Assembly (NCBI GenBank): GCA_020056965.1
Contig: JAGVGT010000009.1
Location: 1 to 34,966 of the forward strand
Origin: Deltaproteobacteria bacterium
Lineage (GTDB): Bacteria; Desulfobacterota; Desulfobulbia; Desulfobulbales; JAGXFP01
Direction: 5' to 3'
Length of the DNA: 34,966 bases
Below the pieces are notes generated by a model. It was not told the DNA's origin. It did no database searches and saw only the letters and a program-made list of their open reading frames with translations. Of the stretch, positions 1-34,966 are shown piece after piece (positions within the stretch are counted from its first letter, which is position 1; the number at the start of each line of letters is the position of its first letter). The position numbers and the translations under genes were made by a program.

Positions 1-131
1 CAGATCGCGGGCATGGCCCGCTCCTACTTACAGAATGGTCAGACCATTGTGCCAATCCAGAAAATCTCGCTGAACACCTGCTTAGCAACGGGAAGGGGAA
101 CGGCATCGGGGTTAGCGCTCCCGCCCTGATT

Positions 132-155
132 CCGAATCCTGAATTCTGGATTCGG
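132..155. repeat. Short inverted repeat upstream of radA
   Basis: CCGAATCC (132-139) and GGATTCGG (148-155) flank TGAATTCT. This resembles the GAATTC/GATTC-rich short repeats near 24410-24620. Nothing else is recognisable in the first 209 bases, which hold no convincing gene. Confidence 0.5.
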
Positions 156-209
156 CCGCCTCTGCATCAATTGATGCAACCCAACAATTTCCCGGCTATA
201 CTGCCCGCC

Positions 210-1571
210 ATGGCCAAGGAAAAAACCAAAATCATCTTCATCTGTAGCGACTGCGGCGCAGACTACTCTCACTGGCTGGGCCAGTGCAGCGCTTGCGGGG
301 CCTGGGACACCGTCAAGGAAGGCAAGCTGGCGCCGCCGCCGGCCAAAGGGCGCTATCACGGCTATGCCGGGGAACGCTCCGAGGTCAAGACCATGGCCCA
401 GGTGGCCTCCACCTCGGCTCCCCGCTTCAGCAGCGGCCTGGCCGAATTCGACCGGGTCCTGGGCGGCGGGGTGGTGCCGGGTTCGGTGGTCTTGGTCGGT
501 GGCGATCCCGGGGTCGGCAAGTCCACCGTCCTGCTCCAGGTCTGCTGCGAACTGGCCGGCCGGATGAAGGTGCTCTACATCACCGGCGAGGAATCCCTCC
601 AGCAGATCACCATGCGAGCCCGGCGGCTGGAGCTGCCCGACCACGGGCTGCTGCTGCTGGCCGAGACCCGCATCGAGGAAATCTGCGCAATCGCCCTCCA
701 GGAAAAACCGCAGGTCATCGTCATCGACTCGATCCAGACCATGCAGTCGGCCCAAGTCAGCTCCGCCCCCGGCAGCGTCACCCAGGTCCGCGAGTCGGCG
801 GCCCTGCTCACCTCTTTTGCCAAACACAGCGACACGGCAATCTTTCTGATCGGCCACGTCACCAAGAGCGGCGATCTGGCCGGTCCCCGGGTGCTGGAGC
901 ATATTATCGACGTGGTCTGCTATATCGAGGGCGGCACCGACAGCCGCTACCGGGTGCTGCGGGCGGTGAAGAACCGTTATGGGGCGGTCAATGAGCTGGG
1001 GGTCTTCGCCATGACCGACCGGGGGCTCAAAGAGGTCAAAAACCCCTCGGCCATCTTCCTGACCAAGCACGAGCAGCCCATGCCGGGCAGCGCCGTCATG
1101 GTGATCTGGGAGGGCAGCCGCCCCCTGCTGGTAGAGATCCAGGCCCTGGCCGACGACAGTTACGGCGAGAGCCCGCGCCGGGTCACCCTGGGGCTCGACT
1201 ACCAGCGTCTGGCCATGCTGTTGGCCGTTTTGCACAAGCACGGGCGGGTCGCCACCTACAACAAGGATGTCTTCGTCAACGTGGTTGGCGGCATCCGGGT
1301 CAACGAGACCAGCGCCGACCTGGCCCTGCTCCTGGCCGTGGTCTCCAGCCTGAAAAACCAACCGTTGCCCCAGGATCTGGTGATCTTCGGCGAGGTGGGG
1401 CTGGCCGGCGAGATCCGGCCGGTGCCGGGCGGTCAGGAGCGGCTACGCGAGGCGGCCAAGCACGGGTTCAAGCGGGCCCTGGTCCCCAAGGGCAACGCCC
1501 CCCGGCAACCGATCAAGGGGCTGGAGGTCATCGGGGTCAGCAAACTCTCCGAGGCCTTGGAGAGCATTTAA
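210..1571 (+). CDS. radA: DNA repair protein RadA (Sms)
   Basis: RecA-like ATPase/DNA helicase that helps process recombination intermediates and stalled forks in the cytoplasm. The protein opens with a four-cysteine zinc finger (CSDCG...CSACG, about residues 12-30). It then has a Walker A loop GGDPGVGKST, the RadA signature KNRYG in the middle, and a C-terminal Lon-like domain (VFVNVVGGIRVNETSADLALLLA, quoted in part: NVVGGIRVNETSADL). At 453 aa it is full length. I chose the ATG at 210 (MAKEKTKI) because RadA proteins normally begin there; TTG 171 and ATG 174 would add an unrelated extension. The closest resemblance I recall is to gammaproteobacterial RadA. It stands alone on this strand and is followed by the small-RNA repeat region. 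Confidence 0.96.
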   Translation: MAKEKTKIIFICSDCGADYSHWLGQCSACGAWDTVKEGKLAPPPAKGRYHGYAGERSEVKTMAQVASTSAPRFSSGLAEFDRVLGGGVVPGSVVLVGGDPGVGKSTVLLQVCCELAGRMKVLYITGEESLQQITMRARRLELPDHGLLLLAETRIEEICAIALQEKPQVIVIDSIQTMQSAQVSSAPGSVTQVRESAALLTSFAKHSDTAIFLIGHVTKSGDLAGPRVLEHIIDVVCYIEGGTDSRYRVLRAVKNRYGAVNELGVFAMTDRGLKEVKNPSAIFLTKHEQPMPGSAVMVIWEGSRPLLVEIQALADDSYGESPRRVTLGLDYQRLAMLLAVLHKHGRVATYNKDVFVNVVGGIRVNETSADLALLLAVVSSLKNQPLPQDLVIFGEVGLAGEIRPVPGGQERLREAAKHGFKRALVPKGNAPRQPIKGLEVIGVSKLSEALESI

Positions 1572-1644
1572 CTGTTCCAATCTGGTACAATAAATTACAC
1601 CAAAACCCGCTCGGAATCGGGTAAATCCAATTTATTAAACCGAC

Positions 1645-1674
1645 AGTCCATTTGGGTCGGCGGCTTGGACTTTT
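1645..1674 (+). terminator. Possible radA terminator
   Basis: AGTCCA (1645-1650) can pair with TGGACT (1666-1671), followed by a short T run. The stem is only 6 bp with a long GC-rich loop, so the assignment is weak. It also lies between the GGTACAA block at 1584 and the first sigma-54 promoter. Confidence 0.35.
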
Positions 1675-1729
1675 CTCTAACTATTTAATATTATTCTGTA
1701 AAGATAAATAGTTTACTTGGTTATTTAAG

Positions 1730-1746
1730 TTGGCATGGCCATTGCT
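1730..1746 (+). promoter_or_regulatory. Sigma-54 (-24/-12) promoter of small RNA 1
   Basis: TTGGCATGGCCATTGCT matches the RpoN consensus TTGGCACG-N4-TTGCW. GG is at 1732-1733 and GC at 1744-1745, the obligatory spacing. The predicted start of transcription is about 1757. Confidence 0.85.
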
Positions 1747-1756
1747 TTTAGAAAGA

Positions 1757-1830
1757 GACAAATAGAAAGAAATCCCCCCTTTCTTTCCCTCCTTGAAACC
1801 GGTCAGTCCTCCCCCCTGACCGGTTTTTCT
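1757..1830 (+). ncRNA. Candidate sigma-54-dependent small RNA, copy 1
   Basis: Predicted RNA of about 74 nt. Hairpin 1 is GAAAGAAA (1765-1772) paired with TTTCTTTC (1780-1787) around a TCCCCCC loop. The linker 1788-1795 reads CCTCCTTG, like the anti-Shine-Dalgarno end of 16S rRNA. Hairpin 2 is AAACCGGTCAG (1796-1806) paired with CTGACCGGTTT (1816-1826) around a TCCTCCCCC loop, followed by a U run, so it doubles as the terminator. No start codon with a ribosome site is present. The C-rich loops and linker suggest pairing with ribosome-binding sites of mRNAs, which is inference. I do not recognise the family. Confidence 0.75.
1796..1830 (+). terminator. Intrinsic terminator of small RNA 1
   Basis: An 11-bp perfect stem, 1796-1806 with 1816-1826, has a 9-nt C-rich loop and a T tract at 1824-1830. 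Confidence 0.85.
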
Positions 1831-2072
1831 TTGTTCACTCCCCGGCATTATGACCTGCCAGGCGAAAATCTTACCAGAAAGTGCGACCCGGTCATCGGTG
1901 GCGCCCGGGTTCGGCCGACCAGTCCGCGGGTACAAATTATCCTGCGCAAACCGGGAAATTCAATAATTGGCACCCGATCACCCCCCGCGGACTTTTTGGG
2001 GCGGCGGCTTTGGTCGGCTGTAACTGGCCAATATCAATCAGTAAATCTAGAAAGTTTTTGCGATTCTCCAAG

Positions 2073-2089
2073 TTGGCATGGCCATTGCT
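2073..2089 (+). promoter_or_regulatory. Sigma-54 (-24/-12) promoter of small RNA 2
   Basis: It is identical over the core to the first copy (TTGGCATGGCCATTGCT). GG is at 2075-2076 and GC at 2087-2088. Predicted start is about 2100. Confidence 0.85.
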
Positions 2090-2099
2090 TTTAGAAAGA

Positions 2100-2173
2100 G
2101 ACAACATAGAAAGAAACCCCCCTTTCTTTCCCTCCTTGAAACCGGCCAGTCCTCCCCCCTGGCCGGTTTTTCT
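2100..2173 (+). ncRNA. Candidate sigma-54-dependent small RNA, copy 2
   Basis: It has the same architecture as copy 1. Hairpin 1 is 2109-2116 with 2123-2130 and a CCCCCC loop. The linker is CCTCCTTG (2131-2138). Hairpin 2 is AAACCGGCCAG (2139-2149) with CTGGCCGGTTT (2159-2169) and a TCCTCCCCC loop, followed by T5CT4. Against copy 1, the stem pair T1803-A1819 has become C2146-G2162. This compensatory change supports selection on RNA pairing. Confidence 0.75.
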
Positions 2174-2175
2174 TT
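2139..2175 (+). terminator. Intrinsic terminator of small RNA 2
   Basis: An 11-bp perfect stem, 2139-2149 with 2159-2169, is followed by a T-rich tract to about 2176. Confidence 0.85.
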
Positions 2176-2391
2176 TTGCACTTCCGGGGTTATTGGTCGA
2201 CCAGTCGAAAATCTTCCCGGAAAGTCCGGTCTGGCTGCCCTGACGGCCTTCTTCCTGGTACAAATAATCCTGCGCGAACCGGGATAATTCAAAAATTAGC
2301 ACCCGGTCACGACCGGTGCAGACCTCTGGTCCTGGTTGGTAACGGCTTGATATTGCAGGATTTGTGTAAATATTTAGCGCTTATTCCGGGT

Positions 2392-2408
2392 TTGGCACAT
2401 CATCTGCA
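2392..2408 (+). promoter_or_regulatory. Sigma-54 (-24/-12) promoter of small RNA 3
   Basis: TTGGCACATCATCTGCA: GG is at 2394-2395 and GC at 2406-2407. It differs from the first two promoters in the spacer, yet keeps the -24 and -12 elements exactly. Predicted start is about 2419. Confidence 0.75.
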
Positions 2409-2418
2409 AAGTGATAAA

Positions 2419-2494
2419 GACATCTCAGAAAAAGCCTTTCTTTTTCCTCATCGAAACCGGCCGGGTCCCCCCCCTGGCCGGTTTCACCTTTTTT
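2419..2494 (+). ncRNA. Candidate sigma-54-dependent small RNA, copy 3 (diverged)
   Basis: Hairpin 1 is GAAAAAG (2428-2434) with CTTTTTC (2440-2446). Hairpin 2 starts GAAACCGGCC (2453-2462) and pairs with GGCCGGTTTC (2476-2485). Three further inner pairs (G2463-T2475, G2464-C2474, G2465-C2473) leave a TCCCCCC heptaloop, the same as hairpin 1 of copy 1. A T run at 2489-2494 ends it. The CCTCCTT linker is not kept here (CTCATC instead), so this copy may have different targets. It ends about 60 bp before tRNA-Ser. Confidence 0.65.
2453..2494 (+). terminator. Intrinsic terminator of small RNA 3
   Basis: A 10-13 bp GC-rich stem, 2453-2465 with 2473-2485, is followed by CACC and six T. Confidence 0.75.
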
Positions 2495-2508
2495 GCCCCC
2501 CAGCATTA

Positions 2509-2537
2509 TTGACATGCCCAATCGGAAATGTTACATG
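2509..2537 (+). promoter_or_regulatory. Sigma-70 type promoter of the tRNA-Ser pair
   Basis: A perfect -35 TTGACA (2509-2514), a 17-bp spacer and a weak -10 TACATG (2532-2537) place the start about 14 nt before the first tRNA. Confidence 0.55.
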
Positions 2538-2556
2538 ATTGGCTGGTTTGCGGCCA

Positions 2557-2642
2557 GGAGGAATGGCCGAGCGGTTTAAGGCGGCGGTCTTGAAAACCGT
2601 TGAACGAAAGTTCCGTGGGTTCGAATCCTACTTCCTCCGCCA
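2557..2642 (+). tRNA. tRNA-Ser (anticodon TGA)
   Basis: Acceptor stem GGAGGAA (2557-2563) pairs with TTCCTCC, followed by discriminator G and an encoded CCA ending at 2642. The anticodon loop CTTGAAA carries TGA. A long variable arm (GAACGAAAGTTC) and T-loop GGGTTCGAATCC are present, as expected of a class II serine tRNA. Its partner follows 11 bp later. Confidence 0.96.
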
Positions 2643-2653
2643 AATATGATTCA

Positions 2654-2746
2654 GGAGAGATGACCGAGAGGCCGAAGGTGCCCGCCTGCTAAGCGAGTGT
2701 AGGGTCAAAAACCTTACCAAGGGTTCGAATCCCTTTCTCTCCGCCA
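2654..2746 (+). tRNA. tRNA-Ser (anticodon GCT)
   Basis: Acceptor stem GGAGAGA (2654-2660) pairs with TCTCTCC, followed by G and an encoded CCA ending at 2746. The anticodon loop CTGCTAA carries GCT. The long variable arm (TGTAGGGTC...CCTTACCA) fits a serine tRNA. It is probably co-transcribed with the tRNA-Ser(TGA) just upstream. Confidence 0.96.
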
Positions 2747-2755
2747 AAAAAAGAG

Positions 2756-2790
2756 AACCCCCGCAGCCGTAAGGCTTCGGGGGTTTTTTT
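2756..2790 (+). terminator. Intrinsic terminator after the tRNA-Ser pair
   Basis: AACCCCCG (2756-2763) pairs with CGGGGGTT (2778-2785) around an inner GCC/GGC stem, and is followed by a seven-T run. The 170 bp between it and the end of the next gene at 2963 show nothing else. Confidence 0.9.
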
Positions 2791-2962
2791 GTGGCGGATT
2801 TTCGCTTGGTGATTTTAGCTTTCCGGGCTGTCGTGAGCAGTCCCTTATTCCAGGCGATTCAGGTTCTGGTTTTCAAGGTGCCGTCTTACTCAACAACTCA
2901 AAGCGAGCGAGCCTGAAAATCGGGGGGCGCGCACCGAAAAATTACCTACCGTCTATGTCCAG

Positions 2963-4231
2963 CTATTTGTAAACCAGCAACTGCACCACTGCCCGCTCGG
3001 CGGATGAAACGACGTCCGCGAAGGGACGAAGGCTGCTGTCCGGAACCGGCAGCCTGATTGCTACCTCCGGCAACGAGTCGATCAGCGACAACGCATAGGT
3101 AGACTTGACCGCGTAATTGATGTTCTGCGGCAAGCTGCCGGTCGTTTCCAGGGCCACATCCCCCCTGATCTGGGCCTTAACCACCCCCACCACATTGCCG
3201 TTAAAATCGAGGAGCGGGCCACCGGAATTTCCGGGCTGGACCTGCACGCTGATCTGGTAAAAACGCGGGTCGTCCTGCGCCCCGGCCATACTGCTCACCG
3301 ATCCCTTGGTGAACTTGTTTGCCACCCCTTGTAGTTGCGGGTTGGGGAAACCGATGGTGAATACATCCTGGCCCAGAGTGGCGCTGCGGGCCGGAGCAAA
3401 GGCCAGGGCCAGCAGCGGTTGACCGGTGGTCACCTTGAGCAGGGCCAGATCGGAGTCGGTGTCGCGCCGGACCACGGTGGCGTCGAGCAACCGCTCGCCC
3501 AGCTTGGCTTTAATCGCCCGGGCATTTTCAACTACATGGGCACAGGTAAGGATATAGCCTTCGGGGGTGATGATAAAGCCGCTGCCGCTGCTGCTGGAGG
3601 TTGGGCTAATCGCCGAGGCTTGCCCGGCCGATGTCACGGCAGATAAATCCGCCTGGGTTTGTGGGTGGTTGATCTTTTCCTGGATCCGGGCCGACTGGGC
3701 CTGGGCCTCGGCCAACCCTTGCGGGGTGAGCTTAGCGGCCAGGAGGTCACGATTAATAATTCCCTTTTCATCGCCGGTGGCGGCGGCCAGGCTGGACCAG
3801 ACGTAGGCCAGACCGAAATTCTGGGGAACGCCCTGGCCTTCAAAGTACATCACGGCCAGGTTGACCTGGGCCTTGGCATGGCCTTGCTCGGCGGCCTTGG
3901 TGTACCAGGCCAAAGCCTGCTGGTAATCTTGGGGGACGCCGACTCCCTCCTTGTACATCACCCCCAGGTTGGCCTGGGCGTCGGCATTACCCTGCACGGC
4001 CCCCTTGGTATACCACAGTACCGCCTGCTGGTAATCCTGGGGAACCACCTCGCCCTTATCGTACATGAGTCCGAGGTTGACCTGGGCCTTGGCATCCCCC
4101 TGCTCGGCGGCCTTAAGGGTGGCGGTGAAATCGGCCGGTTCGCCTTGCGCCCAAGCGGGCAAAGCCGGCACGCCAGTCAACAGGACGAGGAGCAGCAGGA
4201 GGTTACGGAATCGAAACGGGCTGGGACGCAT
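2963..4231 (-). CDS. Periplasmic Sel1-repeat / trypsin-like serine protease
   Basis: A 422-aa secreted protein. Residues 1-29 are a signal peptide ending in PAWAQG. Three Sel1-like TPR repeats follow (about 35-150; AQVNLGLMYDKG, AQANLGVMYKEG, AQVNLAVMYFEG). A Ser-rich linker leads to a DegP/HtrA-like (S1C) protease domain at about 212-400. The catalytic triad is visible: His232 in TCAHVVENA, Asp261 in DTDSDLALLK and Ser336 in QPGNSGGPLLD. No PDZ domain is present, so it is not DegP itself. Sel1 repeats usually mediate protein contacts and may recruit substrates or partners. The start has a good ribosome site (AAAGGAG, 5 bp before ATG). A possible sigma-54 promoter lies upstream at 4297-4313. 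Confidence 0.88.
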   Translation of the reverse strand: MRPSPFRFRNLLLLLVLLTGVPALPAWAQGEPADFTATLKAAEQGDAKAQVNLGLMYDKGEVVPQDYQQAVLWYTKGAVQGNADAQANLGVMYKEGVGVPQDYQQALAWYTKAAEQGHAKAQVNLAVMYFEGQGVPQNFGLAYVWSSLAAATGDEKGIINRDLLAAKLTPQGLAEAQAQSARIQEKINHPQTQADLSAVTSAGQASAISPTSSSSGSGFIITPEGYILTCAHVVENARAIKAKLGERLLDATVVRRDTDSDLALLKVTTGQPLLALAFAPARSATLGQDVFTIGFPNPQLQGVANKFTKGSVSSMAGAQDDPRFYQISVQVQPGNSGGPLLDFNGNVVGVVKAQIRGDVALETTGSLPQNINYAVKSTYALSLIDSLPEVAIRLPVPDSSLRPFADVVSSAERAVVQLLVYK

Positions 4232-4296
4232 ATTTTCTCCTTTGAACTAATGGGCTGAAAAATCGGGGACCGATCTTAACTGTCGGCATCAGTAAA

Positions 4297-4313
4297 TGCA
4301 CAAACCAGGCCAG
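4297..4313 (-). promoter_or_regulatory. Possible sigma-54 promoter of the Sel1-protease gene
   Basis: On the minus strand it reads CTGGCCTGGTTTGTGCA. GG (4311-4310) and GC (4299-4298) are correctly spaced, but the -12 TTGC has one mismatch. The predicted leader is about 55 nt. A dyad (CCTGTCCC 4330-4337 with GGGACAGG 4374-4381) lies just upstream. Confidence 0.4.
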
Positions 4314-4329
4314 ATAATTTCGCGATTCA

Positions 4330-4381
4330 CCTGTCCCGGACCCGGGCTGGCCGGGTTGCCCCACCCGGTAATGGGGACAGG
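4330..4381. repeat. Dyad with nested hairpins upstream of the Sel1-protease promoter
   Basis: CCTGTCCC (4330-4337) pairs with GGGACAGG (4374-4381) around CCCGG-rich inner stems. It is a possible activator site or bidirectional hairpin. The 632 bases from 4232 to 4863 contain no supportable gene, only this dyad, the 4549 element, the 4648 dyad and the 4736 promoter. Confidence 0.4.
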
Positions 4382-4548
4382 CGTGAATAAAATGAAAAGT
4401 GTTCATTGCCAGAATGGCCACACCCCAGATGGCGTGGCAGATCAAGCCGATATTCCGGCGAAGGGAGGCCCAATCATACAGTTTGGAACTCCGCGATTGA
4501 TTCGGAAGAGCGCCGTTTCCAGGACGGCCACCGGGCCAGGTCGCCACG

Positions 4549-4577
4549 CCCGCAATATCCTGAGGTTCCACCAAATA
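4549..4577 (+). repeat. Dispersed element with core GGTTCCACCAAAT, copy 1
   Basis: The 29 bases starting CCCGCAATAT and ending CCACCAAATA match 29825-29853 at 27 of 29 positions; the core GGTTCCACCAAAT recurs at 27576-27588. All three copies lie upstream of a sigma-54-type promoter on the same strand, here about 160 bp before it. It may be an activator (enhancer) site. Confidence 0.6.
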
Positions 4578-4647
4578 CTGAGGCCGATCCGGGCAATCCG
4601 GCCGTCCCGACCTTTGGGTGTCGCCCGCCCCGGTCTTTTGCTAAATA

Positions 4648-4713
4648 GTGGTTTCGCCTCGCCGCCTCCTTCCAGGCTCAGGCGGAAGCGGATTCTGGCG
4701 GTGCCGAAACCAC
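4648..4713. repeat. Long dyad upstream of the DUF2959 lipoprotein promoter
   Basis: GTGGTTTCG (4648-4656) is the reverse complement of CGAAACCAC (4705-4713). A nested CCGCCT...AGGCGG pair lies inside. It ends 25 bp before the -24 element at 4738, a place where activator sites or a terminator could lie. Confidence 0.5.
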
Positions 4714-4735
4714 CTTCTGACTTTTCTTCGGCGGT

Positions 4736-4752
4736 TTGGCGTGCAATTTGCT
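4736..4752 (+). promoter_or_regulatory. Sigma-54 promoter of the DUF2959 lipoprotein gene
   Basis: TTGGCGTGCAATTTGCT: GG is at 4738-4739 and GC at 4750-4751. Predicted start is about 4763, giving a leader of about 100 nt with a short stem AGGTTC (4770-4775)/GAACCT (4797-4802). Confidence 0.75.
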
Positions 4753-4863
4753 GTGCAGTAATGGGTAGGAGGTTCAGCGAGCCGGCATGGCCCGAGGAAC
4801 CTGGATAGCGGGGAGTACCCCCAAAAAAAATTAATCAACCCCACACTGCCATCGGAGATCATT

Positions 4864-5511
4864 ATGAAAACCAGAAAGTTCCCACTCGCCTTGTTCACCA
4901 TGCTGACGATCGGCGCGGCCGCCTTCCTGGTCGGTTGTGCGACCACCGGCATGGACCGTTCGGTCAAGACCTCCAGCTCCATCCAGGAAGTGGACGATGA
5001 GATCGGCAAAATGGTGGTCCAGCTTGATAAGACCTCGGTATCTCTCGATACCCTTCTGAAGTCCGGACCATCCGATGTGAAAAAATCTTTCGAGACCTAT
5101 TCGGACAATGTGGTCAAGGTGGAAAAGGAGGGCAACCGGGTCCTCAAGCGCATGGAGGAAATGAAGTCGCAAAGCAAGGAGTATTTTGCCGAGTGGGAGA
5201 AGCAGGGGAGCGCCTATGCGAACCCGCGCATCCGCGAACTCAGCGAAGAGCGCCGCCTGAAATTAGCTGAGACCTATGCCAAGGTGCCGGCCGCCGGGGC
5301 AGGAATCAAGGTTACCTATCTGGCTTACCTGTCCGACCTGAAGGAAATCCAGATCTTTCTGTCCAATGATTTAACCCCGCAAGGGATCGCGAGCATTACC
5401 CCGGTCGCCAATAATACCGCCAATGACCTGGAGGCGTTAAAGGCCTCCCTGCAACCGGTAGTCGCCGCCCTGGCCGAGATCAAGGCGGAATTACAAGGCG
5501 GAACCAAATAA
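4864..5511 (+). CDS. DUF2959-family lipoprotein
   Basis: A 215-aa lipoprotein. The signal peptide (1-24) ends in a lipobox FLVGC, with Cys25 the likely lipidated residue. The rest is helical and charged, with heptad-like stretches (about 40-110 and 125-150). The pattern IQEVDDEIGKMVVQLDKTSVSL... is that of the DUF2959 family, whose function is not known to me. A second helical segment is followed by a hydrophobic ITPVANNTANDLEALKASL region near the end. The start is preceded by CGGAG. A sigma-54 promoter at 4736 drives it, and a BON-domain lipoprotein follows 70 bp later, so the two may be co-transcribed envelope-stress proteins (inference). Confidence 0.85.
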   Translation: MKTRKFPLALFTMLTIGAAAFLVGCATTGMDRSVKTSSSIQEVDDEIGKMVVQLDKTSVSLDTLLKSGPSDVKKSFETYSDNVVKVEKEGNRVLKRMEEMKSQSKEYFAEWEKQGSAYANPRIRELSEERRLKLAETYAKVPAAGAGIKVTYLAYLSDLKEIQIFLSNDLTPQGIASITPVANNTANDLEALKASLQPVVAALAEIKAELQGGTK

Positions 5512-5581
5512 GCCCGAGTAACCAACGCCGGCCAAAAAAATCAGGGGCCGGTAACATTGAAAATCCATAGGAGAGCAAATC

Positions 5582-5896
5582 ATGGCAAGACTACAGCGTG
5601 TTTTTAGTTTTCTGGTCATCCTCGGCCTGGCCGTTACCTTTCTGGGCTGTGCCGCCACCCAAAAACACGAAAGCACCGGTCAGTATGTCGATGACTCCGT
5701 GATCACCAGCAAGGTCAAAGCGAATATCTTTGAAGAACCGACCCTGAAAACCCTGCAGATCAATGTCAAGACCTTCAAAGGGGTCGTGCAGTTGAGCGGT
5801 TTTGTTGACTCCCCGCAAAGCGTGACCAGGGCCGGACAGGTTGCCGCCGGTATTGAGGGTGTGAAATCGGTGGAAAACGATCTGCTGATAAAATAG
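5582..5896 (+). CDS. BON-domain lipoprotein
   Basis: A 104-aa lipoprotein. The signal peptide ends in the lipobox FLGC (Cys23). One BON domain fills the rest: DDSVITSKVKANIF...TLQINVKTFKGVVQLSGFV, closing with VAAGIEGVKSVENDLLIK. BON domains of the OsmY/DolP type bind membranes or lipids and occur in proteins that protect the envelope under stress. The ribosome site AGGAGAG lies 6 bp before ATG. The gene follows the DUF2959 lipoprotein and is closed by the hairpin at 5915-5951. A paralogous triple-BON protein is encoded at 14306. Confidence 0.88.
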   Translation: MARLQRVFSFLVILGLAVTFLGCAATQKHESTGQYVDDSVITSKVKANIFEEPTLKTLQINVKTFKGVVQLSGFVDSPQSVTRAGQVAAGIEGVKSVENDLLIK

Positions 5897-5914
5897 CGGT
5901 CGGAACCAGGATGG

Positions 5915-5951
5915 AATCGCCATGACCGGCTTCCGGCTGGTCATGGCGATT
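5915..5951 (+). terminator. Hairpin after the BON lipoprotein gene
   Basis: AATCGCCATGACC (5915-5927) is the exact reverse complement of GGTCATGGCGATT (5939-5951), a 13-bp stem with an 11-nt loop. The T tail is short (TTT), so termination may be partial. Confidence 0.65.
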
Positions 5952-6029
5952 TGCGCAGAGGTGTTTAATCAGGTGTTGGAATGGCGATGGTTGGCTGCCC
6001 CGGCAATCGTCGTTCCCAAGGAGGCTGTA

Positions 6030-6179
6030 ATGCTGTGGACAATTTCCGTGGTCTTGATCGTGCTGTGGCTGCTGGGGTTCGTGACTTCAAATACCATGGG
6101 TGGGCTGATCCATATTCTGCTGGTCATCGCGATTATCATGGTGCTGATCCGCATCATCCAGGGTCGAAAAATCCTCTAG
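6030..6179 (+). CDS. Small DUF5670 (lmo0937-like) membrane protein
   Basis: A 49-aa protein, MLWTISVVLIVLWLLGF..., with two hydrophobic segments (about 2-17 and 25-42) joined by a short SNTMGG turn and ending in IIQGRKIL. The pattern matches the short lmo0937/DUF5670 family of inner-membrane proteins, which are often linked with stress genes and have no assigned reaction. ATG 6030 was chosen because AAGGAGG ends 4 bp upstream. The frame is open further back to 5922, but that extension overlaps the preceding hairpin and has no ribosome site. Confidence 0.8.
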   Translation: MLWTISVVLIVLWLLGFVTSNTMGGLIHILLVIAIIMVLIRIIQGRKIL

Positions 6180-6185
6180 GCTGGT

Positions 6186-6211
6186 ACTCCCGGGAACAAT
6201 CCCGGGTAGTG
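6186..6211 (+). terminator. Weak hairpin after the small membrane protein
   Basis: CCCGGGA and TCCCGGG flank ACAA inside imperfect ACT...AGT arms. No T tract follows, so its role is uncertain. Confidence 0.4.
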
Positions 6212-6298
6212 CGGTTGCGGAGTACAGAAAGTTGGGCTGGTGTCTCTTGCCATTGAGCGGCAGTGGCCACCACCCCGCTTTCCTTAAAGGAGAACATC

Positions 6299-7369
6299 AT
6301 GAAAAAGATCCGCTACGGGCTGATTGGCCTCCTGCTGCTGGTGGGCGCGGTGACCACGGCCGAGGCCGAGGTGAGCATCAGTATCGGCTTGCCCCGCGTC
6401 AGCATTGGCATCAATCTGCCGATGTTCCCGGAACTGGTCCGGGTGCCGGGCTATCCGGTCTATTATGCGCCACGCTTGAGCGGCAACTATTTCTTTTACG
6501 ACGGCCTGTACTGGGTTTACCAGGACGATACCTGGTATGCCAGTTCCTGGTACAACGGTCCCTGGGAGTATGTGGAGCCATTTGATGTACCGCTCTTCAT
6601 CCTGCGGGTGCCGGTGCGCTACTACCGATTGCATCCGGCCTACTTTCGAGGCTGGCGCGCGAATGAGCCGCCCCGCTGGGGTGATCACTGGGGACGCGAA
6701 TGGGAACACCAGCGTCAAGGGTGGGAGCGCTGGGACCGCCGGAGTGCCCCGACGCCAGCCCCGTTGCCGGTCTACCAGCGGCAATATTCAGGGAGTCAAT
6801 ATCCCCGCGGAGAACAGCAGCAGACCCTGCACCGCCGGGAATATCGCTACGAGCCGCGTGATGCCATGGTCCGTCAGCACGCTCAGAAGCCGGCGGAGTC
6901 AAAAGCGGCCAGACCTGCCCAGCGGGAAATGCGGGACGAACCGGAGCGGCGCAGCCAGCAACAGCCGGCTGCCCCGGCCAGCTCCAGGGTCCAGCCCTCA
7001 AAACGGGCGGATGAAAAGGTCCAGCGTTCAACCCCAGCCCGCCAAGAACAGCGCGGCCCAGCTCGGGAGCAACGGCCGCAACCGGTAACGGCCCAGCCGG
7101 AGCGGCAGGCGCCGGCGGCGCGGGAGCAGGGACAAAGATCCCAGCCCCGGGCGGAATCCCAGCCGGCCTCAGCCCGCCAGGAACAGCGCGGCCCAGCTCG
7201 GGAGCAACGGCAAGAGCCGGTAACGGCCCAGCCGGAGCGGCAGGCGCCGGCGGCCCAGGAGCAGGGCCAAAGGTCCCAGCCCCGGAGGGAATCCCGGCAA
7301 CCAAAGCGGCCCCGGGGGCAAGACCAGCAGAAGGACGAAGAGGAGCGCGGCCGGGAACGCACCCGGTAA
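6299..7369 (+). CDS. Secreted protein with aromatic N-terminal domain and Arg/Gln/Pro-rich repeat tail
   Basis: A 356-aa protein of unknown function. ATG 6299 was chosen because AAAGGAG lies 7 bp upstream; it gives a clean signal peptide (MKKIRYGLIGLLLLVGAVTT, cut near AEAEV). Residues about 25-140 are rich in Tyr, Trp and Pro (YYAPRLSGNYFFYDGLYWVY), a pattern common in small exported proteins of this kind. From about 150 onward the chain is low-complexity Arg/Gln/Pro/Ala and strongly basic. The tail holds a near-identical 45-aa repeat (DNA 7036-7170 and 7171-7305). It is probably an envelope or surface protein whose tail binds polyanions (inference). The hairpin at 7396-7426 closes the gene. 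Confidence 0.75.
   Translation: MKKIRYGLIGLLLLVGAVTTAEAEVSISIGLPRVSIGINLPMFPELVRVPGYPVYYAPRLSGNYFFYDGLYWVYQDDTWYASSWYNGPWEYVEPFDVPLFILRVPVRYYRLHPAYFRGWRANEPPRWGDHWGREWEHQRQGWERWDRRSAPTPAPLPVYQRQYSGSQYPRGEQQQTLHRREYRYEPRDAMVRQHAQKPAESKAARPAQREMRDEPERRSQQQPAAPASSRVQPSKRADEKVQRSTPARQEQRGPAREQRPQPVTAQPERQAPAAREQGQRSQPRAESQPASARQEQRGPAREQRQEPVTAQPERQAPAAQEQGQRSQPRRESRQPKRPRGQDQQKDEEERGRERTR
7036..7305 (+). repeat. Two tandem 135-bp repeats inside the Arg/Gln-rich secreted protein
   Basis: Unit 1 (7036-7170) and unit 2 (7171-7305) both begin AGCCCGCCA and encode ARQEQRGPAREQR...PVTAQPERQAPAA. The period of 135 bp keeps the frame, so copy number could vary without breaking the protein. Confidence 0.85.
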
Positions 7370-7395
7370 CCAATCATGGCTGTTGACCGGAAAAT

Positions 7396-7426
7396 CCCCT
7401 CATCCCGCCGCGGCGGAGATGAGGGG
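7396..7426 (+). terminator. Hairpin terminator after the 6299 gene
   Basis: CCCCTCATC (7396-7404) pairs with GATGAGGGG (7418-7426) around an inner CCGCCGCGGCGG palindrome. No strong T tract follows. Confidence 0.6.
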
Positions 7427-7537
7427 CCTTCATATCCTGAGGCTTAACAAATTATTTCCTTCTGATCCGCTCCTCTCTGGCCGGTCCAACCACTCGTTTT
7501 CAATAGACTAATTAATTCTTTCTAGCTTTCTCGCTGG

Positions 7538-7554
7538 GTGGCAGGTTAATTGCT
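7538..7554 (+). promoter_or_regulatory. Sigma-54 promoter of the small-protein / kinase / CheB operon
   Basis: GTGGCAGGTTAATTGCT: GG is at 7540-7541 and GC at 7552-7553, followed by CTTT. Predicted start is about 7565, giving a leader of about 103 nt. Confidence 0.75.
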
Positions 7555-7667
7555 CTTTATATTTGATGATTCTGGTCAGTCAAGCGGAATGCGAGTTCTG
7601 ATGACAGCCACCACGGGAACAACCCTTTCTGGCCCAGAAACAATTAGCAGTCAAGAGAGGTATCGTC

Positions 7668-8015
7668 ATGCGGACAAGATCTGTTTTATCCATATTGCTG
7701 ATCACAGCAGTAGGCATCACCATCGGCCTGAATGAAGCCAGGGCGGGATTCCCGTTGCCGCCAGGACTGCCCCTGCCGCCCAATGTTAACGTCAGTATCA
7801 ATGGCCGCGTTCCCGCCCCCCCGAGGGTAAATGTCCAAATCGACGGCTACCTGCCGGCGCCGCCAGGGGTCCACGTTCTGATCGATTCCGGCCGTCCTTA
7901 CTATGTCGAAAGAGAGCGCCGTGTCTATATCGAAAGGGAACCGGCCCGACGCCATGGCAAGAAGCATAAAAAACATCATGATGACAATGGCAGACGCCAT
8001 GGTCACGACGACTAA
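7668..8015 (+). CDS. Small secreted Pro-rich, His-tailed protein
   Basis: A 115-aa protein. The signal peptide (about 1-26) ends ARA-GF. Three imperfect repeats follow, each of the form V-N/H-V-x-I-x-G-x-x-P-A-P-P (NVNVSINGRVPAPP, RVNVQIDGYLPAPP, GVHVLIDSGRP). The tail is basic and histidine-rich (RRHGKKHKKHH...RRHGHDD) and could bind metal or polyanions. I do not know its function. GAGAGG lies 8 bp before the ATG. It is the first gene after the sigma-54 promoter at 7538, and only 38 bp separate it from the hybrid kinase, so it may be a periplasmic partner or ligand reporter for that kinase (inference). Confidence 0.75.
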   Translation: MRTRSVLSILLITAVGITIGLNEARAGFPLPPGLPLPPNVNVSINGRVPAPPRVNVQIDGYLPAPPGVHVLIDSGRPYYVERERRVYIEREPARRHGKKHKKHHDDNGRRHGHDD

Positions 8016-8053
8016 GCCATTCAATAATAATAAACTGTGACCAGGTTGTGACC

Positions 8054-10054
8054 ATGCCAGACCCTAATGTCGAGCAGCAATTGCGTAGCGCCAACGCCGA
8101 TTTGACCAAGCGCATTGCCTGGCTGGAAGCAACCTTGTCGGAAAAGACGCGGAGTGAGGAGGCGCTGCAAGATTCCGAGAAGCGTTACCGCCGGCTCTTT
8201 GAATCGGCCCAGGACGGGATCTTGATCCTCGATGCCGAGACCGGCATGGTGGTCGATGTCAATCCCTTCCTGATGCGGTTACTGGGCTATTCATATGAGG
8301 AATTATGCGGGAAATACATCTGGGAAATCGGCGCCTTCAAAGACATTGCCGCCTCCAAGGACGCCTTCAATACCCTGCAAGAGAACGAATATATCCGCTA
8401 TGAGGATTTGCCGCTGGAGACCCAGGCGGGGCAGCCAGTCGCCGTGGAGTTTGTCAGCAATGTTTACCTGGTCGATCATGTCAAGGTGATCCAGTGCAAC
8501 ATCCGCGACATTACCGCCAACAAGCTGGCTAAGGCCGAGCGCAAGCGTTTGATGGCGGCCATCGAGCAGACTGGCGAGGCCATTGTTATGACCGATGCCC
8601 AGGGCAATATCTATTTCGTCAACCCGGCCTTCGAGCGGATGACCGGTTACAGTGGCGCCGAGGCGGTCGGCCAGAATTCGCGGATCCTCAATAGCGGTAA
8701 ACAGGACAAGCTGTTCTACCGCCACCTGTGGGCGACCATCGCCGGTGGCAGCACCTGGACCGGCCGGATGGTCAATAAACGCAAGGATGGAACGCTGTAT
8801 ACCGAGGAGGCGACGATTTCGCCGGTTCGCGATGGTTTGGGTCAAATTGTCAATTACGTCGCAGTCAGTCGTGACATTACTGATGATCTCCAGATGGTGG
8901 CCCAATTTCAGCAAGCCCAGAAGATGGAAACGATTGGTCTGCTGGCGGGTGGCATCGCCCACGACTTCAACAATATGCTCACTGTGATCCTCGGTAATGC
9001 GGAATTGGCTTTGCTTAATGGGGATCTGACCCCGTCCCTCCATACCAACCTGGAGAGAATCATCGAGGCCGCCAACCATTCCACCGATATCACCAGGAAA
9101 TTACTGGCCTTTGCCCGCAAGCAGACCATCACCCCGTTGACGCTGGACTTGAACCTGACCGTTAAAACCATGCTCAAGATGCTTCGGCACCTCATCGGCG
9201 AGAATATCAATCTGGCCTGGTTGCCCGGGGTGGACCTGGGACCGGTCAAGATGGACCCGGTTCAGATCGATCAGATTCTGGCTAATCTTTGCGTTAACGC
9301 CCGGGACGCCATCACCGATGTCGGCAAGATCACCATTGAAACGGGCAACGCCGTCTTCGACGAACCCTACTGCGCGGAGCATGTCGGCTGTACAGCCGGA
9401 GAGTACACCCTGCTGGCCGTCAGCGACGATGGCTGCGGCATGGAGAAGGAGATTCTCGCGCAAATTTTCGAGCCGTTTTTTACCAGCAAGGGGTTGGGGC
9501 AGGGCACGGGGCTGGGGCTATCCACGGTCTATGGTATCGTCAAGCAGAACCATGGTTTAGTTAACGTTTACAGTGAACCAGGGAAAGGCACGACCTTCAG
9601 GATCTACCTGCCCCGGTGCGCCGGCCCAGCTGTCTATATCCAGCCTGAGGCGGCGGCGGAAATCCCCTTGGGTCATGGCGAGACCGTGCTGCTGGTCGAA
9701 GACGAGGCGGCGCTCCTGGAGCTGGGCAAAAGGATGCTGGAAAGGCTGGGTTATCGGGTGTTGGCCGCAGCCACTCCCGTTGAGGCCATGGGGCAGGCCG
9801 AGGCCCATGCCAGCGAGTTGCACCTGCTCATCACCGACGTAATCATGCCGGAAATGAACGGCCCGGATCTGGCCAAACAGTTGCAAGCCCTGCACCCCGG
9901 CCTGAAAATTCTCTTTATGTCCGGTTTTCCCGCCAACGTGCTGGCCAGCCAGGGCGTCTTGGACGAGGGAATTAATTTCATCAATAAGCCCTTCTCGATG
10001 AAGGAGCTGGCCGTCAAAGTGCAGGAAGTCCGAAACTCGGTGCCTCGTCAATGA
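8054..10054 (+). CDS. PAS-PAS hybrid histidine kinase with C-terminal receiver
   Basis: A cytoplasmic sensor kinase of about 666 aa with no membrane segment. It has a short coiled coil (about 10-45), PAS 1 (about 44-155), PAS 2 (about 165-280), a HisKA domain with phospho-acceptor His in GGIAHDFNN (about residue 303), and a HATPase domain (N box ILANLCVNARDAI, G1 VSDDGCGM, G2 GTGLGLSTVYG). The receiver domain ends the protein, its acceptor Asp in ITDVIMPEMNG (about 595) and its Lys in INKPFS. The kinase core is of the NtrB-like type. I take ATG 8054; GTG 8048 is two codons upstream in frame, and neither has a strong ribosome site. It overlaps the next gene by 4 bp (ATGA), so the two are translationally coupled. 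Confidence 0.93.
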   Translation: MPDPNVEQQLRSANADLTKRIAWLEATLSEKTRSEEALQDSEKRYRRLFESAQDGILILDAETGMVVDVNPFLMRLLGYSYEELCGKYIWEIGAFKDIAASKDAFNTLQENEYIRYEDLPLETQAGQPVAVEFVSNVYLVDHVKVIQCNIRDITANKLAKAERKRLMAAIEQTGEAIVMTDAQGNIYFVNPAFERMTGYSGAEAVGQNSRILNSGKQDKLFYRHLWATIAGGSTWTGRMVNKRKDGTLYTEEATISPVRDGLGQIVNYVAVSRDITDDLQMVAQFQQAQKMETIGLLAGGIAHDFNNMLTVILGNAELALLNGDLTPSLHTNLERIIEAANHSTDITRKLLAFARKQTITPLTLDLNLTVKTMLKMLRHLIGENINLAWLPGVDLGPVKMDPVQIDQILANLCVNARDAITDVGKITIETGNAVFDEPYCAEHVGCTAGEYTLLAVSDDGCGMEKEILAQIFEPFFTSKGLGQGTGLGLSTVYGIVKQNHGLVNVYSEPGKGTTFRIYLPRCAGPAVYIQPEAAAEIPLGHGETVLLVEDEAALLELGKRMLERLGYRVLAAATPVEAMGQAEAHASELHLLITDVIMPEMNGPDLAKQLQALHPGLKILFMSGFPANVLASQGVLDEGINFINKPFSMKELAVKVQEVRNSVPRQ

Positions 10055-10647
10055 AAACGAAAAATGTTGCCCATGACTTTCCCGTTGTTTGCGTGGGTGG
10101 TTCGGCCGGCGGCCTCGACGCCTACATCCGATTACTTGAACATCTCCCGGCTGATATGGGCGTGGCCATCGTCATCGTTAATCACCTGCGAACCGTCGCC
10201 ACCCTGCTCCATGAAATTCTGCCGCGCTACACCAAGATGCCGGTGGAATTGATTACGGAAAAATTACTCATCGAGCCCAATCATGTCTTTATCATTCCGG
10301 AACAGCGTGATCTGCACGTTCTTGATGGGGAGTTCCGTCTCAAGCCCATCTCAAAACCTCGGGGCTGGCCCGACGTGATCACGGTTTTTCTGCGTTCCCT
10401 GACGCAAAACTGGGATGGCAAACTCGTCGCCGTCATTGTCTCCGGCTTTGACGGTGACGGGGCGGCCGCGCTATGCGGCATCCAACAAGTGGGGGGAATT
10501 ACCATCGCCCAGAAGCCAGAGACGGCCGGACAGCCGGATATGCCCGAGAGCGCGATAGAAAGCGGATGTATCGATTTTGTCCTTTCACCTGAGGAGATCG
10601 CTAAAGAAATTGTCAGAATTGCGCACGCGGTGGCAAAGGTGGAGTAA
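10051..10647 (+). CDS. Stand-alone CheB-type methylesterase domain protein
   Basis: A 198-aa protein that is all CheB C-terminal domain, without the receiver domain of true CheB. The catalytic residues are visible: Ser18 in VGGSAGGLDA, His45 in VNHLR and Asp136 in SGFDGDGA (usually SGMGxDG). CheB hydrolyses glutamyl methyl esters or deamidates Gln on chemoreceptors. No chemotaxis genes are nearby, so the substrate may be another signalling protein. The 4-bp overlap with the kinase gene suggests the two proteins act together, with the kinase's own receiver supplying the missing control domain (inference). A second CheB domain is fused to CheR at 24656-27295. Confidence 0.9.
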   Translation: MKTKNVAHDFPVVCVGGSAGGLDAYIRLLEHLPADMGVAIVIVNHLRTVATLLHEILPRYTKMPVELITEKLLIEPNHVFIIPEQRDLHVLDGEFRLKPISKPRGWPDVITVFLRSLTQNWDGKLVAVIVSGFDGDGAAALCGIQQVGGITIAQKPETAGQPDMPESAIESGCIDFVLSPEEIAKEIVRIAHAVAKVE

Positions 10648-10703
10648 CAAAGAGCCCCAGCTTTAACAACGACAGTCACTCTTTGGCTTAAAAGGATGAC
10701 ACG

Positions 10704-11249
10704 ATGAATCGAAAAGAAGCCGAAATATCTGAAAAATTATTTCGCACTAAATATGACCAACTCACCAAGCAAGAAAAGCATGTTGCCCATCACCTGGCCG
10801 CACGGACCCACATTGCCAGAAATGTCGCTCAAGACTATTCCACGCAACTGACTTTCGGCCAGAGGCTAGCCGACAAGGTCGCTTCCTTTGGCGGTTCCTG
10901 GACTTTTATCTCGCTCTTTGCGGTGGTCCTGGTCGTTTGGGTCCTTCTGAATTCCTTTATTCTGATCAACTACAGTAAATCCTTCGATCCCTATCCATAC
11001 ATCCTGCTGAATCTGTTTTTATCCATGCTGGCCGCCATTCAAGCGCCGATTATTTTAATGTCTCAAAACCGCCAGGCCCATAAGGATCGCCTGAGCGCGG
11101 AACATGATTACGAAATCAATTTGAAGTCGGAGCTTGAAATATTGACGCTTCATGAGAAGATAGATTTGTTGCGGGAGAAGCAATGGAATGAGCTGATTTC
11201 CATCCAACATGAACAGCTCAATATTCTCAGCAAATTAAGAGCCTCTTGA
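10704..11249 (+). CDS. DUF1003 membrane protein
   Basis: A 181-aa inner-membrane protein. A charged N-terminal region (about 1-60) is followed by two transmembrane helices (about 67-86 and 96-118) joined by SFDPYPYILLN, then AAIQAPIILMSQNRQ, the usual hallmark of DUF1003. The C-terminal part is a long charged helix (about 125-181, KDRLSAEHDYEINLKSELEI), probably coiled coil in the cytoplasm. Function is unknown to me. AAAGGA lies upstream of the ATG. The 56-bp gap after the CheB gene has no clear terminator, so it may be the last gene of the operon started at 7538. Confidence 0.85.
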   Translation: MNRKEAEISEKLFRTKYDQLTKQEKHVAHHLAARTHIARNVAQDYSTQLTFGQRLADKVASFGGSWTFISLFAVVLVVWVLLNSFILINYSKSFDPYPYILLNLFLSMLAAIQAPIILMSQNRQAHKDRLSAEHDYEINLKSELEILTLHEKIDLLREKQWNELISIQHEQLNILSKLRAS

Positions 11250-11275
11250 TAATTAATTGCTGACTGTTTTAGCCT

Positions 11276-11355
11276 GTCATTCCTGCAAAAGCAGGAATCC
11301 AGAACTCCTTGAATACACAAAGAACTGGATTCCCGATTACTGCCTCGGGAATGAC
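11276..11355. repeat. Dispersed inverted repeat (GTCATTCC...GGAATGAC)
   Basis: GTCATTCCTGC opens and GGGAATGAC closes an element of about 80 bp with a short inner hairpin (TTCCTGCAAAAGCAGGAA). A relative lies at 34457-34527. It probably also ends transcription of the DUF1003 gene. The rest of 11250-11509 shows nothing else. Confidence 0.75.
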
Positions 11356-11509
11356 CAATCAGGACTTTTCCAAGGGGTTCTTTAGTAAAGACCTGAAAAA
11401 TCGATCAGTAAAATGTTCTTTAGCGGTCGCCCGGAAAGGACGCGGCAATAGGCCTCCTTAGCCCCACAAGTCGTCGTTACCCTTCTCAAACCAGGGAGAG
11501 ATCGTATCA

Positions 11510-13921
11510 ATGAAACCTACTGCCGTTCTCTATTTAACCATGGCCCTTTGCATTGCCGGCTGTGCCACCAAACCGCTGCCACCGGTGGTGATCAATATTC
11601 CGACTCGGACCATTGATTACCAGAAGGAGGTCAAACCGCTGCTCGACAAACGCTGCACGGTCTGCCACTCCTGCTACAACTCGCCCTGTCAGCTGAAAAT
11701 GGACTCCTTCGAGGGTACCGACCGCGGTGCCAGCAAACAGGCGGTCTACAATTCCTCGCGACTGACCGCCATGGATCCGACCCGGCTCTTTACCGATGCC
11801 CAAACAACCGAGGAGTGGCGTAAGAAGGATTTCTTCAGCGTTACCGAAAGTACCGTGACCAACGGCCTGTACCGCAAGGGCATAAGTCTCGTACGAGCAG
11901 ACAAGCTGCTCAACTCGGCTTTAAACGATTCGATCATGATTCAATTGCTGAATCACAAGATGAAGAACCCCAAGAGTACCGGGGAGTACAGTCCGGAAAC
12001 CGACGATCTGACCTGCTCGGAAAACCAGAGCGAGGTGGCGGGGTACCTGAAAAAGCACCCCAATCGCGGCATGCCCTACGGCTTTCCGCCGCTCAAGCAG
12101 GAAGAGTTCGAGATTATTGCCGGCTGGCTGGCCCAGGGCGCCAAAGGCCCCGATGCCGACCAGCAGGCGACATTGATCAGCCCGAAAGCCCCTGACGCCC
12201 TGGCCATCCAGAAGTGGGAAGCCTTTTTGAATCAGGACGATGCCAAGCACGGGATGACGGCCCGCTATCTCTACGAGCATCTGTTCCTGGCCCACCTGAA
12301 ATTCGCCACCCCGACCAACGAGTACTATGAACTGGTTCGCTCCAAGACCGCTCCCGGCCAGCCCATCGAGCTGATTCCGACCTTGCGGCCCTACGACGAT
12401 CCCGGGGTGGCCCGGGTCCACTATCGCTTTCGCAAGATCTACTCCACCATCGTCCATAAAACCCACATGGTCTTTGCCCTTGACGAGGCCCAACTGCAGC
12501 GCTTCGAGGAACTTTTCATCGAGCCGGAGTGGCTGCAGCCGCCGCACCTGGTCGGCTATGATCAGAAATTGAGCGCCAACCCCTTTGTGGCCTTCGAGCA
12601 GATCCCGCCCAGCGCCCGCTATCAGTTTCTGCTGGATAACTCGCTCTACACGATCAAGACCTTTATCCAGGGTCCGGTCTGTAAAGGCCAGATTGCCCTC
12701 AACGTGATTGATGATCACTTCTGGGTCATGTTCATGGACCCCGAGCATGACTTGAGTGTGAGATATCCCGGTTTTCTGAAGGTGAACAGCGACCGGCTGC
12801 GGATGCCCATCGAGCAGGGCAGCAACCAGCAAATCGTTTCGACCTTGACCGATGAATATCGAAAAAAATCCATTGATTATTACCGGGCCCGCCAGGATTA
12901 TTACGCCTCGCACAACTACGCCGGACTTAACTATGATTCGATCTGGAAGGGCAATAATGGCGCCGATGCCCCGGTCCTCACGGTCTACCGCCATTTTGAC
13001 AGCGCCTCCGTCCACAAGGGGCTGTTGGGAAATCTGCCGAAAACCCTCTGGGTCATCGATTATCCCCTGCTCGAACGCATCTATTACGCCCTGGTGGCCG
13101 GTTTCGATGTTTACGGCACGACCGGTCATCAGCTGGCGCTCCGCATTTACATGGATGCGCTGCGGGTCGAAGGCGAGAGTTCCTTCCTCGACTTTCTGCC
13201 CCCGGAAAAGCGGCCGGAGACCATGCAGGCCTGGAATATCGGCACCTCTCTTGAGAGGATTAATTACTACCCGTCCAGCCTGCCGGTGCAAATCCCTTTC
13301 ACCACCGGCGAACCGAAACGCGAATTCATGGAACATCTGGTCAAGCAGCACCTGTTGCCGGCCACCGCGATCAGCTTTGATCCCATTAATTATCGACCGG
13401 GCGAACTCGGTTATCCGCGGGTGCCGAAAAAATACACCACCAACGACGACTATCTGCGGACGCTCGGGACCTTTTTGCAACCCGGCACTCCCTTCTTCTC
13501 CCTGATCAATGACCACAATGCCAATCTCGCCTACCTGCGAATCCGCCTGAAGAACGGCAAGGATCTGGCCGGTTCCATTGTCATTAACCGCTGGCATGAC
13601 AATGTCGCCTTCATCCTTGGCGAAGATGACCGGCTCAATCCGCTGAAAGACAACGCCGACATTATCCCTGGTCTGATTGGCTCCTACCCGAATTACTTTA
13701 TCGATGTCATGGAAGAAGATCTGCCGGATTTCTTTGATCTCCTGGCCAGTTTCGACCGGAAAAACCCGCAGGATATGGCGCGGCTCGCCAAGTACGCCAT
13801 CAACCGGGCCGACGATCGATTATGGGAGGCCTATGATTGGTTTCAGCAGAGATTTTATGCGGACGAGCCGATCGAAGGCGGCCTTTTTGACCTGAATCGC
13901 TACTACTACAACACTCAGTAG
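11510..13921 (+). CDS. cti: Fatty acid cis/trans isomerase
   Basis: An 803-aa periplasmic enzyme that turns cis-unsaturated acyl chains of membrane phospholipids into trans, rigidifying the membrane under solvent or heat stress. A lipoprotein-like signal (LCIAGC, Cys18) opens the chain. A cytochrome-c type heme site follows at Cys49-x-x-Cys52-His53 within CTVCHSCYNSPCQL, characteristic of Cti. The motif KKHPNRGMPYGFPPL and the rest of the chain agree with the family, and the length is as expected. GGGAGAG lies before the ATG. I see no sigma-54 site upstream, and it stands between the kinase operon and the oppositely oriented BON/CsbD cluster. It fits the membrane-stress theme of the window. 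Confidence 0.93.
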   Translation: MKPTAVLYLTMALCIAGCATKPLPPVVINIPTRTIDYQKEVKPLLDKRCTVCHSCYNSPCQLKMDSFEGTDRGASKQAVYNSSRLTAMDPTRLFTDAQTTEEWRKKDFFSVTESTVTNGLYRKGISLVRADKLLNSALNDSIMIQLLNHKMKNPKSTGEYSPETDDLTCSENQSEVAGYLKKHPNRGMPYGFPPLKQEEFEIIAGWLAQGAKGPDADQQATLISPKAPDALAIQKWEAFLNQDDAKHGMTARYLYEHLFLAHLKFATPTNEYYELVRSKTAPGQPIELIPTLRPYDDPGVARVHYRFRKIYSTIVHKTHMVFALDEAQLQRFEELFIEPEWLQPPHLVGYDQKLSANPFVAFEQIPPSARYQFLLDNSLYTIKTFIQGPVCKGQIALNVIDDHFWVMFMDPEHDLSVRYPGFLKVNSDRLRMPIEQGSNQQIVSTLTDEYRKKSIDYYRARQDYYASHNYAGLNYDSIWKGNNGADAPVLTVYRHFDSASVHKGLLGNLPKTLWVIDYPLLERIYYALVAGFDVYGTTGHQLALRIYMDALRVEGESSFLDFLPPEKRPETMQAWNIGTSLERINYYPSSLPVQIPFTTGEPKREFMEHLVKQHLLPATAISFDPINYRPGELGYPRVPKKYTTNDDYLRTLGTFLQPGTPFFSLINDHNANLAYLRIRLKNGKDLAGSIVINRWHDNVAFILGEDDRLNPLKDNADIIPGLIGSYPNYFIDVMEEDLPDFFDLLASFDRKNPQDMARLAKYAINRADDRLWEAYDWFQQRFYADEPIEGGLFDLNRYYYNTQ
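11891..11923. repeat. 33-bp repeat, copy inside cti
   Basis: This 33-base segment starting GTACGAGCAG matches 16099-16131 at 31 positions. It contains GAGCAG...CTGCTC, a small hairpin. Inside cti it is coding. Confidence 0.6.
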
Positions 13922-14013
13922 AGGCGAAACCACCGTTTGGCGGTTTGCAGGCGCAGGGGCTGCCACAACAACTGGGGGGCTTCCGGGAGATGCCAGAGAT
14001 TTTCTATGGAACC

Positions 14014-14063
14014 CATAAGTCCTATAAAGGCCCATGGGACCCATAGGTCCTATAGGACTTATG
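14014..14063. repeat. Inverted repeat CATAAGTCCTATA / TATAGGACTTATG
   Basis: A 13-bp arm (14014-14026) faces its reverse complement (14051-14063), with CCATGG in the middle. It lies between the convergent cti and triple-BON genes and resembles short CCTATAGG-type intergenic repeats. Confidence 0.7.
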
Positions 14064-14126
14064 AGAAAACCTTATTGCTGAACGCAGCCGCCGATTGGGC
14101 GGGAGCCGTGAGGCGTCATTTGCCAC

Positions 14127-14172
14127 AAAAAAACAACCAAAAAGAGGAGAAGGAGGTTCCCCGTTTTGGTTG
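14127..14172 (-). terminator. Terminator hairpin with C/U-rich loop downstream of the triple-BON gene
   Basis: Read on the minus strand, CAACCAAAA (14172-14164) pairs with TTTTGGTTG (14142-14134). The loop contains AACCTCCTTCTCCTC, and seven T follow (14133-14127). It is the last of three hairpins after the stop codon of the triple-BON gene. Confidence 0.8.
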
Positions 14173-14186
14173 TCACTTTACAATTA

Positions 14187-14226
14187 CCATCCAAAAGGGG
14201 AGGGAGAGGTTCCCCCTTTTGGATGG
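14187..14226 (-). other. 14-bp hairpin with C/U-rich loop in the triple-BON 3' region
   Basis: On the minus strand CCATCCAAAAGGGG pairs perfectly with CCCCTTTTGGATGG across a loop GAACCTCTCCCT. This is a far stronger stem than needed for termination and has no T run. The C/U-rich loop recalls the small RNAs at 1757-2494. Confidence 0.7.
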
Positions 14227-14233
14227 CTCACTT

Positions 14234-14272
14234 CCTCTGCCGCCTAATGTTTCACCATATGGCCGGCAGAGG
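14234..14272 (-). other. First hairpin after the triple-BON gene
   Basis: CCTCTGCCG and CGGCAGAGG (14272-14264 and 14242-14234 on the minus strand) form a 9-bp stem with a 21-nt loop. Together with the next two hairpins it makes a 3' region of about 170 nt. Confidence 0.6.
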
Positions 14273-14305
14273 TCATTCCGTTACTTGGCTCTTGGACTGT
14301 GGTGA

Positions 14306-15061
14306 CTACTTGGTGGTCATCAGGTTATTTACTTTCGTCACACCATGGACGTCGTTGACAAGTTTGTTGACCAGGTTCAGTTCGGCTACGTTGCTGGCCT
14401 TGCCGAACAAAGTGACCACGCCGTCCTTGGTCTCGACCTTGGTGCCGAGGGCGCTGGTTGAGCGGTGAAACAGCAAGGCCATCTTGACCTGGGCGGTGAT
14501 GGAGGCGTCATCAATCTTTTCGCCGACCGTCTGCTTGTCGCCCGGGGTCTTGGCCACGGTCATCTCATTGACTACGTCTTTGACCCCTTCAACATCCTTG
14601 GCATATTCCGTCGTCAGTTCCTTCTGGGCCTGACTGGAAGCCTCGCCGCGCAGGGTCGCGATGCCGTCTTTGACCTCGACCTCGGTCTTTACGGCGCTTA
14701 CACTCCTATGAAACAGCAAGGTGACCTTCACTTTATCGCGGACCCAGGCATCCGAGTTCACGGCGGGGGGCACATCCTTGATTTCCAGTTTGTTCTCGAC
14801 GCTCTTGACGCCGGGCAGACCGGTCAGGGTCTCCTGGGCCAAGGATTTGTGGTATTCACCCGAGACGCTTCCGGTCAAGGTAACGGCGCCGTCCTTGGAG
14901 TCGATTTTGATGTCGTCACCTTGCAGATAGGTCTTGAACACGTAAGATTTCTTGGCGGATGACTCGATGCGGTCGTCGGTTTTTGAGGCGTATACCGGGG
15001 CGCTGAGACCAAGCAAGGCCACCGCGGCGACCACTACGGACAAAGAATGCACAACTTTCAT
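14306..15061 (-). CDS. Secreted protein with three BON domains
   Basis: A 251-aa protein. A signal peptide (1-25, ending SAPVYA-SK) is followed by three BON domains at about 30-95, 105-170 and 185-250. Each ends in the typical GVKSVENKLEI, GVKDVVNEMTV or GVTKVNNLMTT pattern. The second and third share VKVTLLFHRS / VKMALLFHRS, so they arose by internal duplication. BON proteins of this OsmY-like kind are periplasmic and protect against osmotic or envelope stress. AGGAGA lies 7 bp before the ATG. The Spy/ZraP-like gene ends 57 bp upstream and may be co-transcribed. Confidence 0.92.
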   Translation of the reverse strand: MKVVHSLSVVVAAVALLGLSAPVYASKTDDRIESSAKKSYVFKTYLQGDDIKIDSKDGAVTLTGSVSGEYHKSLAQETLTGLPGVKSVENKLEIKDVPPAVNSDAWVRDKVKVTLLFHRSVSAVKTEVEVKDGIATLRGEASSQAQKELTTEYAKDVEGVKDVVNEMTVAKTPGDKQTVGEKIDDASITAQVKMALLFHRSTSALGTKVETKDGVVTLFGKASNVAELNLVNKLVNDVHGVTKVNNLMTTK

Positions 15062-15118
15062 GAAATGTTCTCCTGTCGTTTTCTGGTTTTGTATTAAACA
15101 GTAATTGCGGGATGCTAC

Positions 15119-15478
15119 TTATCGGTCCTTCATGGGCACCATCGTGTTGATTTCCTTGAATTGCTGGTCCGAGAAAATATCCCGCATCTCTTTTATGGCT
15201 TTCAGCATTGCTAGATTATGAATCTTGGTTATTTCGGCAATTTGGTTGACGGCATTGTTGGCGTTTTCCAGATCAAACTTTTTTATTTCCAGTGTTTCCA
15301 TCAATTCAATCTCGGCAATTTTCAGGTCAGCAATAAACTGCGCCTGTTTTTTTTGCATTTCGCTGTGCACCGGCTTGATCTTCTTGATCTGATCATCGCT
15401 AAGCCCCATCTCATAGGCATGCCCGATACACCTGGCCATCATCTCGCTCATTGTATCCATGTATCTAAGATCCATCAT
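15119..15478 (-). CDS. Spy/ZraP-like (LTXXQ-type) protein lacking a visible signal peptide
   Basis: A 119-aa all-helical protein. MGLSDDQIKKIKPVHSEMQ followed by KKQAQFIADLKIAEIELM is typical of Spy/CpxP/ZraP-related periplasmic chaperones or metal sensors, and a second DQQF repeat is near the end. It is Met-rich at both ends (MMDLRYMDTMSEMMARC). Such proteins are normally exported, but the frame is closed by a TAG just upstream and the visible start has no signal peptide or good ribosome site. A neighbouring frame ends in IAGAWADDGS, which could be the remnant of a cleavage site after a frameshift, or may be chance. Function is inferred from resemblance only. Confidence 0.65.
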   Translation of the reverse strand: MMDLRYMDTMSEMMARCIGHAYEMGLSDDQIKKIKPVHSEMQKKQAQFIADLKIAEIELMETLEIKKFDLENANNAVNQIAEITKIHNLAMLKAIKEMRDIFSDQQFKEINTMVPMKDR

Positions 15479-15571
15479 CTGCCCATGCCCCAGCTATGCC
15501 AATTTTATGGACCAGTTCAGCGCAAACTGTCCGAAGCCGCCAGACGAGGCAGCAGGGCCGGCCGGCGCAGG

Positions 15572-15772
15572 TCATTTGCGGAGCAGCGAAATACTGATGG
15601 TGGTTATAGCGGCGGCCCAGATAATCGCTGAGCCGAAACGTTTTTTGGCAATCACGACATAAGGCGAAGAGTCGCAATAGCCGACCGCCTGCCGCAGTTC
15701 CACGAAGCGGCCCAAAAGTCCCAGCAAAAACAAGACGTTAACCACTATCAATCCGACCATTAAATACCACAT
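15572..15772 (-). CDS. Small two-helix membrane protein
   Basis: A 66-aa protein with two hydrophobic helices (about 2-22, MWYLMVGLIVVNVLFLLGLL, and about 47-63, SAIIWAAAITTISISLL) separated by a polar segment RFVELRQAVGYCDSSP. I do not recognise the family. The ribosome site is weak, and the gene is supported mainly by its sequence character and position in the minus-strand envelope cluster. Confidence 0.45.
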   Translation of the reverse strand: MWYLMVGLIVVNVLFLLGLLGRFVELRQAVGYCDSSPYVVIAKKRFGSAIIWAAAITTISISLLRK

Positions 15773-15802
15773 AATTAAATACCCGGCGGACCGTTTATGA
15801 TC

Positions 15803-15834
15803 AGCTTTCCCCGGGGTCCGTACCGGAAAAAGCT
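15803..15834 (-). terminator. Hairpin after the CsbD-like gene
   Basis: AGCTTTTTCCGG pairs with CCGGGGAAAGCT (two G-U pairs) across an 8-nt loop, 26 bp after the csbD-like stop. No T tract follows. Confidence 0.5.
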
Positions 15835-15859
15835 GAGTTTCAAGGGCTGTCAGTGCTCG

Positions 15860-16039
15860 CTATTTCCCTAAAACCTTCTCGACCTGACCGATCTTATTCT
15901 GGACTTTGCCGGTCACCTTTTCGGCGTTGCCTTCCGCCGCCAACTCAGGTTTGTTGCTGATCCTCCCGGCGATCTCCTTGATCGTGCCCTTCAACTCGTG
16001 AAACTTGCCTTCGGCCTGGTCTTTAGTGCTGTCTTTCAT
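15860..16039 (-). CDS. CsbD-family stress protein
   Basis: A 59-aa hydrophilic protein: MKDSTKDQAEGKFHELKGTI, then KEIAGRISNKPELAAEGNAEKV and TGKVQNKIGQVEKVLGK. The K-x-x-Q-x-E-G-K...K-G...G pattern and the ELAAEGNAEKVTGKVQ motif identify the CsbD family, small general-stress proteins without known enzymatic activity. AAGGGAGA lies 6 bp before the ATG. The outer-membrane barrel gene ends 89 bp upstream on the same strand with only a small hairpin between, so both may be expressed from the sigma-54 promoter at 16884-16900. Confidence 0.88.
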   Translation of the reverse strand: MKDSTKDQAEGKFHELKGTIKEIAGRISNKPELAAEGNAEKVTGKVQNKIGQVEKVLGK

Positions 16040-16098
16040 AGCGTGTCTCCCTTCACCCTTCGGGTATAAGTCTCGATGTCTCGTGAACTCGCTTATCT

Positions 16099-16131
16099 GT
16101 ACGAGCAGGCAAGCTGCTCAACTCAGCTTTA
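16099..16131. repeat. 33-bp repeat, copy at the end of the barrel gene
   Basis: It matches 11891-11923 inside cti at 31 of 33 positions. On the minus strand it begins at the stop codon of the barrel gene and folds as GAGCAG-CTTGC-CTGCTC. A further shared stretch (ATAAGTCTCG) lies on the same side of both copies. Confidence 0.6.
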
Positions 16132-16740
16132 GAACCTGAAACCGAGGTTGGCGGTGGTGATAAACCCGTCCAGATTGATGTCCTGGCCACCGAATGAGGG
16201 TTTGGCCCAAAGGTATTTCGCCTCAAGGCCCGCGAACATTTCATTACTGAAATTAAAGTTGACGCCGCCGCCGGCGTGCAATCCGTAGGTAATCTCCGAG
16301 GAACCGCTGAAGTTGCCGGTATTGCCGCTTACGTCCAGATCAGTAAAGTAGGCGCCGATGCCAAACAGGCCGTAAGGCTCGAACGCCCCGATCGGGACCA
16401 GAAACTTGCCGGTCGCGGTTACCGGTATGACTTTCAGCTTGGTTTCACCGGGCTGGGCCTCCGCTGAGCCCTCGCTCTGGAAGTAGCCGGCGCCCAGCTC
16501 CAAGGCCAGCATGGGCAGGAAGTAATGGCCAGCGGCGAGCTCGCCGGAGAATCCCGTCTTGCTGTCTATGCTGGTGGTGCTGCCGCCGTTAAAATCATTA
16601 AGGTCGTTTGACTCACTGGGCGAATAGACCCCAGCCTTGAGAGTCAGATAGTTGGCCGGCTTCTCCGCCGCCAATGCCGGGGTGATAACTCCAGCCAAAC
16701 TGGCGGCGAGAACCAAGGACATCACGCTGTTTGTTTTCAA
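16129..16740 (-). CDS. Outer-membrane beta-barrel protein
   Basis: A 203-aa protein of the small eight-strand barrel type (OmpW/OmpA-like fold). I chose the TTG at 16740 because AAGGAG lies 5-7 bp upstream and it gives a perfect signal peptide, MKTNSVMSLVLAASLAGVIT ending PALA-AE. The mature part alternates in the barrel manner: YLTLKAGVYSPS, GFSGELAAGHYF, LALELGAGYF, FEPYGLFGIGAYF, ITYGLHAGGGVNFNF. It closes with LGFRF, whose final Phe is the outer-membrane assembly signal. ATG 16722 is an alternative start. Ligand or role is unknown. It has the best sigma-54 promoter in the window and a leader beginning with a long hairpin. Confidence 0.88.
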   Translation of the reverse strand: MKTNSVMSLVLAASLAGVITPALAAEKPANYLTLKAGVYSPSESNDLNDFNGGSTTSIDSKTGFSGELAAGHYFLPMLALELGAGYFQSEGSAEAQPGETKLKVIPVTATGKFLVPIGAFEPYGLFGIGAYFTDLDVSGNTGNFSGSSEITYGLHAGGGVNFNFSNEMFAGLEAKYLWAKPSFGGQDINLDGFITTANLGFRF

Positions 16741-16831
16741 AATTTCTCCTTGAGGTAGTAGCAAAATTAGGTTTGTCGATTTTTCGACGGTTGGCGCTTT
16801 TCCTGGACATCCCCTGTGGAAAAAGCCGCCT

Positions 16832-16874
16832 CTTAACTCAGCCGCAAGCACTGCAGTGCTCGGGTGCGGTTAAG
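16832..16874 (-). other. 5'-terminal leader hairpin of the barrel mRNA
   Basis: CTTAAC (16832-16837) pairs with GTTAAG (16869-16874), inner CCGCA with TGCGG, and the centre is the palindrome AGCACTGCAGTGCT. The predicted sigma-54 start (about 16873) falls on the edge of this structure, so the mRNA would begin with it. It may stabilise the message, as 5' stems do for ompA (inference). Confidence 0.6.
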
Positions 16875-16883
16875 TGGGGATAA

Positions 16884-16900
16884 CGCAACTAACGTGCCAA
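16884..16900 (-). promoter_or_regulatory. Sigma-54 promoter of the barrel (and csbD-like) genes
   Basis: On the minus strand it reads TTGGCACGTTAGTTGCG, a full match to the RpoN consensus TTGGCACG-N4-TTGC. GG is at 16898-16897 and GC at 16886-16885. Predicted leader is about 133 nt. Confidence 0.88.
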
Positions 16901-17082
16901 AGATGAAGCTCAGATAGAGTGCGGGCAATTGTCTGATTATACAGGGAAAATTTAAATCTGGAGAGATCGGGGAGGGGTGGCGGGCAGGGAGGAAGCCGCC
17001 ATGTTTAACGTATCCGCTAAATTTGACGGATCACGTTGAGGAAAAATTGCGGACGGGACTTTGAATGAGAAATGCGAACTTA

Positions 17083-17108
17083 GTCATTCCGGCTTTGGCC
17101 GGAATGAC
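17083..17108 (-). terminator. Hairpin after the NtrC-type regulator gene
   Basis: GTCATTCCGGC (17083-17093) is the exact reverse complement of GCCGGAATGAC (17098-17108), with loop TTTG. It belongs to the GTCATTCC-type dispersed repeats. No T tract follows. The region 16901-17146 otherwise shows no gene. Confidence 0.6.
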
Positions 17109-17146
17109 GGAGAAAAACGGCTGAAGATTTGTGTCAATCGGATGCC

Positions 17147-18697
17147 TTATTGCCGGGGAATCTCTAGTTTGCGCATCCGGGCCCGCAGCGTACTGGGGTT
17201 GAGACCAAGGAGTACCGCCGCGCCGTTTTTCCCTTCGATTCGGCCCGCGGTTTTCCGGAGCACCATGAGGATGTGGTCATGCTCCAAGTCGGCCAGGGTC
17301 TTGTCCTCGGAATCTTCCGGATCCTCTTTCTTCAGCCCGGCCGCGAACCGGTCCAAGACCTCCAGTTCGGCCCCCCGACTGATAATCACCGCCCGCTCCA
17401 TGACGCTTTCCAGCTCCCGCACGTTGCCGGGCCAGTGGTATCCCCGCAGGAGCTCCAAGGTTTCTGGCGACACGCTCTCGATCTTCTTGCCCATTTTCTG
17501 GTTGAATTTGGCGACAAAGTGATTGACCAGCAGCGGGATGTCTTCCTTGCGCTGCCGCAGGGGCGGGACCGTGATCGGGAACACGTTGAGCCGGTAAAAG
17601 AGGTCTTCCCGGAACTTGCCGGTGCGGGCCTCTTCCTCAAGATTCCGATTACTGGCGGCGATGATTCGCACATCGGTCTTAATGGTGCGGGGGCTGCCCA
17701 GCCGTTCAAACTCGCCGTCCTGAATGACCCGGAGCAGCTTGGATTGCAGCTCCAGCGGCATCTCGCCGATTTCGTCCAGGAAGATGGTGCCGCCGTCGGC
17801 CAGTTCGAAACGGCCGATTTGTCGGGCATTGGAGCCGGTGAAGGCCCCCTTCTCGCGCCCGAAGAGTTCACTCTCGATCAGATTGGCCGGCAGGGACGCG
17901 CAGTTAACTGTGATCAGCGACCGCTCCTTGCGCGCGCTGCTGCTGTGGATGGCGCGGGCGATCACGCCCTTGCCGGTGCCGGTCTCGCCCGTGAGCAAGA
18001 CCGTCGCATTCATCGGCGCGACCTGCTCAACCCGCAGGAATACCTGGGCGAGGGCCTTGCTTTGGCCAATGATCTCACCGAAGTTGTACTCACGGTCCAC
18101 TTCCTGTTGGAGGTAGACATTCTCGGCCTGGAGCCGGTCCTTAAGCTGTTTTATTTCCGTATAGGAACTCTGGAGCGACTCCTCCGCCCGCTTGCGTTCA
18201 CCGACTTCCTGGGTGAGCTGCGCATTGGCCTTGCGCAGGTCCCCGGTCCGCTCCTGCACTGTCTGCTCCAGCACCTTGTTGTAATTGGCGAGTTGTTTGT
18301 AGAGCAGCCGCACTTCCAGCAGGTTATGGATTCGCGTGGTGACTTCGAGCAGATCGAACGGCTTGCCGATGAAGTCTTTGGCGCCGGCCTGCAAAGCCCG
18401 CAGCTTGTGGCTGGGCTGGGCGGTAATCACCAGGACCGGCAGATAGCCGTCCGGATCGATTTCTTTGAGCCCTTCCATGACCTCGAATCCGTCCAGGTCG
18501 GGCATCTGCAGGTCGAGGAGGATCAGATCGTAGTGGTTTTTACGATGCAGCGCGCAGACCTCCTGGGGACTCATCGTGGAGGCAACGGCGGTGTAACCGG
18601 CTTCGCCCAACAATTGCTCAAGCAGGAGGACATTGGCCTCCTGATCATCAACAATCAGGATATCGGCCTTGAGAATGTCGGACTCGGTGATCATCAT
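17147..18697 (-). CDS. NtrC-family sigma-54-dependent response regulator
   Basis: A 516-aa activator of RpoN holoenzyme. The receiver domain is at about 12-128, with acceptor Asp62 (LILLDLQMPD) and Lys112 (IGKPFD). A coiled coil (about 133-205) follows. The AAA+ domain (about 208-440) has Walker A GETGTGKG (237-244), the sigma-54-contacting GAFTGS loop (284-289) and Walker B GGTIFLDEIGE (302-312). The Fis-type helix-turn-helix is at the end (NGAAVLLGLNPSTLRARMRK). The start overlaps the end of the kinase gene by 4 bp (ATGA), so it is the output partner of that kinase. Its C-terminal two-thirds are almost the same as the regulator at 22661-24388. Confidence 0.95.
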   Translation of the reverse strand: MMITESDILKADILIVDDQEANVLLLEQLLGEAGYTAVASTMSPQEVCALHRKNHYDLILLDLQMPDLDGFEVMEGLKEIDPDGYLPVLVITAQPSHKLRALQAGAKDFIGKPFDLLEVTTRIHNLLEVRLLYKQLANYNKVLEQTVQERTGDLRKANAQLTQEVGERKRAEESLQSSYTEIKQLKDRLQAENVYLQQEVDREYNFGEIIGQSKALAQVFLRVEQVAPMNATVLLTGETGTGKGVIARAIHSSSARKERSLITVNCASLPANLIESELFGREKGAFTGSNARQIGRFELADGGTIFLDEIGEMPLELQSKLLRVIQDGEFERLGSPRTIKTDVRIIAASNRNLEEEARTGKFREDLFYRLNVFPITVPPLRQRKEDIPLLVNHFVAKFNQKMGKKIESVSPETLELLRGYHWPGNVRELESVMERAVIISRGAELEVLDRFAAGLKKEDPEDSEDKTLADLEHDHILMVLRKTAGRIEGKNGAAVLLGLNPSTLRARMRKLEIPRQ

Positions 18698-21600
18698 ATT
18701 GATTCCTTCTCAGCGGTCAAAACTGCTGCCGTTTCTGTATATTTGAGGGCCTCATCCAGCGTATCCATGAACTCGTTGACCTTGATCGGTTTGGTGAGAT
18801 AGCGGAAGAATCCTGCCTCCAGCCCTTTCTCGATGTCGCGCGGCATGGCATTGGCGCTGATCGCAATGACCGGGATCTGGGCGGTCGTGGGGTCTTCTCG
18901 GAGGATTTTCAAGGCCTGAATGCCGCTGATCCCGGGCAGATTGATGTCCATCAGGATTACCGCCGGCCGATGGATGTTGGCCAGGGCGATGCCTTGGGTG
19001 CCATCGATCGCCCCGATCAGGCGCAAATCGGAACGCAGCTCGATGAGCCGCTCGACCAGCTGCATGTTGGCCTGGTTGTCTTCCACGTAGAGCAGGGTGC
19101 GCAATGTTGAGTCCTGCTGAACCGGGACTTGCATTGCCGCCAGCACTTCAGCGTCAGCGGTGGTAATCTGCGGCCTGACCGCCAGAATTAGTTCTATCCA
19201 CAACACAGTACCCACCCCGACCGTGCTTTCCACCCCGATTTCACCGTCCATAAGCTCGATCAGTCGTTTGCTCACCACCAGGCCGATGCCGGTGCCTTCC
19301 TTGGGGCCGGCTTCTTGGCCGAGCCGATTGAACGGCTGGAACAAGTCAGCAATTTTTTCAGGCGACAGGCCTTCACCGGTATCCTGCACGCTGATGCGGA
19401 TCCGGCCCGGACCGCTCACCCGGCAGGTCACTTCGACCTCGCCGTTGGGGCGGTTGTATTTGATCGCGTTGGAAAGCAGGTTGATCAGAACCTGCTTTAC
19501 CCGGGTCCGATCGGCATGGACAAAATACGGGCTTTCGAATTTGGGAAAAATCAGGTGAATGTTGCTCTTTTGCGCCTCGGGTTCGATCATGGTCTGACAT
19601 TCGAGCATGACATCGACCAGCGACATGGGCTCCAGCGACAGCGACATCTTGCCCGACTCGATCAGCGCCAGATCGAGAATTTCGTTGATCAGCTTGAGCA
19701 GGTACCAGCCCGCTTTGAGAATCTGGTCGATACTGGACTTTTCCTTGGGCGACGGCGAACCCTTGTCCAGTAATTGGGCGAAACCGAGGATCGCATTGAG
19801 CGGGGAACGCAACTCGTGGCTCATGCTGGAGAGGAACTCCGATTTGGCGCGGTTGGCCTTTTCCGCCACCCGGGTGGCGTTTTCCAACTCGACGTTTTTA
19901 TCCTGCAGCGCCTGGGTGCTCTCACGCAAGGCCTTCTGCACCGCATACTCCCCGGTAACATCGCGAAAGACCAGGACGGCGCCGATCACCTGGGCGTCAC
20001 GGTCGCGAATCGGCGCGCAACTGTCGGCGATATCGCACTCGCTGCCCCCGCGGGCAATCAACACGGTGTGATTGGCCAGCCCCTGGATGGTGCCATGCGC
20101 CAGGGTTTCGACGACCGGGATCACGGCGGGTTGGCGGGTTTCCTTGTTGATGATCTGAAAAATTTCGTCCACCGGCCGGCCGAAGGCCTCCTCCCGGGTC
20201 CAGCCGGTGAGCTGTTCGGCCAGGGGGTTCAGCAGCGTCACCAGTCCTCCGGCATCGGTGGCGATCACCGCATCGCCGATGGAGTTGAGCGTAACCGCCA
20301 GCCTTTCCTCGCTGACTTGCAGGGTGAAGTTGGTCTGCTGCAGTTGTTTATGCGTCTCCTCCTGAATGTCGAGCAGATGCTGTTTCTCCGCCTCGATCTG
20401 TTTGCGGGCGGTATTGTCGGTGCCGATCAGCAGATAGCCGATGATGGCGTTGTGGGCGTCGCGCAGGGCGGTGACCGAGACGACCGCCGGGAAGCGGCTG
20501 CCGTCCTTACGGATATAGGTCAGCTCATAGATGTCCTCGATGCCCCGCGAGGCCTTGAAAACCAGGGCTTCGAAACCCGGAGTAATCGGGGTTTCCAGCT
20601 CAAGACTAAGGGCCTTGGCGCGGACGATTAATTCCTGCGGATCGGAGATGTCGGCCGGGGTGATCTGGTTCATCACCTCGGCGGCCGTGTAGCCCAACAT
20701 GCGCTCGGCGCCGACATTGAAGATCTGGATGACGCCCTTGGCGTCGGTGGCGACGCTGGCAAAGACAGCGCTGTTGAAAATCGCGCTCTGCAAGGCTCCG
20801 GCCTTGAGCAGCGCTGCTTCGGCCTGCTTGCGGGCGGTGTTGTCGGTGCCGATCAGCAGATAACCGATGATGTCGTTCTGGGCGTCACGCAGGGCGGTGA
20901 CCGAGACGACCGCCGGGAAGCGGCTGCCGTCCTTGCGGATATAGGTCAGTTCGTAGATGTCCTCGATGCCCCGCGAGGCCTTGAAGACCAAGGCCTCGAA
21001 GCCCGGGGTGATCGGGGTTCCGAGTTCAGCGCTGAGCGCCTTGGCCCGGGCGATCACCTCCTGCGGGTCGGAGATGTCGGCCGGGGTGATCTGGTTCATC
21101 ACCTCGGCGGCCGTGTAGCCCAGCATCCGTTCGGCGCCGACGTTGAAGATCTGGATGACGCCCTTGGCATCGGTGGCGATGCTCGAGAAGTTGGCGCTGT
21201 TGAAGATCGCGCTCTGCAAGGCCCCGGCCTTGAGCAGCGCCGCTTCGGCCTGCTTGCGGGCGGTGTTGTCGGTGCCGATCAGCAGATAGCCGATGATGGC
21301 GTCCTGGGCATCGCGCAGGGCGGTGACCGAGACGACCGCCGGGAAGCGGCTGCCGTCCTTGCGGATGTAGGTCAGCTCGTAGATGTCCTCGATGGTGCGC
21401 GAGGCCTTAAAGACCAGGGCCTCGAAGCCCGGGGTAATCGGGGTTTCCAGCTCGGCGCTGAGCGTCTTGGCGCGGGCGATCAGTTCCTGCGGATCGGAGA
21501 TGTCGGCCGGGGTGATCTTATTCATCACCTCGGCGGCCGTGTAACCCAGCATCCTTTCGGCGCCGACGTTGAAGATCTGGATGACGCCCTTGGCGTCGGT

Positions 21601-22239
21601 GGCGATACTCGAAAAGTTGGCGCTGTTGAAGATTGCGCCCTGCAAGGCCCCCCCCTTGGCCAAGGCCGCTTCTGACAGTTTGGCAACCGTGACATCGGCA
21701 ATGGAGGAAAGGATATAACCGTCTTGGCTTTCGCCAGTGTCCACCGCGATGCTCTGCAGTTGGGCATAGACCACCGCGCCGTTTTTTCCGGTAAGTCTTA
21801 TTTCACATCTCTGCGACCCTTCTCTCTGCAAAACCTCTTCGAGGTGACTGGAAAAAATCGCCCGGTCGTCGGCCGCGGCAATAAAACGGCTGAAGGGTTT
21901 GCCGGCCAGCGTTTGCCTTTCCATGCCCAGCAGTTGCGCGCCGGTCAGATTTACCTCCCGGATCACTCCGGCCGCAGCAAAGGTGAAATAGCCAACCGGG
22001 GCAAAGTCGTAGAGTTCGAGATACTTATTTCGCGATAACTCAAAATCTTCCTGGGCCCGGCGCAGCTCTTCATTTTGCATCTCCAGTTCGATCTGGTGGA
22101 CCTGCAGTTCATGAAGCAATCGCCGCGTCTCGTCCTCGGTTCGGAGCGGCAACGCTTCCGGGGCCTGGGTGTTGAGCCGCTCTTCCGCCTGCCGCCGCAG
22201 TTCGGTTGTTTTTCGGCTCTTGTCTTGGTCGGTACTCAT
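18694..22239 (-). CDS. Multi-PAS hybrid histidine kinase with three near-identical PAS modules
   Basis: A 1181-aa soluble sensor. PAS 1 (about 68-188, LYDFAPVGYFTF) resembles the PAS of the 22661 regulator. Three 142-aa modules follow at 197-338, 339-480 and 481-622, nearly identical to each other. PAS 5 is at about 645-770. The kinase core has His808 (SSMSHELRSPLNAILG) and a HATPase domain with GTGIGLVVSKRLIELM. A receiver closes the protein, with Asp1098 (VILMDINLPG) and Lys in TKPIK. AAAGG lies 6 bp before the ATG. It overlaps the NtrC-type regulator gene by 4 bp; together they form a two-component pair that should activate sigma-54 promoters. No membrane segment is seen, so the signal is probably cytoplasmic or membrane-diffusible (redox, gas, small molecule). 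Confidence 0.95.
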   Translation of the reverse strand: MSTDQDKSRKTTELRRQAEERLNTQAPEALPLRTEDETRRLLHELQVHQIELEMQNEELRRAQEDFELSRNKYLELYDFAPVGYFTFAAAGVIREVNLTGAQLLGMERQTLAGKPFSRFIAAADDRAIFSSHLEEVLQREGSQRCEIRLTGKNGAVVYAQLQSIAVDTGESQDGYILSSIADVTVAKLSEAALAKGGALQGAIFNSANFSSIATDAKGVIQIFNVGAERMLGYTAAEVMNKITPADISDPQELIARAKTLSAELETPITPGFEALVFKASRTIEDIYELTYIRKDGSRFPAVVSVTALRDAQDAIIGYLLIGTDNTARKQAEAALLKAGALQSAIFNSANFSSIATDAKGVIQIFNVGAERMLGYTAAEVMNQITPADISDPQEVIARAKALSAELGTPITPGFEALVFKASRGIEDIYELTYIRKDGSRFPAVVSVTALRDAQNDIIGYLLIGTDNTARKQAEAALLKAGALQSAIFNSAVFASVATDAKGVIQIFNVGAERMLGYTAAEVMNQITPADISDPQELIVRAKALSLELETPITPGFEALVFKASRGIEDIYELTYIRKDGSRFPAVVSVTALRDAHNAIIGYLLIGTDNTARKQIEAEKQHLLDIQEETHKQLQQTNFTLQVSEERLAVTLNSIGDAVIATDAGGLVTLLNPLAEQLTGWTREEAFGRPVDEIFQIINKETRQPAVIPVVETLAHGTIQGLANHTVLIARGGSECDIADSCAPIRDRDAQVIGAVLVFRDVTGEYAVQKALRESTQALQDKNVELENATRVAEKANRAKSEFLSSMSHELRSPLNAILGFAQLLDKGSPSPKEKSSIDQILKAGWYLLKLINEILDLALIESGKMSLSLEPMSLVDVMLECQTMIEPEAQKSNIHLIFPKFESPYFVHADRTRVKQVLINLLSNAIKYNRPNGEVEVTCRVSGPGRIRISVQDTGEGLSPEKIADLFQPFNRLGQEAGPKEGTGIGLVVSKRLIELMDGEIGVESTVGVGTVLWIELILAVRPQITTADAEVLAAMQVPVQQDSTLRTLLYVEDNQANMQLVERLIELRSDLRLIGAIDGTQGIALANIHRPAVILMDINLPGISGIQALKILREDPTTAQIPVIAISANAMPRDIEKGLEAGFFRYLTKPIKVNEFMDTLDEALKYTETAAVLTAEKESI
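20374..21651 (-). repeat. Three tandem 426-bp PAS-module repeats
   Basis: Units 21651-21226, 21225-20800 and 20799-20374 each encode a 142-aa PAS module beginning GALQ(G/S)AIFNSA and containing ATDAKGVIQIFNVGAERMLG. Few differences separate them (for example NFSSIA against VFASVA). A fourth copy in the opposite orientation begins at about 34716 and runs off the window. Confidence 0.93.
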
Positions 22240-22455
22240 TATTTACCTTTAATTCATCTTGTGGATCCAGCCCCGCACGAATCTCGACGACCTCGCAATA
22301 AAATCTGCTTACCATCGAACTTCAGCCAAAATTTAAGGCGGACAGCATAGTTTTGTAGAACAAAAACGCTTTATAATCAGTTGTCTTGTTTGCCCTGAGT
22401 GTGGTCGGTTAGCCTTTTGCCAGGCTCACACATCATATGAAATTTGACTGTTTTA

Positions 22456-22547
22456 CTCCCTCACCCGGCCTTCGGCCGCCCTCTCCCGGAGGGCGAGGAC
22501 ACCTGGAAATCTCCCTCTCCCCTTGGGAGAGGGTTGGGGTGAGGGAG
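22456..22547. repeat. Dispersed inverted repeat (CTCCCTCACCC...GGGTGAGGGAG)
   Basis: Arms 22456-22466 and 22537-22547 enclose two further hairpins (CGGCCTTCGGCCG and CCCTCTCC...GGGAGAGGG). This is a common type of intergenic repeat. It sits between the two minus-strand regulator genes and may end the upstream transcript. The rest of 22240-22660 holds nothing I can name. Confidence 0.75.
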
Positions 22548-22660
22548 ATATGAACGTTACAAATTCCTTATCCAGACAACAACGGTTTGCCCTGGGAAAA
22601 GGCTGAAGAGCAGTGGGGCGTTTGGAAAAACGGCGAAAAGCTGCGAACCGCACTCGCTGT

Positions 22661-24388
22661 TTATTGCCGGGGAATCTCCAGTTTCCGCATCCGGGCCCGC
22701 AAAGTGCTGGGGTTGAGACCAAGGAGCACCGCCGCCCCGTTTTTTTCCTCGATTCGCCCGCTGGTTTTCTGGAGCACCAGCAGGATGTGGTCATGTTCCA
22801 ACTCGGTAAGGGCCTTGACCTCCTGCCCGGTCGGCTCCCCTTTCTTCAGATTGGCAGCGAAGCGGTCCAATACCTCCAGCGCAGTCCCCTGGCTGATGAT
22901 TACCGCCCGTTCCATAGCACTCTCCAGCTCCCGCACGTTGCCGGGCCAATGGTATTCCTGTAGGAGGTCCAGGGTCTCTTGCGAGACGCTTTCGATCTTC
23001 TTGCCCATTTTCTTGTTGAATTTAGCCACGAAATGATTGACCAGCAGCGGGATGTCCTCCCTGCGCTGTCGAAGGGGCGGGATGGTGATCGGGAAAACAT
23101 TGAGCCGGTAGAACAGGTCTTCCCTGAATCTGCCGTTACTGACCTCCTCCTCAAGATTGCGGTTGCTGGCCGCGATGATCCGCACATCGGTCTTAATGGT
23201 GCGCGGGCTGCCCAGCCGCTCAAACTCGCCGTCCTGAATGACCCTGAGCAGTTTGGGTTGCAGCTCCAGCGGCATTTCGCCGATTTCATCCAGAAAGATG
23301 GTGCCGCCGTCGGCCAACTCGAAGCGCCCGATCTGCCGGGCATGGGAGCCGGTGAACGCCCCTTTCTCCCGACCGAAGAGCTCGCTTTCGATCAGATTTG
23401 CCGGCAGCGAGGTGCAGTTGATCGTGATCATCGACCGCTCTTTACGACCACTGCGGCCATGGATGGCGCGGGCGATCACGCCCTTGCCGGTGCCGGTCTC
23501 GCCGAGGAGCAGGACGGTCGCCTGCATGGGCGCTACCTGCTCAACCCGGAGGAACACCTGCGCGAGGGCATGGCTTTGCCCGATGACCTGGCCGAAGTTG
23601 TTGTCCCGGGCCACCTCATGCTGCAGGAGGGTGTTTTCAGCCTGCAGGCGGTTTTGCAGGCAGACAATCTCCGCATAGGCCTTCTCGCAAGAGGTTTCCG
23701 CGTTCTGGCGGTCCTTTATTTCCAGCCGGAGCTGCGCATTGGCGCTGGTCAACGCGCTGGTCCGCTCGGTTACGAGCAATTCCAGATTGGCATGAGCTTT
23801 TTCCAGCGCTTCTTTGAACTGGCGGCCCGGCGTGTCATCGACGAGGGAGGAAAGGACACAGCCGGAGACGCTGCAACAGGTATCCACGGTGATGCTCTGA
23901 ATTTTGCCATGGATTTCCGTGCCGTCTTTGGCCTTGAGTGTGATTGCACAGCTTTGCATCGCCTTGTTGCGCAGAACATCGGCCAGATGGTGCGAGAAAA
24001 CCTCCCGGCCTTCGCGGTCGGTAATAAAGCTGCTGAAGGGTGTACCGGCCATCTGGTGCTTTTCTACCCCCAGCAGTTGCGTGCCGGTCAGGTTGACATC
24101 CTTGATCATTCCCTGACCATCAAAGGTGAAATAGCCGACCGGGGCAAAGTCGTATAGTTCGGAAAATTTGTTCCTGGCCAGCTCAAGCTCCTCGTTGGCC
24201 CGCCGCAACTCGGCATTCTGCATCTCCAGTTCGATCTGGTAGATCTCCAGTTCGTGAACGAGTTTCTGCAGGGCATCCGGGTTCCGCGGGAGAGGCGGCG
24301 GGACGAGGTTTTGCGTGTCCAGGCGTTCTTCCGCGCCCCAGCGCAGTTCGGTAGCCTTGGTCGGTCTCTGGTCTCTAGTTGTTTTCAT
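22661..24388 (-). CDS. PAS-AAA+-Fis sigma-54 activator (no receiver domain)
   Basis: A 575-aa regulator that looks like a fusion of pieces of its neighbours. The N-terminal part (KATELRWGAEERLDTQ, then a PAS at about 75-185 with LYDFAPVGYFTF) resembles the start of the 1181-aa kinase. The AAA+ domain (Walker A about 296-303, GAFTGS about 343-348, FLDEIGE) and Fis-type HTH are nearly the same as the regulator at 17147. It lacks a receiver, so PAS sensing should control the ATPase directly. Cys residues cluster at the PAS end (TVDTCCSVSGC), possibly redox-sensitive (inference). I chose ATG 24388 because GGAG lies upstream and the start then aligns with the kinase; the frame is open to 24421. 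Confidence 0.93.
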   Translation of the reverse strand: MKTTRDQRPTKATELRWGAEERLDTQNLVPPPLPRNPDALQKLVHELEIYQIELEMQNAELRRANEELELARNKFSELYDFAPVGYFTFDGQGMIKDVNLTGTQLLGVEKHQMAGTPFSSFITDREGREVFSHHLADVLRNKAMQSCAITLKAKDGTEIHGKIQSITVDTCCSVSGCVLSSLVDDTPGRQFKEALEKAHANLELLVTERTSALTSANAQLRLEIKDRQNAETSCEKAYAEIVCLQNRLQAENTLLQHEVARDNNFGQVIGQSHALAQVFLRVEQVAPMQATVLLLGETGTGKGVIARAIHGRSGRKERSMITINCTSLPANLIESELFGREKGAFTGSHARQIGRFELADGGTIFLDEIGEMPLELQPKLLRVIQDGEFERLGSPRTIKTDVRIIAASNRNLEEEVSNGRFREDLFYRLNVFPITIPPLRQRREDIPLLVNHFVAKFNKKMGKKIESVSQETLDLLQEYHWPGNVRELESAMERAVIISQGTALEVLDRFAANLKKGEPTGQEVKALTELEHDHILLVLQKTSGRIEEKNGAAVLLGLNPSTLRARMRKLEIPRQ

Positions 24389-24445
24389 TTCCGACTCCAC
24401 ATAAGAAAATCCGGAATTCAAGATTCAGATTCCAGGAGACAGATT

Positions 24446-24553
<108 letters not shown>

Positions 24554-24655
24554 CTTGGCAAAAGGCTGCCGCGCTTTTCTTTTTTATTCTGACTCATGGA
24601 TTCTGACTCCTGAATTCTATTGAGCAACCACAAACAACCTTCGTCTCCGACTCGA

Positions 24656-27295
24656 TTAACGCTTAGCCACTAGCAGACTCTTTAACTTGGCGTTCTCCTC
24701 GCGCAACTCCGCCTCCAACTTTTTGGCCGCGGTAATCTCGGCAAAGGTGATCACCACCCCGGCAATCACCTCTTCCATGGTCCGATAGGGCATGATCCGC
24801 ACCTTAAACCAGCGGCCATCGGTGGCGCTGATCTCTTTTTCCGAAAAGACCAGGGTCCGCAGAACCTCGCGCGCCTCATCGACCATGCCGGGATAGAGCA
24901 GGTCGCTGGTAAGGTCGGAAAGGGGCCGCCCGACGTCGCCCGGGATCAGCTTGAAGAGCTGGTTCGCGCCGCTGGTGTAACGCCGGACATGGAGCTGGTT
25001 ATCCAGGAAAACGGTGACTATTTCCGTGCTGTTGAGCAGGTTGCGCATGTCATTGTTGGTCCGCGACAGCTCGTCCATTCTGGACTGTTGCTCGGCGTTC
25101 AGGGTCTGCAGCTCTTCGTTCATGGACTGCATCTCTTCCCTGGAGGTAGTCAGCTCCTCATTGGTTGACTGCAGCTCCTCGTTGGTTGACTGCAGCTCCT
25201 CATTGGTTGATTTAAGCTCTTCCTGGGAGGATTGCATCTCCTCGCGGGTGCTGGATAGTGCTTCTCTGACCTGCTGGAGTTCCTGCCCCAGTTCGAGAGA
25301 TCTGCTGTTGCCGTCCGCCGCTATTTTCTTGCGGCGGCCCGGGGCCTTCTTTTCCGGGGGCAGCGCCACATCGGTAAAAACGATCATCACCATCCCCCGT
25401 AAAGCCTCCGGGGTGTCGATCACCTGAATGGCGATATCGACGGCCTGGTTGGTGTCGCCTTCACCAATCCTCAGCCCCCTGACCATGAGCGGCTCCTTGG
25501 TCCGAACCGCCTTCTGAAAGGCGCTGCCCAGTTCAAAACGGAGGCCTTCCCGGGCCATGGCAAAAATGTTCCAGTTGGCCTTGCCGGCCGCCGGCTCCAG
25601 ATATTTGCCGGTCCGCCCGCTGATATAAAGGATATCGCCCCGGTCGTTGACCAGCACGGCCGGCGGGGAAAAACGCTGCAAAAGCAGTTGGTCGGCCAGG
25701 GACTGGAGGTTGGCGACAGGTTTTGCCATGGTTAGTTCCTTGGGGGATCCCGGCCGGCCGGGGATAAACGAGGGTGGAAAGGCCAGTGGTTCGGCCAGGA
25801 CCGATTCGCGCCGCCGGAAGAGTCTCGACTTGATGTGCACCGAAGTGAAGAAATCGGCGAAGGCGGTGGCGGTCTCGGCGCTCCCCAGAAACATGATCCC
25901 GCCGGGGTTTAGGCTGTAGTGGAAGAGCGGCAGGAGCTTCTTCTGCGACTCCGGCGTCAGATAGATCAGGAGGTTGCGACAGATCAGGATATCCAGCTTG
26001 GTAAAAGGCGGGTCCATGATCAGGTTCTGGGTGGCGAAGGTCACCATCTCCCGGATCTCCTTGGTGACCCGGTAGCCGCTTTCTTCCTGGACAAAAAACC
26101 GGTGCAACTGTTCGGCGGAGACGTCGGCGGAGATGTTAACCGGATAGACGCCCTGCCTGGCCTTGTCGATGGCATCCCGGTCCAGATCGGTGGCAAAGAT
26201 CTGCAGGGTAAAACGAGCCGTGGGTTTGATCTGCTCCAGGGCCTCCTTGAAGGCAATGGCCAGTGAATAAGCCTCTTCCCCGGTCGAGCAGCCGACCGAC
26301 CAGGCCCGCAGCACCCCGCCGGTCGGGCGGTCCGCCAGGAGCGCGGGAATAGCCTCTTCCTGGAGTTGTTCCCAGGCGGCTGGATCGCGGAAAAAGCTGG
26401 TTACGCCGATCAGCAGTTCCTTGAAGAGTAGCTCAACCTCCTGGGGATTCTCCTGCAGGAAACGGACGTAAGCGGCGATCCGGTCGATCTGATGAATGGA
26501 CATGCGTCGTTCGATCCGGCGGTAGACCGTGTTCTTCTTATACAGCGAGAAATCCTGACCGGTCTTGGAGCGCAGCAGAATCAGGACTTTCTCGATGGCG
26601 CTTTGATCTTTCTCTTCGAGGGGGCGCTCGCTCTTGGCGATGACATGGGCGTGGCGGAGATAGTCGATAATCTTGCCGGGCAGTTCCTCGACCGGGGCCA
26701 CCAGATCGGCCAGGCCGGCCGCGATGGCGCTTCTGGGCATGCTGTCGAATTTGGCCGTGGCGGGCTCCTGAACCAGCACCACTCCCGCCTTTTCCTTGAT
26801 GGCCCTTAGGCCCATGGTGCCGTCCGAACCCATGCCGGAAAGGATGACACCAATGCTACCTTCCTGCCGGTCCTCGGCCAGGGAGCGAAGAAAATAATCG
26901 ATGGGAAGACGCAGGCCGCGCGGGGCCGTCGGCTCGAACAGATGCAACACCCCGTGCAGAATAGACATGTCCTTATTGGGCGGGATCACATAGACGCAGT
27001 CCGGTTTGACCCGCATCCGGTCCCGCACCTGGAAAACCGCCATCCCGGTGGTCCGTTGCAGCAGTTCGGCCATGATCCCCTTGTGGGTAGGGTCCAGGTG
27101 CTGGACGATGACAAAGGCCATGCCGCTGCCATCCGGAACCTGCCGGAGGAACTGCTCCAGCGCCTCCAGTCCGCCAGCCGAGGCGCCGATGCCGACAATG
27201 GGGAACGGTTTGGCCCCTGGCTGCGTCTGGGGCTCATGCGGGGAAGAGGAGTTTTTGACCTTGCCGCTGCCGACTGTTTTTGGTTGTTTGTTCAT
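24656..27295 (-). CDS. CheB-CheR-PAS fusion protein
   Basis: An 879-aa signalling protein. A CheB methylesterase domain is at about 30-215 with Ser39 (GIGASAGGLEAL), His66 (VQHLDPT) and Asp158 (SGMGSDGT). A CheR methyltransferase follows at about 230-490, with the SAM loop SVGCSTGEEAYS (333-344) and the DPPFTKLDILICRNLLIY motif. A PAS-like domain is at about 540-640. A strongly heptad coiled coil (EELQSTNEELQSTNEEL, about 665-750) and a final PAS (about 755-865) end it. No kinase domain is attached. Opposing methyl-adding and methyl-removing activities in one chain imply control of its own or a partner's methylation state. It has no chemoreceptor neighbour. The ribosome site is weak. Confidence 0.93.
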   Translation of the reverse strand: MNKQPKTVGSGKVKNSSSPHEPQTQPGAKPFPIVGIGASAGGLEALEQFLRQVPDGSGMAFVIVQHLDPTHKGIMAELLQRTTGMAVFQVRDRMRVKPDCVYVIPPNKDMSILHGVLHLFEPTAPRGLRLPIDYFLRSLAEDRQEGSIGVILSGMGSDGTMGLRAIKEKAGVVLVQEPATAKFDSMPRSAIAAGLADLVAPVEELPGKIIDYLRHAHVIAKSERPLEEKDQSAIEKVLILLRSKTGQDFSLYKKNTVYRRIERRMSIHQIDRIAAYVRFLQENPQEVELLFKELLIGVTSFFRDPAAWEQLQEEAIPALLADRPTGGVLRAWSVGCSTGEEAYSLAIAFKEALEQIKPTARFTLQIFATDLDRDAIDKARQGVYPVNISADVSAEQLHRFFVQEESGYRVTKEIREMVTFATQNLIMDPPFTKLDILICRNLLIYLTPESQKKLLPLFHYSLNPGGIMFLGSAETATAFADFFTSVHIKSRLFRRRESVLAEPLAFPPSFIPGRPGSPKELTMAKPVANLQSLADQLLLQRFSPPAVLVNDRGDILYISGRTGKYLEPAAGKANWNIFAMAREGLRFELGSAFQKAVRTKEPLMVRGLRIGEGDTNQAVDIAIQVIDTPEALRGMVMIVFTDVALPPEKKAPGRRKKIAADGNSRSLELGQELQQVREALSSTREEMQSSQEELKSTNEELQSTNEELQSTNEELTTSREEMQSMNEELQTLNAEQQSRMDELSRTNNDMRNLLNSTEIVTVFLDNQLHVRRYTSGANQLFKLIPGDVGRPLSDLTSDLLYPGMVDEAREVLRTLVFSEKEISATDGRWFKVRIMPYRTMEEVIAGVVITFAEITAAKKLEAELREENAKLKSLLVAKR

Positions 27296-27561
27296 AATTA
27301 AGTGTAAGTCTACCAGTTCCCGTCAAATATAACCGAATTGTTTTTTGAGGGGCATAAAGGCCCGGCTCTACTGGTTTTAGTTCCATTTGATTTCGTATTG
27401 GGCGGCGCCAAAACGCCTTCCGTAGAGCAGCAAATCCGCCGATTGATCCGGCCGAACATCCTCCAGCCCCTTAAACTAAAACGATCCTGAGTATTTCCAG
27501 GTTTGGATTTTTCCCGGCGGAAAACCTGGGGCAGAATCGAACCGCTTTTCTTTAAATCATC

Positions 27562-27589
27562 CCTCCATATCATGCGGTTCCACCAAATG
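27562..27589 (+). repeat. Dispersed element with core GGTTCCACCAAAT, copy 2
   Basis: The core at 27576-27588 is the same as at 4564 and 29840. It lies about 120 bp before the -24 element of the first Ig/DUF3494 gene. The 560 bases between the divergent genes (27296-27856) otherwise hold only the promoter at 27695. Confidence 0.55.
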
Positions 27590-27694
27590 GTAAGGGCGAA
27601 AGGATTGTTTCGCAACCTAGTTAAAGCCTCTGGCTCTGGATCAACAGGCCGTTATTACAGCACTAAGCGAAATATATGCCTAATCCAGGCCCTG

Positions 27695-27711
27695 TTGGAG
27701 GTCTATTTGCT
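27695..27711 (+). promoter_or_regulatory. Putative sigma-54 promoter of the first Ig/DUF3494 gene
   Basis: TTGGAGGTCTATTTGCT: GG is at 27697-27698 and GC at 27709-27710. The -12 part TTTGCTTTAGTGAC is shared with the promoter of the paralogous gene at 29958. The -24 part departs from TGGCAC after TGG. Predicted leader is about 135 nt. Confidence 0.6.
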
Positions 27712-27856
27712 TTAGTGACGTTACATGCTTCTGATCATCTCGTCTAAATGCGCTTTATTTTTGGAAAAGTGGAATCATAATCGAGGGCAGATGCGTAACA
27801 GCCGGCTGGTTACATAAAGTGTTGAGGTTAAAAATCATGGAAACAAAAGGAGATTT

Positions 27857-29353
27857 ATGAAAAAATTCAAGGCGCAGAACGCTTATCTTCTGTTGGCGTT
27901 ACTGCTAACTGTCTTTGGGGTCGGATGCAGCCACGGCGGCGACGACGTCACTCCGGTGCCCACTACCAGCACCGACACCACCGCGCCAACGGTGACTCTC
28001 ACCGTCCCTGCTAACGCGGGTAGTGATGTGGGTATCAAAAACAAGGTCACCGCGACCTTCAGTGAAGGTATGACCGCGACGACGATCACCGGAACTACCT
28101 TCACCTTGACCGGGCCGAGCGGAGCCGTAGTCGCCGGCGAGGTGACTTATGCGACCTCCGTCAAAACCGCGATCTTTGCGCCGACCGCCAATCTCGCGAC
28201 CGGTACTATCTATACCGCCAAAGTTACTACCGGGGTCAAGGACCTGGCCGGCAACCAGCTGGCACTGGAGAAGAGCTGGACCTTTACCACTGGTACGAGT
28301 GCGGACAGCATCCCGCCCACCGTATTGAACACCGACCCGGCTGGTAACGCCACCGGGGTGTTGACGACCCAGAAAGTCTCGACCACGTTCAGTGAGCCGA
28401 TGGACCCCGCCACGATCACCACCGCCAACTTTACTTTGGTCGCCGGCCTCAATCCGCCAGTCTCTGGAACGATGGAATACTTTGGTACGACCGCGATCTT
28501 TACGCCGGCCGCTAAACTGGCGACCAACACCGCTTATACCGCCACGATTGCCGGCTTGGTCCAAGACTTGGCCGGCAATCAACTTGGAAATGCGACGGTC
28601 TGGAGCTTTACCACTGCCGCCACGGTAGCAGCCGGCCCACAGGCCCCAGTACTTGGCGAGGCCGGCCGGTTCGTGATTCTGGCCAGCCAAAAGATTACCA
28701 CCACCGGATCGACCGCCAGTGCGCTGAGCGGTGGTGATCTGGGCATTTTAGACCAGGCCCGCACCTATTATGGGGGATTCACGGAGCCTGCCGGTAATCT
28801 GGGGTACTTTAACGAGCTTACCAACGGGTACACCTATGCGCATGATGATATGCCGCCTGCCTATGTTATCCCGGCACCCTACGCCAGCACGATTGCCTTT
28901 ATCAATCAGGCCAGAACCGACCTGGGAATTGCCTATGACTTCCTGGCCGCCGACCCGAATCCTGGTGCGGCCACCCAGGTTTGCCCAACCCAGTTGGGCG
29001 GGCTGGTCCTTACTCGGGGCGTCTACAAGACCGGCGCCGATGTTTTATTGACGACCGGGGCCCTGCATCTCGATGCCCAGGGCGACCCGAATGCGGTCTT
29101 CATTTTCTCGATCGACGGCAATCTTACGGTCGGCGCCCCCAGCGGGGCAATCCTGCTCGATAATGACGCCCAGGCTAAGAACGTCTATTTCCGGACCGGC
29201 GGCGCCACGGCTATTGAGGCGAACACCAGCTTCTATGGAAACGTCTTCGCCTGGGCACAAATAAACGTCCTTGCCGACGCCCACATTACGGGCCGGTTGT
29301 TTGCGGTAACCAATCAAGTTACTTTGATCTCCGATACCGTCACCGCCCCGTAA
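27857..29353 (+). CDS. Lipoprotein with two Ig-like domains and a DUF3494 (ice-binding-like) domain
   Basis: A 498-aa surface-type protein. The lipobox FGVGC (Cys24) is followed by a Thr/Pro-rich linker. Two SbsA/Big_5-type Ig-like domains follow (about 40-147 and 150-252; APTVTLTVPANAGSDVGIKN, FSEGMTATTITGTTFTLTG). A DUF3494 domain (about 262-498) ends it: FVILASQKITTTGSTASALSG, GGLVLTRGVYKTG, LHLDAQGDPNAVFIFSIDG. DUF3494 folds as the beta-solenoid of ice-binding proteins, but many members are likely adhesins. AAAGGAG lies 6 bp before the ATG. The gene at 30148 is its tandem paralogue with one extra Ig domain. Confidence 0.92.
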   Translation: MKKFKAQNAYLLLALLLTVFGVGCSHGGDDVTPVPTTSTDTTAPTVTLTVPANAGSDVGIKNKVTATFSEGMTATTITGTTFTLTGPSGAVVAGEVTYATSVKTAIFAPTANLATGTIYTAKVTTGVKDLAGNQLALEKSWTFTTGTSADSIPPTVLNTDPAGNATGVLTTQKVSTTFSEPMDPATITTANFTLVAGLNPPVSGTMEYFGTTAIFTPAAKLATNTAYTATIAGLVQDLAGNQLGNATVWSFTTAATVAAGPQAPVLGEAGRFVILASQKITTTGSTASALSGGDLGILDQARTYYGGFTEPAGNLGYFNELTNGYTYAHDDMPPAYVIPAPYASTIAFINQARTDLGIAYDFLAADPNPGAATQVCPTQLGGLVLTRGVYKTGADVLLTTGALHLDAQGDPNAVFIFSIDGNLTVGAPSGAILLDNDAQAKNVYFRTGGATAIEANTSFYGNVFAWAQINVLADAHITGRLFAVTNQVTLISDTVTAP

Positions 29354-29407
29354 GGCATTGGGTGACAGGTAGTTTCCGGAAGGGGACTGGTTGTGGAGGT
29401 AGCACTG

Positions 29408-29456
29408 AAAGGGGGAGGGCGGCTGAATCTGATTCAGCCGGTCTCCCCCTTTTTTA
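29408..29456 (+). terminator. Intrinsic terminator after the first Ig/DUF3494 gene
   Basis: GGGGGAG...CGGCTGAATC pairs with GATTCAGCCG...CTCCCCC and is followed by six T and a T-rich tail. Confidence 0.9.
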
Positions 29457-29478
29457 ATTTGTCGGCTTGTTGTTCTAT

Positions 29479-29526
29479 CGTTCCCCCGGTCTCCGTGGGA
29501 ACGCAGCCTTGGACGCTCCAGCGTCC
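29479..29526. repeat. Dispersed repeat of two hairpins (CGTTCCC...GGGAACG, GGACGCT...AGCGTCC)
   Basis: CGTTCCC (29479-29485) pairs with GGGAACG (29497-29503), and GGACGCT (29511-29517) pairs with AGCGTCC (29520-29526). This type of hairpin pair is common as an intergenic repeat in bacteria. Confidence 0.65.
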
Positions 29527-29573
29527 TTTCTCAGTTCCAAAACCCTTAAACTAGCACCATTCTGGACACGGCC

Positions 29574-29686
29574 CGTCATTGCGAGGAGGGGCGCAGCTCC
29601 GACGTGGCAATCTCCCGGGGATCGGGAAAGGTCTGGCCCTGGTTGTCCAAGCGAGGAGATCGAAGTTTTCGCTTCGCGCAATGACG
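29574..29686. repeat. Dispersed inverted repeat (CGTCATTGCG...CGCAATGACG)
   Basis: Arms 29574-29583 and 29677-29686 are exact reverse complements. The inner sequence (GAGG...GTGGCAATCTC...GAGGAGATCG) has the form of widespread CGTCATTGCGAG-type miniature repeats. Open frames across 29467-29946 are products of these repeats, not genes. Confidence 0.8.
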
Positions 29687-29824
29687 AGTATTTACCCAAT
29701 TTACCGGCCTGTTGTTCCGGGGGAAATCGGCGCCGGTCAATCCGCCCCCATCCCGTCGCCTATACTCATCCTGATCCTCCCAGCTTTCTGGTCTGGAACC
29801 GGCCGGGAGTTGCTCGTAGGGCAT

Positions 29825-29853
29825 CCCGCAATATTTTGAGGTTCCACCAAATA
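29825..29853 (+). repeat. Dispersed element with core GGTTCCACCAAAT, copy 3
   Basis: It matches 4549-4577 at 27 of 29 positions. It is followed by a CCAAATAT...ATATTTGG dyad (to about 29875). It lies about 110 bp before the -24 element at 29960. Confidence 0.65.
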
Positions 29854-29957
29854 TTACGGGCCGAACGATATTTGGGGGCTTTGTCAACGTTACCCAACTT
29901 AACCCAACCTCCCGTTTTTGCAGCATTAACCAAAATAAATGACTGAATCCGACTCGG

Positions 29958-29974
29958 TTGGACGGCTATTTGCT
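29958..29974 (+). promoter_or_regulatory. Putative sigma-54 promoter of the second Ig/DUF3494 gene
   Basis: TTGGACGGCTATTTGCT: GG is at 29960-29961 and GC at 29972-29973. It shares CTATTTGCTTTAGTGAC with the promoter at 27695. Predicted leader is about 163 nt. Confidence 0.6.
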
Positions 29975-30147
29975 TTAGTGACTTTAAGAGAACTGAACAT
30001 CCCATTCAAAAGCGAGTCCTTTTGGAAAGGGGAGCCCTGCCCGAGGATAGTTTTGAATTATTAATTTAGACGGGGAAGGAGAAAAGATGCGCAACAGAGG
30101 CCAGGTAATATGCAACAAAAATTTCAACAACTTAGGGAAGGGAGAAT

Positions 30148-32148
30148 ATGAAAAAATTTAAGATCCAAAAGGCCTATCTGCTATTTGCGATAATCCTGGG
30201 CTGTTTTGTAAGCCTGGCTGGATGTAGCGGCAACGAAGCCGGCGGCGGCGAGTGGAATCAACCCAGCACCACCACCGCTGTCCCACCCACCGTGACCGCC
30301 GTAACCCCTCTTGCCAATGCCACGGCGGTGCCGATCAATATCAAGCTGGTCACCGCCGCCTTCAGTAAGGCGATGGCCCCCAGTACGCTCACCACCACCA
30401 CCTTCACTCTGTCCTGCAACGGAACCCCCGTTACCGGTGGAGGGGCGGTTACCTATGTGGCCGCGGGTAATGTGGCAACCTTGCCCCTGCCGGCTGCAAC
30501 CAATCTGCCGAAGGCGGCCACCTGCACCGCCACGGTCACCACCGGCGCCATGAGCGCGACCGGCCTCGCCCTGGCGAAGAACCATGTGTGGACCTTCACC
30601 ACGAGTACCACGACGGACACGGTCAAGCCGCTGGTGACCAGCACCGACCCGGCCACCACGGTTCCAGGTCCGACTCTTAACGTGCCGGCCAACACGGCGA
30701 TCACCGCAATCTTCAATGAGGATATGAACCCTCTGACGATCACTGATGTGGCGACCTTTACGCTGACCGGCCCGGGTGTGACCCCAGTCGTCGGCATGGA
30801 TCCCCCCGTTACCTACAATGTCGCCTCCCGGACTGCGACTTTCCGCCCGCTGGCGATACTGACCACCGGGGTCACCTATACCGCCACGATCAAAGGGATC
30901 GGTATCCACGCTGCCACGGATTTAGTCGGCAATGCCCTGGCCGGCGACCCTCTCCTGCCGCTGCTGGCCAATGATTATGTATGGACCTTTACCACCACCG
31001 CCCCGGCTGCCCCGCAACCTGTCTCGGTGCTTCCTCCCACCAGCCCTGCGGCTGACGCCTCCGGCGTTTGTCCCAGCGCGACCATTCAGGCCACCTTCAG
31101 CGTCCCCTCCGGCTTGCGGATGGACCCGGATTCGCTCAACAGCGCCACCTTCATCGTGACCGGACCGGGACCGACCTTTACCCCCGTGGATGCCGCCACC
31201 GTGAGCCTTGATGTCGCCACCGGCAAAACCGCGACCTTTACACCTCTCAACCCGCTGGTTGACGGCACGATCTACACGGCCACCATTAAAGGCGGGCTCC
31301 TTGGTGTTAAGGACCTGGCCATCCCGACGGCCAATGAAATGACCAGTGATTACACCTGGAACTTTACCGCCGGCCCGGCCACCGGGGTATGTCGGCCCCC
31401 GATCAACCTTGGTTTGGCCACCACCTTCGGGATTGCCTCGACCGCCGGGATTACCAACACCCTGACCGCCCCGATTACCCACATCGATGGGGATGTGGTG
31501 TTCAACCCTACAGCTACTTGTAATGGTGTGGATATCCTTTTTGCCGACGGGCCAGGGTTTGGCCTTTGTAATGGAATGGCCCCGACCATCGTTGGTGAAG
31601 TCATTACTCCCCTTTATCCTGACGCAATCACGGCCCAGCCGATTACGGACGCTTTGCGGGCCACTTATCTCAGCCTCACTCCGGCAAACCTGCCCGGGGG
31701 AACCTCGATCGCCGCCGGCACCACTTTGGGGGCACCCATCGGAGATCCACTGGTGGAGGGAGATAACCTGTTCTATCCCGGCGTTTATACAGCCGCCACC
31801 TCGATCCTGATCACCGGCGACCTCACCCTGGACGCCCAGGGCAACGCCGATGCCGAGTTCGTCTTCCAGTCAGCCTCGACCATTGGCACGGCACCCGGCG
31901 CCAAGATCCTCCTGGCGGGCGGCGCCAAGGCCTCCAATATCTGGTGGCAGGCCGGTTCCGCGGCGACGCTGCAAACGAACACGGTCTGGAAGGGCAACAT
32001 CCTGGCCTATGATGATGTCACGATGGTAACCGGCGCCACCTCGTGCGGCAGATTGTTTGCCGGGGCGTTCACCGATGGGGCGTTTGTCTTTGACTCCAAC
32101 GTCGTCTCGGTGCCGGGGCTTAGTACCTCACCCGCGGGTTGCGAGTAG
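30148..32148 (+). CDS. Lipoprotein with three Ig-like domains and a DUF3494 (ice-binding-like) domain
   Basis: A 666-aa tandem paralogue of the preceding gene. The start MKKFKIQKAYLL mirrors MKKFKAQNAYLL. The lipobox SLAGC gives Cys26. Three Big_5/SbsA-type Ig domains lie at about 45-152, 155-290 and 297-410, each ending in a WTFTT or WNFTA strand. A DUF3494 domain at about 417-660 contains TTFGIASTAGITNT, FYPGVYTAATSILITGDLTL (cut), and NADAEFVFQSASTI. Four Cys occur in the DUF3494 part (VCRPP, ATCNGV, GLCNG, SCGR), more than in the first paralogue. GGGAAGGGAG precedes the ATG. Likely anchored to the outer membrane with the DUF3494 domain exposed, an adhesin or ice/solid-surface binder (inference). 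Confidence 0.92.
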   Translation: MKKFKIQKAYLLFAIILGCFVSLAGCSGNEAGGGEWNQPSTTTAVPPTVTAVTPLANATAVPINIKLVTAAFSKAMAPSTLTTTTFTLSCNGTPVTGGGAVTYVAAGNVATLPLPAATNLPKAATCTATVTTGAMSATGLALAKNHVWTFTTSTTTDTVKPLVTSTDPATTVPGPTLNVPANTAITAIFNEDMNPLTITDVATFTLTGPGVTPVVGMDPPVTYNVASRTATFRPLAILTTGVTYTATIKGIGIHAATDLVGNALAGDPLLPLLANDYVWTFTTTAPAAPQPVSVLPPTSPAADASGVCPSATIQATFSVPSGLRMDPDSLNSATFIVTGPGPTFTPVDAATVSLDVATGKTATFTPLNPLVDGTIYTATIKGGLLGVKDLAIPTANEMTSDYTWNFTAGPATGVCRPPINLGLATTFGIASTAGITNTLTAPITHIDGDVVFNPTATCNGVDILFADGPGFGLCNGMAPTIVGEVITPLYPDAITAQPITDALRATYLSLTPANLPGGTSIAAGTTLGAPIGDPLVEGDNLFYPGVYTAATSILITGDLTLDAQGNADAEFVFQSASTIGTAPGAKILLAGGAKASNIWWQAGSAATLQTNTVWKGNILAYDDVTMVTGATSCGRLFAGAFTDGAFVFDSNVVSVPGLSTSPAGCE

Positions 32149-32171
32149 GTATTTGGCGGGAAAGCAGGCAA

Positions 32172-32216
32172 AAAGGGCAGACCGGTTATGGCGATGACAA
32201 GAGCCGGTCTCCCTTT
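32172..32216 (+). terminator. Hairpin terminator after the second Ig/DUF3494 gene
   Basis: AAAGGG and AGACCGG pair with CCGGTCT and CCCTTT around a 20-nt loop. The T run is part of the stem. Confidence 0.65.
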
Positions 32217-32288
32217 CGCCTCACTCCAACAACAGAAAGGCAAGTCACCATGCAAGCACTTAATCAAGCCCACCAAAAGAGGCCTTAG

Positions 32289-33461
32289 ATGAGAAAGACA
32301 TATCCCAGAGTTCCCAGCATAAAAAAGACGGCGTTGGCGTTGTTTGTCTCGGCCTTAATCCTTCCGGTGTCCGCCCATGCCGAAATTAAGGAAGGAAGCG
32401 TCGAGCTGAGCCCGTTTGTTGGCTATAATTTTTTCGAAAGCCAGCAAAATTTGAAAGATGACTTTGTCTATGGCGGGCGTCTCGGCTATAACATTACGCC
32501 GCATTTCGGCATTGAAGGTGTCGGGGAATTTACCCAGACCAAAGTTGATGACCGCGCGGCGAGGTTTGCCGATGAAGGACAGTTCACCAGCCCCATCGAT
32601 AAAGTGAAGATCACCAGGTACCATCTGGATCTCCTCTATCACTTCATGCCCGAGAAGAACTTCAACCCCTTCATTGCGATCGGCTACGGTTTCGCCCATT
32701 ACAATCCCGAGATCAATAGCCGGGATATGGCTATTTTCGATCTTGGCGTGGGCGCCAAATACTGGGTGGCTGACAATATTGCCCTGCGGGCCGATCTCAG
32801 AGATCATCTCATTTACGATGAACGCATCCACGATATGCAAGCCACCTTCGGGATAGTCTTTGCCTTTGGCGGCAAGTCCACGCCACCACCGGCGGTTGCC
32901 AGGTATGAACCAAAACCGCAACCGGTAGTCGTAGCCAAGGCTGAGCCGAAACCCGAGCCGAAACCAACCCCGCCGCCCCCAGTGGTTGCGAAGAAGGTAG
33001 TTATTCTTGCCTCCGAGCCGGAGGTTGAGAAGAAGGTCCAGGAGGTCGTAGCTCCGCCAAAGGCGGATAAGGTGCTCTTCGAGGAAGCCGAGCCTACCGT
33101 AGTGGTTCTGGCTTTTGAGGATGTCCATTTCGATTTTGACCAGTCTACCCTGCGACCGCAGACCCAGACGATCCTGAAAAGAAATATCCAGCTCCTGAAA
33201 GACAACCCCAAGGCCAAAATCCGGATTGCCGGCTACACCTCAGCTTCCGGTACCGATGAGTACAACCAGAAGTTGAGTGAAAGAAGGGCCCAGGCCGTCA
33301 AGGATTACCTGATCGGCGAAGGGATAATCGTTTCGGACCGGCTTTCCACCATCGGCTATGGCGAGGAAGACCCGGCTAACTTTGAGGCGGCTCCCAAAGA
33401 GCTATACTCACCGGAAGCCAAGTCAAACATGCGCGTACTCTTTGAAATAGTCGTGCAGTAG
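32289..33461 (+). CDS. OmpA-family outer-membrane protein
   Basis: A 390-aa protein linking outer membrane and peptidoglycan. A signal peptide (about 1-33, ending VSAHA-EI) is followed by an eight-strand barrel (about 38-200; VELSPFVGYNFF, FVYGGRLGYNITPHFGIEG, FNPFIAIGYGFAHY). A Pro/Lys/Val-rich linker (about 200-270; KPEPKPTPPPPVV) could span the periplasm. The C-terminal OmpA domain (about 275-390) starts VHFDFDQSTLRPQ and contains the peptidoglycan-binding pattern GYTSASGTDEYNQKLSERRA. AGAGG lies 6 bp before the ATG. It follows the DUF3494 gene by 140 bp after a hairpin; I see no strong promoter of its own. Confidence 0.93.
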   Translation: MRKTYPRVPSIKKTALALFVSALILPVSAHAEIKEGSVELSPFVGYNFFESQQNLKDDFVYGGRLGYNITPHFGIEGVGEFTQTKVDDRAARFADEGQFTSPIDKVKITRYHLDLLYHFMPEKNFNPFIAIGYGFAHYNPEINSRDMAIFDLGVGAKYWVADNIALRADLRDHLIYDERIHDMQATFGIVFAFGGKSTPPPAVARYEPKPQPVVVAKAEPKPEPKPTPPPPVVAKKVVILASEPEVEKKVQEVVAPPKADKVLFEEAEPTVVVLAFEDVHFDFDQSTLRPQTQTILKRNIQLLKDNPKAKIRIAGYTSASGTDEYNQKLSERRAQAVKDYLIGEGIIVSDRLSTIGYGEEDPANFEAAPKELYSPEAKSNMRVLFEIVVQ

Positions 33462-33495
33462 AGAGCATCAGACTGCGGGGAGGAAAAGGGCCTGA

Positions 33496-33542
33496 GCGGG
33501 TCGGCCTGGCAGGTTGCGAATAGCTTGCCCAGGCTGACCCGC
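33496..33542 (+). terminator. Hairpin after the OmpA-family gene
   Basis: GCGGGTC-GGCCTGG pairs with CCAGGC-GACCCGC across a 14-nt loop, 35 bp after the stop codon. No T tract follows. Confidence 0.55.
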
Positions 33543-33631
33543 AATCCGAACCCTGAAGCCAAGCTTCTAAGCTTTGGGGTTGAGATTTAGATTACCGGAG
33601 AGCAGGTTTGCACCTCGAATAAACACTAGGG

Positions 33632-33665
33632 AGCCCGCCGCCAGTTCCTGGTCGCGGGCTTTTTG
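33632..33665 (+). terminator. Intrinsic terminator upstream of the 33778 gene
   Basis: AGCCCGC (33632-33638) pairs with GCGGGCT (33654-33660), followed by TTTTT. It probably finally ends the OmpA transcript. The space 33462-33777 holds no gene. Confidence 0.8.
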
Positions 33666-33777
33666 TGTGCTGCCGGAGCTGATTGTTGGCGGCATATTCC
33701 TCTTACCGTTGCGACCAGCAGGGATTGGCCGGCGGGGTTGAGCGAAAACTCCACAGTCGTAACCGGGATCGAATTTT

Positions 33778-34365
33778 ATGACGAAAATATTTATCTTGCT
33801 GATTGTTCCCGTCTTGCTCCTGCTCGGAGTGGGCTGCGCGAAACTCCTGCCGTCCAGCAAGATCACGTTCATCTCGCCTTGGCAGGACTACGAAAGCGCC
33901 AACAACGAATACATGAAAATAATCCCTGAAAAAACTACCTTGGCAGAGCTGAAAGCCTTGGGGTTTGACCCCACGCAAGTACCGAATATAAGAATCATGA
34001 GCGCAACCGAGGTGGTCGGCGTTTTCGTACCCAATTCATCGATTGAAATTAACAGTCTGGCGCCTGGTATTCAAAAATGCATCCGCAGCAAAGACCGCTG
34101 TACCGCTTACAAAATTGAACCGTCATTTAAACAGACCAAGCGTACAGGGAATTTCTTCACGGACATGCTCACTTTCAAACGAGTTACAACTACAGAAGGA
34201 TGGGAGTTCCTGGGGCTGATTGCCATTGTCGATGATGTTGTCACCTACCGGGACCCGGCCGGCGGCCGGCCGTTAATCAAATCGGAAGAAGTTGTGAACA
34301 AGCCATTGGGGCCATTGCAGGAGGTTGGCGGAGTCATCGAAAATTCCGTCCAAGGCATTTTCTAA
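33778..34365 (+). CDS. Lipoprotein of unknown function
   Basis: A 195-aa protein that I do not recognise. The signal peptide MTKIFILLIVPVLLLLGVGC carries a lipobox (Cys20). The mature part begins with a Ser/Tyr-rich stretch (ITFISPWQDYESANNEYMKI) and PEKTTLAELKALGFDPTQVPNI, a pattern like small outer-membrane assembly or SmpA-like lipoproteins in which a T-x-x-E-L-K-x-L-G-F helix recurs. Two Cys (KCIRSKDRC) may form a disulfide. The end is Val/Gly-rich (EVGGVIENSVQGIF). GGGA lies before the ATG, and a terminator sits 110 bp upstream, so it is probably transcribed alone. Confidence 0.75.
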   Translation: MTKIFILLIVPVLLLLGVGCAKLLPSSKITFISPWQDYESANNEYMKIIPEKTTLAELKALGFDPTQVPNIRIMSATEVVGVFVPNSSIEINSLAPGIQKCIRSKDRCTAYKIEPSFKQTKRTGNFFTDMLTFKRVTTTEGWEFLGLIAIVDDVVTYRDPAGGRPLIKSEEVVNKPLGPLQEVGGVIENSVQGIF

Positions 34366-34456
34366 TCTGATTACCACCGAGCCTCAGCCAGTATTCAGGC
34401 TGGCTGGGATAACCGGTTGATAAACCGATGTTGGCCTGGCAGTCTCGTGTAATCAA

Positions 34457-34527
34457 GTCATTCCCGCGCAAGCGGGAATCTAGGAAACCTGGCTAACTCT
34501 CTGGATTCCCGCCTGCGCGGGAATGAC
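34457..34527. repeat. Dispersed inverted repeat (GTCATTCCCGC...GCGGGAATGAC)
   Basis: The arms GTCATTCCCGCGCA and TGCGCGGGAATGAC are exact reverse complements. An inner hairpin CCCGCGCAAGCGGG is present. It is the closest relative of 11276-11355 and lies after the unknown lipoprotein gene. The rest of 34366-34630 shows nothing else. Confidence 0.85.
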
Positions 34528-34630
34528 ATTAAAGTGCTGGCTGAAGATTAGTGGTAATAAGCTTTTCGGAGCCCGCATCTTAGGCCGTGCGAGCCAGACC
34601 AATTTATGTGTGCCTAGAGAGAGATTGAAC

Positions 34631-34966
34631 ATGCCCAAACAAATTAGCGATCCAGCAATGCTCAACCTTGCCAGCGGCACGACTGAGGGCATCACCGAGT
34701 TCCGGCGCCAAGAATCCTTGCTCGTAACCGGGGCACTGCAGGATGCGATATTGAATAGCGCCAACTTTTCGAGTATCGCCACCGACGAGAAGGGCGTCAT
34801 CCAGATCTTCAACGTTGGTGCCGAACGCATGTTGGGCTACACGGCCGCCGAGGTGATGAACCAGATTACCCCGGCCGACATCTCCGATCCCCAGGAAGTG
34901 GTCGCCCGCGCCAAGGCCTTGAGCGTCGAGCTCGAAACCCCGATTACTCCGGGCTTCGAGGCCCTG
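34631..34966 (+). CDS. PAS-domain signalling protein, truncated by the window end
   Basis: The frame runs open from ATG 34631 (MPKQISDPAMLNLASG) to the last base, 112 codons. After about 28 residues it enters the same PAS module found three times in the kinase at 18694-22239: GALQDAILNSANFSSIATDE, KGVIQIFNVGAERMLGYTAA, EVMNQITPADISDPQE. It is encoded on the opposite strand, 12 kb away. GAGAG lies 7 bp before the ATG. It is probably the start of another multi-PAS sensor, kinase or cyclase; the output domain lies outside the window. Confidence 0.85.
   Translation, partial: MPKQISDPAMLNLASGTTEGITEFRRQESLLVTGALQDAILNSANFSSIATDEKGVIQIFNVGAERMLGYTAAEVMNQITPADISDPQEVVARAKALSVELETPITPGFEAL

Follow-up and report, generated by a model that had tools for sequence, protein, structure and literature searches.

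A tandem array of three predicted sigma-54-dependent small RNAs between radA and tRNA-Ser, and the RNA family to which it belongs

Little is known of the regulatory RNAs of sulfate-reducing bacteria and their relatives. In Vibrio, the Qrr RNAs are encoded by several sigma-54-dependent genes per genome, answer to one activator and act by base-pairing; RybB and MicA are porin-repressing RNAs of the envelope stress response under sigma-E; and CrcZ and GlmY act by protein binding. An enhancer-binding protein requires a site 5' of the sigma-54 promoter that it activates. Closer to the locus considered here, the accessible portions of two papers on Desulfovibrio vulgaris describe sigma-54-dependent ncRNAs under enhancer-binding proteins, for example Dv_sRNA2 under DVU0679 and further ncRNAs under DVU0653, DVU1419 and DVU2359 (PMC4641369, PMC3333781), with binding sites placed 100 bp or more upstream (PMC4641369). 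The sRNA sX13 of Xanthomonas, according to the accessible part of its description, uses C-rich elements to repress mRNAs that carry G-rich motifs near their start (PMC3771888).

The present locus lies in a window of 34,966 bases, by which we mean the whole stretch of DNA that was analysed. An initial annotation had placed three diverged units, each a small RNA behind a sigma-54 promoter, between radA and tRNA-Ser, and the arrangement is borne out by RadA domains before the units and two tRNA-Ser genes behind them. Its features are as follows (palindrome centres are relative to the predicted start):

171-1571: RadA-like protein gene, identified by its domains
1584-1601: palindrome of unit 1 (GGTACAATAAATTACACC), 19.7 bits, centre -165; 19.0 bits without training on the window
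1624-1641: second palindrome of unit 1, 13.6 bits, centre -125; 13.8 bits without training on the window
1730-1746 (core 1731-1745), plus strand: sigma-54 promoter of unit 1, from a scan with the core pattern and also conserved at this locus in relatives
1757-1834, plus strand: predicted small RNA 1 (folding, models R1 and R2), with a hairpin at 1765-1787, a linker and a terminator at 1795-1827 with a C-rich loop
1957-1974: palindrome of unit 2, 12.4 bits, centre -135; 9.4 bits without training on the window
2073-2089 (core 2074-2088), plus strand: sigma-54 promoter of unit 2, from a scan with the core pattern
2100-2177, plus strand: predicted small RNA 2 (folding, models R1 and R2), with a hairpin at 2109-2130, a linker and a terminator at 2138-2170
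2286-2303: palindrome of unit 3, 14.3 bits, centre -125; 13.5 bits without training on the window
2392-2408 (core 2393-2407), plus strand: sigma-54 promoter of unit 3, from a scan with the core pattern
2419-2491, plus strand: predicted small RNA 3 (folding, terminator scan and R1; weak with R2, E 0.197), with a hairpin at 2428-2446, a linker and a terminator at 2453-2485
2557-2642 and 2654-2746: pair of tRNA-Ser genes, 3' of the three units

Unit 1 resembles unit 2 most closely (78% identity over 211 nt), and unit 3 has diverged further; within a 66-nt block common to all three, identity to the reference copy is 91% and 76%, a divergence large enough that the array should not be an echo of the assembly. 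By inspection the RNAs are 73-78 nt long. Each is predicted to form two hairpins, with folding z-scores of -4.7, -5.5 and -5.6, and none of 200 shuffles of each was equally stable. The linker between the hairpins, CUUUCCCUCCUUGAAAC in units 1 and 2 and AUCUCCUUUCUCCUGAA in several relatives, differs in unit 3. As had been claimed, the RNAs appear to encode no protein: ATG and GTG are absent from all three, on which ground a coding sequence was rejected, and TTG occurs in the linker of units 1 and 2 and once more in the U-tract of unit 1. Also rejected was a leader of tRNA-Ser, because the units have terminators of their own and the 40 fetched loci discussed below, none of them chosen beside tRNA-Ser, are flanked by other genes. 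Elsewhere in the window, on the plus strand at 11510-13921, lies a gene for a fatty acid cis/trans isomerase (CTI), an envelope-stress enzyme.

The pattern TGGCAY-N6-TGC occurs four times in the window against 0.77 expected, a count reached by 0 of 100 shuffles. Besides the three units, it is found on the minus strand at 16899-16885, where it forms a sigma-54-like promoter of an outer-membrane beta-barrel gene (16129-16851, minus strand) that is preceded by a sigma-54 response regulator (17147-18697, minus strand) carrying the motif GAFTGS. The promoters of the array had been called exact; GG, GC and their spacing are indeed intact, and the word is slightly too strong for a set in which the -24 element of units 1 and 2 reads TGGCAT and unit 3 has CTGC at -12. 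The positions of the promoter cores place the predicted starts at 1757, 2100 and 2419, and an rpoN gene is present in the same genome.

How far does this kind of unit extend? When 38 genomes were searched at the DNA level, 8 had matches, the window's own among them. In G002, G003 and G004 a single unit stands 5' of the same tRNA-Ser pair, behind what by eye appears to be the end of radA; in G001 such a unit, with the tRNA-Ser pair behind it, was added by model R1 (7 sequences); and at L052, which appears to be the contig of G002, an RNA at 4536-4619 lies between radA (3001-4353) and tRNA-Ser (from 4676), this being the only match at E ≤ 1 when R1 was run on 11 radA loci. With single copies at this place in relatives, the array of three appears to have arisen by expansion in the genome of the window. 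The covariance-model search that the initial annotation had proposed was then carried across 257 genomes of the order, which we take to be Desulfobulbales (the closest named relatives of the RadA protein include Desulfurivibrio). At E ≤ 0.01, R1 matched 33 of these genomes and R2 117. Model R2 consists of 17 sequences of the RNA alone, each starting at the predicted +1, and represents 17 of the 28 rows of alignment A3, from which the window's family and hard-to-align rows were left aside; A3 itself omits L047, although this locus bears a promoter. Most R2-matching genomes outside the window's family are listed with one match each; an additive effect of the copies, as with Qrr, which the initial annotation had thought possible, is conjectural. 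Among 395 genomes drawn from the phylum, R2 matched six at E ≤ 0.001, five of them within the order (own genome included). The sole match outside it, in G302 (L163, minus strand near 1500-1577), shows a sigma-54-like core promoter and a similar UAUCUCCUUUCC linker and is likely a family member outside the order; this likeness suggests that the family may extend beyond the reach of R2.

The promoter is conserved together with the RNA. At 26 of 30 R1 loci, five of which belong to the window's family and four of these to the seeds of R1, a promoter scoring at least 11 was found within 30 nt 5' of the RNA, the exceptions being L026, L040, L042 and L046. For R2, which contains no promoter, we scored the 45 nt 5' of the model start at 40 fetched loci, picked to span families and mostly well scoring: 38 reached at least 11.5 and 31 at least 13.5, against 4.0% and 0.3%, respectively, of random 45-nt stretches from the same loci. 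Ten of the 40 are seeds of R2, themselves selected among promoter-bearing matches; among the 30 others the counts are 28 and 24. A conserved -24/-12 promoter thus stands directly 5' of the RNA. The two loci with no promoter at 11.5 or above, L187 (G228) and L203 (G221), hold promoterless look-alike RNAs with a C-rich linker and loop in a common gene order, and are perhaps a sister family.

Farther upstream lies a palindrome, GGTACAAAtaTTTGTACC, mostly near -120, which the initial annotation had missed and which was spotted when promoters were compared side by side. Its matrix was then refined on 46 members (L187 and L203, with promoter scores below 11.5, were left aside) and has the consensus gGTACAAAtaTTTGTACc. 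At least 10 bits were reached in 40 of the 46 members against 1.0% of dinucleotide shuffles, and in 26 of these 40 the centre of the best site lies at -110 to -125 relative to the predicted start. Of the six members below 10 bits (L177, L189, L178, L194, L195 and L176), five come from f13 or alike, so that in f13 this activator-type site is weak or lacking. Trained on 11 members, a matrix recovered the palindrome in 29 of 35 held-out members, against 0.7% of shuffles, its training sites having been chosen using the joint matrix; the same holds for the 38 training sites of a window-excluded matrix, whose top four sites in the window are those at 1584, 1624, 2286 and 1957, the next scoring 7.2. 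In 28 genomes the exact core occurs at 21 places and its reversed pattern at 2. Members follow 15 of the 21, a porin gene follows 3 (G029, G231, G233), and 3 lie elsewhere. Control by an activator, as initially proposed, is accordingly supported by the conserved promoter, the activator-type palindrome upstream and the rpoN gene. The neighbours of family loci, which vary between families, do not indicate the activator gene. The response regulator at 17147-18697 was set aside as a candidate, there being no palindrome of at least 12 bits nearby and no tie to the RNAs.

Within the RNA, members most clearly share the linker, rich in C and U, and the terminator, whose loop is C-rich in most of them and not in those of f13; f1 linkers are unlike those of other families. 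In 58 matches aligned to R2, an alignment that leans towards the model to which it was fitted, the terminator stem is paired in 89.9% of cells. Its covariation score is 0.540, compared with 0.236 (sd 0.013) after shuffling and at most 0.182 when slid, and all 15 pairs show changes on both sides, a measure on which 41 of 500 shuffles did equally well. Hairpin 1 pairs in 54% of cells of the same alignment, and RNAalifold, run on 7 and on 17 members, predicted the terminator only; the first hairpin is therefore variable or partly misaligned. The picture of a two-hairpin RNA of about 75 nt holds for the three units; across members, hairpin 1 is its weak part.

No known Rfam family accounts for these RNAs. 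At curated thresholds Rfam finds only tRNAs in the window, and under relaxed thresholds the closest model to units 1 and 2 is ar14 (RF02344), which gives 32.2 and 29.4 bits where 58.8 would be required; across 11 relatives' loci RNAs are matched only below threshold (for example suhB in L038, 24.3 of 41 bits). A Qrr match is absent from 1572-2560 both at gathering and at E ≤ 10, and neither CrcZ nor 6C RNA, both of which have models in Rfam, is named among the matches of the window or of the 11 loci. Membership in a known Rfam family was rejected on these grounds, in keeping with the initial impression that the RNA was not a recognised one, and the open-access papers listed in our literature search include no description of it.

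The family is also multi-copy, as had been stated: several copies per genome occur in the window's family. The window's genome has a fourth copy outside the array, beside a DUF362-like gene, with a TGGCACAGCCATTGC promoter, a terminator hairpin with a C-rich loop and a palindrome centred at about -123 from the predicted start. Neither R2 nor R1 matches it at E ≤ 1, and its assignment rests on promoter, palindrome, terminator and neighbour; a palindrome search with 2 mismatches in five family genomes finds one non-window site in this genome, and the reversed pattern also gives one, so that the palindrome count by itself proves nothing. In G003 there are five places, C37, C43, C57 and C64 by models (C43 by model match alone) and C32 by the palindrome. 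Aconitase or DUF362 genes, grouped by clustering with a Pfam-checked protein, flank 13 of the 40 loci, the commonest setting seen; the position beside DUF362 is probably the older one, that between radA and tRNA-Ser having been occupied later.

Which mRNAs might be targeted? With 2 mismatches allowed, the window's own genome has 16 further places that match the complement of the linker, whereas the reversed pattern yields 6; three of the 16 lie 12-23 nt before a possible start (of at least 80 aa), one of these three being inside a long open frame. At L273 (C14 near 25323-25337, minus strand), the start region of a 91-aa Lrp/AsnC-domain gene contains 13 nt that complement the linker of units 1 and 2 without a mismatch, which makes this gene a putative target, to be taken only as a lead.

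Relatives offer a stronger candidate, an outer-membrane porin that is weakly DESULF_POR1-like (51 bits against a cut-off of 250) and matches no Pfam family. The palindrome is found upstream in 9 of 13 such genes, with 0 of 200 shuffles as good, and is missing in G006, G018, G013 and G045; three of the nine are the discovery cases, leaving 6 of 10. By eye the porin promoters look sigma-70-like, and the best sigma-54 score in three regions scored is 10. The porin had been found via the palindrome and a linker match at its start was seen by eye in that genus, after which ten genomes were tested (G231, G240, G006, G207, G018, G221, G013, G045, G198 and G217, in this order throughout). With a helix-limited score, adopted because free duplex folding (an earlier, looser score, with porin ranks of 1-31 of 79) proved too permissive, the porin start ranks 1, 1, 3, 2, 9, 2, 2, 3, 20 and 12 of 80, that is, among itself and 79 control starts pooled over genomes, and 1, 1, 3, 2, 4, 2, 2, 2, 10 and 8 of 35 when set against 34 controls with strong Shine-Dalgarno sequences. 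When the flanks of the sRNA were shuffled and its core kept, pairing was as good in 0, 0, 0, 1, 2, 0, 1, 1, 6 and 4 of 200 cases. Pairing with the porin start is thus statistically supported in 8 of 10 genomes (rank 1-4 of 35, 0-2 of 200 shuffles as good), and counts as support and not as proof, since homology among the porins and the pooling of the controls make the ranks interdependent. The palindrome and good pairing occur together in four of the ten (G231, G240, G207, G221); G198 and G217 have the palindrome and poor pairing, and G006, G018, G013 and G045 good pairing and no palindrome. An outer-membrane porin is a likely target in several relatives. For the window's own family it failed as a target: a porin homologue is absent from the window's genome at E ≤ 0.1, and those of G001, G002 and G004 have upstream palindrome scores of -0.1, 8.0 and 0.8, none reaching 10 bits. 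Upstream of their start, the homologues L264, L265 and L266 of this family have in common a different palindrome (about ACCACAATGTGGT) and a leader that is long and conserved.

We consider it reasonably probable that the locus is a tandem array of trans-acting sRNAs, driven from sigma-54 promoters by an enhancer-binding protein, whose linker blocks ribosome-binding sites. What the computation shows is the family with its promoter, its upstream palindrome and its terminator; transcription, the activator and its signal, repression and the targets in the window's own genome are inferred. An activator, responding to some presumed signal, would bind palindromes of the GGTACAAAtaTTTGTACC type, mostly near -120, and drive sigma-54 RNA polymerase at the promoter of each unit; each RNA would stop at its own terminator; and the single-stranded linker, together with the 3' arm of hairpin 1, itself weak, would base-pair with ribosome-binding sites and so block translation, the porin's probably being among those blocked in several families. 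Having four copies, three of them in tandem, may raise the dose or, because the linkers of units 1-2 and 3 differ, widen the target set. It is conceivable, if doubtful, that one enhancer-binding protein both activates the sRNA and, through the same palindrome, directly regulates the sigma-70 promoter of the porin while the sRNA closes its ribosome-binding site, making the system an order-wide envelope regulator whose RNA would have gained copies and turned to other targets in the window's family. This would be a sigma-54 feed-forward loop where enterobacteria use sigma-E with RybB and MicA.

Might the linker, which resembles an anti-Shine-Dalgarno sequence, simply damp many mRNAs unspecifically, the porin signal being a by-product of a strong ribosome-binding site? 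Some of the 79 control starts do equal or beat the porin in 8 of 10 genomes, and the linkers of f1 differ from those of other families. Yet an intact core with shuffled flanks rarely pairs as well in the eight supported genomes, and the palindrome is common to RNA and porin in part of the genomes, so that we regard unspecific action as unlikely. We hold it to be quite improbable that the RNAs, sigma-54-dependent all the same, bind a protein as a sponge or decoy and pair with no mRNA: titration would fit with the several copies and the recurring C-rich loops, and no target is proven in the window's genome, but such a role would not explain a conserved linker complementary to Shine-Dalgarno sequences or porin-start pairing that beats nearly all controls in 8 of 10 genomes, and the C-rich loop is missing in f13.

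That the units are not RNA genes at all, and are intergenic repeats or radA terminators with a chance likeness to promoters, is scarcely credible. They are repeats, and their second hairpins are good terminators; however, promoter, palindrome and RNA occur together, far above control rates, at many unrelated loci (with aconitase, DUF362, FeoB, chemotaxis receptor, DsbA-like and G6PD neighbours), and the conserved promoter and palindrome led us to reject mere terminators or repeats. The trans-acting, linker-pairing RNA thus remains our preferred reading. With it the order gains a conserved, activator-driven sRNA with a defined promoter and a defined operator usable as bait for the activator, a concrete candidate target in the DESULF_POR1-like porin, and, as material for studying sRNA multiplicity, a natural gradation between single copies and a tandem triplet.

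We file these RNAs as a new family of a known kind, the sigma-54-dependent small RNAs. RF02344 (ar14, alphaproteobacterial RNAs with CUCCUCCC loops) shares C-rich, anti-Shine-Dalgarno-like single strands before a terminator with a C-rich loop, whereas its model has a further hairpin and C-rich stretches in loops only. C-rich single-stranded elements also link the family to sX13, for which the present analysis offers computed complementarity only; sX13 has three stems with C-rich loops, the accessible part of its description does not mention RpoN (PMC3771888), and here the linker, and not only the loop, carries the motif. With RybB and MicA, compared in sequence through Rfam only, the family has in common that the RNA would target the start region of an mRNA for an outer-membrane protein, sigma-54 and an activator replacing sigma-E. 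Unlike Qrr, it has no Rfam Qrr match and no quorum-sensing context was seen; like Qrr, it would combine several sigma-54-dependent sRNA genes per genome, one activator and base-pairing. Nearest by phylum are the ncRNAs of D. vulgaris, compared by description: in the accessible portions of their accounts the enhancer-binding proteins are others and neither a porin nor a linker is mentioned; common to both, within one phylum, are small RNAs whose sigma-54 promoters answer to enhancer-binding proteins.
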